Source: Candidatus Tumulicola sp.
Lineage (GTDB): Bacteria; Vulcanimicrobiota; Vulcanimicrobiia; Eremiobacterales; Eremiobacteraceae
Assembly (NCBI GenBank): GCA_035601835.1
Contig: DATNNM010000011.1
Coordinates: 434,001-498,000, forward strand
Length of the DNA stretch: 64,000 nucleotides
Direction of reading: 5' to 3'
Both the position numbers and the translations under genes were made by a program. The notes under the pieces are model-generated. The model did no database searches, was not told the DNA's origin, and saw only the letters and a list, made by a program, of their open reading frames with translations. Positions 1 through 64,000 of this stretch are shown here, in pieces; within the stretch, counting starts at the first letter, position 1, and each line of letters opens with the position of its first letter.

Positions 1-1
1 C

Positions 2-988
2 AGGGGCGCCGACGTCAGCGCGGACGACATCCTCATCGTCAGCGGGGCGCAGCAGGCCTTGAGCCTGGCGGCCGAGACGCTGCTCGAATATGGCGACACC
101 GCAGCCGCGGAGGCGCCGACCTACTTCTCTGCCCTCGAATTGTTCGATCAGCGGCGCGTGGCTTGGAGCAATTTGACCTCGGACGCCGACGGTCTCTTGC
201 CGGAGTCATTCGCCGACGTCGCATGGCGGCACGCGCCCAAAGCGGCCTATCTCAACACCGCGGCGCAGAACCCGACCGGCGCCTATCTCTCGCGGGCACG
301 TCATCGGAAGATCATCGACGTTGCGCGCCGCGCGAAGATCACGATCGTCGAAGACCAGACGTGCTGGCCGCTGACGTACGACGGCGAGGCGCCCCCGCCG
401 CTGCTCGCTTCGGACCCGGACGGCCGCGTCATCCTCATCGAGAGCATGTCGAAGCTGCTGCTGCCGAGCCTGCGCATCGGATACATCGCGGCGAAAGGAC
501 CCGCGTTGCAGGCCCTCTACGCAGCGAAGCTGCGCGCGGATTCGTTCACCACGACCGTGAGCCAGCGCGCATTGCTGCGATTCTTGGAGTCGAAGGCCGC
601 GAGCCGGCATATGCGCGCGACGCGCTTCCTCTATCACAAGCGCCGCGACGCTTTGATGAGCGCGCTGCGCAAAGTGTTGCCCGACGGGGCGCGCGCTGCC
701 GTGCCGCGCGGCGGCGTCAACGTCTGGGTCGAGTTGCCGACTGAATGGTCGGCCATGGAACTGTTCGGCTACGCCGCCCAGGAAGGCGTGCTGTTCCTGC
801 CCGGCGCGCCCTTCTATCCGACTGCGCCGGCCACGAACACGTTGCGCATGTCGTATGGCAAGCTGTCCGAAGAAATGGCACCGGAAGCGATGGCTCGCTT
901 CGGGCGCGCGATCCGCGCGTACGCGCAAGCACGCAAGCGCCACCGCGCCGCGCCGCACGCCGAAGCTCCCGTCACCGCGGCAGTTTAG
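2..988 (+). CDS. PLP-dependent aminotransferase, MocR/class I-II type (5' partial)
   Basis: The reading frame is open from the first bases of the window, so the N-terminus lies outside; a TTG at 59 is internal. The visible part is a fold-type I aminotransferase domain: an SGAQQAL segment at the start, an NPTG motif, VEDQ before the cofactor site, and SMSK whose Lys should bind PLP, followed by PSLRIGY. This arrangement is typical of aminotransferase-like domains of MocR regulators (GntR helix-turn-helix plus aminotransferase) and of 2-aminoadipate-type aminotransferases. Whether a DNA-binding domain is present cannot be seen. It lies 84 bp upstream of a P5C dehydrogenase gene on the same strand. 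Substrate unknown. Confidence 0.85.
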   Translation, partial: RGADVSADDILIVSGAQQALSLAAETLLEYGDTAAAEAPTYFSALELFDQRRVAWSNLTSDADGLLPESFADVAWRHAPKAAYLNTAAQNPTGAYLSRARHRKIIDVARRAKITIVEDQTCWPLTYDGEAPPPLLASDPDGRVILIESMSKLLLPSLRIGYIAAKGPALQALYAAKLRADSFTTTVSQRALLRFLESKAASRHMRATRFLYHKRRDALMSALRKVLPDGARAAVPRGGVNVWVELPTEWSAMELFGYAAQEGVLFLPGAPFYPTAPATNTLRMSYGKLSEEMAPEAMARFGRAIRAYAQARKRHRAAPHAEAPVTAAV

Positions 989-1017
989 GGCCGCAGGGGC
1001 CGCATCTACGCCGTTCT

Positions 1018-1043
1018 AATGTAGCGTTCCGAGCGAAGCTCGG
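1018..1043 (+). repeat. Palindromic intergenic repeat, ATGTAGYG family
   Basis: The unit begins with ATGTAGCG and continues into an inverted repeat CCGAGC-GAA-GCTCGG at 1029-1043. The same 5' tag followed by a palindrome occurs between other genes of the window (6033, 6075, 15716, 62701, and a stub at 23008). It sits just before the ribosome binding site of the P5C dehydrogenase gene. It could be a REP-like element or a transcript processing/termination signal. Confidence 0.6.
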
Positions 1044-1072
1044 ATCGATCAAGCATCAAGGAGCCCCCGACC

Positions 1073-2641
1073 ATGGCGACAGTTCTCGAGCGCGTCCCCG
1101 AATTCAAGAACGAGACCTACATCAATCCGGCCGAGCCGGATGTGCGGTCGAAAATGGAAGCCGCCCTCGCCGCAGTGCGAGGGAAATTCGGCACGGAATA
1201 CGACCTCATCATCGGCGGCGCGCGCCAGAAATCGCCGACGCAATTCGAGTCGCGCAATCCGGCAAAGCCCAGCGAGGTGATCGGGAAGGTTCAATCTGCC
1301 ACGCTCGAGCAGGCGCGCGAGGCGGTCAACGCGGCGGGTCGCGCGTTTGCGACCTGGTCGCGCGTGCCGGCCGAAGAGCGAGCGGAGCTGTTGTTCAAAG
1401 CAGCGGCGGAAGTGCGTCGCCGTCGCTATGAATTCGACGCGTGGCTGATCACCGAAGTCGGCAAGTCGTGGATCGAGGCGGACGCCGACGTCGCCGAAGG
1501 CATCGACTTCCTCGAATACTACGCGCGCGAAATGCTGCGCTATGCCGGCGTCCATCCCGTGACGCCGATGGCGGGCGAGCGCAACGGCATGCATTACATC
1601 CCGCTCGGCGTGGGAGTCGTCATTCCGCCATGGAATTTCGCCTTCGCGATCTTGGTCGGCATGACCGCGGCCGCGATCGTGACCGGCAACACCGTCGTGT
1701 TGAAACCCTCGAGCGACTCGCCCGTGATCGCTGCGAAGTTCGTCGAACTGCTTGACGATACCGGTCTGCCCAAAGGCGTGCTCAACTTCATCACGGGTTC
1801 GGGCGGCAAGATCGGCGATGAGCTCGTCAAGCATCCGCACGTCCGCTTCATCGCCTTCACCGGCAGCAAGGAAGTCGGTCTCCACATCAACCAGCTCGCG
1901 GCCACGCCGCAGCCTGATCAGATCTGGATCAAGCGCGTCGTCGCGGAGATGGGCGGCAAAGATTCGATCGTCGTCTCCGCCGACGCCGACGTCGCCGCTG
2001 CCGTGGAAGGCGTCGCGGTATCCGCGTTCGGGTTCCAAGGCCAAAAGTGTTCGGCGTGCTCGCGCGCGATCGTCGAAGAACCGATCTACGATGACTTCGT
2101 CAAACGGCTCGTGGAGCGCGCCGACACGATCACCGTCGGCGATCCCGCCGATCCGAAGAACTATATGGGCCCGGTCATCAACGAGGCCTCGATGAAGAAG
2201 ATCCTTTCGTATATCGAGCAGGGCAAAGCCGAGGGCAAGCTCGTGTATGGCGGCGAGCGCGCGCCCGGCGAGGGCTATTTCATCGAGCCGACGATTTTCG
2301 CCGACATACCCCCGAAGGGCAAACTCGCGCAGGAAGAGATCTTCGGTCCGGTGCTGGCCGTCATCAAGGCGAAAGATTACGACGACGCGCTCAGCATAGC
2401 GAACAACACCGAGTATGGACTCACCGGCGCCGTGTACTCCAAGAATCCGGCCAAACTCGAGCGCGCGCGAGCCGAATTCCACGTCGGCAATCTCTACCTC
2501 AATCGCAAGTGCACCGGCGCGATGGTCGGCGCGCACCCGTTCGGTGGCTTCAATATGTCCGGCACCGACTCGAAGGCCGGTGGGCCCGACTACCTGCTGC
2601 TGTTCATGCAAGCCAAATCGGTGGCTGAGAAAATTGTCTAG
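1073..2641 (+). CDS. rocA: L-glutamate gamma-semialdehyde dehydrogenase (1-pyrroline-5-carboxylate dehydrogenase)
   Basis: Oxidises glutamate semialdehyde/P5C to glutamate with NAD+, the second step of proline (and part of arginine) catabolism in the cytoplasm. The 522-residue protein has the typical length of monofunctional RocA/PruA-type enzymes. It shows FTGSKEVG of the cofactor fold, the general base Glu292 in AEMGGKDS and the catalytic Cys326 in GQKCSACSR. The start ATG is preceded by AAGGAG at about 10 nt. No proline dehydrogenase gene is adjacent, so proline oxidation would depend on a gene elsewhere. The assignment over other aldehyde dehydrogenases rests on the characteristic N-terminus (YINPAEPDVR) and the EEPIYDDF region. 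Confidence 0.93.
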   Translation: MATVLERVPEFKNETYINPAEPDVRSKMEAALAAVRGKFGTEYDLIIGGARQKSPTQFESRNPAKPSEVIGKVQSATLEQAREAVNAAGRAFATWSRVPAEERAELLFKAAAEVRRRRYEFDAWLITEVGKSWIEADADVAEGIDFLEYYAREMLRYAGVHPVTPMAGERNGMHYIPLGVGVVIPPWNFAFAILVGMTAAAIVTGNTVVLKPSSDSPVIAAKFVELLDDTGLPKGVLNFITGSGGKIGDELVKHPHVRFIAFTGSKEVGLHINQLAATPQPDQIWIKRVVAEMGGKDSIVVSADADVAAAVEGVAVSAFGFQGQKCSACSRAIVEEPIYDDFVKRLVERADTITVGDPADPKNYMGPVINEASMKKILSYIEQGKAEGKLVYGGERAPGEGYFIEPTIFADIPPKGKLAQEEIFGPVLAVIKAKDYDDALSIANNTEYGLTGAVYSKNPAKLERARAEFHVGNLYLNRKCTGAMVGAHPFGGFNMSGTDSKAGGPDYLLLFMQAKSVAEKIV

Positions 2642-2657
2642 GCCGCGCGCGGCGACG

Positions 2658-3185
2658 ATGCTGCCCGCGCGTGGCGTATCCATCGGCGCGCGCCTTGTGT
2701 GGACGCTGGGGCTGATCGGCGTCGTGCTCATTCTGTATGGCGTAGCGGCGATGCTGGGCGCGGCGCCGCTGCCGCGCTCGGCGCGGTCGCTTGCGCAAGC
2801 GCATGGGGTCGGGCATGGCTACACGATAACGTCCGGCTACTACGTGATCCCTCCCGGCTTCGTGTCGATCGGCAGCGCGCTACCGCCCTACACGCTGGCG
2901 GAACGCGTCGACGCGGGGAGTCCGTCGGTTCGCGTGTCACCCAAACTCGAAGACGTGCGATCCGGAAAGGTGACCGCATTGGTCGACCTCGCCACGGGTG
3001 ATGGGTCCAAGTGGTCGCCGTACTACGTGCGCACGCTCGGGTCGGCAGGTGCGGTGACGAGCGCCATCGGCGTCGGCATGCTCCTCGTCGTCGCGTTCTT
3101 GTTTTGGATCGCGGGTTTTGTCGCGACGGCCGTCGCAGGCGGCCGACGCCCTCGCGCGCAGGGAGTGCCACGAGCAACGCTCTGA
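2658..3185 (+). CDS. Small membrane protein of unknown function
   Basis: A 175-residue protein with two hydrophobic segments: one at about residues 10-33 (LVWTLGLIGVVLILYGVAAM) and one near the C-terminus (about 138-162, VGMLLVVAFLFWIAGFVATA). Between them is a polar, probably extracytoplasmic stretch of about 100 residues rich in Gly, Ser and Tyr with no recognised motif. The ATG at 2658 is chosen because it is 16 bp after the preceding stop; no clear Shine-Dalgarno sequence is visible. The stop overlaps the likely start of the flavoprotein gene, suggesting co-transcription. Function not recognised. Confidence 0.6.
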   Translation: MLPARGVSIGARLVWTLGLIGVVLILYGVAAMLGAAPLPRSARSLAQAHGVGHGYTITSGYYVIPPGFVSIGSALPPYTLAERVDAGSPSVRVSPKLEDVRSGKVTALVDLATGDGSKWSPYYVRTLGSAGAVTSAIGVGMLLVVAFLFWIAGFVATAVAGGRRPRAQGVPRATL

Positions 3186-4342
3186 GGGCGCCACATTTCG
3201 ACGCGGCGATCGTCGGCGCGGGTCCAGCGGGTTCGAGCCTGGCGCTGCGTCTTGCGCGAGCCGGCCGTTCCGTGGCCCTCATCGAGCGCAGCCGATTCCC
3301 GCGCACCAAAGTCTGCGGCGACTACCTGAGTCCCAGCGCGTTGGCGGCGTTTGACGAAGCGGGCGTGCTGGATCGCGTCGAGCAGCGAGCGCATCGTCTG
3401 CGGACGATCAGCCTCACCGGTTTCGGGCTTGGTCCCGTGCGCTTGAAACTGCCCGGGCGGGGCGCGCTGGCGCTCGCGCGTTCGGTCTTGGACGCGCTCA
3501 TGCTCGACATCGCGCTGGCTGCCGGCGCGCGCTTGCACATAGGCGCGTATCTCTCATCCGTGGAGCACGAACGTCGCGTCGACGTCGCATTTCGCGACGC
3601 CGAAGGCGTCGAACGCTCGCTCACCGCAAGCGTTCTGATCGGCGCAGATGGCGCGTGGTCGTCAGTCGCCCAGCACAGCGGCCTGCGCACCACCCAGCGG
3701 ACCGGCGGGCGCTGGGCGGTAGGAGGGCATCTTCGCGAGCAGCCGGACGGCGACGGAGACGACGTCGCGATGTATCTCACTGCCGAAGGCTACTACGCGC
3801 GCAATCCGCTCGGCGGCGGCCTGGTGAACGCGATGTATGTCATGCCCACAGCGGTTGCGCCCGAGCGAGCCGACGTCGCCGTCGCCGCGATAACGAATGG
3901 GCGCTATGCATTCGACCAAGGGCGTCTGGAGCGCAAAGTCGCGATCGGGCCGCTTCGCTATCAACCCAAGCGGGTGGCCAGCGGTCGTATCCTGCTCGTC
4001 GGCGATGCTGCCGGGTTGCTCGACCCGTTCACCGGTCAGGGAGTACCGATGGCGGTGAGCAGTTCGCGTCTAGCCGAGCAGGCCGTGACGTATATGTTGG
4101 AAGGCCGCGACCCGGCGCGTGCCGCCCGCACCTATGCCGCTGCCCACGACGCCCTCGTACGCCCGCGTCGCTTCGCCGCTCGTGTCATCGACGCGCTTTT
4201 GCGAACCCGGCCGCTGCGCGCAAGGCTTTTCCGACGCGTTGCGCGCGACGTCGGAGCAGCGGAGTCGCTGCTCGCCGCGGTGGCCGGCGCCGACGCGAAC
4301 GCGAAGATCTCGCCCAAACTCGTGTTGGGTCTCTTGACTTAA
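3182..4342 (+). CDS. FAD-dependent oxidoreductase, geranylgeranyl reductase family
   Basis: The homologous part starts with a Rossmann FAD motif (VGAGPAGSS) only a few residues after position 3182, followed by the FPRTKVCGD segment and, later, GRILLVGDAAGLLDPFTGQG, the second FAD motif. These are typical of the geranylgeranyl reductase/monooxygenase-like flavoproteins that reduce prenyl chains or hydroxylate polyketide and aromatic substrates. No ATG, GTG or TTG lies between a TTG at 3104 and the Rossmann motif, so the start is either that TTG (82-bp overlap with the upstream gene) or a CTG at 3182 overlapping the upstream TGA as CTGA; the latter gives the natural length. It is followed 3 bp later by an SRPBCC gene and then a ketosynthase gene, implying a common pathway. 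Confidence 0.82.
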   Translation: MRAPHFDAAIVGAGPAGSSLALRLARAGRSVALIERSRFPRTKVCGDYLSPSALAAFDEAGVLDRVEQRAHRLRTISLTGFGLGPVRLKLPGRGALALARSVLDALMLDIALAAGARLHIGAYLSSVEHERRVDVAFRDAEGVERSLTASVLIGADGAWSSVAQHSGLRTTQRTGGRWAVGGHLREQPDGDGDDVAMYLTAEGYYARNPLGGGLVNAMYVMPTAVAPERADVAVAAITNGRYAFDQGRLERKVAIGPLRYQPKRVASGRILLVGDAAGLLDPFTGQGVPMAVSSSRLAEQAVTYMLEGRDPARAARTYAAAHDALVRPRRFAARVIDALLRTRPLRARLFRRVARDVGAAESLLAAVAGADANAKISPKLVLGLLT

Positions 4343-4345
4343 AGC

Positions 4346-4789
4346 ATGCACGCTGAACGATCGATCGATATCGCCGCCACGCCGCAAGCGATCTATGCTT
4401 TAGCGCAGGACATCGGTCGTTGGCCGCAGCTCCTGCCGCACTATCGCTACGTCACGGTGTTGAGCGAGCGGGACCACGAAAGGACCGCTATCATGGCCGC
4501 ACGGCGCGGCTGGATACCCGTGCGCTGGACCGCGCTCGAGCGTCTCGACCCCGTGACACCGCGTATAGCATTCAGACATCTTTCAGGCTGGACTGTTGGA
4601 ATGGAGGTGGCATGGACATTTGAACCAATAGACGGCGGCACGCGCGTCACCATCGTTCACGATCTCGATTTCAAACAGATTCCCCTGATCGGCGCCTGGG
4701 TAAGTAGATACATCATCGGGGATTTCTTCATCCAAAGCATTGCCGGGCGTACGCTTGCGCGCATGAAAGAACTAGCGGAACAATCGTGA
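4346..4789 (+). CDS. SRPBCC-family protein (polyketide cyclase / COQ10-like START domain)
   Basis: A 147-residue single-domain protein. It opens with a strand-helix pattern typical of SRPBCC proteins (SIDIAATPQAIYALAQDIGRWP split by the helix), contains the Trp-Pro turn and a central hydrophobic cavity region, and ends in a long helix (AGRTLARMKELAEQ). Members bind hydrophobic ligands; some act as aromatases/cyclases of type II polyketides, others as lipid or quinone chaperones. It lies between a geranylgeranyl-reductase-type flavoprotein and a ketosynthase, overlapping the latter by GTGA, so a role in binding or cyclising a lipid or polyketide intermediate is inferred. The specific ligand is unknown. 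Confidence 0.8.
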   Translation: MHAERSIDIAATPQAIYALAQDIGRWPQLLPHYRYVTVLSERDHERTAIMAARRGWIPVRWTALERLDPVTPRIAFRHLSGWTVGMEVAWTFEPIDGGTRVTIVHDLDFKQIPLIGAWVSRYIIGDFFIQSIAGRTLARMKELAEQS

Positions 4790-6021
4790 CACACAGGGTT
4801 TTTATAACGGGTATCGGCGCGATCACGCCCATCGGCATCGGCCGCACCAACCTCTGGCAGGGCGCGCTCGCGGGTCGCCAGGGCGTCCGCGCGCTCGACC
4901 GCTTCGACGCCTCGATTTTCCGATCGCGAGTGGCCGGCCAAGTCGAGGATTTCGACCCCGCGGCATTTTTGGATCGCCGCCAATTGCAGCGCTCGGAACG
5001 TTTCGCGCAGTTCTCCATCGCAACCGCGCGGATGGCGTTAGAGGACGCCGGCTTTACGCCGTCGGGCGATGACGAGGATTTTGGCATCTGGGTCGGGAGC
5101 GCGCTCGGCGGCGCGGCATACGGCGAAGCGAACCTGCGCAGTTTCCTGGAGCGCGGCATCAAGGGCGTGCACCCCATGCTCGCGTTGTCCGTCTTCCCGG
5201 CTGCGGCGTGCTGCAACATCGCGATCCATTTCGGGATCCATGGACCGACGGTGTCCAATTCGAATTCATGCGCTGCCGGCGCGGTGGCGATCGGCGAAGC
5301 GTTTCGCGCCGTGCGCGACGGTTATACACGGCGCGCGTTGGCAGGCGGAGTCGAAATCCCGCTCACGCCGCTGATCTTCAGCGCATTCGACGTCATCAAG
5401 TCGATGTCGCAGCGCAATGACGACCCAGCGACCGCAAGCCGGCCGTTCGATGCCGGGCGCGATGGCTTCGTCATGGCGGAAGCCGCCTGCTTGCTGATGC
5501 TGGAGCGCGAGGAAGACGTGGTCGCCCGCAATGCCACCCCGTATGCGGAGCTGTGCGGCTACGCGCTCACCAACGACGGCGAGCACATGGCGGCGCCGCG
5601 CCAGGATGGACGCGAAGCAAAGCGCGCGATGAGCAAAGCGTTAGCGGACGCCGGCGTGAGGCCCGAGCAAGTCGATCACATCAATGCGCACGGCTCGTCG
5701 ACGCCGCTGAACGACGCCACCGAGAGCCGCGCGATTCGCAGCGTCTTCGGCGCGTCCGCCGACAAGCTCATCGTGTCCGGCATCAAGGGGATGATGGGTC
5801 ACGCGCTTGGCGCGACCGGATCGGTCGAAGCGGCGTTGTGCGCGCTCGGTCTCAAAGATGCAGTCGTTGTGCCGACCACAAATCTCGAAACGCCGGCCGA
5901 AGGCTGCGACCTGCGCTACTCGCCATCCGTGCCGACGCCGCTGAAGCAGCAGTACGTGCTCTCGAACAGCTTCGGCTTCGGCGGGCTTAACGCCGCGCTC
6001 GTCTTCAAAAACGCCGCCTAA
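4786..6021 (+). CDS. Beta-ketoacyl-[acyl-carrier-protein] synthase, FabF-like
   Basis: A 411-residue thiolase-fold condensing enzyme of KAS II length. The active triad is complete: Cys162 in NSNSCAAGA, His in NAHGSSTPLND and His in GHALGATGS; the C-terminal NSFGFGGLN is also present. It would extend an acyl chain with a malonyl unit on an acyl carrier protein. The GTG start overlaps the preceding stop (GTGA). No acyl carrier protein, ketoreductase or chain-length factor lies nearby, and the Asn-Ser before the Cys is less usual than the Thr-Ala of housekeeping FabF. With the coupled flavoprotein and SRPBCC gene it is more likely part of a specialised lipid/polyketide pathway than the main fatty acid enzyme. 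Confidence 0.85.
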   Translation: MTHRVFITGIGAITPIGIGRTNLWQGALAGRQGVRALDRFDASIFRSRVAGQVEDFDPAAFLDRRQLQRSERFAQFSIATARMALEDAGFTPSGDDEDFGIWVGSALGGAAYGEANLRSFLERGIKGVHPMLALSVFPAAACCNIAIHFGIHGPTVSNSNSCAAGAVAIGEAFRAVRDGYTRRALAGGVEIPLTPLIFSAFDVIKSMSQRNDDPATASRPFDAGRDGFVMAEAACLLMLEREEDVVARNATPYAELCGYALTNDGEHMAAPRQDGREAKRAMSKALADAGVRPEQVDHINAHGSSTPLNDATESRAIRSVFGASADKLIVSGIKGMMGHALGATGSVEAALCALGLKDAVVVPTTNLETPAEGCDLRYSPSVPTPLKQQYVLSNSFGFGGLNAALVFKNAA

Positions 6022-6032
6022 CCTCCAAGCGA

Positions 6033-6059
6033 ATGTAGTGCCGGGGCTTTAGCCCCGGT
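6033..6059 (+). repeat. Palindromic intergenic repeat, copy 1 of tandem pair
   Basis: ATGTAGTG followed by the perfect palindrome CCGGGGCTTTAGCCCCGG (8-bp arms, TT centre). A second identical unit starts 42 bp further on. It lies right after the ketosynthase stop. Confidence 0.8.
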
Positions 6060-6074
6060 CGATCGTTCCAGTTT

Positions 6075-6101
6075 ATGTAGTGCCGGGGCTTTAGCCCCGG
6101 T
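6075..6101 (+). repeat. Palindromic intergenic repeat, copy 2 of tandem pair
   Basis: Identical to the unit at 6033-6059. The palindrome is followed by TTTTTCG, so on the plus strand it could also work as an intrinsic terminator for the upstream three-gene unit. Related units occur near 1018, 15716, 23008 and 62701. Confidence 0.8.
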
Positions 6102-6181
6102 TTTTCGTTCCACATGCGAAAGGCGCGAATCCGCCCGCGCCGAAACCGCCGTCTTCCCATCACACCACCCGGAGGCTCGAC

Positions 6182-7450
6182 ATGGCTCAGACGGATGTAC
6201 GGCCAGACGTCAGCGCGCGGCTGACCGCTTGGTACCGGCGAAACCGCGAAATAACCGCGCAACTCTTCGCTATCCCGGTACCCGAAGACTATCTCGCGCG
6301 TCCGATTCCGCTGCGCCACCCGATCGAGTTCTACGAGGGCCATCTGCCGGCGTTCAGCTACATCACGCTGAATCGCGGAGCGCTTGGCCAGCCGCCGATC
6401 GACGAGCATTTCGAAAAATTCTTCCAGCGCGGCATCGATCCCGATGACCTGAAGACCGCACAGGCGCAAAGCGTGACGGAATGGCCGACCCGCGAAGAAG
6501 TGCGTCGTCTCGCCTCCCTCTGGGATGCAGCGGTGATCTCGGCGCTCGATGACATCACCCGGCAAGGACACAAAGCGCCTGCGCTCTCGCGTCAAGGCGC
6601 TTACACGATTCTCGAGCACGAACCGATGCATCACGAGACGTTCCTCTACATGCTCCACCGCTTGCCGGTAGCCGAAAAGCGGCGCCCGGCCGGCGCGCAA
6701 AAGCCGCGCGACGGTGAAGTTCCCGCGGGCAAACGGATCGCGATACCGGCGGGGAAAGCAACGCTCGGAGCCCGATCGAGCGATGTCGTGTTCGGCTGGG
6801 ATAACGAATTTGAGGAAACGCGTGTCGACGTGCCGGCTTTTGAGATCGACGCGCACAGCGTGACCAACGCGGATTGGCTGAAGTTCGTGGATGCCGGCGG
6901 CGAGCCCGCGCCGTTCTGGGTGCGCCGCGGCGACGAATGGCATCAGTCGGCGATGTTCGACGAGATCCCGCTGCCGTTGGCGTGGCCGGCGTACGTGACG
7001 CAGGAGCAGGCGACCGCTTATGCTCGCTGGCAGGGCCGCCGCTTGCCGAGCGAAGGCGAATATCATCGCGCGGCGTACGGCACGGCGGGCGGCGAAGAGC
7101 GGCCGCAGCCGTGGGGCGACGCCGCTCCCGACAGCACGCGAGGCAACTTTGGACTGGAGCGCTACGATCCCGTGCCCGCTGGCTCGTACCCGGCAGGCGC
7201 CAGCGCGTGGGGCGTCCACGATCTGGTCGGCAACGGCTGGGAATGGACGTCGACCGTCTTCGGGCCGCTACCGGGCTTCGCGCCGATGAAGACCTATCCG
7301 CCGTATTCGTCGGATTTCTTCGACGGACAGCACTACGTGATGAAGGGCGCCTCGGCGGTGACCGCGCGCGAGCTCATCCGGCGCAGTCTCCGCAACTGGT
7401 TCCGGCCGAATTATCCGTACGTGTATGCGAAATTCCGCACCGTAAACTGA
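6182..7450 (+). CDS. EgtB-like non-heme iron sulfoxide/selenoxide synthase-type protein (DinB_2 + FGE-sulfatase)
   Basis: A 422-residue two-domain protein. The N-terminal helical DinB-like domain carries the probable iron triad His54 (YEGHL), His146 and His150 (EHEPMH), the His-x3-His pattern of EgtB. The C-terminal part is a formylglycine-generating-enzyme-like fold with GRRLPSEGEYHRAA, GNGWEWT and the terminal FRPNYPYVYAKFR. Family members join cysteine or related thiols to the imidazole of a trimethylhistidine (ergothioneine) or act in selenoneine and ovothiol pathways. No EgtD methyltransferase or SenB-like gene is adjacent, so the substrate is open. A strong GGAGG precedes the ATG. The gene stands alone after the repeat pair and converges with the sigma-factor operon. 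Confidence 0.8.
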   Translation: MAQTDVRPDVSARLTAWYRRNREITAQLFAIPVPEDYLARPIPLRHPIEFYEGHLPAFSYITLNRGALGQPPIDEHFEKFFQRGIDPDDLKTAQAQSVTEWPTREEVRRLASLWDAAVISALDDITRQGHKAPALSRQGAYTILEHEPMHHETFLYMLHRLPVAEKRRPAGAQKPRDGEVPAGKRIAIPAGKATLGARSSDVVFGWDNEFEETRVDVPAFEIDAHSVTNADWLKFVDAGGEPAPFWVRRGDEWHQSAMFDEIPLPLAWPAYVTQEQATAYARWQGRRLPSEGEYHRAAYGTAGGEERPQPWGDAAPDSTRGNFGLERYDPVPAGSYPAGASAWGVHDLVGNGWEWTSTVFGPLPGFAPMKTYPPYSSDFFDGQHYVMKGASAVTARELIRRSLRNWFRPNYPYVYAKFRTVN

Positions 7451-7483
7451 CCAGCGCGACCGAAATAGCGCGAATGAATTGCT

Positions 7484-8032
7484 TCATGCTTTAGAGTAGG
7501 GATAAATCCAACATCGTAGCGGGTCGATGAGGACATTTCCATATCCGTTAAGCTCGACCCACGGAGCGTATCCAGGGTCGCTACCGTGGCCATTCCAGCT
7601 AGGATTAGCGATTGGCCTCTTGATGAAGATAAGCAAGCTTTTTTCGTCCCGCATCCATCGCACCGACGACCGCTCAGACGACGGCACCTTGGCGGCCCAT
7701 TTCTCAACCTCGTGTCGCTCGGCCAGCGTCAGATGCTGGCTCTTGTACGCAGTCGTTGTCGCCGGGAAGATCTTATCGTAGATCCAGCAGTGAGCCGCGA
7801 TGGTAAAGGTTGGGGCTGGTCTGGCGTACGATAACGAGCGTTCTTTCATGGGTAGCGTTTGGCGAGCGCGGGCGACCTGTTGCGAGGCCGTCGCGGAAAT
7901 TTCTGGCGGCGCAAGCGACAACTGGCTTAATCCCCAACCTATCCCCACGCCCACAACAATCGCGATCGCTATTCCAGCGATCACTACCGGGCGACTAACC
8001 GCTGCGTTCAGTATATCGCGACCCGCCCCCAT
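7484..8032 (-). CDS. Membrane-anchored protein of unknown function in the sigma/anti-sigma operon
   Basis: A 182-residue protein with one N-terminal membrane segment (about residues 15-37, VVIAGIAIAIVVGVGIGWGL) and a presumably extracytoplasmic domain with two Cys (CWIYDK and CWIYPY) that could form a disulfide. I do not recognise the family. Its ATG overlaps the stop of the anti-sigma gene as TAATG, which implies translational coupling and a role in, or control by, the same stress response. It ends 33 bp from the convergent EgtB-like gene. Confidence 0.65.
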   Translation of the reverse strand: MGAGRDILNAAVSRPVVIAGIAIAIVVGVGIGWGLSQLSLAPPEISATASQQVARARQTLPMKERSLSYARPAPTFTIAAHCWIYDKIFPATTTAYKSQHLTLAERHEVEKWAAKVPSSERSSVRWMRDEKSLLIFIKRPIANPSWNGHGSDPGYAPWVELNGYGNVLIDPLRCWIYPYSKA

Positions 8033-8733
8033 TAGTTGATCGCGGCGACCAGGAACGGTTTCGTGGTCGGCTGCTTCGAGCCGCCCTTCGGCTCGATCGT
8101 CACCGCCACGAGCATGCCCTTACGCGCGGCGGCCGCAATCGCAACAACCGCATCGCCGCTCGCCGTCGCGGTGAACGTCGGAGCCGGAAACGGCTTGGCC
8201 CCCTTGGGGATGTACCACGCCTGATACACTTTGTTGGCGGGCAGCGGCCGCAAGCCGTGCGCCTCTAGGCGCATCAACCGGCCGCTCAAAAGTACGACCC
8301 GTCCGCTGAACGGGCACGGCGTGGCGGCGCACGCGATGGTCCACGAAGGATGGCTTTCCATTCTCGCCACCTGCGTCCGCTGATTCATGATCTGGCCATA
8401 CCACGTCGCGACGAACACCACGACGACCGCCGCCGCCGCCACCAGCATCCACGCCGGGCTCTGCCACATGGACGGCCGCGGCAGCGCTGGTGCGGCGCGC
8501 TTGCCGGCCGCCGGCGAGATCTTCGCAAGGATCTGCGCGCGTAAGGCTGGAGCCGGGCGTTGCGCAGCAGATGCCGCCAGGCCGAACACCGCCAGCGTCG
8601 CGTTGTTGTATTCGGCGCGGCACTGCGCGCATTGCAGGATGTGCGCTGCGGCGTCGCGCGCTTCGTCGGGTGGCAGCGCGCCAAGCGCGTAGAGCGCAGC
8701 GAGTTCAAGCATGTCGTCGTGCTGCTGCATCAT
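8032..8733 (-). CDS. Anti-sigma factor, RskA type with zinc-binding ZAS motif
   Basis: A 233-residue inner-membrane regulator that should hold the neighbouring ECF sigma factor inactive. The N-terminal cytoplasmic domain has the ZAS motif His31-x3-Cys35-x2-Cys38 (HILQCAQC). A membrane helix follows at about residues 92-110 (AWMLVAAAAVVVVFVATWYG), then an RskA-like extracytoplasmic domain (VYQAWYIPKGAKP). The ATGATG start overlaps the sigma-factor stop by 4 bp, so the first ATG (8733) is taken. The gene downstream overlaps its stop. The signal sensed is unknown. Confidence 0.88.
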   Translation of the reverse strand: MMQQHDDMLELAALYALGALPPDEARDAAAHILQCAQCRAEYNNATLAVFGLAASAAQRPAPALRAQILAKISPAAGKRAAPALPRPSMWQSPAWMLVAAAAVVVVFVATWYGQIMNQRTQVARMESHPSWTIACAATPCPFSGRVVLLSGRLMRLEAHGLRPLPANKVYQAWYIPKGAKPFPAPTFTATASGDAVVAIAAAARKGMLVAVTIEPKGGSKQPTTKPFLVAAIN

Positions 8734-9266
8734 GACGCTTGCACTCCGCGCAACGTCTCGGACAGGCGCCGAAGTCCGGCCCGGATGCGGCTCTTGACGG
8801 TGCCGAGCGGTGCGCCCAATTGCTCGGCGACTTCCCGATACGAGAGTCCTTCGAAATAAGCGCGTTCGATCGCGTCGCGCTGCTCCTGCGGCAGCCTTTG
8901 CAGAGCGCCGCTGACCTGTCCGGCGCGCACGCGCTCGAAAACTTCTTCGTCGATGACGTCGCCGGACGGGATATTCGCGGACAGTTCGGGTTCGCGGGTG
9001 CGCACGGCCGCGCTGCGCAGGATGTCGATGGACGCGTTGCGCGCGATCGTCGCGACCCACGCCCCAAGGTTGCCGCCCTGGAACGCGTCGGGCTTGGACC
9101 ACAAGGAAAGGAAGACGGATTGGGTGACGTCCTCAGCCGACGTCTGGTTGCCGAGCACGCGCTTTGCCACGCCGAAGACAAGCGCAGAGTAGCGGTCGTA
9201 CAAAACCGCAAACGCTTCCGCGTCGCCGGTGCGCACACGCCGCATCAACGCGCTGTCATCGCTCAT
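8730..9266 (-). CDS. ECF-type RNA polymerase sigma factor (SigK/RpoE-like)
   Basis: A 178-residue sigma factor with region 2 (about residues 20-90: AFAVLYDRYSALVFGVA, AEDVTQSVFLSLW, AWVATIARNASIDILR) and region 4 (about 120-170: LPQEQRDAIERAYFEGLSYREVAEQLGAPLGTVKSRIRAGL), without region 3. It would direct transcription of a regulon controlled by the coupled anti-sigma factor. The ATG at 9266 starts region 2 at the usual distance, although the same frame stays open upstream and an in-frame ATG exists near 9389. A terminator-like hairpin lies 51 bp upstream in the leader. Confidence 0.9.
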   Translation of the reverse strand: MSDDSALMRRVRTGDAEAFAVLYDRYSALVFGVAKRVLGNQTSAEDVTQSVFLSLWSKPDAFQGGNLGAWVATIARNASIDILRSAAVRTREPELSANIPSGDVIDEEVFERVRAGQVSGALQRLPQEQRDAIERAYFEGLSYREVAEQLGAPLGTVKSRIRAGLRRLSETLRGVQAS

Positions 9267-9316
9267 TCGGGGGCCTGTTTCTGTCCGCAAATGGGCAACG
9301 CCTGGCGCGCGGGGCG

Positions 9317-9354
9317 CAAAAAATCCCCGTTCGGCGGCCAAGCCGCCGAACGGG
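9317..9354 (-). terminator. Terminator-like hairpin in the leader of the sigma-factor operon
   Basis: On the minus strand a perfect 12-bp stem (9326-9337 with 9343-9354, loop of 5 nt) is followed by GGATTTTTTG. This has the form of an intrinsic terminator. It faces the sigma-factor gene, whose ATG lies 51 bp downstream, and nothing on the minus strand upstream of it encodes a gene for more than 150 bp. It could be an attenuator or block read-through antisense to the nickel permease gene. Confidence 0.6.
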
Positions 9355-9503
9355 TTGGGAGGAGGGAAAGCTGCGATAAGTTCTGTCATCGGAGGTGTTC
9401 GTGCAGCCGGCCGCACCTCCGACCGCTCACGTCTTCTTGAACGAACGTAGGCGCAGAACGGATTACCGACTAACCATATGACGTCGGCAAGAGAGGTGTA
9501 GAC

Positions 9504-10361
9504 GTGATCGCCCCGATCATCGCAACGAGTTTCGGCGTCACCGCCTTCACCGTGTTCGCATTGGGCCTGCGGCACGGCGCCGACCCGGACCATCTCGCCG
9601 CCATCGACAACCTCACGCGCAACTCGCTGACCCGCCGGCGCCTCAGCCGCTTCGTCGGCACGCTCTTCGCCGGCGGCCACTCCCTCATGGTCTTGTCGAT
9701 CGCGGCGCTTGCGGGGCTGCTCGGCAGCCGCATCGCAGCGCACGGCGCGCTGCTCGAAGCGATCGGCACGTGGTTCAGCATCATCACGCTGTTCGTCATC
9801 GGCGGTTTGAACCTGCGCGCACTCGCCGTCGGCAAGATCGGTCCCGTGGCCGGCCCAAAAACCGCCATGCTTCCCAAAGCATTGCGGGCGGCCACAAGCC
9901 CCTTAGCGGCGATCCCCATCGGTCTGCTCTTCGGACTCGGATTCGACACTTCGAGTCAGGTCGCGACCTACGCGCTCGCGTTCACGAGCGGCGGCGGCGT
10001 GCTCGCAGGCGTGCTCATCGGCTCGATCTTTTCGCTGGGCATGGCGGTCACCGATACGCTCGACAGCCTCTTGGTGCATAAGCTGTGCACGCGCCATCCG
10101 CTGGAGCTCGTCCGCGCGACGCGCGTGTGGATGATCACCGTGACCGCGTTGGCCTTGTCCGTGGGCGCCTACGAACTTGCCCAAGCGCTGGGGTGGCGCT
10201 CGCCGGCTGCGGATCTCGCGGTCAGTGCGATTTTGGTCGGCGCGCTTCTGAGCGTCTTCGCATGGACGTTCGCCTGGTCGGGCTTTAATTCCACAAAACG
10301 GGACGCTTGGCTGGTCGAGAAACCCCCATTTTGCACGTCCCTGCCCGACCCGGATGCGTGA
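9504..10361 (+). CDS. Nickel/cobalt transporter, NiCoT (HoxN/NixA) family
   Basis: A 285-residue multi-spanning permease. The family signature His-x4-Asp-His is present in RHGADPDHLAAIDN near residue 25, with the further conserved segments LGFDTSSQVA and GMAVTDTLDSLL. It should import Ni2+ and/or Co2+ driven by the membrane potential. The GTG start has AGAGGTG about 7 nt upstream. No urease, hydrogenase or cobalamin genes occur in the window, so the metal's use is unknown. The 237-bp gap to the divergent sigma-factor gene holds inverted repeats, but no match to a NiCo or cobalamin riboswitch is evident by eye. Confidence 0.88.
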   Translation: MIAPIIATSFGVTAFTVFALGLRHGADPDHLAAIDNLTRNSLTRRRLSRFVGTLFAGGHSLMVLSIAALAGLLGSRIAAHGALLEAIGTWFSIITLFVIGGLNLRALAVGKIGPVAGPKTAMLPKALRAATSPLAAIPIGLLFGLGFDTSSQVATYALAFTSGGGVLAGVLIGSIFSLGMAVTDTLDSLLVHKLCTRHPLELVRATRVWMITVTALALSVGAYELAQALGWRSPAADLAVSAILVGALLSVFAWTFAWSGFNSTKRDAWLVEKPPFCTSLPDPDA

Positions 10362-10420
10362 TAGAGGGGTGCGAAGTCTACAATCCCCCCTCCGTCCAAA
10401 GAAAGCACCCCAGCCTCGCC

Positions 10421-11722
10421 ATGCCCCGCATCAAAAAAACGCCAAAGCCGACGACTCACCGGCTGCGCAATGGTCTGCGCGTCGTGACCACGCATATCCC
10501 CGGCGGCGACGCCGTGAGCATCGCGCTTGCGGTGCGCGCCGGTTCGATCTACGATCCGCCGGAAGCGGCCGGGCTGGCGCATTTCCTCGAGCACTTGCTC
10601 TTCAAAGCGACGAGCGACTACTCGCGCGCGCAGCTCGCCGCGGCGATGCAGCGCTGCGGCAACCGCTTCGATCCGGGCACGACCAAAGAGATCGTCTCGC
10701 TATCGGGCACCGTGCCGTCGCACAAAACGTCGGACGCGCTGCATCTGTTGAGTAGCGTGACGCGCCACCCGCTCTTCGCACATCCTGACATCGAAACCGA
10801 ACGCCAAGTGGTGCTGGAAGAACTGCGCGACTGGCAAGACGATCCAAGCAAACGCATCGAGGCGCTGACCGACGCCGCGATGTGGGGCGCGCACCCGCTC
10901 GGCCGCGATATCGGGGGCACGCGCGCGTCGGTGCGCGACATCACGCGCGCGCAGGTGCGGCGCTATCACCGCCGGTATTTCCACCCGCGCAACGCGATCC
11001 TCAGCATGGCCGGTGTGCTTGAAGAGAGCGAGATGCTCGACGTCGCGCAGCGGCATTTCGGGGGTTGGCGCCCTGCGCCGGGTGCGGTCATTCCCAAAGC
11101 GCAGTCGGGCGCGTACTACGAGCCGCCGCTGCGCCAGGGCCGCCGCTCCAAGATCCTGCGCCGTTCGAACACGCAGCAGGTATGGTTCTCGATGTCGACG
11201 ATCACTCCGTCGTACCCAGACGGATACGGCGCCGTCCTGCGCACGCAACTCGCACAGACGCTCATCGGCGACGGCGACGGCAGCCGATTGTGGGATGGTT
11301 TGCGCGAACGCTCGGGACTCGCCTACGACGTCTACGCCACCCAGGATTTTTATTCGCGCGCCGGCGTGATGAGCGCGATGGCGGCGGTGGGTCGCGGTCG
11401 CGCCGGGATCGGCGTGCGCGAGATGAAGCGGATCCTCGAGGAAACGCATCATGGCTTTTCGCTCGACGAGTTCGAACGCGGCCGAGATTCGCTGAGCGCC
11501 CAGATCACGCTGATGGGAGATTGGAACGCGTATCAGGCATCGCGCTACGCGGAGCTCACGCTGTTCGACCAGCCGCTCGTCACGCCCGCGCAAGAACTGG
11601 CGATGCTCCGAACGTTTCGCGTCTCGGACTTCAACGATTTCGTGAAGGAGAAGATCCGCTGGGATTCGGGCGTGACGTGCGCGATCGGCGAAGGCCCCGC
11701 GCTCGACGCCGCCCGCGGCTAG
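10421..11722 (+). CDS. M16-family zinc peptidase (insulinase/mitochondrial processing peptidase-like)
   Basis: A 433-residue protein with the inverted zinc motif His54-Phe-Leu-Glu57-His58 (AHFLEHLLF) and the distal Glu near residue 133 (VVLEELRDW), as in active M16B peptidases. The length corresponds to one M16 half-unit, so a homodimer or a partner is expected; no inactive partner gene is adjacent. The ATG at 10421 is preferred to an in-frame ATG at 10307 that would overlap the nickel permease and add a non-homologous extension. It likely degrades peptides or processes targets. Confidence 0.9.
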   Translation: MPRIKKTPKPTTHRLRNGLRVVTTHIPGGDAVSIALAVRAGSIYDPPEAAGLAHFLEHLLFKATSDYSRAQLAAAMQRCGNRFDPGTTKEIVSLSGTVPSHKTSDALHLLSSVTRHPLFAHPDIETERQVVLEELRDWQDDPSKRIEALTDAAMWGAHPLGRDIGGTRASVRDITRAQVRRYHRRYFHPRNAILSMAGVLEESEMLDVAQRHFGGWRPAPGAVIPKAQSGAYYEPPLRQGRRSKILRRSNTQQVWFSMSTITPSYPDGYGAVLRTQLAQTLIGDGDGSRLWDGLRERSGLAYDVYATQDFYSRAGVMSAMAAVGRGRAGIGVREMKRILEETHHGFSLDEFERGRDSLSAQITLMGDWNAYQASRYAELTLFDQPLVTPAQELAMLRTFRVSDFNDFVKEKIRWDSGVTCAIGEGPALDAARG

Positions 11723-11727
11723 GATTC

Positions 11728-12462
11728 TTAGGGCGGCGGCGGTACGATGTAACCGTCCTGCATGGCATATAGACCCTTGTCGTCTCCGCGCGGGACTCGC
11801 TGGGGTGCGCACGAGGACTGATATCTTGGCCTTGGTCTTGGCATGGCAATGGTCTGGATACGCGTAGGGCCGGGTGACGGTTGAACGCCGAGATACCCCG
11901 AAAAACAAGGAACCTGCAGAATCAAGCCTGGAGCCCCGGGAAACCTGCGGACGGTCGTGAGACTTATCATCCACGAAGAGTCTTCGATCTCGACGGGCGG
12001 ATCGAAGACCTGCAAAATTGCGCCGCCTTCCATTTGCTTTTGTGATGTATCCGGCACGGGCGGAACGCCACCGGGAACCGTCGTTTGTCGCGCAAAGAGA
12101 CGGCCGTGCTCGTCAACGTATCGCCCAGCGTAAGCCCCCCGCGGGATTCGTTGCGGCCGGCACCACGATTGCAAACCTGGCGTGCGAAAGTGCACTTGTG
12201 GGTAAGTTCTCTCCTCCACGGCCCGTTTTAGTAGGTCCTGCCTAAAGCAAGGCACCCGCAGAATCAAGCCTGCAGCCCCGCGAAACCCACTGATTGCTGT
12301 GAGACTCGTTATCCACTCGACAGTCCCAGTCGTAATGGGCGGATCGAACGTCTGCGTGACAACGCGCAAGCCGCTGCTCGATCCGTCGGCATAGCATGCG
12401 ATCGAGAAGAACCCAAGTATCGCGACACCGATGATCGCACCACGAATCATGGGGTTATTCAT
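11728..12462 (-). CDS. Secreted two-module protein of unknown family, paralogue A
   Basis: A 244-residue protein with an N-terminal hydrophobic signal (GAIIGVAILGFFSIACYADG; the Cys at 23 could be a lipid site but is not a good lipobox). Two internal repeats follow, about residues 33-125 and 148-243. Each has F/LDPP, a W-x-SLT segment, GLILxVPCF (Cys72, Cys186) and C-x-PQR(I/V)PRG (Cys101, Cys218), so each module has two Cys spaced by about 30 residues. A tandem paralogue lies immediately upstream. I do not recognise the module. The ATG is 26 bp after the upstream paralogue's stop, indicating one transcript. Confidence 0.7.
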   Translation of the reverse strand: MNNPMIRGAIIGVAILGFFSIACYADGSSSGLRVVTQTFDPPITTGTVEWITSLTAISGFRGAAGLILRVPCFRQDLLKRAVEERTYPQVHFRTPGLQSWCRPQRIPRGAYAGRYVDEHGRLFARQTTVPGGVPPVPDTSQKQMEGGAILQVFDPPVEIEDSSWMISLTTVRRFPGAPGLILQVPCFSGYLGVQPSPGPTRIQTIAMPRPRPRYQSSCAPQRVPRGDDKGLYAMQDGYIVPPPP

Positions 12463-12488
12463 GCTGTTCGATCGCGTCTAAGCAGCGG

Positions 12489-13226
12489 TTAGCGGGGCGG
12501 CGGAACAATAACTTCACCGTTTACCTCAACGTACCGGCCCGCCCACTCGCCGCGCGGAATTTGTTTGGCAGCACACCACACGGATGAGAACTTTGGCATT
12601 TGCAGCGGAGGCCTCAGGACAAGTACCGGGTTAGGTGAGGGCGGATTGCCAAGATCCTTCCGAAAGCAGGGCACCCTCAGAATCAAACCTGGAGCGCCGG
12701 GAAACGAGCTGAACGTCGTGAGGCTCGTCATCCACTCGGAATCTTTAACTTCGACTGGTGGATCGAAAACCTGCATGACACCGCCGGCCCCAATTTCCGT
12801 CATCGCATGCGCTGGGGGAGGAGCCGCGGCGCCGGAAAGCGCCGGTTGGCGTGCAAAGACATGGCCGTGCTGATCGATATATCGCCCAGCGTCAGCGCCT
12901 CGCGGGATCCGTTGCGGTCTGCACCACGATAGCGAGTCTGGCGTGTGGATCTGCAGGTCCGGGTAGGTCGTGTGAAGTGCAGCTCGTTTCTCCAGATCCT
13001 GCCTAAAGCAGGGCACCCGCAGAATCAAGCCTGGAGCTTCGCGAAACCCGCTAATCGACGTGAGGCTGTTTATCCAAGCGAAGCTTTCAATCTCAACGCC
13101 CGGGTCGAGCGCCTGGTTGACAAGGCGCAGGCCGCCGCTCGACCCGTCGCCATAGCATGCGGTCGAGGAGAACCAAAGCAGCGCGACACCGACGATCGCG
13201 ACCCGAATCATCAAACGGTTATTCAT
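12489..13226 (-). CDS. Secreted two-module protein of unknown family, paralogue B
   Basis: A 245-residue paralogue of the downstream gene with the same signal sequence pattern (STACYGDG) and the same two internal modules (about residues 33-124 and 148-243). The Cys pairs are 73/102 and 187/218. Conserved features are APGLILRVPCF and the CxPQRIPRG or CAAKQIPRG segment followed by GRY. The ATG at 13226 is chosen over a TTG at 13235; it overlaps the stop of the kinase-like gene by 8 bp. The four modules in two genes imply duplication within a gene and then of the whole gene. Probably exported, perhaps cell-surface or disulfide-bonded. Confidence 0.7.
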   Translation of the reverse strand: MNNRLMIRVAIVGVALLWFSSTACYGDGSSGGLRLVNQALDPGVEIESFAWINSLTSISGFREAPGLILRVPCFRQDLEKRAALHTTYPDLQIHTPDSLSWCRPQRIPRGADAGRYIDQHGHVFARQPALSGAAAPPPAHAMTEIGAGGVMQVFDPPVEVKDSEWMTSLTTFSSFPGAPGLILRVPCFRKDLGNPPSPNPVLVLRPPLQMPKFSSVWCAAKQIPRGEWAGRYVEVNGEVIVPPPR

Positions 13227-13839
13227 GCGATTCAATCAATGTCGCCGCATCCACGATCAGCTGAGCGGCCTGATCGATCGTGAAGCGCCCCGTATCCACC
13301 ACGATATCGTAGTTGTGCGGTTCGCGCCACTCCACTCCATAGTGCTCCTTGAGATACGCAGTGCGACGCTGATCTGATTTCTTGATCTCGCGCGCGGCTT
13401 CTTCAAGCGTGACGCTGGTGCGTTCGCAGACGCGCTTGATCCGGACCTCGTTCGGCGCGGTGACGAAGACGCGCAGCACATCCGGCCTGTCCTTGAGCAG
13501 CATCGGCGCGCCGCGTCCGATGACCACGAGCGACGCTGAAGCGGCGTGCTCCTTGATGATGTCGTTGGTGAGTTGGACGAGCCGGTCTTCCGACCAGTCC
13601 GGCAAGGCCTGCGCGCCGTATTCTTCCGGATGCGCTGCCGTGAAGACGCGGATGAGGCGATCGGCGAAGCTTTCGACCTGTTCGTCGCGCTCGGCCACGT
13701 ACGAGGTCGGCGCGCCCATGCGTGCGGCGACCAAATCGACGATCTCGTTGTCGAGCAACTCGACGCGAAGCAGGCGCGCGACCGCCTCGCCGACCGCGTG
13801 TCCTCCGGCGCCGAGTTCGCGGGCGATCGCTACGATCAC
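13219..13839 (-). CDS. Cytidylate kinase-like family protein
   Basis: A 206-residue P-loop protein of the cytidylate-kinase-like (Cmk2-type) family: the start IARELGAGGHAVGEAVARLL is the modified nucleotide-binding loop, followed by a helical lid region and VVIGRGAPMLL. It resembles predicted nucleoside monophosphate kinases that are not the housekeeping Cmk. The physiological substrate is not established for most such proteins. A GTG start is preceded by AAAGGAG at about 8 nt. It is the second gene of a minus-strand unit of four genes that starts opposite the isocitrate dehydrogenase gene. Confidence 0.75.
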   Translation of the reverse strand: MIVAIARELGAGGHAVGEAVARLLRVELLDNEIVDLVAARMGAPTSYVAERDEQVESFADRLIRVFTAAHPEEYGAQALPDWSEDRLVQLTNDIIKEHAASASLVVIGRGAPMLLKDRPDVLRVFVTAPNEVRIKRVCERTSVTLEEAAREIKKSDQRRTAYLKEHYGVEWREPHNYDIVVDTGRFTIDQAAQLIVDAATLIESHE

Positions 13840-13863
13840 GCCGGCCGCTCCTTTTAGATCCCT

Positions 13864-14166
13864 CTAGCCGTCCGGCGCGCGGCCGATCAGTGAACCGCCT
13901 TCGCGCCGCAGCGTGGCCACCGCGTCCTTCCGGGAAATCCGTGCCCGATTCAGATCGAGCGACACGATCCAACCGAGATCGGTGCGAGCGTTGTCACCGG
14001 CGCGCGGCGGACGAGGCTGGCCGTCGGGCGGCACCGCAAAGGCGCCGATCGCGGCCGGATCGATGGCTTGGTTGCGAAACCAATCGATGGCTGCCGTCGC
14101 ATCTCGGAGCTGCGTGAAGCGCGCGGCGATCTGTTGAGACTTCTTCATGGTGAGCGGCGTTCGCAT
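13864..14166 (-). CDS. Small protein of unknown function
   Basis: About 100 residues, rich in Arg and Ala. The N-terminal part (ARFTQLRDATAAIDWFRNQAIDP) resembles the short alpha-beta unit of general-stress GSP17M/YflT-like domains, but this is weak. Two ATG starts are possible, 14166 (with GAGG close upstream) and 14148. It is 24 bp upstream of the kinase-like gene on the same strand and divergent from isocitrate dehydrogenase with an 84-bp gap that must hold both promoters. Confidence 0.55.
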   Translation of the reverse strand: MRTPLTMKKSQQIAARFTQLRDATAAIDWFRNQAIDPAAIGAFAVPPDGQPRPPRAGDNARTDLGWIVSLDLNRARISRKDAVATLRREGGSLIGRAPDG

Positions 14167-14250
14167 TAGCCTCGCCCGGAGGCTCGTCCTGCGGATTCCT
14201 TGAACTCCCGAGTCAACTCCGAGCACGCAATCCGACTGCAGAGGAATATC

Positions 14251-15705
14251 ATGGCCGGCAACACGCCCATTACGGTCGCCTATGGCGACGGCATTGGCCC
14301 CGAGATCATGCGCGCCACCCTTGAGGTGCTCAAGGCGGCGGGAGCGCGCCTCGACATCGACGTCATCGACATCGGCGAAAAAGTGTACTTGTCGGGCAAT
14401 CCGACCGGCATCGCGCCAGAGTCTTGGGAATCTTTGCGCCGCACCAAGGTCTTCCTCAAAGCCCCGATCACCACGCCGCAAGGCGGCGGCTTCAAGAGCC
14501 TCAACGTCACGACGCGCACGACGCTTGGACTGTACGCCAACGTGCGGCCGTGCGTCTCGTACTATCCGTACGTGGCCACCAAGCACCCGGTCATGGACGT
14601 GGTCATCGTCCGCGAAAATGAAGAAGACGTGTACGGCGGCATCGAGTATCGACAGACACGCGACGTCACGCAGTGCTTGAAACTCATCTCGCGCCCGGGC
14701 ACCGAGCGCATCGTGCGCTACGCGTTCGAGTATGCGCGCCGCCACAACCGGAAGAAAGTCACCTGCTTCACCAAAGACAACATCATGAAGATCACGGACG
14801 GATTGTTCCACAAGATCTTCGACGAGATCGCGCCTGAGTATCCCGACATTGAAAAAGAGCACTGGATCGTCGACATCGGGGCGGCCAAACTCGCGGACAC
14901 TCCCGAAGCGTTCGACGTGCTGGTGCTGCCCAATCTGTACGGCGACATTCTCTCCGACGTGGCCGCCCAGATCGCCGGCTCGGTCGGCTTGGCCGGCTCG
15001 GCGAACATCGGCGAGACGTGTTCGATGTTCGAGGCGATCCACGGATCGGCGCCGCGGCGCGCAGGCCAAAACGTCGCCAACCCGTCCGGCCTGATGCTGG
15101 GGGCGGTGCTGATGCTGGTGCATATCGAGCAGATCGACGTGGCCGAGCGCTTCCACAACGCCTGGCTGCGCACGCTCGAAGACGGCATCCATACCTACGA
15201 CATATATAAAGAAGGCACGAGCAAAGAAAAGGTCGGGACCATGGAGTTCGCGCAGGCCGTGATCGCGCGTATCGGGAGCAAGCCGGAGAAGCTGAAAGCC
15301 GTCTCCTACAAGAATGCGCCCGCGCAAGCGGCGCCGCGTGCCGCTGCCAAGGCCGGCACCGAGGTGAAGAAGGCGATCGTCGGCGTGGACGTGTTCCTCG
15401 ATTGGCGCAAAGGCTCGCCCGACGAACTTGGCACGGCGCTCGCACCGCTGCAAGGCGACGATCTACAACTGCGCCTCATCTTCAACCGCGGCACCAAAGT
15501 GTGGCCGGGCGGGATACCGGAGACCAAGACGACGGACCAATGGCGCTGCCGCTTCATGGCGAAAGCGCAAGGCGCATCGATCGCACATGCACAAGTCGTG
15601 AAGCTGCTCGACCGCGTGTCCGCGGCCGGTTTCGACTTCATCCAAACGGAGAATCTGCAGACCTTCGACGGCCAACCCGGCTACTCAACCGGCTCCGGCG
15701 AATAG
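14251..15705 (+). CDS. icd: Isocitrate dehydrogenase, long Thermus-type
   Basis: Oxidative decarboxylation of isocitrate to 2-oxoglutarate in the TCA cycle. The 484-residue protein has the beta-decarboxylating dehydrogenase core: YGDGIGPEI, NVRPCVSYYP, VIVRENEEDVYGGIEY, LPNLYGDILSDVAAQIAGSVGLAGSANIG split over the metal and substrate sites, and EAIHGSAPRRAGQNVANPSG. An additional domain of about 110 residues at the C-terminus (from the Ala/Lys-rich linker near residue 355) matches the architecture of the Thermus thermophilus enzyme. The ATG has AGAGGA upstream. Cofactor preference (NADP likely in this type) is not proven. Aconitase follows 76 bp downstream. Confidence 0.93.
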   Translation: MAGNTPITVAYGDGIGPEIMRATLEVLKAAGARLDIDVIDIGEKVYLSGNPTGIAPESWESLRRTKVFLKAPITTPQGGGFKSLNVTTRTTLGLYANVRPCVSYYPYVATKHPVMDVVIVRENEEDVYGGIEYRQTRDVTQCLKLISRPGTERIVRYAFEYARRHNRKKVTCFTKDNIMKITDGLFHKIFDEIAPEYPDIEKEHWIVDIGAAKLADTPEAFDVLVLPNLYGDILSDVAAQIAGSVGLAGSANIGETCSMFEAIHGSAPRRAGQNVANPSGLMLGAVLMLVHIEQIDVAERFHNAWLRTLEDGIHTYDIYKEGTSKEKVGTMEFAQAVIARIGSKPEKLKAVSYKNAPAQAAPRAAAKAGTEVKKAIVGVDVFLDWRKGSPDELGTALAPLQGDDLQLRLIFNRGTKVWPGGIPETKTTDQWRCRFMAKAQGASIAHAQVVKLLDRVSAAGFDFIQTENLQTFDGQPGYSTGSGE

Positions 15706-15715
15706 GCGGCGCCCG

Positions 15716-15748
15716 ATGTAGTGTTCCGAGCGAGCGAAGCGAGCTCGG
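15716..15748 (+). repeat. Palindromic intergenic repeat, ATGTAGTG family
   Basis: ATGTAGTG followed by CCGAGC (15726) and GCTCGG (15743) as arms of an inverted repeat, with GAGCGAAGC between. The arms match the copy at 1018-1043. It lies between isocitrate dehydrogenase and aconitase genes. Confidence 0.6.
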
Positions 15749-15781
15749 AGGTCGCCCGCTTTGGTCCGCGAAGCGTCTCGT

Positions 15782-18577
15782 ATGGCCACGAAGATCGACA
15801 GTTTCAAGAGCAAAGCCACGCTTGATGTCGGCGGAAAGAAGTCGACCTACTACCGCTTAGGCGCGCTGGCTGAGGCCAACGTCGGACATGTCGAAAAGCT
15901 GCCGTATTCGCTCAAGATCCTGCTCGAAAACCTGCTGCGCTTCGAAGACGGGCGCTCGGTCACCAAAGAGCACATCGTGACGCTTGCTTCGTGGGATCCG
16001 AAAGCCCCGCCGAACCGCGAGATCGCGTTCCGCCCCGCGCGCGTGCTGCTGCAAGATTTCACCGGCGTGCCGTGCGTGGTCGACCTCGCCGCCATGCGCG
16101 ACGCCATGGCCGACCTCGGCGGCGATCCGAACCGGATCAATCCGCTGCAAGACGTCGAGTTGGTCATCGATCACTCCGTCCAAGTCGATGCTTACGGAAA
16201 CGCCGGCGCTTTCAAGATCAACGCCGACATGGAGTTCTCGCGCAACAAAGAACGCTACCAGCTCCTCAAATGGGCCCAAAAAGCGCTGCACCGTTTCAGA
16301 GCGCTGCCTCCGGACACCGGCATCGTCCATCAAGTCAACCTCGAGTACCTTGCGCGCGTGGTATTCCGCGACACGACGAGCGGAGAGAGCGAGGCATATC
16401 CGGACATGCTGGTCGGCACCGATTCGCATACCACCATGATCAACGGCCTCGGCGTGCTCGGCTTGGGCGTCGGCGGCATCGAGGCAGAGGCCGCGATGCT
16501 CGGCCAACCCGTCTCGATGCTGATCCCGGAAGTGATCGGCTTCCGCATCCGGGGCAAACTGCCCGAGGGATCCACCGCGACCGATCTCGTGCTCACCGTC
16601 GCCGAGATGTTGCGCAAGAAGGGCGTGGTCGAGAAATTTGTCGAGTTCTTCGGCGCGGGTCTCTCGAACTTGAGCCTCGCGGACCGCGCGACCATCGGCA
16701 ACATGTCGCCCGAGTTCGGCTGCATGATCTCGATCTTCCCGATCGACGAAGAGACGCTCACCTACTTGCGCCTCACCGGCCGCAGTGACGAACAGATCGC
16801 ACTGGTTCGCGCCTATGCGAAGGCGCAAGGCCTGTTCCGATCGGATGACTCCGCCGAGCCGCTCTTCACCGACGTGCTCGATCTCGATCTCGCCAGCGTC
16901 GAGCCTAGCCTAGCCGGTCCGCGCCGTCCGCAAGACCGCGTGCCGCTCAAGACCGCCAAGCAAGCGTTTGAAGAAGCCATGCGCGCGTTCGCGGAAGGGC
17001 GCCCCGCGCCGAAGGCACCCGCGCCGGCGGTGGCGGATTGGGCCAGCGAAGGCGGCAGCGTGGCGACCGTCGCGACGCTCGCGCCGATCGACCGCCGTCG
17101 AGCGACCTACGCGAGCCCCAACGGCGACGTCGAGATCTGCGATGGCGCGGTGGTCATCGCCGCCATCACGAGCTGCACGAACACCTCGAACCCGAGCGTG
17201 ATGGTCGGCGCCGGCCTGCTGGCGAAGAAAGCGGTCGAGCGCGGGCTCACGAGCAAGCCGTGGGTCAAGACAAGCCTCGCGCCCGGTTCCAAAGTCGTCA
17301 CCGAGTATCTCGCCAAGGCCGGCCTCACGCCGTATCTGGAGCGGCTCGGGTTCTTCCTCGTCGGCTACGGCTGCACCACGTGCATCGGCAACAGCGGCCC
17401 ACTCGACGAACCCATCGCCAACACCGTCACCGAGCACGATCTCGTGGTGTGTTCGGTGCTGTCCGGCAACCGCAATTTCGAGGGGCGCATCCACCCGCAA
17501 GTCCGCGCGAACTACTTGGCGTCGCCGCCGCTCGTCGTCGCGTACGCGCTCGCCGGCACCATGGAGATCGATCTCCTCAACGAGCCGCTCGGCGAAGGCA
17601 GCGACGGCAAGCCCGTGTTCTTGCACGACATCTGGCCGTCCAACGACGAGATCAAGAAGACCGTAGGCGAGTGCGTCGCCGAGGCGATGTTCCGCCGCGA
17701 ATATGCCGACGCGTTCGGCGGCGACGAACGCTGGTGCTCGTTGCCCGTGCCGCCGGGCGAGCGCTTTGCGTGGGATCCGAAATCCACATACGTGCACAAG
17801 CCGCCGTTCTTCGACGGCATCACGGCAAAGCCGCCGCCGCTGCGCGACATCACGGGCGCGCGCGTGCTCGCCATATTCGGCGACAGTTTGACGACCGATC
17901 ACATCTCGCCGGCGGGCAACATCGGCAAGAACACGCCGGCCGGCAAGTATCTGATCTCCCAAGGCGTTGACCCGCTGGATTTCAACTCGTACGGCGCGCG
18001 GCGCGGCAATCACGAAGTGATGGTGCGCGGCACGTTCGCCAACGTGCGGCTGCGCAACAAGCTCGCGCCAGGCACGGAGGGCGGCGTGACACGCCACTTG
18101 CCCGACGGCAAAGAGATGTCGATCTATGACGCGGCCATGCAGTACGCGATCGAAGGTACGCCGCTGGTCGTTCTCGCCGGCAAGGAATACGGCACCGGCT
18201 CCTCGCGGGACTGGGCCGCCAAGGGTCCGCGCCTGCTCGGCGTCCGCGCGGCGATCGCGGAGAGTTTTGAGCGCATCCATCGCAGCAACCTCATCGGCAT
18301 GGGAGTGCTCCCGCTCCAATTCCAACGCGGAGAGTCTGCGGCATCGCTCGGCCTCAGCGGCGAAGAGACCTACGATATCGAGGGCATCGCGGGCGGCGTG
18401 GGCGTCGGGAAACAATTGACCGTGCGAGCCGTTGGGCCGGATGGCGCTGCAAGAACTTTTACCGTAAGGGCGCGCATCGACACGCCGGACGAGGCGGAAT
18501 ACTACAAGCACGACGGCATCTTGCAGTACGTATTGCGCCAACTTCACGCACGCGGGGCACAAAACAATGGCGCATGA
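15782..18577 (+). CDS. acnA: Aconitate hydratase, AcnA/IRP type
   Basis: Interconverts citrate and isocitrate with a [4Fe-4S] cluster. The 931-residue length fits bacterial AcnA. Cluster ligands are visible in [11 protein letters not shown] and [12 protein letters not shown], and the swivelling C-terminal domain has [12 protein letters not shown] and [31 protein letters not shown] marks the N-terminal part. The ATG at 15782 is the first in-frame ATG; a TTG at 15761 is possible. The gene follows isocitrate dehydrogenase and overlaps the next small gene by 11 bp, so these form a TCA unit. Confidence 0.96.
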
Positions 18578-18854
18578 GGAGCTCAAAGCAAAGCTGGCAG
18601 CCCTGCTGCATCAGACGTCTGAGGATCATCACGTCGCGTTCAAGGCGACCGACGGCGTGGATGCGGACTGGTCGATCTGGTATTCGGGGCGGCTCTTGGA
18701 GCAGGGCTTTGACAAGAGCTTGCAAGCCACGATCATCAAGAGCGACCTCATCTACTTGCTCGTACTGGCGGACAAGACGCAGACCTTCGAAGCTCCGGGC
18801 GCCACGTGGGAGAACTGGTACGCCGACTTCTTCGTCCGCCGCTATTTGAAATAG
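18567..18854 (+). CDS. Small conserved protein of unknown function downstream of aconitase
   Basis: A 95-residue soluble protein rich in aromatic residues ([31 protein letters not shown]). It starts at ATG 18567, overlapping the end of aconitase by 11 bp. No known motif or signal peptide. The coupling suggests joint expression with the TCA enzymes; function unknown. Confidence 0.75.
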
Positions 18855-18856
18855 TA

Positions 18857-18885
18857 AGCCGTGCGCCCTGATGGAGCGCACGGCT
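18857..18885 (+). terminator. Hairpin after the aconitase unit, possible terminator
   Basis: A perfect 10-bp stem AGCCGTGCGC / GCGCACGGCT (18857-18866 with 18876-18885) with a 9-nt loop, right after the stop of the small gene. No U-tract follows, so it may only protect the 3' end or act with Rho. Confidence 0.45.
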
Positions 18886-18979
18886 TCGGATGTCAGGCCG
18901 CTTCGGTTCACGATCGACTCCTCGGACGCGAGTCCATCAGATACGAACCGGCAAACCTGACGTATAAATATCGTACCCT

Positions 18980-19012
18980 AAGGCTTGTCCCGACCCCAAA
19001 GGCTCGTCCCGA
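18980..19012. repeat. 14-bp direct repeat upstream of the recombinase gene
   Basis: AAGGCTTGTCCCGA (18980-18993) and AAGGCTCGTCCCGA (18999-19012) differ at one base and are 19 bp apart start to start. They lie in the 252-bp gene-free gap between the aconitase unit and the recombinase gene. They could be regulator sites or leftovers of an insertion. Confidence 0.5.
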
Positions 19013-19036
19013 AAAATGGGAATAATCCAGTCCCAC

Positions 19037-19076
19037 TATGATATATTGACGTCAATGTATCTTATGATATATTGAC
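19037..19076 (+). promoter_or_regulatory. AT-rich operator-like region: 14-bp direct repeat and 12-bp palindrome
   Basis: TATGATATATTGAC occurs at 19037-19050 and again at 19063-19076, 26 bp apart. The first copy runs into GTCAAT so that ATTGACGTCAAT at 19045-19056 is a perfect palindrome. The second copy contains the -35 box of the promoter of the recombinase-Hsp20 unit. The arrangement is what one expects for a repressor or activator binding site; the regulator is unknown. It is much more AT-rich than the surroundings. Confidence 0.6.
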
Positions 19077-19100
19077 TTTTTGCCATATGCTCTCTATAGT
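19072..19100 (+). promoter_or_regulatory. Sigma-70-like promoter of the recombinase-Hsp20 unit
   Basis: TTGACT (19072-19077), a 17-bp spacer and TATAGT (19095-19100). Transcription would begin about 19107, which is the A of the ATG of the recombinase gene, so a leaderless or nearly leaderless mRNA is possible. Confidence 0.6.
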
Positions 19101-19106
19101 TGAGGT

Positions 19107-19970
19107 ATGGCAGCAAAGACCAGTCGCAGCAGAGGCCTTCCGTTGGACGATCTGATCGACCAGTTTCTCGATCACGAACGCACTGACGGTAAAGCCGATA
19201 CGACTGTCCGCAATTATCGGGCCGATCTCTTCGGACTGATGCGCGAAGCCGGAGAGATGATCTCGGGCAACGCGTTTGCGGGCCTCGTGCGCCAGCACCT
19301 CGACTCGCTCGAGGTCGCAGAGCGCTCGTGGAACCGCCACCTCAGCACGCTTCGCCGCTTTTGCGACTTCCTCGTAGAGCAGGGCGAGCTCGCGGTCAAT
19401 CCGTTGGCGTCGCGCAGCGGCGTGAAAGTCGAAGCGAGCGTGCCGAAAGCGGTCGACGAAAAGGATGTCCGTAAACTGTTCCAACGCATCGACCGCTCGC
19501 GCGATCGAGCGCTGATCACGCTGCTGTGGCAGAACGGGCTCCGCGTAGGCGAAGCGCTCAACCTCAAGGTTGAGGACGTGGACCTGCGCGCGGGCACGCT
19601 TCGCATCAGCGACGAGTCAGACAGTCGCATGGTCCGCCTCACCGCGGCCGCATGCGATTGCCTGCGAGACTATCTGGCGACGCGCCACTCGGATGAGACC
19701 GATTGCCTCTTCGTCGCCAACGGGGGACGGGCGCTCTCATACGCGGGCGCGCACCGGCTCTTCCGGCAGTACGCCGGGGACTCGGATCTCACCATGCAGC
19801 AGTTGCGCGCAGGCGCAGCGGCAGCGGCGTTCTTCGCAGGCGCTACGTTATGGCAAGTCCAGGACATGCTCGGCCACGCGCATGCCGCCAGCACGGCGCG
19901 TTACCACCTCAAGCTGACCAAAAAAGAGAACAAACCAACCGCAAGTAAGAAAAAGGAGAAATCAAAATGA
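19107..19970 (+). CDS. Tyrosine recombinase/integrase-like protein with degenerate active site
   Basis: A 287-residue XerC/D-like protein: an N-terminal SAM-like DNA-binding domain (about residues 11-100, with NYRADLFGLM and WNRHLSTLRRFCDFLV) and a C-terminal catalytic domain. Arg146 (NGLRVGEAL), Arg234, His257 (MLGHAHA) and the nucleophile Tyr266 (TARYHL) are present. The His of the HxxR box is Gln231 (QQLRAG), and the Lys of the beta-hairpin (around SDSRMVRL) is not seen. Activity may be lost or altered. A Lys-rich tail ends the protein. ATG with GAGG very close upstream. Its end overlaps the Hsp20 gene by 4 bp, an unusual partner. No attachment sites or phage genes were seen. Confidence 0.82.
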   Translation: MAAKTSRSRGLPLDDLIDQFLDHERTDGKADTTVRNYRADLFGLMREAGEMISGNAFAGLVRQHLDSLEVAERSWNRHLSTLRRFCDFLVEQGELAVNPLASRSGVKVEASVPKAVDEKDVRKLFQRIDRSRDRALITLLWQNGLRVGEALNLKVEDVDLRAGTLRISDESDSRMVRLTAAACDCLRDYLATRHSDETDCLFVANGGRALSYAGAHRLFRQYAGDSDLTMQQLRAGAAAAAFFAGATLWQVQDMLGHAHAASTARYHLKLTKKENKPTASKKKEKSK

Positions 19971-20476
19971 CACTACCTCGCATCAACGCCACCGGTCGGA
20001 TCCAAGCAGGCGACGGCGCCCAGCTGGAGACGATCTTCGATACCGATCTCGTCCGGTACAACCCGCTCGCCGAACTGGCGAACTTCCGCCGCAACGTCAA
20101 CACGCTGCTCGACAGCGTGGTCCGACCGGGCGCCATGGGCTTCACCGCCACGTGGGGACCGGCAGTGGACGTCTTCGAAAAGGACGGCAAGTACCACGTC
20201 GAGTTCGCAGTGCCCGGCCTGAGGAAAGACGACATCGAGATCGAAGTCAACGACAACAGTCTGACCGTCTCAGGCAAGACCAAAGAAGACAAGGCCGATG
20301 AATCGTCGCGCTATCACTATCGCGAGATTCGCCGCACCGAGTTCTCGCGCACGATCCAATTCCCGCAAGAGATCAATGCGGAGCAGGTGACCGCCAGCTA
20401 CGACAACGGCATCCTGAAGCTCTCAGTGCAGTCCGCCAAGCCGGCGGCCGCCAAGAAGGTCACGATCAAGGGCTAA
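19967..20476 (+). CDS. Small heat shock protein, Hsp20/alpha-crystallin family
   Basis: A 169-residue ATP-independent holdase. The alpha-crystallin domain spans about residues 60-160: VDVFEKDGKYHVEFAVPGLRKDD(I) with the PG-L motif, YHYREIRRTEFSRTIQFP, and NGILKLSV near the end; a short AAKKVTIKG tail follows. The start ATG overlaps the recombinase stop (ATGA) and has AAGGAG at 8 nt. No CIRCE-type inverted repeat is seen; expression likely depends on the AT-rich promoter region before the recombinase gene. Confidence 0.95.
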   Translation: MTLPRINATGRIQAGDGAQLETIFDTDLVRYNPLAELANFRRNVNTLLDSVVRPGAMGFTATWGPAVDVFEKDGKYHVEFAVPGLRKDDIEIEVNDNSLTVSGKTKEDKADESSRYHYREIRRTEFSRTIQFPQEINAEQVTASYDNGILKLSVQSAKPAAAKKVTIKG

Positions 20477-20494
20477 GTCCGCCAAGCCCACACG

Positions 20495-20526
20495 AGCGGC
20501 GGGTCGCATGATCCGCCGCTTTTTTC
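20495..20526 (+). terminator. Intrinsic terminator after hsp20
   Basis: Stem AGCGGCGG / CCGCCGCT (20495-20502 with 20513-20520), 10-nt loop, followed by TTTTTC. It closes the recombinase-Hsp20 unit 19 bp after its last stop. Confidence 0.85.
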
Positions 20527-20601
20527 ATTCTTGCAATCCCCGGCACGGCCGCGAGCGCCAACAAGGCTGGTGAGGCCGGGACAGCGAATCGCGCTCACCG
20601 C

Positions 20602-21018
20602 ATGGAACTAAGCCGCGCCCGCGTTGCGGCGCTCCCTGTGCTGATCATTTCGCTGATGTGGGCCGGCGGGCAAGCCCAGGCATGCGCCGTGAATCGCGGT
20701 GACCACATCATGCTTGCGTCGCTCGCGCTCGATCCCGACGTTTTCGTCTGGGATTCCGCGCAAAGGCTCATCAGCTATGCGGGCGGCGATTTCAACACGG
20801 CGATGGTGCTCAGGCACACCGTGTTGGCAAAGCCGGGGACGACGGCGACCGCCACGGAGTGCAGGGACAGGGTGGCGCGCCCGAAATTCTCGACGAAGAA
20901 CGTCGACATCGTTGGCGTAAAGGTCACCAGCGGCAAGATCCGAGGGCGGTTCGGCTGGGTCCTCGCGGAGGACGTACGTCGGATGGATGGTAAACCGGTG
21001 ACCGCGGTTCTACCGTAG
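20602..21018 (+). CDS. Secreted protein of unknown function
   Basis: A 138-residue protein with a signal peptide (ARVAALPVLIISLMWAGGQAQA, cleavage after AQA or QAC) and two or three Cys in the mature part. The rest is mostly beta-like (FVWDSAQRLISYAGGDFNTA, GRFGWVLAEDVRRMDG). No family recognised. It lies 35 bp upstream of two dipeptide-type permease genes; a role as their binding protein is unlikely because it is too short. Confidence 0.6.
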   Translation: MELSRARVAALPVLIISLMWAGGQAQACAVNRGDHIMLASLALDPDVFVWDSAQRLISYAGGDFNTAMVLRHTVLAKPGTTATATECRDRVARPKFSTKNVDIVGVKVTSGKIRGRFGWVLAEDVRRMDGKPVTAVLP

Positions 21019-21052
21019 TCATAAGTATGAAACCGAACGAGGCCCGGAACGC

Positions 21053-22036
21053 ATGGTAGTCTACGCCCTCCGCCGCTCGCTGCAGGCGATTCCGCTGCTT
21101 ATCCTCATCAGCATCATCCTGTTCTCGATATTGCATGCGATGCCGGGCGGCGGTCTTGCAGCCTACACCCAGAATCCGCACCTCACGCAAGCCGACATCG
21201 AACGCCTCAAGCACAATCTCGGCCTCGATCGGCCGGTCATCTTCCAATACTGGGGCTGGCTCGTGTCGCTGGTGCACGGCGATCTCGGCTGGTCGCAGAT
21301 GAACTCGACCCCCGTGACGGAGGCGCTGCTCGAACGTCTGCCCGCCACGCTTGAGTTGACTTCGATCGCGTTCGTCCTGTCGCTGGCCGTCGGGCTGGTC
21401 TTCGGCATCGTGGCCGCAGTTCGGCCGTATTCGACGGTCGACTATTTCGTGACGACGTTCGCGTTTTTCGGCCAATCCATGCCCGTGTTCTGGTTCGCGT
21501 TGATGCTGCAGATGCTCTTCGCGGTCTACGGCATCCATATGCAGGCGTTCGGATACCGCTTTGATTTCTCGCTGCCGTCCGCCGGCATGACCTCCACGGA
21601 GGGCGGCGATCTGCTCGACAGGATACGGCATCTCGTCCTGCCGGTCACTGTGCTTGGTCTGCTCCAAATCGCCACGTGGTCGCGTTTCACGCGCGCCTCG
21701 ATGCAAGAAGTGCTTCACACGGACTACATGCGCACCGCGGCGGCGAAAGGATTGCCCTTCCTGACCATCCTGCTGAAGCACGGCCTCAAGAACGCGTTGA
21801 TGCCCGTCGTGACGATCGTCGCGCTCTCGCTGCCCGGCATCGTCGCCGGCGCGATCGTGACCGAGACCATCTTCGCGTGGCCGGGTATGGGCCGGCTATT
21901 CATCACCGCGCTGGGCCAACAAGACTTGGGGTTGATGATGGGCTACTTGATCATCATCTCCGTCTTCGTGGTGTTCTCCAACCTGCTCGCGGACATCGCC
22001 TATGGATGGCTCGACCCGCGCGTGAAGTATAGCTGA
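21053..22036 (+). CDS. ABC transporter permease, DppB/OppB type
   Basis: A 327-residue inner-membrane permease of peptide/nickel-type importers. It has the N-terminal helix (YALRRSLQAIPLLILISIIL split by membrane entry), the conserved NLGLDRPVIFQYWGWL-type segment after residue 55, and the EAA loop (YMRTAAAKGLPFLTILLKHGLKNAL) that contacts the ATPase, then the EtIFAWPGMGRL segment. It pairs with the DppC-type gene 11 bp downstream. No substrate-binding protein or ATPase gene is adjacent, so these must be encoded elsewhere. Substrate unknown. Confidence 0.92.
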   Translation: MVVYALRRSLQAIPLLILISIILFSILHAMPGGGLAAYTQNPHLTQADIERLKHNLGLDRPVIFQYWGWLVSLVHGDLGWSQMNSTPVTEALLERLPATLELTSIAFVLSLAVGLVFGIVAAVRPYSTVDYFVTTFAFFGQSMPVFWFALMLQMLFAVYGIHMQAFGYRFDFSLPSAGMTSTEGGDLLDRIRHLVLPVTVLGLLQIATWSRFTRASMQEVLHTDYMRTAAAKGLPFLTILLKHGLKNALMPVVTIVALSLPGIVAGAIVTETIFAWPGMGRLFITALGQQDLGLMMGYLIIISVFVVFSNLLADIAYGWLDPRVKYS

Positions 22037-22047
22037 GGCAGGCGGAT

Positions 22048-22971
22048 ATGGCAGTCGCAACTCAGACGCTCCCACCGCTGCTCGGACACGGCGAAGACGA
22101 ATACGTCCGCGAGCGTCATCTCACGTGGAAGAAATTCACGCGCCATCGCCTGGCGCTGGCCGGCGCCGCCGTGCTCCTTCTGATGATTTTGGCCGCCGTC
22201 TTCGCCCCGCTGCTCACGCGCTTCAATCCGAACGACATCGACGCGGTCTGGTCGGGCTCTCCCTTGGCGCCCGGCATTCACGGTCATTCGCTCGGCACCG
22301 ACGAGATCGGCCGCGACCTGCTCTCCAGGCTCATGTTCGGCGCGCGCATCTCGCTCGTCGTCGCATTCGTCGCGGTCATCGTAGAGGTGACCGTGGGGAC
22401 GTTCATCGGCGCGGTGGCGGGGTACTTCGGCGGCTGGATCGATTGGGTCCTGATGCGCATCACCGACGTGTTCCTGTCGATTCCGTTGTTGCCGCTCTTG
22501 CTGGTCATCACCGGGATCATCATCAACGTCTCCGACAAGGCGTCGCTCAGTTTCGTGTGGATCTGTATCATCATCGGCTTGCTGTCGTGGCCTACTGCGG
22601 CTCGCCTTGTCCGCGCCGCCTTCTTGAGCTTGCGCGAAAAGGAGTTCGCCGAGGCAGCGCGAGCGGTCGGCGGCGGTAGCGCGCGCATCATCTTGCGGCA
22701 TCTGTTGCCCAATGCCATGGCGCCCATCATCGTGCAAGCGACGCTGGACATCGCCAACATCATCATCTTGGAATCCGTGCTCTCGTATCTCGGTTTCGGC
22801 ATCCAGCCCCCGACGGCGTCGTGGGGCAGCATGCTCGCCAACGCGCAGGAAAACGCGCAGATAGCGTGGTGGGCCGCGGTGTTCCCCGGCTTGTGCATCT
22901 TCGTGACCGTGCTGGCTATCAATTACATGGGCGACGGCCTGCGCGACGCGCTCGACCCCAACGTCAGTTAA
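22048..22971 (+). CDS. ABC transporter permease, DppC/OppC type
   Basis: A 307-residue permease with the OppC_N segment (WKKFTRHRLALAGAAVLLLM near residue 25), HSLGTDEIGRDLLSRLMFGAR-type signature, and the EAA loop (EFAEAARAVGGGSARIILRHLLPN). It should form the heteromeric channel with the DppB-type protein encoded just upstream. An extended C-terminus ends with INYMGDGLRDALDPN, typical of the family. The ATG lacks a strong ribosome binding site. Confidence 0.92.
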   Translation: MAVATQTLPPLLGHGEDEYVRERHLTWKKFTRHRLALAGAAVLLLMILAAVFAPLLTRFNPNDIDAVWSGSPLAPGIHGHSLGTDEIGRDLLSRLMFGARISLVVAFVAVIVEVTVGTFIGAVAGYFGGWIDWVLMRITDVFLSIPLLPLLLVITGIIINVSDKASLSFVWICIIIGLLSWPTAARLVRAAFLSLREKEFAEAARAVGGGSARIILRHLLPNAMAPIIVQATLDIANIIILESVLSYLGFGIQPPTASWGSMLANAQENAQIAWWAAVFPGLCIFVTVLAINYMGDGLRDALDPNVS

Positions 22972-23007
22972 CGCGACCGAAAACGGAAATTTCGATCGCA
23001 CGGCGTA

Positions 23008-23019
23008 ATGTAGCGTCCG
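23008..23019 (+). repeat. Stub of the ATGTAGYG intergenic repeat next to tRNA-Leu
   Basis: ATGTAGCGTCCG ends exactly where the tRNA begins. The 5' tag matches the other repeats; the palindromic part is missing or replaced by the tRNA acceptor sequence. Confidence 0.4.
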
Positions 23020-23103
23020 GCCCAGGTGGCGGAATTGGTAGACGCGCTAGTTTGAGGGGCTAGTCGGGTAAAACCGGTGCAGGTTCGAGTCCTGTCCTGG
23101 GCA
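23020..23103 (+). tRNA. tRNA-Leu (anticodon GAG)
   Basis: An 84-nt class II tRNA. The acceptor arms GCCCAGG (23020-23026) and CCTGGGC (23096-23102) pair perfectly, with A as discriminator at 23103. The D arm (TGGCGGAATTGGTAGACGC), the anticodon loop TTGAGGG in a CTAGT/GCTAG stem, a variable arm, and GGTTCGAGTCC in the T arm are clear. The CCA end is not encoded. Confidence 0.96.
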
Positions 23104-23109
23104 TTCGCT

Positions 23110-24687
23110 TCAACGTTTGGGGATCAGCAAAGCGGCGGACAACGCTCCGCCGAACGCCAGCAACGCGCCGACGATCATGACCAGACGGAAGCCTGCCACA
23201 TACGCCTCCCGCGTCGCGTTTTCCATCTCTCGAGCTGCAAGCGGCGAAACCGATGGCGGCGGCTTTGCGGCTACCATCTTTATGCGCTCGGCGTCGAACG
23301 CCGCGCGCACGTCCGGCGTCATCGCGATGGGCGCGAGCCGGCCATCGAGAGCGTGATTGTACACGGTCCACAGGACCAAGCTCAGGGCCGCGACCGCCAA
23401 GAGCGACGCGACGCGCGAGATCGCATTATTGATGCCGGACGCGATGCCCGCGTTCTCTTCGCCGGCGGCGGTCATCACCGTCGTGGTCAGCGGCGCCACA
23501 GCGGTCGCCATACCAATGCCCAATACCATCACCGCCGGGAAGTACGTCGTCCAGTACGACCCGCCGATGTCCGGCAGGGCGAACAGCGCCAGTCCCAATC
23601 CAGCGACCGCCGGCCCGACGACGAGCGGCAACTTCACGCCGACGCGCGGGATGAGACCGCCGGCCCAGCGCGAGAGCAGAAACATCAGGATGATGAAAGG
23701 CAGCAGCGAAGCGCCGGCCGCAAAGGGCGAATAACCCTGCACCTGCATGAGATCGAAGGGCAAGAAGAACAGCGCCCCGCCGAGCGCGCCGTAGAGCAGC
23801 AGCGTCAACACGTTGACGCCGGTGAAGGTCCGCGAGCGGAAGAGCCCAAGCGGGACCATCGGCGCGGGGCTGCGCCGCTCGACGATAAGAAACGCAGCCA
23901 GAATCGCCAACCCGCCCGCGATGCAGCCCAGCACGAGGGGGTGGGCAAGCGTGAGCGCGGTCGATTGGATCAGGCCGAAGACGATCGCGCCCAAACCGAG
24001 CGTGGCCAGCAAAGCGCCTGGAATGTCGAGCGGCTTGGGGGTCGTCGTATCCCTGGATTCCAGCAAGTGCACGAACGCGATCCACACCGCAGCAGCCACG
24101 AGCGGCACGTTGATGAAGAACACCCAGCGCCAGGACGCATGTTGGATGAGGTATCCGCCCAGCAGCGGTCCGATCGCCGCGAAAATCGCCGTGCTTCCCG
24201 ACCACGTGCCGATCGCGCGTCCGCGCTCTTGGTCGTCAAAGGATGCGCTGAGGATCGCCAGACTTGTCGGCGTGAGCAGCACGCCGCCCACGCCTTGAAC
24301 GCAGCGCGCCGCGATGAGCTGCCCGACATTGGGGGCGAGCCCGCACCATATCGAGCCGGCGGCGAACAACAGAAGCCCGCTGATAAAAACGCGCCGGCGT
24401 CCCAGGCGGTCGCCGAGCGATCCGCCGACGAGCATGAGCGACCCGAGCACGAGCGCATACGATTCCACGACCCACTGCACGTCCACGAGGGTGGCGCCCA
24501 ACTCGGCTTGCAACGCGGGCAGCACCAGATTGGCGACGGAGCTGTCGATGAAGACGAGCGCCGAACCGATGATGGTAGCGGCTAGGATCCACGGCGCGGA
24601 CGCGGCAGAGCAGGGCGCGCTCGCCGAGCGCGCGGCGATGACGCCTTTATCGCAAGGCTGCTGAACGCTGCCGATCAAGCTTGACAC
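23110..24687 (-). CDS. MFS transporter, DHA2 (EmrB/QacA) drug:H+ antiporter family
   Basis: A 525-residue, 14-helix type permease. Family motifs are visible: FIDSSVANLVLPALQ (motif D1-like), GSLGDRLGRRRVF (motif A), and LTPTSLAIL with GTWSGSTAIFAAIGPLLGGYL (motif C), which marks antiporters. It likely expels hydrophobic drugs or metabolites. GTG start at 24687, 10 bp after the stop of an exported-protein gene on the same strand. No TetR-type regulator is adjacent. It ends 6 bp from the convergent tRNA-Leu. Confidence 0.9.
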   Translation of the reverse strand: MSSLIGSVQQPCDKGVIAARSASAPCSAASAPWILAATIIGSALVFIDSSVANLVLPALQAELGATLVDVQWVVESYALVLGSLMLVGGSLGDRLGRRRVFISGLLLFAAGSIWCGLAPNVGQLIAARCVQGVGGVLLTPTSLAILSASFDDQERGRAIGTWSGSTAIFAAIGPLLGGYLIQHASWRWVFFINVPLVAAAVWIAFVHLLESRDTTTPKPLDIPGALLATLGLGAIVFGLIQSTALTLAHPLVLGCIAGGLAILAAFLIVERRSPAPMVPLGLFRSRTFTGVNVLTLLLYGALGGALFFLPFDLMQVQGYSPFAAGASLLPFIILMFLLSRWAGGLIPRVGVKLPLVVGPAVAGLGLALFALPDIGGSYWTTYFPAVMVLGIGMATAVAPLTTTVMTAAGEENAGIASGINNAISRVASLLAVAALSLVLWTVYNHALDGRLAPIAMTPDVRAAFDAERIKMVAAKPPPSVSPLAAREMENATREAYVAGFRLVMIVGALLAFGGALSAALLIPKR

Positions 24688-24697
24688 GTCACGCTCT

Positions 24698-25174
24698 TCA
24701 GTCGCCGATCGCCCACTCCACGAACGGCCGGGATTTCACGAGGCCCGAGTCGACGAAGATCGCCGGATGTTCGGTCGTCGGCTTCAGCTCGACGCGGAAA
24801 CGCACGTTCCCGCCGGCGAACGCGAAACTGTAGGTCGAGTCCTTGTCGAGCCCGGCGCCGACGCACGTCGCGTAGTCCCGGTGCAGCGGCGCCGTGAACT
24901 CCACGCGCGTCTTCGTCGCCTTCGTACGCCTGGCCGCACCGGCAATCGCAAGGGTGTCCGCGACTACGAAATTATCGCCGCCGCCTTCGTAGGATTTGAA
25001 CCACGTCCAAAGCCCTACCGTCTTGGGGCAGATCCCAGCGTTGCGCACCACGTGGATGAACAAGTCCGCCTTGCGCGGCGGAATAGCGCGTGCGGCCGTG
25101 GTAGTGGCCGCTATCGCCGGAGCAAAGAGAATCATCGTTGAGCCGAAGGCGGCTGCGATCCGCGCTGCGAGCAT
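24698..25174 (-). CDS. Exported protein of unknown function upstream of the MFS pump
   Basis: A 158-residue protein whose N-terminus (MLAARIAAAFGSTMILFAPAIAA as signal, starting at the ATG at 25174) should be cleaved after AIA-A. The mature part has two Cys (NAGICPK, YATCVGAG) and beta-rich character. I do not recognise the family. It precedes the MFS gene by 10 bp, so co-expression is likely, and diverges from the ROK kinase gene with only 36 bp between starts. Confidence 0.6.
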   Translation of the reverse strand: MLAARIAAAFGSTMILFAPAIAATTTAARAIPPRKADLFIHVVRNAGICPKTVGLWTWFKSYEGGGDNFVVADTLAIAGAARRTKATKTRVEFTAPLHRDYATCVGAGLDKDSTYSFAFAGGNVRFRVELKPTTEHPAIFVDSGLVKSRPFVEWAIGD

Positions 25175-25210
25175 GAGGCGGCGGTTCGGTTTGGGAAGGG
25201 GTTTCTCATC

Positions 25211-26155
25211 GTGAAATGGGCCATCGGCATCGATCTCGGAGGCTCGCACGTGGCGGCGGCAGCCGTCAACGAGCGAGGCAAGATCAAAAGCCGCCACAAA
25301 CGCGAGCTGGCGTCGCACGACGTCAAGTACGTCGTGAGCGAAATCGCTAAAGTCGTAGAAAAGGCCATCGAGGGTCTCGGCAAGAGAATCGTCGGCATCG
25401 GCATCGGCGCGCCGGGCAACATCGACGACAAAACCGGCGTCGTGCGCTTCTCGCCGAACTTCGGCTGGTCCGACGTCCCGTTCCGCCGCAAGCTCGAGAA
25501 AAGATTAGGCCGTTCGGTGCGCATCCTCAACGACGCGCGCTGCGCGACGATCGGCGAATATCTGCACGGCACCGGCAAAGGCACCAAAGAGTTTGCGTTG
25601 ATCACGATCGGCACGGGGCTCGGCGGCGGATTCGTGTGCGGCGGAAAACTCATGTTGGGCAACCTGATGGGCGCCGGCGAGGTCGGCCACCACACGATCC
25701 GGCCCGATACCGGGTTCGTGTGCAACTGCGGCAAGATCGGTTGCTTCGAAGCGCAAGCGTCAGGCCAGGGCCTGCTGCGCCACGCCATGGCGGTTGCGCC
25801 GTCATTCCCCTACAGCGTGCTGTTCATGACGCCCAAGGAGCAGTGGGGATCGAAGATGGTCTCGCGGGCGGCGGCCGCAGGCGACGAGCACGGGCTTGCC
25901 GCGTGGAACCGTTTCTTAGTCGATCTTTCGATCGGCGTCGCGAACATCGTCGCTTTTACGAACCCCGAGGTGATCGCGCTGGGCGGCGGCGTTGGACAGA
26001 CCGACGACGCGCTGCTGGCGATTCCGCTGACGAAAATGGTCGACGAACTCACGACGATGGTGCCGAAGGGTCAGACCACGATCGTCCGAGCGAAACTCGG
26101 CAACGACGCCGGCATCGTGGGCTCCGCCATGCTGGCGATGCACGGCCTCCCATGA
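25211..26155 (+). CDS. ROK-family sugar kinase (glucokinase-like)
   Basis: A 314-residue kinase with the phosphate-binding IDLGGSH near the start, the ROK signature around GTGLGGGFVCGG, and the zinc motif in GEVGHHTIRPDTGFVCNCGKIGCFE (His plus three Cys, in order). The catalytic Asp should be that in LNDARCA, in place of the usual NDANAA. It phosphorylates a hexose, most likely glucose, with ATP. The GTG start is preceded by AAGGGG. No HTH domain, so it is not a NagC-type repressor. Confidence 0.9.
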   Translation: MKWAIGIDLGGSHVAAAAVNERGKIKSRHKRELASHDVKYVVSEIAKVVEKAIEGLGKRIVGIGIGAPGNIDDKTGVVRFSPNFGWSDVPFRRKLEKRLGRSVRILNDARCATIGEYLHGTGKGTKEFALITIGTGLGGGFVCGGKLMLGNLMGAGEVGHHTIRPDTGFVCNCGKIGCFEAQASGQGLLRHAMAVAPSFPYSVLFMTPKEQWGSKMVSRAAAAGDEHGLAAWNRFLVDLSIGVANIVAFTNPEVIALGGGVGQTDDALLAIPLTKMVDELTTMVPKGQTTIVRAKLGNDAGIVGSAMLAMHGLP

Positions 26156-26178
26156 AAAAGAGAATAGTACATTTCCAT

Positions 26179-27363
26179 TTACATAAGTCTCAGCAGGAAG
26201 CGGGCGATGTCGTCGGCGGCGCGCGGCCGCGCGCTGGCAAGGGCTCCCTCGCGCAATCGTTTCAGCAGCGATCCGTCAGCGCCGAACAGCCGCCGGATAC
26301 AGTCGTCCACCGCCTCAGGCTCGAGCGCGACGATGCCCGCTTCGCGCGACTCGACATAGGCGAGATTGCCGGCCTCCTGGCCTGAGATGTAATCGCACAC
26401 GATGATCGGCAAGCCGCACGCGGCTGCCTCGCATATCGCGCCGGGTCCAGCCTTGGTCAGCAGCGCGTCCGAAGCACGCATGTACTCGGCGACGTTGTCG
26501 ACAAAGCCGACGACGCGCGTATCGGGGCCGAATTTGGCAGCCATCTTCTGGAGCCGACGCTGCAGCGAGAGATTGCGGCCGGCGATCGCGACGAGCTGCA
26601 AGCCTAAAGCGCGCACGCGCGGTGCGATGTGCCGCAGGATCGCGAAGAGCCGTCCGCCGCCCTCGCCCCCGGCCATCATCAGCAATGTCTTGCGGGTCAC
26701 GTCGAGGCCAAGCGCGCGCTTTGCCTCGGCCGAATCGGCGACTGGGTGAAAGCCTTCGCGAATCGGCAGGCCGAGATCGTGAACGCGCGACTCGGGAATG
26801 TCGCGCGCCAGACAGACGCGCTTTGCTTCCGGCGATGCCACGATGTAGTGATCCGCCGGGGCATCAGCGGTCCAACTGTGATGGATCGTCACGAGATCGG
26901 TGATCACGGTGACGAACGGCACCTGCATGCGCATGCTGTCGATGCTTTCGCGCGTGATCCCGTTGAGCAGAGGGTGCACCGACACCAGCATGCTCGGCGC
27001 CATGCGCGCCAGCAGCCGGCGGAACTTACCGCGCATGAACGGCTTGGCGAATTCGGTCATGATGCGGGTGCGCGTGCGGCCATTGGACAGGTGATATAGC
27101 GCGGAATAGGGGCTTGGCCGCACCTTCAAAAGCGTGCCGTAGGACTTGATGCCCTCGCGCAGCGGGAACACGCCGCACGCCGCGAACACGTCCACCATTT
27201 CGGCTCGCAGACTGTCAGCGGGGCTCATGCGGCTCAGCGCCGCGGCGATCGCCTGCGCTGCGGTGCGGTGCCCTCCGCCGGTATCGGAGAAGAGGAACAA
27301 AGCCGTGCGCACGTCGACAGCCGGCTTTGCTAGCGTCCGGTGCACGCCAATGCGTTTACGCAT
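26179..27363 (-). CDS. Glycosyltransferase, MGDG synthase/processive diacylglycerol glucosyltransferase family
   Basis: A 394-residue GT28/GT-B enzyme. The N-terminal SDTGGGHRTAAQAI loop and TDLVTIHHSW are characteristic of monogalactosyldiacylglycerol synthases and UgtP-like enzymes. The C-terminal nucleotide-sugar site has MMAGGEGGGRLF, KAGPGAICEAAACGLPIIVCDYISGQE. It should transfer a hexose from a UDP-sugar to diacylglycerol at the membrane, making glycolipids. ATG start, divergent from citrate synthase with a 122-bp gap. Confidence 0.88.
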   Translation of the reverse strand: MRKRIGVHRTLAKPAVDVRTALFLFSDTGGGHRTAAQAIAAALSRMSPADSLRAEMVDVFAACGVFPLREGIKSYGTLLKVRPSPYSALYHLSNGRTRTRIMTEFAKPFMRGKFRRLLARMAPSMLVSVHPLLNGITRESIDSMRMQVPFVTVITDLVTIHHSWTADAPADHYIVASPEAKRVCLARDIPESRVHDLGLPIREGFHPVADSAEAKRALGLDVTRKTLLMMAGGEGGGRLFAILRHIAPRVRALGLQLVAIAGRNLSLQRRLQKMAAKFGPDTRVVGFVDNVAEYMRASDALLTKAGPGAICEAAACGLPIIVCDYISGQEAGNLAYVESREAGIVALEPEAVDDCIRRLFGADGSLLKRLREGALASARPRAADDIARFLLRLM

Positions 27364-27485
27364 TCGCGTCGGCGGGGCCTGTGCCCGGATGCGGGTGCAA
27401 CGCCTAGGGCCGGGCCCTGCTGCGCACGAATGGAGCGGGCGCCAGTCGCAGCGCGAGAAAGGAACGCACCACGGTTAAGAACAGC

Positions 27486-28628
27486 GTGAAGGTCGATCCA
27501 GGCCTCGAGGGCGTGGTCGTCGGGTCAACCGCGATCAGCCGCGTGGCCGGCCAAGAGGGCCGCCTCACCTACCGCGGCTTCGACATCGCCGACCTCGCCG
27601 CCAACGCGTCGTTCGAAGAGGTGGCGTTCTTGCTGTGGCACGGGCGGTTGCCAAGCCGGAAAGAACTAGACGAAGTGCGGCGCGACATGGCCGCGCATCG
27701 CGAGTTACCCGACGCGGTGCTCGCGATGCTGCACGGCGTTCCGCACGACGCGTGGCCCATGGATGTCCTGCGAACGGCCGTGTCGAGTCTGTCGCTGCAT
27801 GTTCCCGTCCGGCCCGATGGCACGCATGTCTCTGACGTCGCGACCGCGATGCGCCTCACCGCCGCCGCCGCGACTGCGGTGGCCGCATTCGATCGCCTGC
27901 GCCGCGGGCTCGAACCGATCGCTCCACGCGCCGATCTAGGACACGCCGCGAACTTCCTTTACATGAAAAATGGAGAAGCGCCGAACGAGCACGCCGCGCG
28001 CGCGCTTGACATGTATTTCGTATTGCTCGCGGATCACGGCTTCAACGCCTCGACCTTCGCAGCGCGCGTCACCGTCAGCACCTGGGCCGACATGTACGCC
28101 GCGGCGACGACAGCCATCGCCACGTTGCAAGGCGACTTGCACGGCGGCGCGCCCGGCAAAGTCATGAAGATGATCCTCGACATCCGTGAGCCGGACCGAG
28201 CCGAGAAGTACGTCCGCGACGTCGTGGACAAAGGCGGCCGCGTCATGGGCATCGGTCACCGCGAATATAAAGTTCGCGACCCGCGCGCCGAGCCGCTGGA
28301 GAAGATGGCGCGCGATCTAGGGCAAGAGACCGGCCAACCGCAATGGTATGCGGTGGCGCGCCGGCTCGAAGACGTCGCGGTCAAAGTGCTGGACGAGAAG
28401 AAACCTGGCCGCCGTCTTTACGCGAACGTCGAGTTCTACACCGCGCCGACGCTGTACGCGCTCGGCATCGAGCCCGACAGCTTCACGTGCATGTTCGCAT
28501 GCAGCCGCATGGCTGGCTGGACCGCGCACGTGCTCGAGCAGATGAAAGACAACCGCCTGATCAGGCCGCAAGTGGAATACAGCGGGCTGATGGGGCTGCC
28601 GTGGGTGCCGATCGACAAACGGACTTAG
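27486..28628 (+). CDS. Citrate synthase family protein
   Basis: Condenses acetyl-CoA (or propionyl-CoA) with oxaloacetate. The 380-residue length is that of the short, type I citrate/2-methylcitrate synthases. Catalytic His184 (LADHGFNASTF) and His258 (GIGHREYKVRDPR) are present. The third catalytic residue, normally Asp in NVDFY, is Glu316 here (ANVEFYTA). GTG start, with only a weak ribosome binding site, is uncertain. Together with the nearby aconitase and isocitrate dehydrogenase it supports a TCA cycle, but a methylcitrate role cannot be excluded; no prpB/prpD-like gene is in the window. Confidence 0.9.
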   Translation: MKVDPGLEGVVVGSTAISRVAGQEGRLTYRGFDIADLAANASFEEVAFLLWHGRLPSRKELDEVRRDMAAHRELPDAVLAMLHGVPHDAWPMDVLRTAVSSLSLHVPVRPDGTHVSDVATAMRLTAAAATAVAAFDRLRRGLEPIAPRADLGHAANFLYMKNGEAPNEHAARALDMYFVLLADHGFNASTFAARVTVSTWADMYAAATTAIATLQGDLHGGAPGKVMKMILDIREPDRAEKYVRDVVDKGGRVMGIGHREYKVRDPRAEPLEKMARDLGQETGQPQWYAVARRLEDVAVKVLDEKKPGRRLYANVEFYTAPTLYALGIEPDSFTCMFACSRMAGWTAHVLEQMKDNRLIRPQVEYSGLMGLPWVPIDKRT

Positions 28629-28792
28629 GACAATCCGCGCGAGCGCTTGAAGAATTGGACGGCGCGCTCGTGTTTTTGGGCCGCCGCTCGCGAACCAAAG
28701 GTGCCTAAGTTCCTGCGCCTGCCTGTCTTCGGGTCGATCTTTCTCGAATACAGCCGGTATTTGCCGGACGGCGGATCATGCTTTCTTGATAC
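28625..28792 (-). CDS. Possible small basic protein (about 55 residues, start unclear)
   Basis: A frame too short for routine detection reads SGKYRLYSRKIDPKTGRRRN, then LGTFGSRAAAQKHERAVQFFKR. This looks like the small basic proteins with a GTFxSRAxAxKHERAVQ pattern that I recall from several phyla, but no ATG, GTG or TTG lies in frame just upstream; the frame stays open through the terminator at 28806-28840. The start could be a rare codon or the gene may be decayed. Its stop overlaps the end of citrate synthase. Confidence 0.35.
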   Translation of the reverse strand, partial: VSRKHDPPSGKYRLYSRKIDPKTGRRRNLGTFGSRAAAQKHERAVQFFKRSRGLS

Positions 28793-28805
28793 CCAATAAA
28801 ACCCG

Positions 28806-28840
28806 AAAGCGCGCTCCCAACCGGGGAGCGCGCTTTTTCT
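28806..28840 (+). terminator. Intrinsic terminator downstream of citrate synthase
   Basis: Perfect 13-bp stem (28806-28818 with 28824-28836), 5-nt loop AACCG, ending in TTTTT. Because the stem begins with AAA after ACCCG, it could also end transcription from the minus strand. Confidence 0.9.
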
Positions 28841-28871
28841 TATGCGCGAGGTCGTTCGGTGGTATTTTTGG

Positions 28872-29030
28872 TTACGCGATGGCGGCCTCGCGGAAAACGA
28901 CCGTGAAGCCGTGGCGGATCGCCACGAGGTAGCAAGCCGAGCAGATGTGGTACTGCGGAACGTCTTCCGCTATGGTCACGTAGAACTTCGACGCCGCGGC
29001 GTCGCAATGACAAAAGGTGCAGTGATTCAT
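28872..29030 (-). CDS. Small zinc-ribbon-like protein (52 residues)
   Basis: A complete short gene on the minus strand, from ATG at 29030 to TAA at 28872. The protein starts MNHCTFCHCDAAASKFYV and continues with HICSACYLVAIRHGF, giving two Cys-x2-Cys knuckles spaced by about 25 residues, a zinc-ribbon pattern. Codon use is GC-rich at third positions like the neighbours. It lies alone between citrate synthase and a PLP decarboxylase; perhaps a small nucleic-acid- or protein-binding factor. Confidence 0.65.
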   Translation of the reverse strand: MNHCTFCHCDAAASKFYVTIAEDVPQYHICSACYLVAIRHGFTVVFREAAIA

Positions 29031-29121
29031 CTAGCCCGGCTCCTCCACGAAAAAGGCTTTCTAATGATATGACATGTTACGCACTCCACTGTGACCGCTC
29101 GCGGGGTGTGTGTGACCACCG

Positions 29122-30459
29122 TCACAGCGACGAAAGCCGCTCGAGCCTTGCGATGACCGCCGCTGCGCTTTGCTCGTGCTCGGGCTTCATCAGCACGCTG
29201 CGCAGAACCGTACAATCTTCGCCGTCCCATATAAGGCCGGGCATCGCGAGCCGGCCGAATGTCTTGGGCACCCGCCACTTGGCGAGGTAGACCGGCTCTT
29301 GCGGATCTGACGCCGCGCGTTCGAAGAGCTGCTCGGAACGCTGCGAGACTACAGAGGCTTTGACTCCGGCTAACGGTCCGGGGGCCAGCGTCACGATATC
29401 GAGTTCCGGTTCCACGACCGGGACCAGAGCCAGGCCTTTGCGCGCCGCAGAAGTCGCGCCCAGCGCGGCGCGCCGGCACCTGAGGAGCACCGCGCCGAGA
29501 CCCTCGCTTGGAAGCAACGGCAGACAGCGCAGCGTCACCCACAGCGCCGCGGCGGCAGCTCCGGCGCGCGAGCACTCGAGGGAGATCTCACCGAGGTGCA
29601 ACTCGTTGGAAGAGAAGTACGTGTAGGGCGAGTCGTGCTTGTACAGCGCGCCGACGGCCGGATCGCGAAAGATCACGCAACCGCACCCGTAGGGCTGCAA
29701 CCCATGCTTGTGCGGATCCACCACGACCGAATCGCACGACGCGATCGCGCGCCAAGGCGCGGGGTCCATGCGCGCCTCCGGCTCGGAGGCGAGCAGCGAG
29801 AAAAAGCCGCCATAGGCCGCATCGCAATGCACGCGCCAACTGCGCTCGCGAGCCACGGGCACGATTTCGTGAATCGGATCGACGGCGCCGGTCGCAGTCG
29901 TGCCGGCGGTCACCACGACCGCGCCGATGCGAGCGACGTCAGGCGAGTCAAGGAGTGCAGCGACGTCGAGGCGCCCGCGCGCATCGACCGGAATGACGCT
30001 CGTTTCGACGCCGAGCAGCGCGCACATGCGCGCATGCGTGTAGTGCGCTTCGGCGGAAAACGCGATGACTTTTCCCGGCGCGAGACGCGAAGCGACCCAC
30101 AGCGCCTCGAGGTTCGCGATCGTGCCGGAACTCGTGAGATGGCCTAGGTGCTCATGATAGCCGAACATGGCAGCGATCTGCGCCACGACCTCGCGCTCCA
30201 ACGCGGCGGTTGCAGGCCCGCCGTCCAGCGCGTGGTTGTTAGGATTGATGCGCGCGGCGGCAAGATACGCCGCCAGCGCTACCGGATGCGGCGGTTTGAG
30301 CATCTGACCGGCGTAATCCGGATGGAAGAACGGGTAGTTGTCATGCAGCCGCTCGACGAGTTCGTCGATCGCGCGCGCCGCAAGATCGACATCGAGCGCC
30401 AGACTCTGATCGCGCTCGAACGGGCGCCAGCGCTGTTCCCACGCGGCGATGCCGTCCAT
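29122..30459 (-). CDS. Pyridoxal-dependent decarboxylase/aspartate aminotransferase-fold enzyme (group II)
   Basis: A 445-residue PLP enzyme of the group II decarboxylase type (glutamate, aromatic amino acid and diaminobutyrate decarboxylases, tyrosine decarboxylases). It has HLTSSGTIANLEALW, the cofactor Asp in HCDAAYGG and the Lys in DPHKHGLQPYGCG (about residue 251). The substrate cannot be read from the motifs. The ATG at 30459 or a TTG at 30471 may start the protein; the frame is separated from the upstream SNF2 gene by one TGA in the same frame. It most likely shares a transcript with that gene. Confidence 0.85.
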   Translation of the reverse strand: MDGIAAWEQRWRPFERDQSLALDVDLAARAIDELVERLHDNYPFFHPDYAGQMLKPPHPVALAAYLAAARINPNNHALDGGPATAALEREVVAQIAAMFGYHEHLGHLTSSGTIANLEALWVASRLAPGKVIAFSAEAHYTHARMCALLGVETSVIPVDARGRLDVAALLDSPDVARIGAVVVTAGTTATGAVDPIHEIVPVARERSWRVHCDAAYGGFFSLLASEPEARMDPAPWRAIASCDSVVVDPHKHGLQPYGCGCVIFRDPAVGALYKHDSPYTYFSSNELHLGEISLECSRAGAAAAALWVTLRCLPLLPSEGLGAVLLRCRRAALGATSAARKGLALVPVVEPELDIVTLAPGPLAGVKASVVSQRSEQLFERAASDPQEPVYLAKWRVPKTFGRLAMPGLIWDGEDCTVLRSVLMKPEHEQSAAAVIARLERLSSL

Positions 30460-30501
30460 CGCGCGATTCAAGAGCGCGCGGAATTCGGCTTCAGTCGTGG
30501 T

Positions 30502-33500
30502 TCAATCCCCGACGGGGGCGAACAAGTCGTCGAGGTCTTCCCGAGTGAGGCTCTTGGCGAACGCGGCATCGGTGGCGACGACCGAATCGGCCAGCGCCTG
30601 CTTGCGGCCTTGCAATGCTTGGATCTTCTCTTCGACCGAGCCCAGAGTGACGAGGCGATACGCAGTCACCGGTTTGGTCTGCCCGATGCGGTGCGTGCGG
30701 TCGATGGCCTGACGCTCGATGGCCGGGTTCCACCACGGATCGTAAAGGATCACGTAATCGGCCTCGGTGACCGTCAAGCCGACGCCGCCGGCTTTGAGGC
30801 TCATGAGAAAAACGGGCGGCCCATCCTCGCGGCGGAAATCATCGAGCACTTTGCTGCGGTTCTTCGTCGAGCCGTCAAGGTAGGCATAGCCGCGGCCGCG
30901 CTGATCGAAGGACTCGCGGATGATGCCCAGCATCTCGGTGAACGATGAGAAGACCAGCACGCGGTGTCCGGATTCCACGATTGATTCGACCAGCTCCAAG
31001 AACGCCGAGAACTTGCCTGAGGCGTCCTCGTCTTCGAGCCAGTGCTCGCCGACCAAGCCGGGATGATTGCAGATCTGGCGCAACTTCGTGAGCGCCGCTA
31101 GGATGGACAATTGTGCTCGCCCGATGCCGTGCTCGTCCACTTCGCGCAAGATCTCGCGCCGCGCGCGCAGCACGACCTCGCGGTACGCCTTGCGCTGCGA
31201 CGGGGTCATCTCGCATTCGATCGTCTGCTCGGTGCGCGACGGCAGGTCGGCGGCGACTTGCGTCTTCAGCCGGCGGATCATGAACGGCTGCACGCGTTTG
31301 GCCAAACGCTGCTGCTTTTCGGCGTCACCGTCGCGCATGATCGGCGTCTCGAACGCGGTGCGGAAATGGCTCTCGTTCCCGAGCAGCCCAGGCATGACGA
31401 AATCCATGATCGACCAGAGGTCGAGCACCGAGTTCTCGATCGGCGTGCCGGTGAGCGCCAAGCGCTGCTCCGATTCGAGCGACTTGATGACTTGCGATAT
31501 CTTGGCCTGCGGATTTTTGATCTGTTGCGCTTCGTCGAGCACGACGGTGCGGAAGTTGATCTTGGAAAGCGTTTCGGCGTCGCGTCGCGCCAGCGCGTAC
31601 GAGGTGACGAGCATATCGTACTTGTCCACGTCTTGGTAGACGGCATCGCGGCCCGCGCCGGCGGACAGCAGCACGACTTTCATCTCCGGTGTGAAGCGGG
31701 CAGCTTCGCTCACCCAGGTGTGGGTCACGGAGGTCGGGCAAACGATGAGGTTCGGCGCGCTGCGCCTGCGCTGGCGCTCGCGCTCCAAGTAGGTGAGCAC
31801 CTGCAACGTCTTGCCGAGCCCCATGTCATCGGCGAGGATGCCGCCGAACGCGTACTGCGCGAGATACGCAAGAAAATCCAAACCGCGCCGCTGGTAGGGG
31901 CGCAGGATCTTCACCAAGTGTTTCGGTGGATCGACCTCTTGGATGCCCGAGAAACCGCGCACGGCTTCGCGCAACTCGCGCAACGGTTCGGGCATGTGAG
32001 CGTCACCGCACGCTTTGGCGAGGTCGTCATACACGGACAACATCTGCGCCGCGGTCAAGCGCGCCTTGCCGCCCCGCTCGAGCCCGCCGCCGAATCCGCC
32101 GGTAGCCTCGCGCAGCAGCGCGAATGACGATAGGTCGATGAACTTGCCGTCGGCGAGGCGGTAGTAGCGGCCGGTGCTCTGCCAGAGAGCCTTCACGTCG
32201 TCGGGCGAGAGCGGCTGACCGTCCAGCATCAACTCGACCGAGATCTCAAGCCAATCTATCGGACCGAACATGCCGCCGGCGCCGCGGATCATCGGCTTGG
32301 CCGCGGCTTTGGCTTTTTCTTCACCGCTGTCCACGGAAACCGCGACTTGCAGCGCTTTGGGGCCCTCCACCAACGACTTGACGGTGTCGTCCATGTCGAG
32401 CTGATAGTCCCCGCGCCACGTCGCGAGCGTGTCGGTGCCGAATTGATACGCGGCGTCCGTCGGCTCGATGCGCCACGCGGTGTCTTCGTACTGCGGGATG
32501 TTCTCGCCGGGATGTTGCGCGGCAAGAGCTTCACGCACTTCGGCGGCCGGTCTGCAGCCGGGGCTCTCGATGCGAGCCCGCAGTGCGTGCGCAAGGGAGG
32601 GATCGCAATAGGCATAGCGCGGCGTCGAGCCCTTCTTGCCGTCGTCGACGCGCTGCAGCGGGCTGAACTCTTGCGGTGTCACTTTCCAATTCGCGCCGGA
32701 AATAGCGTCTTCGATCGACGCCTCGATGGTGATGCCGTCTCCCTGCCAGCGCAGGCCCAGCAGTGTTTGCAAGCGCATGTCGGCCGGCATGACCATGAGC
32801 GAGGAGGCGGTCGCGGGATCGAGCAGATTATGCGCGCGCTCGAGGAACTGCGGAACATCGGCCGGCGAAAGGCGCAGCGCGCCAGGCGTCTTGAGTCGTT
32901 CCACGATGCGCAAGCTGCACGAGCCGTCGTGCAAATAGAATGTCGTGCCGTCGAACAGCCACGCCGGCGTTCCATCGATCGGCCGTACCGAGGATGCTTC
33001 GGCGACGGATCCGTCCGGGCGGATGAAACGACCGGCGAGTTCTAGATCGCCGGCCGCGGAACGCTGCCCGAAAAGCTGCAAGCGCAGCGGTGAAAGCACG
33101 ATCTTCACCGTCGGCATCGACTCCGGGTGCTCGCCGAGTTGATCTTCGTAGCGCACGCGCGGATGCGCGATGAGGCGCAGCAGCAGCTGCGCGAAGTTGT
33201 TGGTCAACGCTTTGGTCTGCTCGCTGGTCGCGCGCGCCAGCGCATAATCTGCAGGCGTGCCGAACATAGAGCCGAGCGAGGCATCGGAGAGCAAGGCCGC
33301 GTCGTGGCGGTCCCACTCATCGCCGGTGAGATTCGCTTGGCGCGTCGTGCGATAGAGCTGTTGGAGATCCGCGTGCGTGCGCGCGACGCCATGGAGTTTC
33401 GGCGCATCAAGGCACAGACGGGCGTAGAAGATGCCCAAGCGATCGTCAAAGCCTACGACCACCCACAAGCGCCTTCGCGGCACGACCGATTCGTGGTGCG

Positions 33501-34047
33501 GGGTGAGCAGATCCAGCAGGCCTTGCACCGCCGGCACCGCGCTCTGCGCACGCGGTTCGGCGATCGCCGGCGAGCCATTTTTCCCGTTGCCCGGAGGCGC
33601 GTGGGTCGCCAGGCCGTTGCCTTCCGTCTTGCCGTCGCTCTGAGCATGCGCAGCCTCTTCGGCCTGGCGCGTGGACAATTCGATGAGCGTGTACAGCGCC
33701 GCGACGGCATGCTTGCAGTCGTAGCCATAGCGGCAGGTGCAGTTGCAGCGCAGCCCGAGCGGCGGACGCGAGGTGTCGCGCGTCAGCGTGGTGGTGTGGG
33801 TCTCAGTGTCGGCGACCGTCGCGACCAGATCGACGCGCCGCACGTTGATCGATCGAACTTTGCCGCGCTGAAAAGCAGCCAGCCCTTGCGCGATGATCGG
33901 CTTGGGAAACGTGCCGTCGATAGCGGGTTGGGAGGGGATGCTTGCTTGCCACTGTCCGAGCGGCGGCCCGCCACGCTCCGGTGCAACCCCCTCCTCAAAA
34001 CGAAGCATCACAGGTTGCACGGACTTGGACGGTGCGCGGACAGCCAT
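30502..34047 (-). CDS. SNF2-family DEAD/DEAH helicase with SWIM zinc finger
   Basis: A large ATP-dependent DNA translocase of about 1181 residues. The SWIM finger is near residue 100 (CNCTCRYGYDCKHAVA, Cys-x-Cys...Cys-x-His). A long uncharacterised middle region follows, then the two RecA-like lobes: DDMGLGKTLQ (Walker A, about 740), DEAQQIKN (Walker B, about 836), LTGTPIENSVLDLW, and in lobe two LVFSSFTEML, SLKAGGVGLTVTEAD and DRTHRIGQTKPV. Such proteins remodel DNA-protein complexes, often in repair or transcription. ATG at 34047 is chosen; a TTG lies at 34056. No restriction or defence partner genes are nearby. Confidence 0.93.
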   Translation of the reverse strand: MAVRAPSKSVQPVMLRFEEGVAPERGGPPLGQWQASIPSQPAIDGTFPKPIIAQGLAAFQRGKVRSINVRRVDLVATVADTETHTTTLTRDTSRPPLGLRCNCTCRYGYDCKHAVAALYTLIELSTRQAEEAAHAQSDGKTEGNGLATHAPPGNGKNGSPAIAEPRAQSAVPAVQGLLDLLTPHHESVVPRRRLWVVVGFDDRLGIFYARLCLDAPKLHGVARTHADLQQLYRTTRQANLTGDEWDRHDAALLSDASLGSMFGTPADYALARATSEQTKALTNNFAQLLLRLIAHPRVRYEDQLGEHPESMPTVKIVLSPLRLQLFGQRSAAGDLELAGRFIRPDGSVAEASSVRPIDGTPAWLFDGTTFYLHDGSCSLRIVERLKTPGALRLSPADVPQFLERAHNLLDPATASSLMVMPADMRLQTLLGLRWQGDGITIEASIEDAISGANWKVTPQEFSPLQRVDDGKKGSTPRYAYCDPSLAHALRARIESPGCRPAAEVREALAAQHPGENIPQYEDTAWRIEPTDAAYQFGTDTLATWRGDYQLDMDDTVKSLVEGPKALQVAVSVDSGEEKAKAAAKPMIRGAGGMFGPIDWLEISVELMLDGQPLSPDDVKALWQSTGRYYRLADGKFIDLSSFALLREATGGFGGGLERGGKARLTAAQMLSVYDDLAKACGDAHMPEPLRELREAVRGFSGIQEVDPPKHLVKILRPYQRRGLDFLAYLAQYAFGGILADDMGLGKTLQVLTYLERERQRRRSAPNLIVCPTSVTHTWVSEAARFTPEMKVVLLSAGAGRDAVYQDVDKYDMLVTSYALARRDAETLSKINFRTVVLDEAQQIKNPQAKISQVIKSLESEQRLALTGTPIENSVLDLWSIMDFVMPGLLGNESHFRTAFETPIMRDGDAEKQQRLAKRVQPFMIRRLKTQVAADLPSRTEQTIECEMTPSQRKAYREVVLRARREILREVDEHGIGRAQLSILAALTKLRQICNHPGLVGEHWLEDEDASGKFSAFLELVESIVESGHRVLVFSSFTEMLGIIRESFDQRGRGYAYLDGSTKNRSKVLDDFRREDGPPVFLMSLKAGGVGLTVTEADYVILYDPWWNPAIERQAIDRTHRIGQTKPVTAYRLVTLGSVEEKIQALQGRKQALADSVVATDAAFAKSLTREDLDDLFAPVGD

Positions 34048-34175
34048 ACTTGTCAAAGTTCGCCAAGCGGTTTCGGGCTCCCGCCTAGGACGGGCACTTG
34101 ATTTAACAGAAATTCAGCCCTCGCTCCGAGCAGTGCGAGGAGCGGCATTACGCTTTCAATTGAAGGAGAGTCGCT

Positions 34176-35081
34176 ATGGAGCGCCGACAACGTGCGTTGC
34201 CCATTTTCCTCATCGCCGGCTTCGTCGCGGTTCTCGTGACCGCGCTGCCGCTGTTCTCGAGCAGTTCGGCGTCGCCGGCCACGATGGTCCAGTACACGCA
34301 GATGACGAAGGTCAACCTGCCCGGCATGGGCGTCCTCAAGATGTTCATGAAGGGAGCGAACACCGAAACCCGCGTGACCACAACCATCGGGCCGGGAAGG
34401 ACGCGTACCGATAATAACGACGGCACGAGCTACATCATACAGTGCGACCTCAAGCAGGTGGTGCACCTCGACACCAAGGCCAAGACGTATTGGGTGAAGA
34501 CCTTCGCCGAGGCGCAGGCCTATATGGACGCCCAGTACAACGCGATGGCGCAAAAACTCAAGACGGCGACCATGCCGCCGCCGCAGCCTCAAGGCTCGCC
34601 GATCCAGGGCAAAGGAACGGTCACCGTCGACTTCAACGAGCAGCCCGACGATCAGACGCAAGTGATCGCGGGAATGACGGCACACCACGTCGTCGACACC
34701 GTGACGTTGAAGTTCGCGGGTACCGGCGATTGCAAAGGTTCCGGCGATCTTGCTTTCCGCAGCGACGAGTGGTACGTCAAGAACGAGCTGCCCTCGATGA
34801 ATTGCCCGAACGCCCCGAAGATGCGGACGCCGCAGACGGCGGTGGCGCCTGCAGGGCCGCAGCAGGCATCTCCTTGCTTTTCTTTCCAAAGCGAGGCGCA
34901 CTCAAAGAGCCACCCGGGCAATCGCTTCGTCCTGAAGGAAGATACGTCGATGGGGGTAGGCGGTCACTTCGGTTTCTCCACGCATGACGAGATAACGTCC
35001 TACCAGACTCTGCTCTACGATCGGGCGTTCCTCGATGTTCCCGCGGGCTACACGCAAGTCCAACCGACCCAGGCGCCGTAA
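34176..35081 (+). CDS. Secreted protein of unknown function
   Basis: A 301-residue protein with an N-terminal signal/anchor (LPIFLIAGFVAVLVTALPLF). The mature part begins with a beta-rich stretch (VQYTQMTKVNLPGMGVLKMF, RTRTDNNDGTSYIIQCDLKQVVHLD) that resembles DUF4412-like periplasmic domains in style; later it has four Cys and a Pro-rich linker. AAGGAG precedes the ATG at a good distance. It is followed 21 bp later by the beta-lactamase-like/cupin gene. Function not known. Confidence 0.7.
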   Translation: MERRQRALPIFLIAGFVAVLVTALPLFSSSSASPATMVQYTQMTKVNLPGMGVLKMFMKGANTETRVTTTIGPGRTRTDNNDGTSYIIQCDLKQVVHLDTKAKTYWVKTFAEAQAYMDAQYNAMAQKLKTATMPPPQPQGSPIQGKGTVTVDFNEQPDDQTQVIAGMTAHHVVDTVTLKFAGTGDCKGSGDLAFRSDEWYVKNELPSMNCPNAPKMRTPQTAVAPAGPQQASPCFSFQSEAHSKSHPGNRFVLKEDTSMGVGGHFGFSTHDEITSYQTLLYDRAFLDVPAGYTQVQPTQAP

Positions 35082-35102
35082 TCCGGTTCTAGCCGGCTAG
35101 CG

Positions 35103-36167
35103 GTGCAAAAACTCGCGATCGAAGGGCTGTACGTGTGGTCGGTCTGGCAAACCGACCGCAACGTGCACTTCAATTCGTACTTCTACAAGCACGCCGACGG
35201 CAATCTCGTCGTGGATCCGCTGGCGTGGCTGCCTGAAGACGAAGCGGAGATGCTCGAGATGGGCGGGGTCGCGTGGATCGTGGTGACCAACCGCGACCAC
35301 GAGCGCCGCACGCGCGAATTGGCTCGCTCCTTCGGCGCGAAGATCGCCGCGAGCGAAAAAGATGCACCGCTGCTATCCGGTCCGGTCGATCGGACGCTCA
35401 AGCACGGCGACGAAGTGGTCCCCGGCGTCGCGGTCATCGCGCTTGACGGCTTGAAATCGCCGGGCGAGATCGCGCTGCACTTCAACTACAAGCGCACGGC
35501 CATCGTCGGCGATGCGCTGTGGGGAGACCCGGCCGGTTCCGTCCGTCTCTTGCGCGACGACAAGCTGCTCGATCCGAAAGCGGCCGTGCTCTCGCTGCGC
35601 AAGCTGTGGGCGCTGCGGCTCAAGACGCTGCTTGTCGGGGACGGCGCCAACATCTATGGCGACGCAGATCGCGTCATCGGCGAGTACCTGCAGAGCAGAA
35701 GCGATGTCTTCGTGAACCGCATCAACATCGACGAGCTCGAGGGTGTTCCCGACAACGACATGGACGGCAAGTACGCCGCCACGGCGCGCGAGATCGGCTT
35801 CCTGATCGGGGCGCGCAACCTCGGTTATTGGATCTGCACCATTCCGTCGGGCTCACGTTTTTGCCCGATGCACGGCCACATGCTCGAAGAGGAGATGTTC
35901 ATGGTGTGGGATGGCGAGCCGACGATCCGAATGACGCGCGGCGAGTTCGTCTGCCGGCGCGGCGATTTCATCGCCTTTCCCACCGGCGAGTCCGGCACGC
36001 ACCAACTCATCAACAAAAGCGACAAGCCGTGCACCGTTCTGATGGTCTCCGACCATCACCCCGACGAAGTTTGCTGGTACCCGGATTCCAAGAAGCTCAT
36101 GCTCGACGGGCTCGGCGGTCTCATCGTCCGTTCCGAACCGGCGCTGGACTATTTGGACGGCGAGTGA
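35103..36167 (+). CDS. Metallo-beta-lactamase-like domain fused to a cupin
   Basis: A 354-residue two-domain protein. Residues about 5-210 follow the order of a metallo-beta-lactamase fold (YFYKHADGNLVVDPLAW, then IVVTNRDHERRTRELA, AIVGDALWGDP), but the HxHxDH motif is reduced to NRDH, so metal hydrolase activity is doubtful. Residues about 240-320 are a cupin with complete metal ligands: His257 and His259 (CPMHGHMLEEE), Glu263/264 and His300 (ESGTHQLIN). It may bind or sense a small molecule. GTG start. The 3' end overlaps the convergent phosphoesterase gene by 19 bp. Confidence 0.75.
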   Translation: MQKLAIEGLYVWSVWQTDRNVHFNSYFYKHADGNLVVDPLAWLPEDEAEMLEMGGVAWIVVTNRDHERRTRELARSFGAKIAASEKDAPLLSGPVDRTLKHGDEVVPGVAVIALDGLKSPGEIALHFNYKRTAIVGDALWGDPAGSVRLLRDDKLLDPKAAVLSLRKLWALRLKTLLVGDGANIYGDADRVIGEYLQSRSDVFVNRINIDELEGVPDNDMDGKYAATAREIGFLIGARNLGYWICTIPSGSRFCPMHGHMLEEEMFMVWDGEPTIRMTRGEFVCRRGDFIAFPTGESGTHQLINKSDKPCTVLMVSDHHPDEVCWYPDSKKLMLDGLGGLIVRSEPALDYLDGE

Positions 36168-38491
36168 TTTAGCCGCGCGTTCAGCGCTTTGCGGAACTCA
36201 GCCGGATCATTCGCATCGGGCCGGCTCAAGTCCAACCTCATGGACGCGCTCGCCGCCGCCCCAGTCGGGTTGACGCCATTGAGATTGATCGAGGGCGCGA
36301 CTGCTGCCCAGGGTCGCATATCCGGAGTAGCGGCGAACAGGGCCGTCATCGGTGTGGCGGCGGCGTCGAATTGGGTCATCGGGGGCAAGCCTAGGAGCAG
36401 CTCGACCGTGCGCAACACGCTGGACGACGTGTACTGCGTATGGTCGACGATGCCGCGCCGCACGTAGGCGCCGGCCACGAGCGCGACGGAGCGCTGATCG
36501 CTGACGTGGTCCGGGCCGTCTTGCGCGTCGTCCTCGACGCTGAAAACGACGGTATCGCGCCAGTAGGCGCTATTGCTCAGCGCCTCGATCATGCGCGCCA
36601 GCGCATAGTCGTTGTCCGCCACCATCGCGTTCGGGGTGTGGTAACCGGGCTTCAGCGCTGCGGTGTGGTCGTTCGGCAGCGAAACGACTTCCAACGCGGG
36701 CAAGCTCTCGGTGGCCTCGTAGCCATGAAATTCGCGCAGCCATTCGTGGATGCGATCCTGGTCCGAGTAGGCGGTGTCGAAGCCTCGATAATGCGTATCG
36801 AGAATGCCCTCGAGCGAAGGCACGCCCGCCCGCGCCGCTCCAGGCGGCGAATCGAAAGCGGTGAATTCGCCGTAGACGCGCACGCTCTGCCCGTGTCGCG
36901 CCGCGTCTTCCCAAATGAAACCGGAAGAGGGCATTTCTGCCGGCGCGAGCGAGAAGTCCCAGCCGCGATGCGAGTACGCCGATGGCCAAAGCTTTGCCAC
37001 GTAGTCGGAGACGTAGGCCGCGTCACTCCACTGATGCCCGTCGGCGCTGACTTGGCCCTCGACATAAAAATTGTCGAGCAGCGCGAAATCCGCGGCCAAG
37101 CGATGGATGTTCGGCGTCACGCGCCGACCGAAGGCCGCAAGGTTGGCGTCCCCGTTGCCGCGCGAATCATCGCCGAGGACTTCATCATAGGTGCGGTTTT
37201 CGCGAATCACATAGATGACGTGTTTGATGGGTGGCAAGCCAGCCCGGGTCGTCGTCGCGTCAGGCCGGTAGAGCGCGTTCGCGCGCGCGCTCGCCAGACC
37301 CGAGATCAGGGCTGCGCGATCCGGCACCGCGACCGTCTGCAGCGCGCCCGTGGACAGCACCCCGATGTAGTTCGGATCGGTGGTGGAGTGGCCAGTGGAC
37401 GTCGACGTGAGATCGTTGTGCGCGTTTTGCGGGTTGGCGTGGCCCGACACGCCCATGCCGTCTAGGATGTACAAGCGCCGGCCGTCGTGGCTGAGCTCGA
37501 CATCGGTCGGATACCAGCCCGCGGGCACGGCGCCGAAGACGCGCGGCGCGGCTGAGGAAACGTCGATCGCGACGACCGCATTCGCGCCGGCGTCGGCGAC
37601 GTAGAGCGTGCGGCCGTCCAGTGACTGCGAGAGTCCGTTTGGCGCGGCGCCGGCGGGCGAAAAGGGATAGAGCGCGGCATCGATCGTGCTGCGCACGCGA
37701 TTGGTCTGGGTGTCGATCAGCGCCACGGAGTTGTCGTCGGCGCACGCGGCGTAGAGCGTGCGGCCGTCGACGCTGAGCAGCAATGCGTTCGGATGGGGGC
37801 TGACGGGGATGGTGGCCGTGGTCGCGCCTTTGGCGATATCGACCACGCTGACGCTCTCCCCGCCCCAGTTAGAGACGTAAACGCGCGCGCCGTTTTGCGA
37901 AAGGGCGACGTCCAGCGGGTGGACGCCGACCTTGGCGGCCAGGAAGTTGGTGCCGGTGCTCGTGTCCACGCCGACCAACAGGTCCGCGCCTTCCACCGCG
38001 GTGTAAAGCGATTTGCCGTTCGACGACACCGCGATGCCGCCGGCGAATAGCTTGCCCACGCCGACAGGCCAGACCGCCGGATCGCTCAGCTTGCCGGAGC
38101 CCGGGTCGAACGGGTAGCGCAGCACTCCTCCGTCGCCGCCGCTGGAGACGTAGAGGGCACGACCGTCGGGAGAAAAAGCAACGCCGAAGAACGTGCGCTC
38201 GATCGGCCGAGAATCGGTGACGCGCCCGTTGCCCTCATCGACGACGACCACCGACTGTTTGGAAAAGCCTGCGTTGGTGATCGCGAGCCATCGACCCGTG
38301 GCGTCCTGCGCCATGTGAAGCGGAAGGGTGCCAAGTGGGGATAGCGAGCCGGCCGGAGTGACGCGCCAGCCGTTAGGCAGCACCGTGACGTCGGCCGCGC
38401 GCGGCGGCGCGCTCGCAGAGAACAGCGCGATAGCGGCCGCAAGGCCGGCGGCATAGCGAGAGGCGTTGAGGCACTGCGTGCGGACAGTCAT
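36149..38491 (-). CDS. Secreted YVTN beta-propeller/phosphoesterase fusion protein
   Basis: A 780-residue exported protein. A signal peptide (ASRYAAGLAAAIALFSASAPPRAA) is followed by a seven-bladed YncE/YVTN-type propeller of about 370 residues with repeats such as GRTLYAACADDNSVALIDTQ and GRTLYVADAGANAVVAIDV. The C-terminal half is a phosphoesterase domain of the phospholipase C/acid phosphatase type: IKHVIYVIRENRTYDEVLGD, NFYVEGQVSADGHQW, VFSVEDDAQDGPDHVSDQR. Known relatives are annotated as bifunctional YncE/alkaline phosphatase family proteins. Probably hydrolyses phosphoesters outside the membrane. ATG at 38491 is chosen because the signal peptide starts there. Confidence 0.88.
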   Translation of the reverse strand: MTVRTQCLNASRYAAGLAAAIALFSASAPPRAADVTVLPNGWRVTPAGSLSPLGTLPLHMAQDATGRWLAITNAGFSKQSVVVVDEGNGRVTDSRPIERTFFGVAFSPDGRALYVSSGGDGGVLRYPFDPGSGKLSDPAVWPVGVGKLFAGGIAVSSNGKSLYTAVEGADLLVGVDTSTGTNFLAAKVGVHPLDVALSQNGARVYVSNWGGESVSVVDIAKGATTATIPVSPHPNALLLSVDGRTLYAACADDNSVALIDTQTNRVRSTIDAALYPFSPAGAAPNGLSQSLDGRTLYVADAGANAVVAIDVSSAAPRVFGAVPAGWYPTDVELSHDGRRLYILDGMGVSGHANPQNAHNDLTSTSTGHSTTDPNYIGVLSTGALQTVAVPDRAALISGLASARANALYRPDATTTRAGLPPIKHVIYVIRENRTYDEVLGDDSRGNGDANLAAFGRRVTPNIHRLAADFALLDNFYVEGQVSADGHQWSDAAYVSDYVAKLWPSAYSHRGWDFSLAPAEMPSSGFIWEDAARHGQSVRVYGEFTAFDSPPGAARAGVPSLEGILDTHYRGFDTAYSDQDRIHEWLREFHGYEATESLPALEVVSLPNDHTAALKPGYHTPNAMVADNDYALARMIEALSNSAYWRDTVVFSVEDDAQDGPDHVSDQRSVALVAGAYVRRGIVDHTQYTSSSVLRTVELLLGLPPMTQFDAAATPMTALFAATPDMRPWAAVAPSINLNGVNPTGAAASASMRLDLSRPDANDPAEFRKALNARLNHSPSK

Positions 38492-38583
38492 CGCCCACCT
38501 ATCTTTGGCGGGGGTGTTCGGCACTTACTGTTTTGCCGAGCAGGGTGAGTTGCCTGCCGTGAGAAGTGCCCAACCAAGCCATT

Positions 38584-39915
38584 ATGAAAACGTCCGCTCG
38601 GCCGGTCGCAAAACAACACCGCATCGTCATCCTCGGCGGCGGTTTCGGCGGCGTCTACGCCGCCATGAGGTTGCAGAAGCTGTGCAAGCGGCGTCCGGAA
38701 GTGGACATCACCATCATAAGCCGCGACAATTTCTTCCTATTCACCCCGATGTTGCCGCAAGCTGCGACGAGCAGCGTCGACACCAATCACGTCGTCGCTA
38801 CGCTGCGGCGCATCTGCCCGCGCGCCCGCTGTTGGGAAGCTGAGGTCGAGGCCATCGACCTCGCGTCCCGGCGCGTCTCGGTGACCCACGCAAGCGGCCA
38901 CCGGCATGAGATCGAATACGACCAACTGCTGCTGGCGCTGGGCGGCGAGACGAACTTCTTCGGGCTGCCGGGCGTGGCGGAACACGCGCTCACCATTCGC
39001 TCGCTCGCCGACGCGGTGTTGTTGCGCAACCGCGCGCTCGACATGTTGGAACAGGCGGAGATGGAAGATGACGCGCAACTTCGCAAACGGCTGCTGACGT
39101 TTGTGGTCGCCGGCGCCGGCTTCGCCGGTGTCGAGACGGCGGCGGAGCTCGACGTCTTCATGCGCAACGTCGCCGTGCAGTACCGGAACTTCAAGGCCGC
39201 CGACATCCGCACGGTGCTGGTCGATGTGCAAAATCGCATTCTGCCCGAATTGAGCGAAGCGCTTGCAGAATTCGCCGAGACAACGCTGCGAAAACGCGGC
39301 ATGGAGTTCAAGCTCGGCGTCAAGGTGCGCTCGGCGGATGCGGGCGGAGTGGATCTCGAAGACGGCACGCGGATCGACACCCTGACGTTTGTGTGGGCAG
39401 GCGGCGTGACCGCGAACAGCCTCGTCGCAAAACTGCCGTGCGCGGGTCCTCGCGGACGCGTGAGCGTGGACGCCGACCTGGCGGTTCCTGGCTACCCCGG
39501 GCTTTGGGCGATCGGTGACTGCGCGGAGGTGCGCCCGCCGGACGGCGGCAAGCCGTATCCGCCCACCGCGCAGCACGCCCTTCGCGAAGGGATTCATGCG
39601 GGCAGCAACATGATGAGGTATCTTGACGGCAAACCGCTGCACCCGTTCGCGTTCACGATGGTCGGGCAGATGGCGCACCTCGGCGAGCACAAGGCCGTCG
39701 CGATGATCGGCGGCTTCAAACTTTCCGGATTCCCCGCGTGGTGGCTGTGGAGGACTTACTATCTATTCCGCATACCGACGCTCGAGCGCAAGATCCGGGT
39801 GGCCCTGGACTGGACCCTGGACTTGGTCTTCTCACGCGACACGGTGAAGGTGAATCTGCCCATGCAAGATACGGATAGAAACCATAGCGGCCAATCGCGT
39901 AGAATAGGGACATGA
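38584..39915 (+). CDS. ndh: Type II NADH:quinone oxidoreductase (NDH-2)-like flavoprotein
   Basis: Transfers electrons from NADH to the quinone pool without pumping protons; a peripheral membrane enzyme. The 443-residue protein has an FAD Rossmann motif ILGGGFGGVYAA near residue 18, an NAD motif VVAGAGFAGVETAAEL near residue 180, WAIGDCAE for FAD binding, and the quinone-site region PPTAQHALREG. A C-terminal amphipathic/hydrophobic tail (AWWLWRTYYLFRIPTLERKI) should bind the membrane. ATG at 38584; a GTG at 38566 is possible. Its stop overlaps the Ada-like gene (ATGA). Confidence 0.9.
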   Translation: MKTSARPVAKQHRIVILGGGFGGVYAAMRLQKLCKRRPEVDITIISRDNFFLFTPMLPQAATSSVDTNHVVATLRRICPRARCWEAEVEAIDLASRRVSVTHASGHRHEIEYDQLLLALGGETNFFGLPGVAEHALTIRSLADAVLLRNRALDMLEQAEMEDDAQLRKRLLTFVVAGAGFAGVETAAELDVFMRNVAVQYRNFKAADIRTVLVDVQNRILPELSEALAEFAETTLRKRGMEFKLGVKVRSADAGGVDLEDGTRIDTLTFVWAGGVTANSLVAKLPCAGPRGRVSVDADLAVPGYPGLWAIGDCAEVRPPDGGKPYPPTAQHALREGIHAGSNMMRYLDGKPLHPFAFTMVGQMAHLGEHKAVAMIGGFKLSGFPAWWLWRTYYLFRIPTLERKIRVALDWTLDLVFSRDTVKVNLPMQDTDRNHSGQSRRIGT

Positions 39916-40781
39916 TTCAGCATGGTGCGCGGACTTCAGGCCGCGCGAGCTCAGAAGTCCGGATCGTGGACCGCGCCTGCCGTCTCATCGATGACGGCGA
40001 GGAGCAGCCGACCCTGCAGCGCCTCGCCGAAAAGCTTCGCGTCAGCCCGCACCGGCTCCATCGCGCGTTTCGGAAAGTCGCTGGCGTGACACCACGCCAA
40101 TATGCGCAAGCCGGCCGCTTCGGCCGCCTCAAAGCGAATCTGCAAAACGGCAAGCCGGTCACGCGGGCGCTTTACGACGCCGGGTTCGGTTCGAGCCGGG
40201 CCGTGTACGAGCGCGCAGGGGATCACCTCGGCATGACGCCGGCATCGTATCGGAAAGGCGGAGCCGGAATGGAGATCGCCTACACGGTCGTGGACTGCCC
40301 GCTCGGCCGCCTGCTCGTCGCGGGCACGCATAAAGGCGTGAGCGCCGTGAGCCTCGGCTCGTCCGACGGCGTTCTCGAGCGCTCGCTGCGCGACGAATAT
40401 CCGGCCGCGGACATCCGCCGCGGCGGCGCCTATCTCACCGAGTACGTCCGCGCGATCGTGGCGCATCTGCGCGGCCGGCAGCCGCACCTAGAGCTGCCGA
40501 TCGACATTCAAGCCACGGCATTTCGCCGGCGCGTGTGGGAACAATTGCGCAAGATCCCATACGGCGAGACGCGCACCTACGGACAGATCGCCGCGGCCGT
40601 CGGCGAGCCGAGCGCGGCACGCGCTGTCGGCCAAGCGTGCGGCGCGAATCCGGTCGCGATCGTCATCCCGTGCCATCGCGCGGTGCGCGGCGACGGCAAC
40701 ACCGGCGGCTACCGCTGGGGCCCGGCTCGCAAAGCGAAAATCCTGGCGACCGAACACGAGCGTGTGGAGCAGGAGCTTTAG
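39912..40781 (+). CDS. Ada-like AraC/methylated-DNA-cysteine methyltransferase, lacking the N-terminal zinc domain
   Basis: A 289-residue repair protein/regulator. Residues about 15-115 form an AraC helix-turn-helix pair (PTLQRLAEKLRVSPHRLHRAF, YDAGFGSSRAVYERAGDHLGM). The rest is O6-methylguanine-DNA methyltransferase with the acceptor Cys254 in IPCHRAVR and the helix ARAVGQACGANP. In E. coli Ada the N-terminal zinc domain accepts methyl groups from phosphotriesters and switches the regulator on; that domain is absent here, so any induction must work differently. The ATG overlaps the NDH-2 stop by 4 bp. Confidence 0.92.
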   Translation: MIQHGARTSGRASSEVRIVDRACRLIDDGEEQPTLQRLAEKLRVSPHRLHRAFRKVAGVTPRQYAQAGRFGRLKANLQNGKPVTRALYDAGFGSSRAVYERAGDHLGMTPASYRKGGAGMEIAYTVVDCPLGRLLVAGTHKGVSAVSLGSSDGVLERSLRDEYPAADIRRGGAYLTEYVRAIVAHLRGRQPHLELPIDIQATAFRRRVWEQLRKIPYGETRTYGQIAAAVGEPSAARAVGQACGANPVAIVIPCHRAVRGDGNTGGYRWGPARKAKILATEHERVEQEL

Positions 40782-41176
40782 CTCCTGCTGACCCATCTCC
40801 CGGACGCGATTCGCTGGCCATCCTCGGCCTCGCGATTGTACAGGTACACCCACGCCGGCTGCGTTGGGCCCTCTTCGAGGCGCACGCTTCTTATGCCACG
40901 TACGTACTCGCTTGCCGAGGGATCGAGCGGGTCGTAACCTTCGACTTCATCCAGCACCTCGAGCGCGACCGCGATGTCCGAAAACCGGAACAATTCGCCG
41001 CGCACGACACCCGACCCGTCCTTTAGTCCAGGATAACGGCCTGTCGAATAGAGCAGGCCCGCGACCGACGCGCGCCCCAAAAACTCCGCGCCCCGCATAT
41101 GCTGATGCAGCTCGCAGCCGTTCATCAGCGCGCCGTACACGAAGATGGTATTCAGCGCGCTTTCAGTCGGCGCCAA
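40778..41176 (-). CDS. Gamma-glutamylcyclotransferase/AIG2-like family protein
   Basis: A 132-residue protein starting with IFVYGALMNGCELHQHM, the YGxL substrate loop of the GGCT-like fold, with the probable catalytic Glu in DEVEGYDP and a C-terminal WVYLYN strand. Family members cleave gamma-glutamyl peptides or similar amides. The TTG start at 41176 is uncertain. Its stop overlaps the stop region of the convergent Ada-like gene by 4 bp. Confidence 0.85.
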   Translation of the reverse strand: MAPTESALNTIFVYGALMNGCELHQHMRGAEFLGRASVAGLLYSTGRYPGLKDGSGVVRGELFRFSDIAVALEVLDEVEGYDPLDPSASEYVRGIRSVRLEEGPTQPAWVYLYNREAEDGQRIASGRWVSRS

Positions 41177-41249
41177 GGAAGCCGCCCCCGCTCGCCAAAA
41201 GGATGAGAACTCTCACGCGCCCGCCTTCCTCTCAAACCATCACAACTGC

Positions 41250-42293
41250 ATGATCATCCGTGCCGAACGGCTCACCAAACAGTTCCGCACCCTCAAGCGC
41301 AAGGAGGGCGTACTGGGCGCGCTCTCCACCCTGTTCTCGCGCGACTACGAAGTCAAAGATGCGGTGCGCGAAGTCTCGTTCGACATGCAGGCCGGCGAGC
41401 TGGTCGGTTACATCGGTCCGAACGGCGCTGGGAAGTCCACCACCATCAAGATGCTCACCGGCATCCTCGTGCCGACCTCCGGCAATTGCACCGTCAACGG
41501 TATCGTGCCCTGGCTGGACCGCCAGGGCAACGGCCGCCAGATCGGCGTCGTCTTCGGCCAGCGCACGCAACTGTACTGGGATCTTCCGCTCATCGAATCG
41601 TTTGAACTGCTGCGGGCGATTTACGGCATCCCCAGCAGCACCTACAAGAAGAACATCAAGGATTTCACCGACTTGCTCGGGCTTGATGAGTTCATGCGCA
41701 CGCCCGTGCGCCAACTCAGCCTCGGTCAGCGCATGCGCGGCGACTTCGCGGCCTCGATGCTGCACGATCCGAGCGTCGTCTTTTTGGACGAGCCGACCAT
41801 CGGTCTCGACGTGGTGGCGAAGGAGAACATTCGCACGTTCATCGCGCGCGTCAACCGGGAACGCGGCACGACGTTCATCCTCACGACCCACGATCTGGCG
41901 GACATCGAAAAGCTGTGCGCCCGCATCATCCTCATCGATCACGGCCGCAAGTTGTACGATGGCGGCGTCGATGCGATCAAGAATCGCTACGGCCGCAACC
42001 GCACGCTGACGGCAGACCTTGCGTGCGAAGATTGTTCGGACTTCGAACTGCACATTCCGGGAGCGCATATCGTTGAACGCAACGGCCCGCGCATCGTAAT
42101 GGAGTTCAACCGCGACGCGGTGCGCGCGGATCAGCTCATTTCGGCGCTCGCGCAATCGTACGAGCTCAAGGACGTGACCATCGCCGAGCCTGCGCTCGAA
42201 ACGATCATCCGGGGCATCTATCAGCACGGTTTGGACGGTCTCGCCGCCGAAGCCGGCACCGCAACGCTTCAGGGCGCAGAGGCTCCGACATGA
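41250..42293 (+). CDS. ABC-2 type exporter ATP-binding protein
   Basis: A 347-residue ATPase with Walker A GPNGAGKST, signature LSLGQRMRG, Walker B VVFLDEPTIGLD and the switch His (TTHDLADIE). The sequence around VYFGQRTQLYWDL-type positions (VVFGQRTQLYWDLP) and the C-terminal extension resemble the daunorubicin-resistance/viologen-exporter class that works with PF06182 permeases. It drives the exporter formed with the two permeases encoded from 43360. ATG at 41250; its stop overlaps the Kelch gene as ATGA. Confidence 0.92.
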   Translation: MIIRAERLTKQFRTLKRKEGVLGALSTLFSRDYEVKDAVREVSFDMQAGELVGYIGPNGAGKSTTIKMLTGILVPTSGNCTVNGIVPWLDRQGNGRQIGVVFGQRTQLYWDLPLIESFELLRAIYGIPSSTYKKNIKDFTDLLGLDEFMRTPVRQLSLGQRMRGDFAASMLHDPSVVFLDEPTIGLDVVAKENIRTFIARVNRERGTTFILTTHDLADIEKLCARIILIDHGRKLYDGGVDAIKNRYGRNRTLTADLACEDCSDFELHIPGAHIVERNGPRIVMEFNRDAVRADQLISALAQSYELKDVTIAEPALETIIRGIYQHGLDGLAAEAGTATLQGAEAPT

Positions 42294-43363
42294 CCAAGAA
42301 CATCGCGTACGCGCTCGCGGTCCTGCTGTCAGCGCTCGCGTTACCCGCCTCCGGCGCCTCAGACGAACAGGAGCAACCGGCCGAGTATCGCGTCGACCTC
42401 AACAAAGGCGTGTGGCTCAAGGGACCGAGCCTGCCGTCGGCGCGTCAGGACGCCGCAGCGGCCGTCATCGCGGATCGGATCTACTTGGTTGGCGGCTTCG
42501 GGCCGCACGATCGTCAGATGAGTTCGACGCTGGTCTTCGAGCCGGCCGTCGCCACGGAATTCGATACTCAAGACCGAGGCGGTCCGATCGTTCCGCATGT
42601 CGGCGAGTGGACCTACGCCGCCAATATCCCGGAGCCGGTGGATCATGCCGCCGCGGCCGGGCTAGACGGCTACCTCTACGTGGCGGGTGGGCGCATCGAG
42701 AACTTGGTGAGCAACAAGTTCTGGCGCTACGATCCGATCGACGATCAATGGGTCGAGATGCCCTCCATGCCGTATCCGCGCTACGGCGCCACCATGCAGG
42801 CGTTCGACGGCAAGCTCTACCTCATCGGCGGGCAGTCCTCGCACGGCAACGATGAGCAGAGCTTGATGATCTTCGATCCGCAGACGAGCGAGTGGCGCAG
42901 CAAACCGTACGAGCTCGGTATCGAACGCATCGCTTCGGCCAGCGCCGTCATCGGCAACCGCATCGCCCTGGTCGGCGGGCGCAACCGGGATGAGATCAAC
43001 CTGAGCGCATGCGAGCTGTTCGATCCGGTGCGCGATCGCTGGAGCGCCTGCTCGCACTTGCACGAGGCGCGCAGCGGCTTCGGCCTCGCGGTCGTGAACA
43101 ACCGCATGGTGGCGATCGGCGGCGAGGATCTGCTGCGCGATAGCTGCACCCAGACCTCCGAGATATCCGAAGACAACGGCTACGGCTGGATGAACGGCCC
43201 GTGGCTGCCTTTCCCGCGGCACGGCATGGCGGTGGTCACGGTCGGCCAGACCGTTTGGGTCATCGGCGGCACGTCCTATGTCGGCACTGCGCCGATCGAC
43301 GGGGTCCTGCGCTTCGTCAGTCCAGTCGTCAAGGTCAAGTTCAGGGGCCGCGCGCGCAAGTGA
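42290..43363 (+). CDS. Secreted Kelch-repeat beta-propeller protein inside the ABC exporter operon
   Basis: A 357-residue protein with a signal peptide (NIAYALAVLLSALALPASGAS) and about six Kelch repeats showing the Gly-Gly doublets and downstream Trp (for example RIYLVGGFGPHD, YLYVAGGRIENL, KLYLIGGQSSHG, RIALVGGRNRDE, TVWVIGGTSYVG). It would sit outside the membrane as a binding propeller. It is coupled on both sides: ATGA with the ATPase stop and GTGA with the first permease, so it is probably a functional part of this transporter or its cargo receptor. I know of no standard role for a Kelch protein in ABC-2 exporters. Confidence 0.87.
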   Translation: MTKNIAYALAVLLSALALPASGASDEQEQPAEYRVDLNKGVWLKGPSLPSARQDAAAAVIADRIYLVGGFGPHDRQMSSTLVFEPAVATEFDTQDRGGPIVPHVGEWTYAANIPEPVDHAAAAGLDGYLYVAGGRIENLVSNKFWRYDPIDDQWVEMPSMPYPRYGATMQAFDGKLYLIGGQSSHGNDEQSLMIFDPQTSEWRSKPYELGIERIASASAVIGNRIALVGGRNRDEINLSACELFDPVRDRWSACSHLHEARSGFGLAVVNNRMVAIGGEDLLRDSCTQTSEISEDNGYGWMNGPWLPFPRHGMAVVTVGQTVWVIGGTSYVGTAPIDGVLRFVSPVVKVKFRGRARK

Positions 43364-44169
43364 GGGCGGCCGCGTATGTCGAGTTCGCAAAACGGGCGTT
43401 TTCGCGAGAGGCGACGTATCGCACCGAAGTTTTCACGCACATCGGCTCGATCGCGCTGCGGGTCTACTTGTACTTCGTGCTGTGGACCGCGCTGTACAAG
43501 GGTCACGGCACGCAGGCGGGCTTCTCGCTGCAGGACACGATCACGTACGCCACGCTGGCGCTGCTGTTGGGCTTGATCTTCGGCGTGAACGGCGCGTATG
43601 TGATCCGCGAGAAGATCCGCGAGGGCGGCATCGCCATCGATCTCATGCGCCCGATCAGCGTGCCGCTGTACATCTTCGCGGACACGGCCGGGCAGACCGG
43701 CTTTGCGATCGTGCAGATCGTCCCCGCGCTGCTGCTCGCCATGCTGCTGCTGGGCCTCAACCACACGCATCTGGAGGCGCCGGCCTCAGTGGGGGCGGCG
43801 TTCGCCTTCGTGCTCAGCGTCGGCCTCGGCTTCGTGGTCAACTATTTCCTCGACTTGATGATGGCGACCATCACCTTCTGGACCATGGAGATATTCGGCA
43901 TCCAGCTGATGGTCCAGTTCATCACATCGCTGCTGGCGGGCGCGGTCGTGCCGTTGCAGTTCTTCCCCGGCGGTTCGGCCGCGATCGCAGAAGCGTCGCC
44001 TTTCGCGGCGATTTACAGCGCGCCGATCTCGATCTACATAGGTCAGTATGCCGGCGCGCAGATCTGGTCCACGCTCGCCATGCAAGCCATGTGGGCCGTG
44101 GTGTTCGGCGTGTTCGCGATGCTGCTGTGGCACGTGGGCGAGCGCCGCGTGGTGATCCAAGGTGGCTAG
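43360..44169 (+). CDS. ABC-2 type exporter permease (PF06182-like), subunit 1
   Basis: A 269-residue membrane protein with about six helices. It begins with YVEFAKRAFSREATYRTEV, has the cytoplasmic loop REKIREGGIAIDLMRPISVPLY typical of this permease class, and ends near the TM helix WAVVFGVFAMLLWHVG. The GTG start overlaps the Kelch stop. The second permease gene starts 8 bp before its end. Together they should form the heterodimeric channel. Confidence 0.88.
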   Translation: MRAAAYVEFAKRAFSREATYRTEVFTHIGSIALRVYLYFVLWTALYKGHGTQAGFSLQDTITYATLALLLGLIFGVNGAYVIREKIREGGIAIDLMRPISVPLYIFADTAGQTGFAIVQIVPALLLAMLLLGLNHTHLEAPASVGAAFAFVLSVGLGFVVNYFLDLMMATITFWTMEIFGIQLMVQFITSLLAGAVVPLQFFPGGSAAIAEASPFAAIYSAPISIYIGQYAGAQIWSTLAMQAMWAVVFGVFAMLLWHVGERRVVIQGG

Positions 44170-45007
44170 CGCCGGCGAGGAACTGGCGCAGCGCAATCTG
44201 TTTGCGGATTACTGGCGGGCGTATGCCGAATTCTGGCGGCTGAATTTTCTCACGCTGCTGGAGTACCGGCTGAATTTCTTCATCTGGCTCGCCTTCAGCT
44301 TAGTGTTGCACGGCACGGCGGTGGTGACGATCTGGGTCATGATGCAGCGCTTTCCGGTCATGAACGGCTGGCACTGGCAGGAGGTCATCTTCCTCTATGC
44401 ATTGTTCATGCTCGCGCACACGGTGAACAACACGCTATTCTTCACCGTCGGCAATGTGCCGTGGGATATCCAGGAAGGCAGATTCGACCGCTACATGGTG
44501 CGGCCGCTCAACCCGCTGTTCCAAGTCATCTCGCAGCCGGGGCAGATATGGCCGGACGAGATCCTCATCGCGATCGTGTTCTTCGCGGTCGTGCAGGGGC
44601 TCGTGCACCTGCAGTGGTCGTGGGCCGCCGTTGCGCTGCTGTTCGGCGCGATGGCGGGCGGGGCGCTGATCGACTTCGCGATCCAGCTCGCGGTCGCGAC
44701 GCTCTCGTTTTGGGTGATCCGGCTGGATACGCTGCGCTGGGTCGTGATGTCGCTCGAGAACGACTTCACGCGCTATCCGATCTCCATCTACAATCGCGCG
44801 GTCCAGATCGTGCTGGCCTACGTGTTCCCGTTCGCCTTCATGAATTATTTCCCAGCCACCACGCTGCTGCACAAGACGATGGACGGCGACTACGCCGTCA
44901 ACCCCGCGCTCGGGTGGCTCACGCCGGTGGTCGGCGCGGTGTGGTTCGGGGCAGCGTATTGGTTTTGGAAGCGCGGGTTGAACCGCTATCAAAGCACGGG
45001 ATCGTGA
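44162..45007 (+). CDS. ABC-2 type exporter permease (PF06182-like), subunit 2
   Basis: A 281-residue membrane protein of the same class: NFLTLLEYRLNFFIWLAFSL, the loop VPWDIQEGRFDRYMVRPLNPL and about six membrane helices. The GTG at 44162 overlaps subunit 1 by 8 bp. Last gene of the ATPase-Kelch-permease-permease operon. The transported compound is not deducible. Confidence 0.88.
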   Translation: MASAGEELAQRNLFADYWRAYAEFWRLNFLTLLEYRLNFFIWLAFSLVLHGTAVVTIWVMMQRFPVMNGWHWQEVIFLYALFMLAHTVNNTLFFTVGNVPWDIQEGRFDRYMVRPLNPLFQVISQPGQIWPDEILIAIVFFAVVQGLVHLQWSWAAVALLFGAMAGGALIDFAIQLAVATLSFWVIRLDTLRWVVMSLENDFTRYPISIYNRAVQIVLAYVFPFAFMNYFPATTLLHKTMDGDYAVNPALGWLTPVVGAVWFGAAYWFWKRGLNRYQSTGS

Positions 45008-45025
45008 CAGACGCGGCGTCGAGGG

Positions 45026-45232
45026 CTATAGGCTGACGCGATCCATCAGGCGCCGATAGTACGTCTGATTGAGCGACTCGTCCGCCTGCGGCCAGAGCGT
45101 GAGGCCGCACATGAAACACGCGAACTCGAATTCGCGATAGCCGAGAATCGGATAGGCATAGGTCCGCCGCTCGAGGCCGAGTGAGCGGCACTTCGGGCAG
45201 TGACTCAATGCGACGGTGAGATCGGCGATCAC
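45026..45232 (-). CDS. Small zinc-ribbon protein
   Basis: About 68 residues from a GTG at 45232. Two Cys-x2-Cys knuckles (HCPKCRSLG and CFMCGLTLW) about 28 residues apart form a probable zinc ribbon; the C-terminus is ESLNQTYYRRLMDRVSL. The frame continues open upstream to a GTG at 45349, but that part overlaps the divergent DUF5069 gene and looks non-coding. Function unknown. Confidence 0.6.
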   Translation of the reverse strand: MIADLTVALSHCPKCRSLGLERRTYAYPILGYREFEFACFMCGLTLWPQADESLNQTYYRRLMDRVSL

Positions 45233-45324
45233 GGGCGCAGACTTTCGCCCCGAGTGCGCGATTCCTTGAGGGAAGAAGACGCCCGATCCCAGAAGGCGCG
45301 CCTCTTCTAAGCGAAAGGACGGGC

Positions 45325-45759
45325 ATGGATCTCGCACGCGGTTTTCCACGCAGCCCGCGCGAGCGGCTCGACGGGCTCTCGATGTTCCCGCGCGCCGTCG
45401 ACAAAGCGCGGGCGAGCATCGCAGGCACGCTTGGCGAGTATATCTACGATTGCCCTATGGACCGGCAGCTCTTCAGCACGCTCGGTGTGAGCGCCGAGCA
45501 GTTCCTCGACGCGGTGAAGCGCTCGGACACGGATGATGACGTGATTTCGCGCCTTCGCCCTTTGCGCAAACCGCTCGGCGAGCCGGAGCGCGCGGCTCAC
45601 AACCAACGCATCGACCACTGGGTGCCCTCGTCGCCGGAGGGTTGGGAGCACTATCGCGAGGACTTGGAAAAGCTCGCGAAGGGTCGCACGGATATCAAGA
45701 ACCGGACCGATCTCATCGATCTTGAAGAAGGCCGCCTCGCAGCAGCAAAGACTTCGTAG
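45325..45759 (+). CDS. DUF5069 family protein
   Basis: A 144-residue soluble protein. The beginning DLARGFPRSPRERLDGLSMFPRAVDKARA is the hallmark of DUF5069, proteins of unknown function found in many bacteria. AAAGGA precedes the ATG. It lies 43 bp upstream of the tryptophanase gene on the same strand, separated by a hairpin. Confidence 0.85.
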   Translation: MDLARGFPRSPRERLDGLSMFPRAVDKARASIAGTLGEYIYDCPMDRQLFSTLGVSAEQFLDAVKRSDTDDDVISRLRPLRKPLGEPERAAHNQRIDHWVPSSPEGWEHYREDLEKLAKGRTDIKNRTDLIDLEEGRLAAAKTS

Positions 45760-45775
45760 CAACGGACCTTTGTGG

Positions 45776-45797
45776 AAACGGACCTTCAGGTCCGTTT
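45776..45797 (+). repeat. Perfect inverted repeat before the tryptophanase start
   Basis: AAACGGACCT and AGGTCCGTTT (45776-45785, 45788-45797) with a TC centre. Another AACGGACCTT at 45761 repeats one arm. The hairpin ends 5 nt before the ATG at 45803 and covers the ribosome binding site region (AAGGT), so it could control translation, or be a terminator/repeat element unrelated to the ATGTAG family. Confidence 0.6.
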
Positions 45798-45802
45798 AAG
45801 GT

Positions 45803-47185
45803 ATGAATACCAAGACCATCATCGAGCCGTTCCGCATCAAGGTCGTCGAACCGATCCGCCTGACCACGCGGTCGGAGCGCGAGGCGCATCTCAAGGCTGC
45901 TGCTTACAACCCTTTTCTGCTGCATGCGCGAGACGTGCTGATCGACCTTCTGACCGACAGCGGCACCGGGGCGATGAGCGCCAACCAGTGGTCGGCGATC
46001 ATGCGCGGTGACGAATCCTACGCCGGCGCCGAATCCTACTATCGATTCGCCGACGCGGTGCATGACGTCTTCGGTTTCAAACACGTGCTGCCGACGCATC
46101 AAGGCCGCGCTGCGGAGCGCATCTTGTTCTCCACGATGTGCAAACCCGGAGACGTCGTGCCCAACAACACGCATTTCGACACGACCCGCGCGAACATCGA
46201 GCACGTGGGTGCGGAAGCGATCGACTTGCCGATCGCGCAGGGCCGCATACCGGCAGCCGTGCACCCCTTCAAAGGCAACATGGACGTCGAGGCGTTGGAA
46301 GCCTTGATCGAACGGGTCGGTCCGGATCGCATTCCGCTCGTCATGATCACGGTCACGAACAATTCGGGCGGCGGTCAGCCGGTGTCGATGGCGAACATCG
46401 CCGCCGTGCGCGCGGTATGCAGCCGCTTCAAGCTGCCGCTGTACCTCGACGCCTGCCGTTTCGCCGAGAACTGCTGGTTCATCCGCGATCGTGAGGCCGG
46501 CTACGCCGACACGCCCGTGATCGAAATCGCGCGCGCCCTCTTCTCGCACGCCGACGGCTGCACCATGTCCGCGAAAAAGGACGGCCTGGTCAACATCGGC
46601 GGCTTTCTCGCCACCAACGACGACGCGCTCGCGAAGCAAGAATCGAATCTGCTCATCCTCACCGAAGGCTTCCCGACCTACGGCGGTCTGGCAGGGCGCG
46701 ACCTCGAAGCGATGGCAGTCGGGCTGAAGGAAGTGCTGGACCACGATTACTTGCGCTACCGGATCGTGTCGACGGCCTACCTCGGCAATCATTTCAGCGA
46801 GATCGGCATTCCGATCGTCCAGCCGCCGGGCGGTCATGCGATCTACATCGACGCCGCCGGCATGCTGCCGCATATCCCGGCTCGAGAGTTTCCCGGTCAA
46901 GCGCTCGCCTGCGAGATGTACGCAGCGGGCGGCATTCGTTCGGCCGAGATCGGCACGGTCATGTTCGGCCACACCGATCCGAACACGCACGAAGAGCACG
47001 TCGCCGCGATGGAGCTCGTACGCCTGGCGATCCCGCGGCGCACGTACACCCAAAGCCACGCCGACTACGTGATCGAGGTCATGCAGCAGGTCTACGCGCA
47101 GCGCGAGCGCATCCGCGGCATGAAGATGATCTGGCAGTCGCCGCCGCTGCGCCACTTCACGGCGCGCTTCGAGCCGCTCCCATAA
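45803..47185 (+). CDS. tnaA: Tryptophanase (L-tryptophan indole-lyase)
   Basis: Splits tryptophan to indole, pyruvate and ammonia with PLP. The 460-residue protein has the PLP Lys259 in MSAKKDGLVNIGG. Two residues that separate tryptophanase from tyrosine phenol-lyase point to tryptophanase: Asp126 in HFDTTR (Thr in the lyase for tyrosine) and His451 in LRHFTAR near the C-terminus (Phe in the other enzyme). No TnaC-like leader peptide is obvious; instead a perfect hairpin precedes the start. Its TAA overlaps the ATG of a thioesterase gene (TAATG), which is unusual for tnaA, normally followed by a tryptophan permease. Confidence 0.92.
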   Translation: MNTKTIIEPFRIKVVEPIRLTTRSEREAHLKAAAYNPFLLHARDVLIDLLTDSGTGAMSANQWSAIMRGDESYAGAESYYRFADAVHDVFGFKHVLPTHQGRAAERILFSTMCKPGDVVPNNTHFDTTRANIEHVGAEAIDLPIAQGRIPAAVHPFKGNMDVEALEALIERVGPDRIPLVMITVTNNSGGGQPVSMANIAAVRAVCSRFKLPLYLDACRFAENCWFIRDREAGYADTPVIEIARALFSHADGCTMSAKKDGLVNIGGFLATNDDALAKQESNLLILTEGFPTYGGLAGRDLEAMAVGLKEVLDHDYLRYRIVSTAYLGNHFSEIGIPIVQPPGGHAIYIDAAGMLPHIPAREFPGQALACEMYAAGGIRSAEIGTVMFGHTDPNTHEEHVAAMELVRLAIPRRTYTQSHADYVIEVMQQVYAQRERIRGMKMIWQSPPLRHFTARFEPLP

Positions 47186-47628
47186 TGCCCGTCACCGGCA
47201 TCGACCCGAAGAACGTCCCAGAGCGTTTCCGCCCTATTCTCTACGCGAATCCCTGGGCCGATCATTTCGATCTCGAGGTCGTGAGCTACGGGTCGGGCAA
47301 AGCCGAACTGCGTTTCCAATACGACAAACGCTTCACGCAATATCAAGGCGTCGTGCAAGGCGGCGTCCTCGCGGGTTACGCGGATGCCGCGATCGCGGTC
47401 GCGGTCACCACGATTCTGCCCGAGGGCAAAGATATGGTGACCACCGACTTGTGCATGCAATACGTGCGTCCGGCGAAGTCCGGACCATTCCTCGCCAGGG
47501 CTGAAGTCGTCGATCGCGGCAACACGCTGTTGCGCTGCCAAGCCGTGGTCGAGATCGAGGGTCAGGGCGTGTGCGCGCGCTGCACGGCGACATACATGCT
47601 GGTGAGTCCGCGCATGCCGCAGCCGTGA
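47185..47628 (+). CDS. PaaI-family hotdog thioesterase
   Basis: A 147-residue hotdog-fold protein: the helix GVVQGGVLAGYADAAIAVAV with the HGG-like QGG and the catalytic Asp, and the strand TTDLCMQYVRPAKSGPFLARAEV are typical of PaaI-like acyl-CoA thioesterases. It is coupled to tryptophanase (TAATG) and overlaps a second hotdog gene (GTGA). Probably hydrolyses a CoA thioester, perhaps of an aromatic acid, but the substrate is unknown. Confidence 0.87.
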   Translation: MPVTGIDPKNVPERFRPILYANPWADHFDLEVVSYGSGKAELRFQYDKRFTQYQGVVQGGVLAGYADAAIAVAVTTILPEGKDMVTTDLCMQYVRPAKSGPFLARAEVVDRGNTLLRCQAVVEIEGQGVCARCTATYMLVSPRMPQP

Positions 47629-48041
47629 GCGAGCGCTTCAGCGTCGAAGAGCCGGTTCGCTGGAGCGACGTCGACATCGCGGGCGTCGTCTGCTATGGCG
47701 CCTTCGTGCGCTTTTTTGAAATCGCCGAGAGCGAGCTCATGCGTGCCGCCGGCATGCCCTACGGCAAGGTCTTCGATCGTTTCGATATCTGGTTGCCGCG
47801 CGTGCGCTACGCCTGCGACTTCCGAGCGCCTGCGCGGCTGGACGAGCGGCTCAACGTATCGGCGTGGATCAAGCGCATGGGCGAGCGTTCCATCGCGTTC
47901 GCATTCCAGATCAACAAGAAAGACGACGCCGAGCTCGTGGCTGAGTGCGAGATCGTGCTCGTCTGCGTGGAGCGCAAGACGTGGGCCTCGCGCGCGCTGC
48001 CTGTCGAGTTGCGGGAAGCGCTCAAGCGTTTTTTGGTCTAG
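47625..48041 (+). CDS. 4-hydroxybenzoyl-CoA/YbgC-type hotdog thioesterase
   Basis: A 138-residue hotdog protein with the WSDVDIAGVVCYGAFVRFFE segment, containing the catalytic Asp of the 4HBT signature (D-x2-G-x-V-x-Y). GTG at 47625 overlaps the upstream thioesterase stop. It differs from the first thioesterase by its catalytic type. End overlaps a convergent small gene by 20 bp. Confidence 0.87.
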   Translation: MSERFSVEEPVRWSDVDIAGVVCYGAFVRFFEIAESELMRAAGMPYGKVFDRFDIWLPRVRYACDFRAPARLDERLNVSAWIKRMGERSIAFAFQINKKDDAELVAECEIVLVCVERKTWASRALPVELREALKRFLV

Positions 48042-48216
48042 GGCGCTCTTCTTCGGCGCTTTGCATGCACACCCCGCAGGGCTCCATGCCGACCTCGTGG
48101 GCCAACGCCGCGGTGATGGTCATCACAGAGGATCCTGCGCGCGCGCTTAACTGCCGGTGGCACTCGCTGCCGGCTGCATGATAGAGACGCTCGCCGATGA
48201 TGGCCACGGCTTCCAT
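48022..48216 (-). CDS. Small protein of unknown function with a CGVC motif
   Basis: 64 residues from ATG 48216, preceded by GGGAG at a good distance. The centre reads ITAALAHEVGMEPCGVCMQS; the Cys-x2-Cys could bind a metal. Polar Glu/Arg-rich end. No family recognised. It diverges from the STAS gene. Confidence 0.55.
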   Translation of the reverse strand: MEAVAIIGERLYHAAGSECHRQLSARAGSSVMTITAALAHEVGMEPCGVCMQSAEEERPRPKNA

Positions 48217-48359
48217 GCGCTCCCGCTTCGTGAGATTTTCATGAAAGTGCTCCCGGTCGCACCGATATCTATGCTAGATCCGTTATCATGACGGATGGAG
48301 GCCCTGCAGGACCGTTTGGGCGGATGCGAAGCCTCTAGCCAAGAGAGAAGTTGCTCACC

Positions 48360-48707
48360 GTGATACTGCAATCATTACCGACCAGCTCGGGCTGGCGGCT
48401 CTTCAAGATCGAAGGACAACTCGATTTCACGAGCGCCCCTACCGTTCGTATGGCTCTGGCGTACGTCGCCGGCCGCGACCGCTCGAATATGCTCGTCGAT
48501 CTCGAAAACGTCAGGGCGGTAGACGACAAGGGCGTGGCGGCTCTGACGGGCGCGCTGCGCCGGCTGCGCAGCGAGGATCCGCAGCGGCATCTCGCGCTTG
48601 TCGCGCGCCAGCGCTCGCTTGCGGAGTCGCTCACCCGCGGGGACCTGCCGTCGGATATTCGGATCTACCGGAGCGGGCGCGAAGCGCTGCGCTCGATCGC
48701 GGCGTAA
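48360..48707 (+). CDS. STAS-domain protein, anti-sigma-antagonist-like, without phosphorylatable Ser
   Basis: A 115-residue single STAS domain (GWRLFKIEGQLDFTSAPTV at the start, LVDLENVRAVDDKGVAALTGAL in the centre). In SpoIIAA-type antagonists the motif is DSSG and the first Ser is phosphorylated by the anti-sigma kinase; here it reads DDKG, so an acidic residue replaces it. It might act as a constitutive form or have another partner. A GTG at 48360 with AGAGAG upstream is chosen over a TTG at 48351. No anti-sigma kinase gene is adjacent. Confidence 0.8.
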   Translation: MILQSLPTSSGWRLFKIEGQLDFTSAPTVRMALAYVAGRDRSNMLVDLENVRAVDDKGVAALTGALRRLRSEDPQRHLALVARQRSLAESLTRGDLPSDIRIYRSGREALRSIAA

Positions 48708-48713
48708 GTCCGA

Positions 48714-49235
48714 CTACTTATACTCGGTGTGGGTCCGGCCGAATAGGCGATGGACGACTCTGACGTAATGCAGGTCGTCCGGCAGCGGTCCGGAGTACCG
48801 TCCGATATCAGCGACCGGGTTCAACTCCATCCAGCCCGCCGGGTACACCTTGGTGGGCTTATCGGGCTGGCGCGTGAGCGTGCCTCGCGCGACGACCAAC
48901 TCGCCGCGGTGCAGATGAAGACTGCGGATGAAGTACTTCATGTCGCGAAACCGGCGCGGCGCCTCGACGACGACGAAGCCACCTTTATGATTGATGAGGT
49001 AGAGATGCAGATCGCCGTCGGTTTCGGGCGCCTTGTGAGAGAAGTAGCCGACGACCTCGATCCGGGAGCCAACCGGCGCGAGTTGGATCTGTTCGATCGC
49101 CACTCGCTGGTTCGGCTGGGTGACGACGACGGTCGGGTCCGGAGGCAGCCTGTGCCGCCTGGCCGGAGCGGGGGTGGCCACAAACAAAAGGGCCGCGCCG
49201 AGCGCGGTCACTATGACCAATTTCGAAGACCTCAC
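48714..49235 (-). CDS. Secreted protein of unknown function
   Basis: About 173 residues from a GTG at 49235, which places a signal peptide (KLVIVTALGAALLFVATPAPA) at the N-terminus. The mature part is basic and beta-rich (RIEVVGYFSHKAPETDGDLHL, GELVVARGTLTRQ) and resembles a small OB- or nucleic-acid-like fold, although the signal argues for export. It diverges from rpoZ; no family recognised. Confidence 0.65.
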   Translation of the reverse strand: MRSSKLVIVTALGAALLFVATPAPARRHRLPPDPTVVVTQPNQRVAIEQIQLAPVGSRIEVVGYFSHKAPETDGDLHLYLINHKGGFVVVEAPRRFRDMKYFIRSLHLHRGELVVARGTLTRQPDKPTKVYPAGWMELNPVADIGRYSGPLPDDLHYVRVVHRLFGRTHTEYK

Positions 49236-49272
49236 GATGAGTATTTCCCCGTTAAAGAGGCTCCCGCCCTCC

Positions 49273-49301
49273 TTGCTGCGTGGCCTCAATTTTGCTATAA
49301 T
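49273..49301 (+). promoter_or_regulatory. Sigma-70-type promoter of rpoZ
   Basis: TTGCTG (49273-49278), a 17-bp spacer and TATAAT (49296-49301) with TG one base upstream (extended -10). The start of transcription would be near 49308, giving a leader of about 65 nt before the ATG of rpoZ. Confidence 0.75.
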
Positions 49302-49372
49302 TAGTGTTTGGCACGAGACGAAGAAGCCCAAGCCATTTTCCTCCCGTTTCTTCACACATAGGCGCACAAACA

Positions 49373-49618
49373 ATGCAAGACAAAAAGACGCCGGCGTCGT
49401 TTGGTAACATCGATGCCCTGGTGCACGAGATCCCGAACAAGTATCTGCTGGTGAACGCGGCGCGCGTGCGCGCGCAGCAAGTCGTCAACGGCGCTGAGAC
49501 GCTCGTCGAAGGCGCAAATCCGGAAAAAGCGGTGAGCACTGCCTTCGCGGAGATCGCCGGTGGCAAGCTCGAGTATTCCACCGAGCCGGAAAAGCAAGAG
49601 ACCAAGGACGCGGCCTAG
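49373..49618 (+). CDS. rpoZ: RNA polymerase omega subunit
   Basis: 81 residues. The core NKYLLVNAARVRAQQV and the following KAVSTAFAEIAGGKLEY are the conserved omega signature that folds around the beta' C-terminus. The ATG at 49373 gives the expected length; the promoter is visible upstream. The usual neighbour gmk is absent. The stop overlaps the convergent queD stop by 4 bp. Confidence 0.93.
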   Translation: MQDKKTPASFGNIDALVHEIPNKYLLVNAARVRAQQVVNGAETLVEGANPEKAVSTAFAEIAGGKLEYSTEPEKQETKDAA

Positions 49619-49983
49619 CCGCTCATCTTTCGCCAGCGCGCCGCGGTCTGCGGCGTCTCTCGCACCGTCACCTCATCGATTGAAACACGCGACCCCGCCC
49701 TTGTTTGCAGCATCTGCGCGAGCACGAGTGCGATGTTCTCGGCCGTGGTCGCCAGTGCGCCACCCTTAAATTCCGGCATCGCGTTCAAGTCACGATGGTC
49801 GAATTCGTCGATCGCGCTCTTGAGCACGTTGTAATCGATCACCATGCCGTGCTCGAGCGCTTCGGCCGAGGCGACGACTTCGACTTCGTAGCGATGCCCA
49901 TGCGCGCGATTGCACGGAGATTCATACGGCAGATCGAGTTGATGCGCGGCGTCGAAGTGCGCGCAAAGCGAGATGGAGATCAC
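49615..49983 (-). CDS. queD: 6-carboxy-5,6,7,8-tetrahydropterin synthase
   Basis: Second enzyme of queuosine (7-deazaguanine) biosynthesis. 122 residues with the zinc His in AHFDAAHQL and HGH, the catalytic Cys in ESPCNRAHGH, and FDHRDLN. The GTG start at 49983 overlaps the queE stop (GTGA), so both are co-translated. QueC and QueF genes are not in the window. The end AARWRKMSG is typical of short QueD proteins. Confidence 0.93.
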   Translation of the reverse strand: MISISLCAHFDAAHQLDLPYESPCNRAHGHRYEVEVVASAEALEHGMVIDYNVLKSAIDEFDHRDLNAMPEFKGGALATTAENIALVLAQMLQTRAGSRVSIDEVTVRETPQTAARWRKMSG

Positions 49984-50666
49984 CGTCCGGGCTCGCCGCC
50001 CCACAGCACGTAGTGCAGTTGCGGGAGCACGCGCACGTCGAACGGGCGCCAGCGCCGCTCGGCCATGATCGATTCGGTGAGCCACTTCAGGAACATCGCA
50101 TAGCCATCGCCGCTGCCGGCGCTGCGGCTCTCGGGCTGCAGAACGATCGGCGTCTTCGCAGGCAGCGACTCCGATATTCCCTCGACGCACGCGAGCGCCT
50201 CGCTCAAGTCTCGTAGGCCCGCGATGACGAATTTGAGCTGCATGCGCCCGGCCGCGCATGCACAGAATCTCCGCAGCGTGGCCGGCTTGGGGGAATATCC
50301 GGAACTGCCGACTTTCGGGGAGATCGAGAAAAGCGAAACGCCGGGCAGGTCGGTGAAAATGGTGCCGCTGGTCTCGACGGTGATGTGCTTGCCGTGGAGC
50401 GCCTCGACCAGAGGCGCGATGTCTTGCGCCAGCGGCTCACCGCCCGTGATCACTACTCGGTCGAAGTCCGCGGCTTGCGCCGCGAGCGCATCGACGGAAA
50501 CATCGGCGCCGGCGTCGCCCGCCAGCGCGTATGGCGTATCGCACCAAGCGCAGCGCAGCGGGCAACCGTCGAGCCGAATGAAAAACGCGGGCGAGCCGAT
50601 GAGGCTCCCCTCGCCCTGAATAGAAGCAAACGTCTCGTTGACCAGCAGCGTCTTGGTCGCAAGCAT
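49980..50666 (-). CDS. queE: 7-carboxy-7-deazaguanine synthase, radical SAM
   Basis: Third step of the queuosine pathway. The radical SAM cluster motif is compact: CPLRCAWCD. NETFASIQGEG near the start and the terminal LHYVLWGGEPGR match QueE. ITGGEPL contacts SAM. ATG at 50666 is chosen because the conserved part begins right there; a GTG at 50696 would add ten residues. About 228 residues. Confidence 0.93.
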   Translation of the reverse strand: MLATKTLLVNETFASIQGEGSLIGSPAFFIRLDGCPLRCAWCDTPYALAGDAGADVSVDALAAQAADFDRVVITGGEPLAQDIAPLVEALHGKHITVETSGTIFTDLPGVSLFSISPKVGSSGYSPKPATLRRFCACAAGRMQLKFVIAGLRDLSEALACVEGISESLPAKTPIVLQPESRSAGSGDGYAMFLKWLTESIMAERRWRPFDVRVLPQLHYVLWGGEPGR

Positions 50667-50807
50667 CGGAGTGATTTTCGCTTTGCCCTTGGGCACATCC
50701 CGTGCCGCCGGCCCTACAGAGGCACGGCGCGCAAGGCGTCGAAGCGGGCGATTCTTCTCTTCCGAGCTTGCGTTCGGAACGCCACATTTGAGGGGGGTGC
50801 ATAATCA

Positions 50808-52871
50808 ATGGCTACACCCGCTGCCGCAGGCATAAGGAACGTGGCCTTTGTCGGACCTCACCACAGCGGCAAGACCACGCTCGTCGAGGCCATGCTTGCG
50901 CTTTCGGGAGCGGTGCCGCGAAAAGGCTCCGTCATCGAGGGCACCGCGACCACCGACCACGACCCTGAATCGCACGCCCACCAAATGTCCGTCGCGCCGA
51001 ACTTCGCTCACCTTCAAACGGAAGGTGTGCGCGTGAACATCATCGACTGCCCCGGCGCGGTCGATTTTTTTGAAGAGACTAAGCTCGCGCTGCTCGGCGC
51101 GGACGCGGCCGTGATCGTCGTCGAAGCGGATCCCAATCGCATCCCCCAGGTCGAACTGCTCGTCGAGCACCTCGAATCGCGCAAGATGCCGCATTGCTTC
51201 GTCGTCAATCGGCTGGACCGGCCGGGAGCCGATTTTTCCGCGACGTACGCGCTGCTGCGCCAGCGTTTCGGCAACCACGTCGTCGCCGAGCAGCTGCCGA
51301 CCGGCCAGGGCGAGAACTTCAGCGGCTATGTCGACGTCGTCGGCATGCAAGCCCACGCATATGGAGACGGCGGCAAGCCGGCGCCCACGAGCATGCCCGA
51401 GCATCTCGTCGACAAGAACCGCGAAGAGCTGCTTGAAGCGCTTGCCGATTTCGACGACCATCTCATGGAGGAGATCCTCGAGGGGCAGGAACCGCCGGTC
51501 GACGAGGTCGAGCGCGATCTCACCGCCGATGTCAGTGAAGACAAAATCGTGCCCGTGCTGGTGGCAAGCGGCGTCAAAGGCTGGGGCGCCCAAGCGCTTC
51601 TCGAGGTCATCGTGCGCCAGTTTCCCGACGCCGCGACGGCCACGCGCGTGGACGCAGAGGGGAAAGCGGTCGAGCCCAATCCTCAAGCGCCGCTCGTCGC
51701 GCAAGTCTGCAAGACGTTCGTGCATCCGCAAAGCGGCAAGGTCTCCGTCGCCCGCGTCTTCGCCGGCACGATCTCCGGCGATACGCAACTGACGAACGCG
51801 ACGAAACCCGACGTCAAAGAACGCCCCGGTGGCCTGTTCGTGCTCCAGGGCAAAACGCAAACCGCGGTCACAAGCGCAGGACCCGGGAGCCTCGTCGCCA
51901 TCACGCGCTTAGAGGCGACGCATACCGGAGACACGTTCAGCGCGGGCGGCAAGCGCAGCATGCCGGTGCCGAAGCAGACGCCGCCATCTTTCGCGGTGGC
52001 GATCCGGCCGCACGACCGAGCTGACGAAGCCAAGATGTCGGCTTTGCTCGTGCGGATGAAAGAAGAGGACCCGACCGTGCTGGCCGAGCGCGCGCCATTC
52101 ACAGAAGAGTTGGTGCTGCGGGGGCACGGCGAGATGCATCTCATCGTGACCGCGGAGCGCCTGCAGCGCAAGTACAATGTGAAACTCGACACGCACTTGC
52201 CCACCGTGCCCTATCGCGAGACCATCAGCCATAAGGTCACCCAGCAGGGCCGCTACAAGCACCAAACCGGCGGCCACGGCATGTTCGGCGACGTCCACCT
52301 CGAGATCGAACCGTTGCCGCGCGGTACCGGCTTTAAGTTCGAAGAGCGCGTCGTCGGCGGCGTCGTGCCGAAGCAGTTCTTCCCCGGCGTTGAAAAGGGC
52401 GTGCGCGAAGCGCTCGACAAAGGCCCGATCGGCGGTTTTCCGGTCGTCGACGTCCACGTGACGCTCTACGACGGGTCGTACCACACGGTCGACTCCAACG
52501 AAGCGTCGTTTCGCATGGCGTCTTCGCTCGCCATGCGCGAGGGACTGCCGAAGTGTTCGCCGGTGCTGCTGGAGCCGATCCTGCGCGTGGAGATCACCGT
52601 GCCGTCGCACTTCACGAGCTCGGTGCTGCAGCAGGTCTCCGGACACCGCGGTCAGATCCTCGAGCATGGAGGCTGCGATGAGCGCGCCGGTTGGGATACC
52701 GTCAAGGCGCTGGTGCCGCAGGCCGAGCTGCCTCGCTACCTGACCGAATTGCGCACCGCGACGCAAGGTCTAGGATATTTCAAAGCCGAGCACGACCACT
52801 TCGAGTTCGCGCCGCCGAAGATCACGCAGACGGTGACGGCGGAGCGCAAAGAAGCGCTGGCGGCGCGCTAG
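50808..52871 (+). CDS. Elongation factor G-like GTPase (FusA2 type) with altered G3 motif
   Basis: A 687-residue translational GTPase with the five-domain order of EF-G. G1 is GPHHSGKTT, G4 is NRLD, and in G3 the His that activates water in EF-G (DTPGHVDF) is replaced: here DCPGAVDF with Ala84. The C-terminal domains IV/V are present (LEPILRVEITVPSHFTSSVL, VSGHRGQILEHGG). Such EF-G2/FusA2 paralogues bind GTP but may lack ribosome-coupled hydrolysis; role uncertain. GAGGGGGGT precedes the ATG. A bona fide EF-G is not in the window. Confidence 0.88.
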   Translation: MATPAAAGIRNVAFVGPHHSGKTTLVEAMLALSGAVPRKGSVIEGTATTDHDPESHAHQMSVAPNFAHLQTEGVRVNIIDCPGAVDFFEETKLALLGADAAVIVVEADPNRIPQVELLVEHLESRKMPHCFVVNRLDRPGADFSATYALLRQRFGNHVVAEQLPTGQGENFSGYVDVVGMQAHAYGDGGKPAPTSMPEHLVDKNREELLEALADFDDHLMEEILEGQEPPVDEVERDLTADVSEDKIVPVLVASGVKGWGAQALLEVIVRQFPDAATATRVDAEGKAVEPNPQAPLVAQVCKTFVHPQSGKVSVARVFAGTISGDTQLTNATKPDVKERPGGLFVLQGKTQTAVTSAGPGSLVAITRLEATHTGDTFSAGGKRSMPVPKQTPPSFAVAIRPHDRADEAKMSALLVRMKEEDPTVLAERAPFTEELVLRGHGEMHLIVTAERLQRKYNVKLDTHLPTVPYRETISHKVTQQGRYKHQTGGHGMFGDVHLEIEPLPRGTGFKFEERVVGGVVPKQFFPGVEKGVREALDKGPIGGFPVVDVHVTLYDGSYHTVDSNEASFRMASSLAMREGLPKCSPVLLEPILRVEITVPSHFTSSVLQQVSGHRGQILEHGGCDERAGWDTVKALVPQAELPRYLTELRTATQGLGYFKAEHDHFEFAPPKITQTVTAERKEALAAR

Positions 52872-52872
52872 C

Positions 52873-55398
<2,526 letters not shown>

Positions 55399-56860
55399 CA
55401 CGCCGCGCGCCGGCGGCGTGCTCGTGGCGGACGGCCGCGTGCAACGGCTCCTGGACGGCGTACCCACCGGATTACCCAAGAGCGTACACGTCGTGGACTG
55501 CGCCGGAGCGGCGATCGTGCCTGGTTTTTTCGATTGCCACGCGCATCTGACCGATACCGGGCTGCTCGCCGGGGAATACGATTTTCGAGACTGCCAGGAC
55601 GTCGCGGCGATGCTGCGGCGCGTCGCCAGGCTCGACGACTCGGTGTTGTACGCCGGCAATTTCGAAGATCATCGCGTCGCCGAGGGGCGTCCCCCCTTAC
55701 GCGTCGAGCTTGACGCCGTCGCGCCCGATCGTCCGGTGCTGCTCACCCGCGTTGACGGGCACTCGTGCGTGGTCAACTCAAGCGCGCTTGCCGCGGTTCG
55801 GGTGGAGGCGCTCGAAGGAGTCGAACGCGACGCCGAGGGCGTTCCAACCGGGCGTCTGCGCGGACCAGCCAACTACAAAGCTCAGCATGACTTTTTCGCG
55901 CTGATCCCCGCGCCGGCCAGGCGCCGTGCCGACGAACGAGCCGCGCGCATCGCGCTGGCGGCGGGCATGACCTGCGTGCACAATGTGATCGTGGGTGACG
56001 CCTCGCTCGAGTATTTGGAGGCGGAGTACCGCGCGAACGCGGCTCTGCCGCTGCGCGTCATCGCCAAGTCGTGCTCGGTCGACGTCGGCAAGATCCGCAA
56101 ACTCGGCGGGCGGCTCTTCGGCGGCGATATTTTCCTCGATGGTTCGATCGGCTCGCGCACGGCGGCGCTCGGCCGCGACTATTGCGACGGTGAAGGGCGC
56201 GGACTGCTGTATCTGGATCGCGACCAGCTCTTCGAGCTTTTCGACGAGGCGGCGGAAGCGGATCTATCGTTGGGCGTGCACGCCATCGGCGATCGCGCGA
56301 TCGAAGAAGCCATAGCCGCCTGGGAGCAGGTCATCGCCAAACGGGGGCCGCTCCGAACGGTGCGGCCGGCGATCGATCACTTCGAGATCGCCGCGCCGGA
56401 GCAGATCGCGCGCGCAGCGCGCTGCGGCATGCTGCTTTCGATGCAGCCGGCGTTCGACCACTTGTGGGGCGGCGATCAGGGGATGTATGCGCAGCGGCTG
56501 GGAGCCGATCGGGCTAAGGCCATGAATTTGTTCAAGAGCGCGAAGCAGGCGGGTTGCGTCATCTGTGGCGGCTCGGATAGCCCCGTCACGCCGTTCTCGG
56601 CGCTCCTAGGTATCCATAGCCTCGTGAATCATCATGTGCCTGAGGAGCGCTTCAGCGTCGAGGAGGCGCTGCGCGCCTACACCGCGGACGCTGCGAAACT
56701 TTCGTTTGACGAGGGCCGCCGTGGCGTGCTCGCTTCCGGCATGGATGCCGACTTCGTTGTGCTTGAACGTGCTCTCGAAGACGTGCCGCGCGATACGATC
56801 AAAGATATCCGCGTGCTCAAGACGATCGTCGCCGGCGAAATCGCCTACTCGATATAGGGA

Positions 56861-57064
56861 TCACTTCGCGAGCAGCACTGAACTGGACTTGATCACCGCG
56901 GTCACGGCGTCGCCGACTTTGAGCTCCAACTCGGCGATCGCCTCGGCGGTGACAATCGCCACCAAGTGATTGTCGCCGACTCTCATCGCGACTTTGGCTT
57001 GGAAGCCTTCGATCTGGATCGACTCTACGATCGCCGGCAGTTTGTTACGCGCCGAGAGCCGCAT
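56861..57064 (-). CDS. TOBE-domain molybdate-binding (Mop-like) protein
   Basis: 67 residues forming a single Mop/TOBE domain: MRLSARNKLPAIVESIQIEG, AMRVGDNHLVAIVTAEAIAEL and KVGDAVTAVIKSSSVLLAK. Single-domain molbindins oligomerise and bind molybdate or tungstate. It overlaps by 20 bp the upstream gene encoding a PucR-type DNA-binding domain, so the two products might act together like the two halves of a ModE-type regulator. No modABC genes are nearby. Confidence 0.87.
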   Translation of the reverse strand: MRLSARNKLPAIVESIQIEGFQAKVAMRVGDNHLVAIVTAEAIAELELKVGDAVTAVIKSSSVLLAK

Positions 57065-57413
57065 GGCCGCCCTCCACTTGGGTTGCGGCGTCAAGAATAG
57101 CAAACGCCATCAAGAGCGCCGCGGCATTCTCCGGATGATCGATGTCGATGCCGAGCACGCTGCGCACCCGGTCCAACCGATAGCGAACGCTGTTGCGGTG
57201 CAAGAACATCGCTTCAGCCGTGTTCGTGATGCTGCCGCCGTTGGCGTAGTACGTTCGCAGCGTCGCGCACAGCGTGCCGTCGCGCTCAGCATCTGCCGCG
57301 GTCAATGGCAGCAACAAGCGTCTCGAGCGCTCCACCGCTCGTGGATCTCGCGCACCCGCGCTTGCGGCCTCTTTGAAGACCGCAGGTGCATCGGGTCGAA
57401 GGCTTCGCGGCAT
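57045..57413 (-). CDS. PucR/CdaR-type helix-turn-helix protein, possibly truncated
   Basis: 122 residues. From about residue 35 it matches the C-terminal DNA-binding domain of PucR/CdaR regulators: LLLPLTAADAERDGTLCATL, RTYYANGGSITNTAEAMFLHRNSVRYRLDRV. The sensor domain expected upstream is missing. hicB ends 7 bp before its ATG, so the gene either evolved as a short regulator or was cut by insertion of the toxin-antitoxin pair. The overlapping TOBE gene downstream suggests molybdate-linked control. Confidence 0.75.
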   Translation of the reverse strand: MPRSLRPDAPAVFKEAASAGARDPRAVERSRRLLLPLTAADAERDGTLCATLRTYYANGGSITNTAEAMFLHRNSVRYRLDRVRSVLGIDIDHPENAAALLMAFAILDAATQVEGGHAALGA

Positions 57414-57420
57414 TGTGACG

Positions 57421-57633
57421 TCAGGCGACCTCGATCGAATCGACCACCGTCGTGGGCATAGGGATAGCCTGTCCGCGATCCCGCATGAGCTGCACGTGGC
57501 CTGCCGCGGCTTCTCGAATGAAGCGGCTAGCTTCGTCGCGCGTGTCGGCCAACGTGAAGCAACCAGGAATGTCTGGGACGTAGGCACCCCAGCCCCCGTC
57601 GGCACTCTTCTCAAATATGACTACATATCTCAT
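57421..57633 (-). CDS. hicB: HicB-family antitoxin
   Basis: 70 residues with the partial RNase H-like HicB fold: YVVIFEKSADGGWGAYVPDIPG and the Asp/Glu-rich turn, then EASRFIREAAAGHVQLM. It lacks a DNA-binding C-terminus, as in short HicB forms. The ATG overlaps the hicA stop by 4 bp (ATGA). It should bind and inhibit HicA. Confidence 0.93.
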   Translation of the reverse strand: MRYVVIFEKSADGGWGAYVPDIPGCFTLADTRDEASRFIREAAAGHVQLMRDRGQAIPMPTTVVDSIEVA

Positions 57634-57818
57634 ATCAGTTTCGCCGTTTTCAGGATTCTCCGGAGTAGTCTTGGCGGGATGTCACGGCCAAGAGCGTGAA
57701 TCGGCACGGTGACGATATTTCGCTCGCCGTCCTTCGTGAAATGATGGTGGCTTCCCGTCACCCGAGCAAGCGTCCATCCGTTGTCGTGCAAGAGTCGAAT
57801 GAGTTCGCGCGTTTTCAC
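57630..57818 (-). CDS. hicA: HicA-family toxin (mRNA interferase)
   Basis: 62 residues of the dsRNA-binding-like HicA fold, with the catalytic His in GSHHHFTKDG and the preceding LLHDNGWTLARVT. It cleaves mRNA when freed from HicB. GTG start at 57818. It is placed before hicB, as is usual, and diverges from the malic enzyme gene with a 35-bp gap that must hold its promoter. Confidence 0.93.
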   Translation of the reverse strand: MKTRELIRLLHDNGWTLARVTGSHHHFTKDGERNIVTVPIHALGRDIPPRLLRRILKTAKLI

Positions 57819-57853
57819 CCGCTTCGTACTTCACGCTTTTCGGGCAACTGTCA

Positions 57854-59290
57854 ATGACTAGCAGCCAACTCAAGATCGCGTTTTCGACGATCGTGCGCTT
57901 AGAAGCGCCGACGACGCTGGGCACGTTCGCGCAGGTCGCGTCGGCGATCGCCGATGCCGGCGCACGCATAGGCGCGGTCGACGTCAACCGCGTCGGCACC
58001 AAGCGCGTCATCCGCGACATCAGCATCGACGTCGCCGACGACGATCACCTGAAGGTGGTCATCACCGCGCTCGAGCGCATCGAAGGCGTGCGCATCCTGC
58101 ACGTCACGGATCGCACGTTCCTCGCGCACCTGGGCGGCAAGATCGAAGTCAATCCGAAAATCGCCGTGACCAATCGCGAAGTGCTATCGCGCGTGTACAC
58201 GCCGGGCGTGGCGCGCGTCAGTTTGGCGATCGCGGACGATCCCGGCAAGGCGTACACGCTGACCGTCAAGCGCAACCTGGTGGCCATCGTCACCGACGGC
58301 ACGGCCGTGCTCGGTCTCGGCGACGTCGGCCCGTATGCCGCCCTTCCCGTCATGGAAGGCAAGGCGATGCTGTTCAAGCAGTTCGCGGGCGTCGACGCCT
58401 TTCCGATCTGCCTGGACACCAAAGACGTCGCTGAGATCGTGAACACCGTGATCCACATCTCGCCGGTGTTCGGCGGCATCAATCTCGAGGACATCTCTTC
58501 GCCGCGCTGTTTCGACATCGAGGAGCGGCTCATCAAGGCGCTCGACATCCCAGTCATGCACGACGATCAGCATGGCACCGCGATCGTGATCCTGGCGGCG
58601 CTCATCAACGCGCTCAAGGTGGTGGGCAAGAAGCTCGCGGACGTGCGCATCGTCATCAACGGCATCGGCGCCGCCGGTTCCGCGTGCGCGAAGATCCTGC
58701 TGTCGGCAGGCGTCGGCGACGTCATCGCCGTCGATCGCGCGGGCGCGCTCGTGGCGGGCGCCAAGTACGACGGCAACCCCGCCTGGCAATGGGTGGCGGA
58801 ACACTCCAATAAAGAGCGCCGGCGCGGTTCGCTCGCCGACGTCATCGCGGGTGCCGATGTTTTCATCGGGCTGTCCGCGCCCAATGTCCTTTCCGTCGAT
58901 GCGTTGAAGAAGATGGCGCGCGCGCCGATCGTGTTCGCGATGGCGAACCCGCTGCCGGAGATCGCGCCGGAGATCGCCGAGCCGTACGTCGCGGTGATAG
59001 CGACCGGCCGTTCGGACTATCCGAACCAGGTCAACAATCTGCTCGCCTTCCCGGGCGTTTTCCGCGGAGCGCTGGACGCGCGCGCGAGCTGTTTCAACGA
59101 ACCGATGAAACTGGCGGCGGCGCACGCCATCGCATCGGTGATCGCCCCGGACGAACTTTCATCGGAGTACATCGTTCCGAGCGTGTTCGATGCGCGGGTC
59201 GTCGAGGCGGTCGGCAAGGCGGTAGTGGCCGCAGCACTGGAGTCGGGAGTGGCGCGGCGCACACCCGCAGGCGAGGAGATGGGGACTTAA
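57854..59290 (+). CDS. NAD(P)-dependent malic enzyme with N-terminal ACT-like domain
   Basis: Converts malate to pyruvate and CO2. Residues about 8-90 form an ACT-like regulatory domain (IVRLEAPTTLGTFAQVASAIADAG). The catalytic part has VYTPGVARV, TDGTAVLGLGDVGPYAALPVMEGKA, the metal/substrate region CLDTKDVAEIV, HDDQHGTAIVILAALINAL and the Rossmann segment INGIGAAGSA. 478 residues, the short bacterial form. It lies 37 bp upstream of the 2-oxoacid dehydrogenase genes on the same strand, which could pass pyruvate on if that complex accepts it. Confidence 0.93.
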   Translation: MTSSQLKIAFSTIVRLEAPTTLGTFAQVASAIADAGARIGAVDVNRVGTKRVIRDISIDVADDDHLKVVITALERIEGVRILHVTDRTFLAHLGGKIEVNPKIAVTNREVLSRVYTPGVARVSLAIADDPGKAYTLTVKRNLVAIVTDGTAVLGLGDVGPYAALPVMEGKAMLFKQFAGVDAFPICLDTKDVAEIVNTVIHISPVFGGINLEDISSPRCFDIEERLIKALDIPVMHDDQHGTAIVILAALINALKVVGKKLADVRIVINGIGAAGSACAKILLSAGVGDVIAVDRAGALVAGAKYDGNPAWQWVAEHSNKERRRGSLADVIAGADVFIGLSAPNVLSVDALKKMARAPIVFAMANPLPEIAPEIAEPYVAVIATGRSDYPNQVNNLLAFPGVFRGALDARASCFNEPMKLAAAHAIASVIAPDELSSEYIVPSVFDARVVEAVGKAVVAAALESGVARRTPAGEEMGT

Positions 59291-59327
59291 GAGAGGGCGC
59301 GCTTGCGCGCAAAGGGAAAATCGGCAC

Positions 59328-60344
59328 ATGAAAAGCGAGCCGAAGATTCGCGCTTCGCTGCCTGAGGGGCTTACGCCCGAGCAGTTGCGCGATATGTATT
59401 ATCGGATGGCATTGACGCGCTTGTGCGACGACCGGGCGTTCGCGCTCAATCGCCAGGGCAAGATCCCATTTGCCGCCACCTGCCAGGGTCACGAAGCGGC
59501 GCAAGCCGGCGCGGCGTTCGCGCTCAAGCGCGGCACCGATTGGCTGGTGCCCTACTATCGCGACACGTGCCTGGCGCTGTCCTTCGGCGTGACGGCGCGC
59601 GAGCAGATGATGTGCCTGTTCGCTCGCAAGGGCGACATTTTTTCCAGCGGACGGCAGTTCCCGAACCACTACAGCGTGCCGGACCGCCACATCGCCAGCA
59701 TTTCGAGCATCATCGCGGCTCACGTGACGCACGGTGTCGGCATGGCGCTGGCGTTCAAGATGCGCAAGCAGCCGGTGGTCACGCTCATCACGTTTGGCGA
59801 AGGCGCGACCAGCGAAGGCGAGTGGCACGAAGCGCTCAATTTCGCCGGCATCCACAAAGTGCCGTGCGTGTTCTTCTGCGAGAACAACGAGTTCGCGATC
59901 TCCGTGCCGCAGCGTCTGCAAATGGCGATCAAGAACGTGGCGGATCGCGCGCATGGGTACGGCCTTCCGGGCATCATCTGCGACGGCACCGACCCGGTGG
60001 CGACGTACCTGTGCGTGCGCGAAGCCGTGGAACGAGCCCGGCGCGGCGACGGCCCGACGCTGGTGGAGGCGAAGTGCTATCGCGCGATGTCGCATACCAG
60101 CGATGACAATCAATTGACCTATCGCACGCAAGAAGAGATCGACGCCGTCAAGGCGCGAGATCCGCTCCCGAAATTCGAGAACTGGCTCAAGGACCACGGG
60201 GTGACCGACGACGACGAAATTGCGCAGATGCGCAAGCGCGCCCAAGCCGAGGTCGACGAGGCGACTGATTGGGCCGAGGCACAGCCGCCGCCGACGGAAG
60301 AAGACCTGTACACGCACGTGTACGCCTCCGGCCCGCTTTCATAG
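59328..60344 (+). CDS. 2-oxoacid dehydrogenase E1 component, alpha subunit
   Basis: 338 residues, thiamine-diphosphate dependent. The TPP motif is in FGEGATSEGEWHEALNFA and ENNEFAISV; the phosphorylation-loop-like region RAMSHTSDDNQ follows. The form (GxGATSEGEWHE, SHTSDD) is nearer to branched-chain 2-oxoacid dehydrogenase than to pyruvate dehydrogenase, but the specificity is not certain. It forms a heterotetramer with the beta subunit encoded 13 bp downstream. Confidence 0.9.
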   Translation: MKSEPKIRASLPEGLTPEQLRDMYYRMALTRLCDDRAFALNRQGKIPFAATCQGHEAAQAGAAFALKRGTDWLVPYYRDTCLALSFGVTAREQMMCLFARKGDIFSSGRQFPNHYSVPDRHIASISSIIAAHVTHGVGMALAFKMRKQPVVTLITFGEGATSEGEWHEALNFAGIHKVPCVFFCENNEFAISVPQRLQMAIKNVADRAHGYGLPGIICDGTDPVATYLCVREAVERARRGDGPTLVEAKCYRAMSHTSDDNQLTYRTQEEIDAVKARDPLPKFENWLKDHGVTDDDEIAQMRKRAQAEVDEATDWAEAQPPPTEEDLYTHVYASGPLS

Positions 60345-60357
60345 GATCACACATACC

Positions 60358-61341
60358 ATGGCCACAAAAAACGTTTTAGAAGCCGTGCGCGACGCGATGC
60401 ACAGCGAAATGGTGCGCGACGATCGCGTCTTCATCATGGGAGAAGACGTCGGGCCGCGCGGCAATGTCTTTCGCATCACCGCAGGCTTCCTCGATGAATT
60501 CGGGCGCGATCGCGTCATCGACACCCCGCTGGCCGAAGCGTCGATCGTGGGCGTGGCCATTGGGGCCGCGATGGCGGGCATGCGCCCGATCGCGGAGATC
60601 CAATTCGCCGACTTTATCTATCCGGCGTACAACCAGATCGTGGGCGAGGCGGCGAAGATCCGCTATCGCAGCGCCGGCGGCAACACGTGCCCACTGGTCA
60701 TCCGCACGCCGTACGGCGGCGGCGTGCGCGGCGCGCTGTCGCACTCGGTGAGCATCGAAGCGCTGTTCTACCACGTGCCTGGATTGAAGATCTGCGTTCC
60801 GTCCACGCCCGCGGACGCCCAGGGCCTGCTCACGAGCGCGATCCGCGACGAAGATCCGGTGATGGTGCTCGAGCATAAGAAGACGTATCGCCTGATCAAA
60901 GGCGAGGTGCCCGACGGCGACTACACCGTGCCCATCGGCAAGGCCGACGTCGCGCGCGCCGGCAAGGATCTGTCGATCATCACCTACGGGTTGATGCGCC
61001 ATCTGGCGGTCGAGGCCGCGGACAAGCTCGCCGCCGACGGCATCGATGCCGAAGTGATCGACCTGCGAACTATTCGCCCGATGGACCGCGAGGCGATTGT
61101 CGCAAGCGTCACCAAGACGCGCCGCGCGCTGATCCTGCACGAGGATCAGAAGTTCGGCGGGGTGGGCGCCGAAATCGCCGCGATCATCGCCGAGCAGGCG
61201 CTATTCGAACTCGATGCGCCGATCAAACGGCTGGCCGGCCCGGACGTGCCATCGATGGGCTATGCCAAGGAATACGAGGAGGCGTTCATGCCCAATGTCG
61301 AGCGCATCACGAGCGCGATGCGCGAGCTCGCCGCCGCCTGA
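60358..61341 (+). CDS. 2-oxoacid dehydrogenase E1 component, beta subunit
   Basis: 327 residues with the pyrimidine-binding fold: GEDVGPRGNVFRITAGF, DTPLAEASIVGVAIGAAMAG, the conserved IQFADFIYPAYNQIV, and the C-terminal transketolase domain (SIITYGLMRHLAVEAA, EVIDLRTIRPMD). Works with the alpha subunit. The ATG at 60358 gives the usual start NVLEAVRDAMHSEM. Confidence 0.93.
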   Translation: MATKNVLEAVRDAMHSEMVRDDRVFIMGEDVGPRGNVFRITAGFLDEFGRDRVIDTPLAEASIVGVAIGAAMAGMRPIAEIQFADFIYPAYNQIVGEAAKIRYRSAGGNTCPLVIRTPYGGGVRGALSHSVSIEALFYHVPGLKICVPSTPADAQGLLTSAIRDEDPVMVLEHKKTYRLIKGEVPDGDYTVPIGKADVARAGKDLSIITYGLMRHLAVEAADKLAADGIDAEVIDLRTIRPMDREAIVASVTKTRRALILHEDQKFGGVGAEIAAIIAEQALFELDAPIKRLAGPDVPSMGYAKEYEEAFMPNVERITSAMRELAAA

Positions 61342-61342
61342 C

Positions 61343-62701
61343 ATGGGCCAAGTCATCATGCCGCAGCTCGGCGAAACCGTGACCGAAGGCACCGTCGCGC
61401 GCTGGCTCAAGAAGGTCGGCGAAAGCGTTGCCAAGTACGAGCCGCTGCTCGACGTCGAGACCGACAAGGTGGCGTCGGAGATCCCATCACCGTTCGCAGG
61501 CACGGTTGCGAAGATCCTAGCCGAAGAGGGCGCGACCGTGCCGGTTGGCGCGCCGGTGTGCGAGATAACCGAGACCAGCGCGGCGCCTGCGGGAAGTGTG
61601 ACCCCGGGTGGTGTCGCTATGCCTGTTTCGCCGATCTCGGCCGCGCCTCAGGCGGGCGACGGACAAGCCGCTGCCACCCCGACGCCGGCCGCTCCTGAAG
61701 CCGCGTCTCCAGCTGGCAACGGCGCGCGCTACTCACCCGCCGTGCGCAAACTCGCGCGAACGCACAGGATCGATCTCGGCGCCATCAAGGGCTCGGGCCG
61801 TGGCGGCCGCGTCACGGCGAGAGACGTGATCGCTCACACGGAGTCCGGTACCGTTGCGCCGCCTGGGGCGCCGCCCGCAGCGGCCGCTCCGGCCGGACAA
61901 ACTACTGCGGCGCCGCAAGCAGCGCCGGCGGTACTCGCGCCCGCACCGACGCCCGCGGTGAAGCCGGCCGCGGTTTTCGCGGCGCATCCACAACCTCTGC
62001 CGGTAGCTCCTCCTGGTCCGGACGACACCGTGATCCGTCTCTCGCAAATGCGCAAGACCATCGCCGAGCGCATGGTGCTCTCGAAAACGACCATCCCGCA
62101 TGCGTGGTCGATGGTCGAGGCGGACGTCACGAAGCTCGTCAAGTGGCGAGAGAAGGAAAAAGCCGCGTTCAAGGCCCGCGAGGGCGTCAACCTCACGTTT
62201 TTGCCGATCATGATCCAAGCCGTCTGCGGCGCTCTGCGCGAGTTTCCGATGGTCAACGCCGTGTGGGCCGGCGACTCGATCATCCAGCGTAAACACATCA
62301 ATATTGGCGTGGCGGTGGACATCGAAGACGGGCTTATCGTTCCGGTGGTGCGCGACGCCGACCGCTACAGCTTGGCCGGGCTGGCGGCAACCGTTAATGA
62401 CTTGGTCGAAAAAGCGCGCAGCCGCAAGCTGACGATGGACGACCTCATCGACGGCACGATCACGGTGGACAACACCGGCAGCCTCGGCAGCATCGCTTCC
62501 GTTCCCATCATCAATCCGCCGCAGGCCGCGATCATCACGATGGAGGCCATCGTCAAGCGGCCGTGGGTGGTGGAGGATGCCATCGTGATCAGGTCCATCA
62601 TGAATGTTTGCTTATGCCTGGACCACCGCGTTTTGGACGGGGCCGTGGCGTCCCATTTCCTGCAAGCCGTACGGCGCAGGCTCGAAGAGTTTTCAGCATG
62701 A
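61343..62701 (+). CDS. 2-oxoacid dehydrogenase E2, dihydrolipoyl acyltransferase
   Basis: 452 residues. A single lipoyl domain with Lys42 in DVETDKVASEIPSP, an Ala/Pro-rich linker, the peripheral subunit-binding domain (YSPAVRKLARTHRIDLGAIKG) and, after a second long linker, the catalytic domain with CLDHRVLDGAVASHFL (His-x3-Asp). It forms the core of the complex. The E3 gene for dihydrolipoamide dehydrogenase is not found in the window. The stop is overlapped by a palindromic repeat. Confidence 0.94.
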   Translation: MGQVIMPQLGETVTEGTVARWLKKVGESVAKYEPLLDVETDKVASEIPSPFAGTVAKILAEEGATVPVGAPVCEITETSAAPAGSVTPGGVAMPVSPISAAPQAGDGQAAATPTPAAPEAASPAGNGARYSPAVRKLARTHRIDLGAIKGSGRGGRVTARDVIAHTESGTVAPPGAPPAAAAPAGQTTAAPQAAPAVLAPAPTPAVKPAAVFAAHPQPLPVAPPGPDDTVIRLSQMRKTIAERMVLSKTTIPHAWSMVEADVTKLVKWREKEKAAFKAREGVNLTFLPIMIQAVCGALREFPMVNAVWAGDSIIQRKHINIGVAVDIEDGLIVPVVRDADRYSLAGLAATVNDLVEKARSRKLTMDDLIDGTITVDNTGSLGSIASVPIINPPQAAIITMEAIVKRPWVVEDAIVIRSIMNVCLCLDHRVLDGAVASHFLQAVRRRLEEFSA

Positions 62702-62725
62702 TGTAGTGCCGAGCTTTAGCCCCGG
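62701..62725 (+). repeat. Degenerate palindromic intergenic repeat
   Basis: ATGTAGTG followed by CCGAGCTTTAGCCCCGG: one arm has lost bases compared with the perfect units at 6033 and 6075. It starts at the last base of the E2 stop codon. Confidence 0.65.
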
Positions 62726-62827
62726 AAGGGGAGGGAGCCGAGCCTGGGAAGCGAAGCCTCACCTCGAAATCGTTCGCAAAGCCAAGACTTTGCGACCACC
62801 TCTCGCATGCCTGAGGAAAGGACCTCT

Positions 62828-63694
62828 ATGCGGATGAGCGTCTCTCGTTTTCTCGCGCTAGGTGCGGCGTTGCTGGCCGGGGCAACTTTGGGAGCCTGTT
62901 CCAGCAGCGGCACACCCATCGCGCCCACCGGCAACAACAACCAGATCAACTCATTCCCTGGCGCCCCCGTGCGCTTTATCCAAGGCTCACCGAACCTGCA
63001 CCTCGGCATCACCAACGCCGATTTCCGTGTCGACGGCCAACTCGTGGTAACGCTCAACTATGCGCAAGCAACACAGTTTATTCTGAGCATACCGGCCGGG
63101 TCGCACACGGTCACGCTCTACGATCACGCCAATCCCACGAATCCGCTGTTCACCGGAACAACCGTCACGCTGAGCCCCAACACGAAGTATGCGATCGTCG
63201 CGGGAGGCGATGCCGGCGCGACTCTAACGAACCAAAAACCGCAGATCTTCCTGTTCGCCGAACCGCACTACAACACACCGTCCGGTTCTGCTGCGATGAG
63301 TTTCTTCAACGCCTCGCCTAAGGCCCAAGCGGTCGGCGTCTCGTACAATTGCGTCACCGGTGGACCAAGTTGCCTAAACGGCATCGGCAGCCCAGCCGTC
63401 GGCGGCTCGTCGACCAACAACATCCTGTTCCATTCAATCAATGACGGCTGGTGTTTCGGAGCATACCACCCAACCGGCGGCGTTGTGCTTGTCACCGGCG
63501 GGGGATTCCCCAATGCAACCACTTCCGACCCGAGGAACGCGCAATGCCCCGTCAATGCTGTATTCCTCATCGGGACCACCACCGCGCCATTCAATAACTT
63601 CGACATGTTCCTGATCGACGCAGTCGGGGTCGTAACTGCCGCACCAACCGGTCCCTCGAGATATATCGTTCTTGACGGGCAGCAGAACGGGTAG
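62828..63694 (+). CDS. Lipoprotein with DUF4397-like domain
   Basis: A 288-residue protein with a lipoprotein signal (FLALGAALLAGATLGACSSS, LGAC lipobox) and a beta-rich body with VRFIQGSPNLHLGITNADFRVDG and SIPAGSHTVTLYDH, the repeated style of DUF4397 domains. The pattern FFNASPKAQAV recurs later, so two copies may be present. Probably anchored to the outer face of the membrane. ATG at 62828 has AAAGGA 7 nt upstream, better than the ATG at 62807. Confidence 0.8.
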   Translation: MRMSVSRFLALGAALLAGATLGACSSSGTPIAPTGNNNQINSFPGAPVRFIQGSPNLHLGITNADFRVDGQLVVTLNYAQATQFILSIPAGSHTVTLYDHANPTNPLFTGTTVTLSPNTKYAIVAGGDAGATLTNQKPQIFLFAEPHYNTPSGSAAMSFFNASPKAQAVGVSYNCVTGGPSCLNGIGSPAVGGSSTNNILFHSINDGWCFGAYHPTGGVVLVTGGGFPNATTSDPRNAQCPVNAVFLIGTTTAPFNNFDMFLIDAVGVVTAAPTGPSRYIVLDGQQNG

Positions 63695-63716
63695 CTCTAC
63701 AGTCGTTAGCAAACTC

Positions 63717-63748
63717 GCGGCGCCGAACTCGGCGCCGCTTTCTTTTTT
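63717..63748. terminator. Intrinsic terminator after the lipoprotein gene
   Basis: Stem GCGGCGCC / GGCGCCGC (63717-63724 with 63731-63738), 6-nt loop, then TTTCTTTTTTT. On the plus strand it ends the lipoprotein gene; the minus-strand MFS gene converges on it. Confidence 0.9.
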
Positions 63749-64000
63749 TATGCCAACTCGCGCACGTCGCGGCGCAGCCACGCCCCAAGGGCGACCACGG
63801 CGACGATGACGCCGCCCACCAAGAAGGTCGCGGAGAGCGACGATAAGCTCGCCGCAAATCCCAGCACGTATGCCCCCAGCGGCATCAGGCCAAGAAAAAT
63901 CATGGTGTAGATAGACATGACGCGCCCGCGCATGTCCGGCGGCGTGTACGTCTGCAGCAGCGTGTTGGCCATGCCCAAGAACAACATCGAGGCGACGCCG
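63748..64000 (-). CDS. MFS transporter, C-terminal end (5' partial)
   Basis: The frame is open to the window edge; the last 83 residues are visible, starting GVASMLFLGMANTLLQ and including PPDMRGRVMSIYTMIFLGLMP, the conserved loop and helix of MFS permeases of the enterobactin-exporter/macrolide-efflux type. Two membrane helices remain before the terminal RRDVRELA. Substrate unknown. Confidence 0.85.
   Translation of the reverse strand, partial: GVASMLFLGMANTLLQTYTPPDMRGRVMSIYTMIFLGLMPLGAYVLGFAASLSSLSATFLVGGVIVAVVALGAWLRRDVRELA

Follow-up and report, generated by a model that had tools for sequence, protein, structure and literature searches.

MrpR (YopR), the master repressor of the Bacillus subtilis prophage SPbeta, has the fold of a tyrosine recombinase and has lost catalysis, with Lys and Tyr kept but the first Arg and the His residues gone; it binds repeated promoter elements and represses transcription, and point mutants are heat-sensitive (PMC10516654). 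IntS of prophage KplE1 represses its own promoter via sites that overlap it (PMC2951348). RheA of Streptomyces acts locally, repressing one small heat-shock gene, hsp18, and regulating its own expression (PMC11754652).

The locus described here pairs a homolog of Xer-type tyrosine recombinases (hereafter TR) with a gene for a small heat-shock protein, Hsp20. It lies in a 64-kb stretch of DNA, the window, which corresponds to positions 434001–498000 of contig C11 in the 2.57-Mb assembly G000. MrpR is the nearest precedent. Both proteins have the recombinase fold (by model in the case of TR) and lack catalytic residues, from which loss of catalysis is judged in the case of TR, but MrpR is a prophage regulator with many sites, whereas TR is chromosomal, has one candidate site cluster, and is predicted to be coupled to hsp20. 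The MrpR structure was absent from the 50 best fold matches of TR and from its sequence matches, and the resemblance is therefore probably convergent. With IntS, an active prophage integrase whose promoter overlaps attL, TR shares the proposed repression of its own promoter through sites overlapping it (PMC2951348). The RheA–hsp18 design is the one proposed for TR–hsp20, but the rheA and hsp18 genes are divergent and thermosensing has been shown experimentally (PMC11754652). XerA, XerD, and XerC (4a8e, 5hxy, 1a0p) have both domains and the overall fold in common with TR and are its best sequence and fold matches. Unlike them, TR scores far below the family cut-offs, has neither the HxxR His nor the Lys of the hairpin, and ends in a basic tail where another C-terminal segment is usual; its genome has ordinary Xer-type genes at other places. 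Finally, heat-shock genes regulated by HrcA carry a CIRCE element upstream, whereas a search allowing up to 3 mismatches found none in the window.

The operon and its recombinase homolog

The TR gene (19107–19970, + strand), assigned from its open reading frame, Pfam matches, and residues, encodes a candidate regulator of 287 amino acids, and hsp20 (19967–20476, + strand; Pfam HSP20, 4e-24) follows it. The hsp20 start overlaps the TR stop (ATGA) and an AAGGAG sequence lies upstream at ~19953, features that make a single transcript with translational coupling of the two genes likely. A sequence scan placed an intrinsic-terminator-like hairpin at 20494–20521 (+ strand), which would close the operon. 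The original prediction had described this overlap followed by a terminator, and the ORF coordinates and the stem agree; the interval it considered (19037–20476) ended just short of the hairpin and, at the other side, of a pair of 18-nt repeats discussed below. Upstream of the unit are aconitase (15761–18577) and a 95-aa ORF (18567–18854) that overlaps the aconitase stop, found no match in Pfam and NCBIfam searches, and was not seen 3' of aconitase in the other genomes of the family. An 11-bp inverted repeat (AAGCCGTGCGC/GCGCACGGCTT) at 18856–18886 (+ strand) is the probable end of this upstream unit. Between the terminator-like hairpin and a set of ABC-transporter permeases lies a 138-aa ORF (20602–21018), whose product falls outside known families and is conserved at this place, after aconitase or hsp20 and before the permease, in most of the family.

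TR belongs to the tyrosine recombinase superfamily, with Pfam matches to Phage_integrase (PF00589; 7e-23) and Phage_int_SAM_1 (1.5e-6). Against NCBIfam models, it scored 127.5 bits for XerD, 127 bits for XerC, and 124 bits for XerA, far under the respective curated cut-offs of 329.6, 335.15, and 220, and is outside those equivalogs. In an alignment of TR and 38 further Xer and integrase proteins, most of them from the same phylum, Arg146, Arg234, His257, and Tyr266 were found to be retained, Gln231 occupied the position of the HxxR His, and the beta2–beta3 hairpin had no Lys, where nearly all of the 38 have GKG. The alignment thus bears out the residues first listed as kept (both Arg, the second-box His, and Tyr266) and as replaced or missing (the HxxR His and the hairpin Lys). 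Both GKG and HxxR are present in the phylum's ordinary Xer proteins. Because some active recombinases carry a residue other than His in HxxR, the argument for loss of activity draws mainly on the missing Lys; TR has probably lost recombination chemistry.

An AlphaFold2 model of TR, calculated from a five-row alignment (mean pLDDT 80.9, pTM 0.56), reduces the hairpin to two strands and a two-residue turn. The best Foldseek match of the model was XerA (8.5e-14), at a TM score of ~0.5 with a large rmsd, and the placement of domains in the model is for this reason not trustworthy; the best sequence matches among solved structures include archaeal Xer 4a8e and XerD 1a0p. These matches, which are nearest to Xer/XerA proteins, do not support the initial description of TR as a phage-type integrase. 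Phage integrases match TR at about 25–35%, and a search of viral contigs with a two-row TR profile returned no relative. Phage and plasmid matches were general integrases and Xer proteins at <60% identity, and a phage origin of the TR lineage was rejected on the strength of these searches.

Two further observations concern Xer-type proteins. Contig C14 of the same assembly (L049, 4667–7310) encodes two Xer-type recombinases separated by a 215-aa ORF. The canonical residues are complete in the second, whereas in the first LRR replaces LRH and LRHE replaces LGHE. In addition, chain 14 of PDB 9i5v carries the name RaiA in its deposition but matches a Xer-type protein along ~280 residues, and is possibly a Xer–RaiA fusion, another case of a recombinase linked to a stress protein, or a mislabeled entry.

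Among the 149 phylum genomes compared, which may be incomplete, a clear TR ortholog was present in one other genome, G008 (E 4.5e-63 with the window protein), a member of the family but of another genus; the next-best matches in the phylum, at 3e-26, were ordinary Xer proteins. Gene order in G008 is the same (aconitase, TR, hsp20, ABC permease), again with an ATGA overlap, and identity to the window proteins is 44–46% for TR and 52–54% for Hsp20. The pairing of recombinase and Hsp20, proposed as something to look for in related genomes, therefore recurs within the phylum set in G008 only. No further pair appeared at 28 other hsp20 loci with flanks of ~1.5 kb, and one scan of genome contigs for orthologs outside the phylum returned Xer relatives at 24–34% only. 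In the G008 protein, too, the hairpin has no Lys and HxxR no His, but the latter position is Arg rather than Gln, so that the substitution proposed for checking in relatives recurs as a loss of His and not as the same residue. An intact His in isolated integrases of relatives, which would have counted against the original prediction, was seen in distant ordinary Xer proteins (~30% identity) and not in the G008 ortholog. Both TRs end in a short basic tail rather than the usual post-Tyr segment.

Between the window and G008, TR identity at codon positions 1, 2, and 3 was 0.56, 0.65, and 0.38, respectively, and 0.34 at four-fold sites. Silent sites are near saturation and the protein is not; by this comparison TR is under purifying selection and not decaying, and a pseudogene was rejected on this codon-position conservation. 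In G011 and G013, the corresponding slot holds Hsp20 but no TR, and the flanking housekeeping genes keep their order in relatives that lack TR. In G005 (L122), a 34-residue C-terminal hsp20 fragment is left in the slot after aconitase, which suggests that hsp20 was lost there. In an aconitase tree, G000 grouped with G004, G011, and G013, and G008 with G007, so G000 and G008 are not sisters in this tree, and the TR–hsp20 pair either is ancient with repeated losses or moved from one lineage to another. An hsp20 protein tree did not decide between inheritance and transfer of the pair. In a recombinase tree, the two TRs shared a long branch that lay apart from the phylum's ordinary Xer proteins, with long branches making this placing unsure.

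Half-sites in the promoter region

The sequence between 19030 and 19106 is AT-rich (34% GC compared with 64% in the window), and <0.1% of 77-bp windows are equally so. A 22-bp palindrome at 19040–19061 consists of two 11-bp half-sites (GATATATTGAC / GTCAATGTATC) with one mismatched pair and contains a perfect 12-bp core, ATTGACGTCAAT, at 19045–19056. A third half-site identical to the first, at 19066–19076 (+ strand), extends into the proximal promoter's -35 box. The three share the consensus GATAYATTGAC, beginning at 19040, lying inverted with one change at 19051–19061, and beginning again at 19066. Two 14-bp direct repeats occupy 19037–19050 and 19063–19076, the second of which includes the third half-site. 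The palindrome and direct repeats are present in the promoter, as the original prediction stated. None of 500 dinucleotide shuffles of the region reached the direct repeat, a strong result, and about 3% reached the palindrome; taken alone, the palindrome signal is modest (3–4%).

Two sigma-70-like promoters on the + strand are predicted by consensus match only: TTGACT-17-TATAGT at 19072–19100, and TTGACG-16-TATATT, with an extended -10, at 19046–19073 inside the half-site cluster. The -10 of the first ends 6 nt before the ATG, and mRNA from this proximal promoter may therefore be leaderless. Upstream of the palindrome, two 18-nt direct repeats of CCCWAAGGCTYGTCCCGA, 19 nt apart (18976–19012, + strand), could be the site of another regulator; elsewhere in the assembly their core has one single one-mismatch copy only.

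Exact copies of GATATATTGAC occur in the 2.57-Mb assembly at 19040 and 19066 only, with the one-mismatch inverted copy at 19051. Five single one-mismatch copies elsewhere, most of them within reading frames, follow no pattern, and the assembly contains no second half-site cluster. The G008 promoter has, at 1403–1441 of L010, the half-sites ATTATCTTGAC and ATTATATTGAC, separated by 17 nt, together with ATCAAGATAAT in inverted orientation, and the 14-bp form GATATNATNTTGAC occurs exactly in the G008 genome at this cluster only. Tested against shuffles, the G008 direct repeats gave 0.002, and the segment common to both promoters was reached by 5/300 shuffles. Aligned on the palindrome center, ~56 and 61 nt upstream of the start codon in the window and G008, respectively, the window reads GATATATTGA-CG-TCAATGTATC and G008 reads ATTATATTGA-CA-TCAAGATAAT; the order of the half-sites is unlike in the two promoters. 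In each promoter, the TTGAC within a half-site could serve as a -35 box: the scan gave TTGACT-17-TATAGT for the window, and TTGACA-17-TACCCT was picked out by eye in G008, where a promoter scan of the locus did not return it. The hsp20 promoters in the same slot of the TR-less G011 and G013 genomes lack the motif. With two orthologs only among 149 genomes, co-occurrence of motif and TR amounts to two presences and two informative absences.

Candidate autoregulation and its alternatives

From these sequence features, we think it fairly likely that TR is a catalytically retired recombinase that serves as a dedicated autoregulator, most likely a repressor, of the hsp20 operon. As the first product of the operon, with DNA-binding architecture kept and a catalytic residue missing, TR would be the simplest candidate to bind 19040–19076. 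Bound to the three half-sites, which overlap both predicted promoters, it would repress its own gene together with the translationally coupled hsp20 gene, and stress, perhaps heat acting on TR itself, would lift this repression. Release by heat is the weakest step, suggested by the function of Hsp20 and by analogy only. Autorepression with stress release would give a RheA-type hsp20 switch on an MrpR-type fold; RheA is not known to be a recombinase homolog. Regulation of its own promoter by TR, as originally suggested, gains support in several respects. First, a second genus has the same operon and the same losses. Second, the motif is confined to the locus. Third, it is absent where hsp20 occurs without TR. 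Binding and regulation themselves we infer.

The alternative that survives best, in our estimate an unlikely one, is that some other regulator uses the motif as its operator and that TR merely shares the hsp20 transcript while serving another role, for example as an accessory subunit of an active Xer protein. Xer proteins often act in pairs, the assembly has the two ordinary Xer-type genes on C14, and TR binding to the motif is an inferred element of our proposal. A global regulator, however, should have more sites, whereas exact half-sites are found at the TR–hsp20 locus only; moreover, the TR-less hsp20 promoters of close relatives lack the motif, and nothing like CIRCE was found in the window.

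Slightly less probable is that TR is still, or was recently, a working site-specific recombinase, with the half-site cluster as its own attachment or crossover site and repression as a side effect, as in IntS. Tyr266, His257, and both Arg residues are retained, the 11-bp arms are similar in length to Xer-type arms, and negatively autoregulating integrase genes beside att sites are common (PMC2951348). Against this reading, both orthologs lack the hairpin Lys, and the model shortens the hairpin to a turn of two residues; the palindrome half-sites are 0–2 bp apart, compared with the usual recombinase central region of 6–8 bp between arms; the neighbors are housekeeping genes in the same order in TR-less relatives; and the assembly has no second motif cluster to act as a partner.

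We give very little credence to a decaying integrase remnant that lies upstream of hsp20 by chance, as lost catalytic residues and presence in two genomes only might suggest, since both frames are intact at 44% identity, with synonymous sites saturated and second positions conserved, and gene order and overlap are the same in two genera. Equally improbable is a mobile island carrying hsp20 as cargo with its integrase, in the manner of stress-tolerance islands: recombinases frequently neighbor stress islands, the distribution is patchy, and GC3 of TR is slightly lower (0.76 vs. 0.83–0.85), but TR-less Hsp20 fills the same slot in G011 and G013 (a fragment in G005), and the unit consists of two genes between conserved housekeeping neighbors, with no other mobile genes or att repeats linked to it.

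Returning to TR as an autoregulator, we propose only tentatively that a host-owned, retired Xer protein acts as a dedicated stress-responsive repressor, possibly a thermosensor, of a small heat-shock operon, and so represents a new class of heat-shock regulator. If true, this recombinase-derived regulator would be an example outside phages, on a chromosome and linked to protein-quality control, whose candidate operator is compact, and would serve as a warning that genes named XerC, XerD, or integrase beside stress genes may be regulators.
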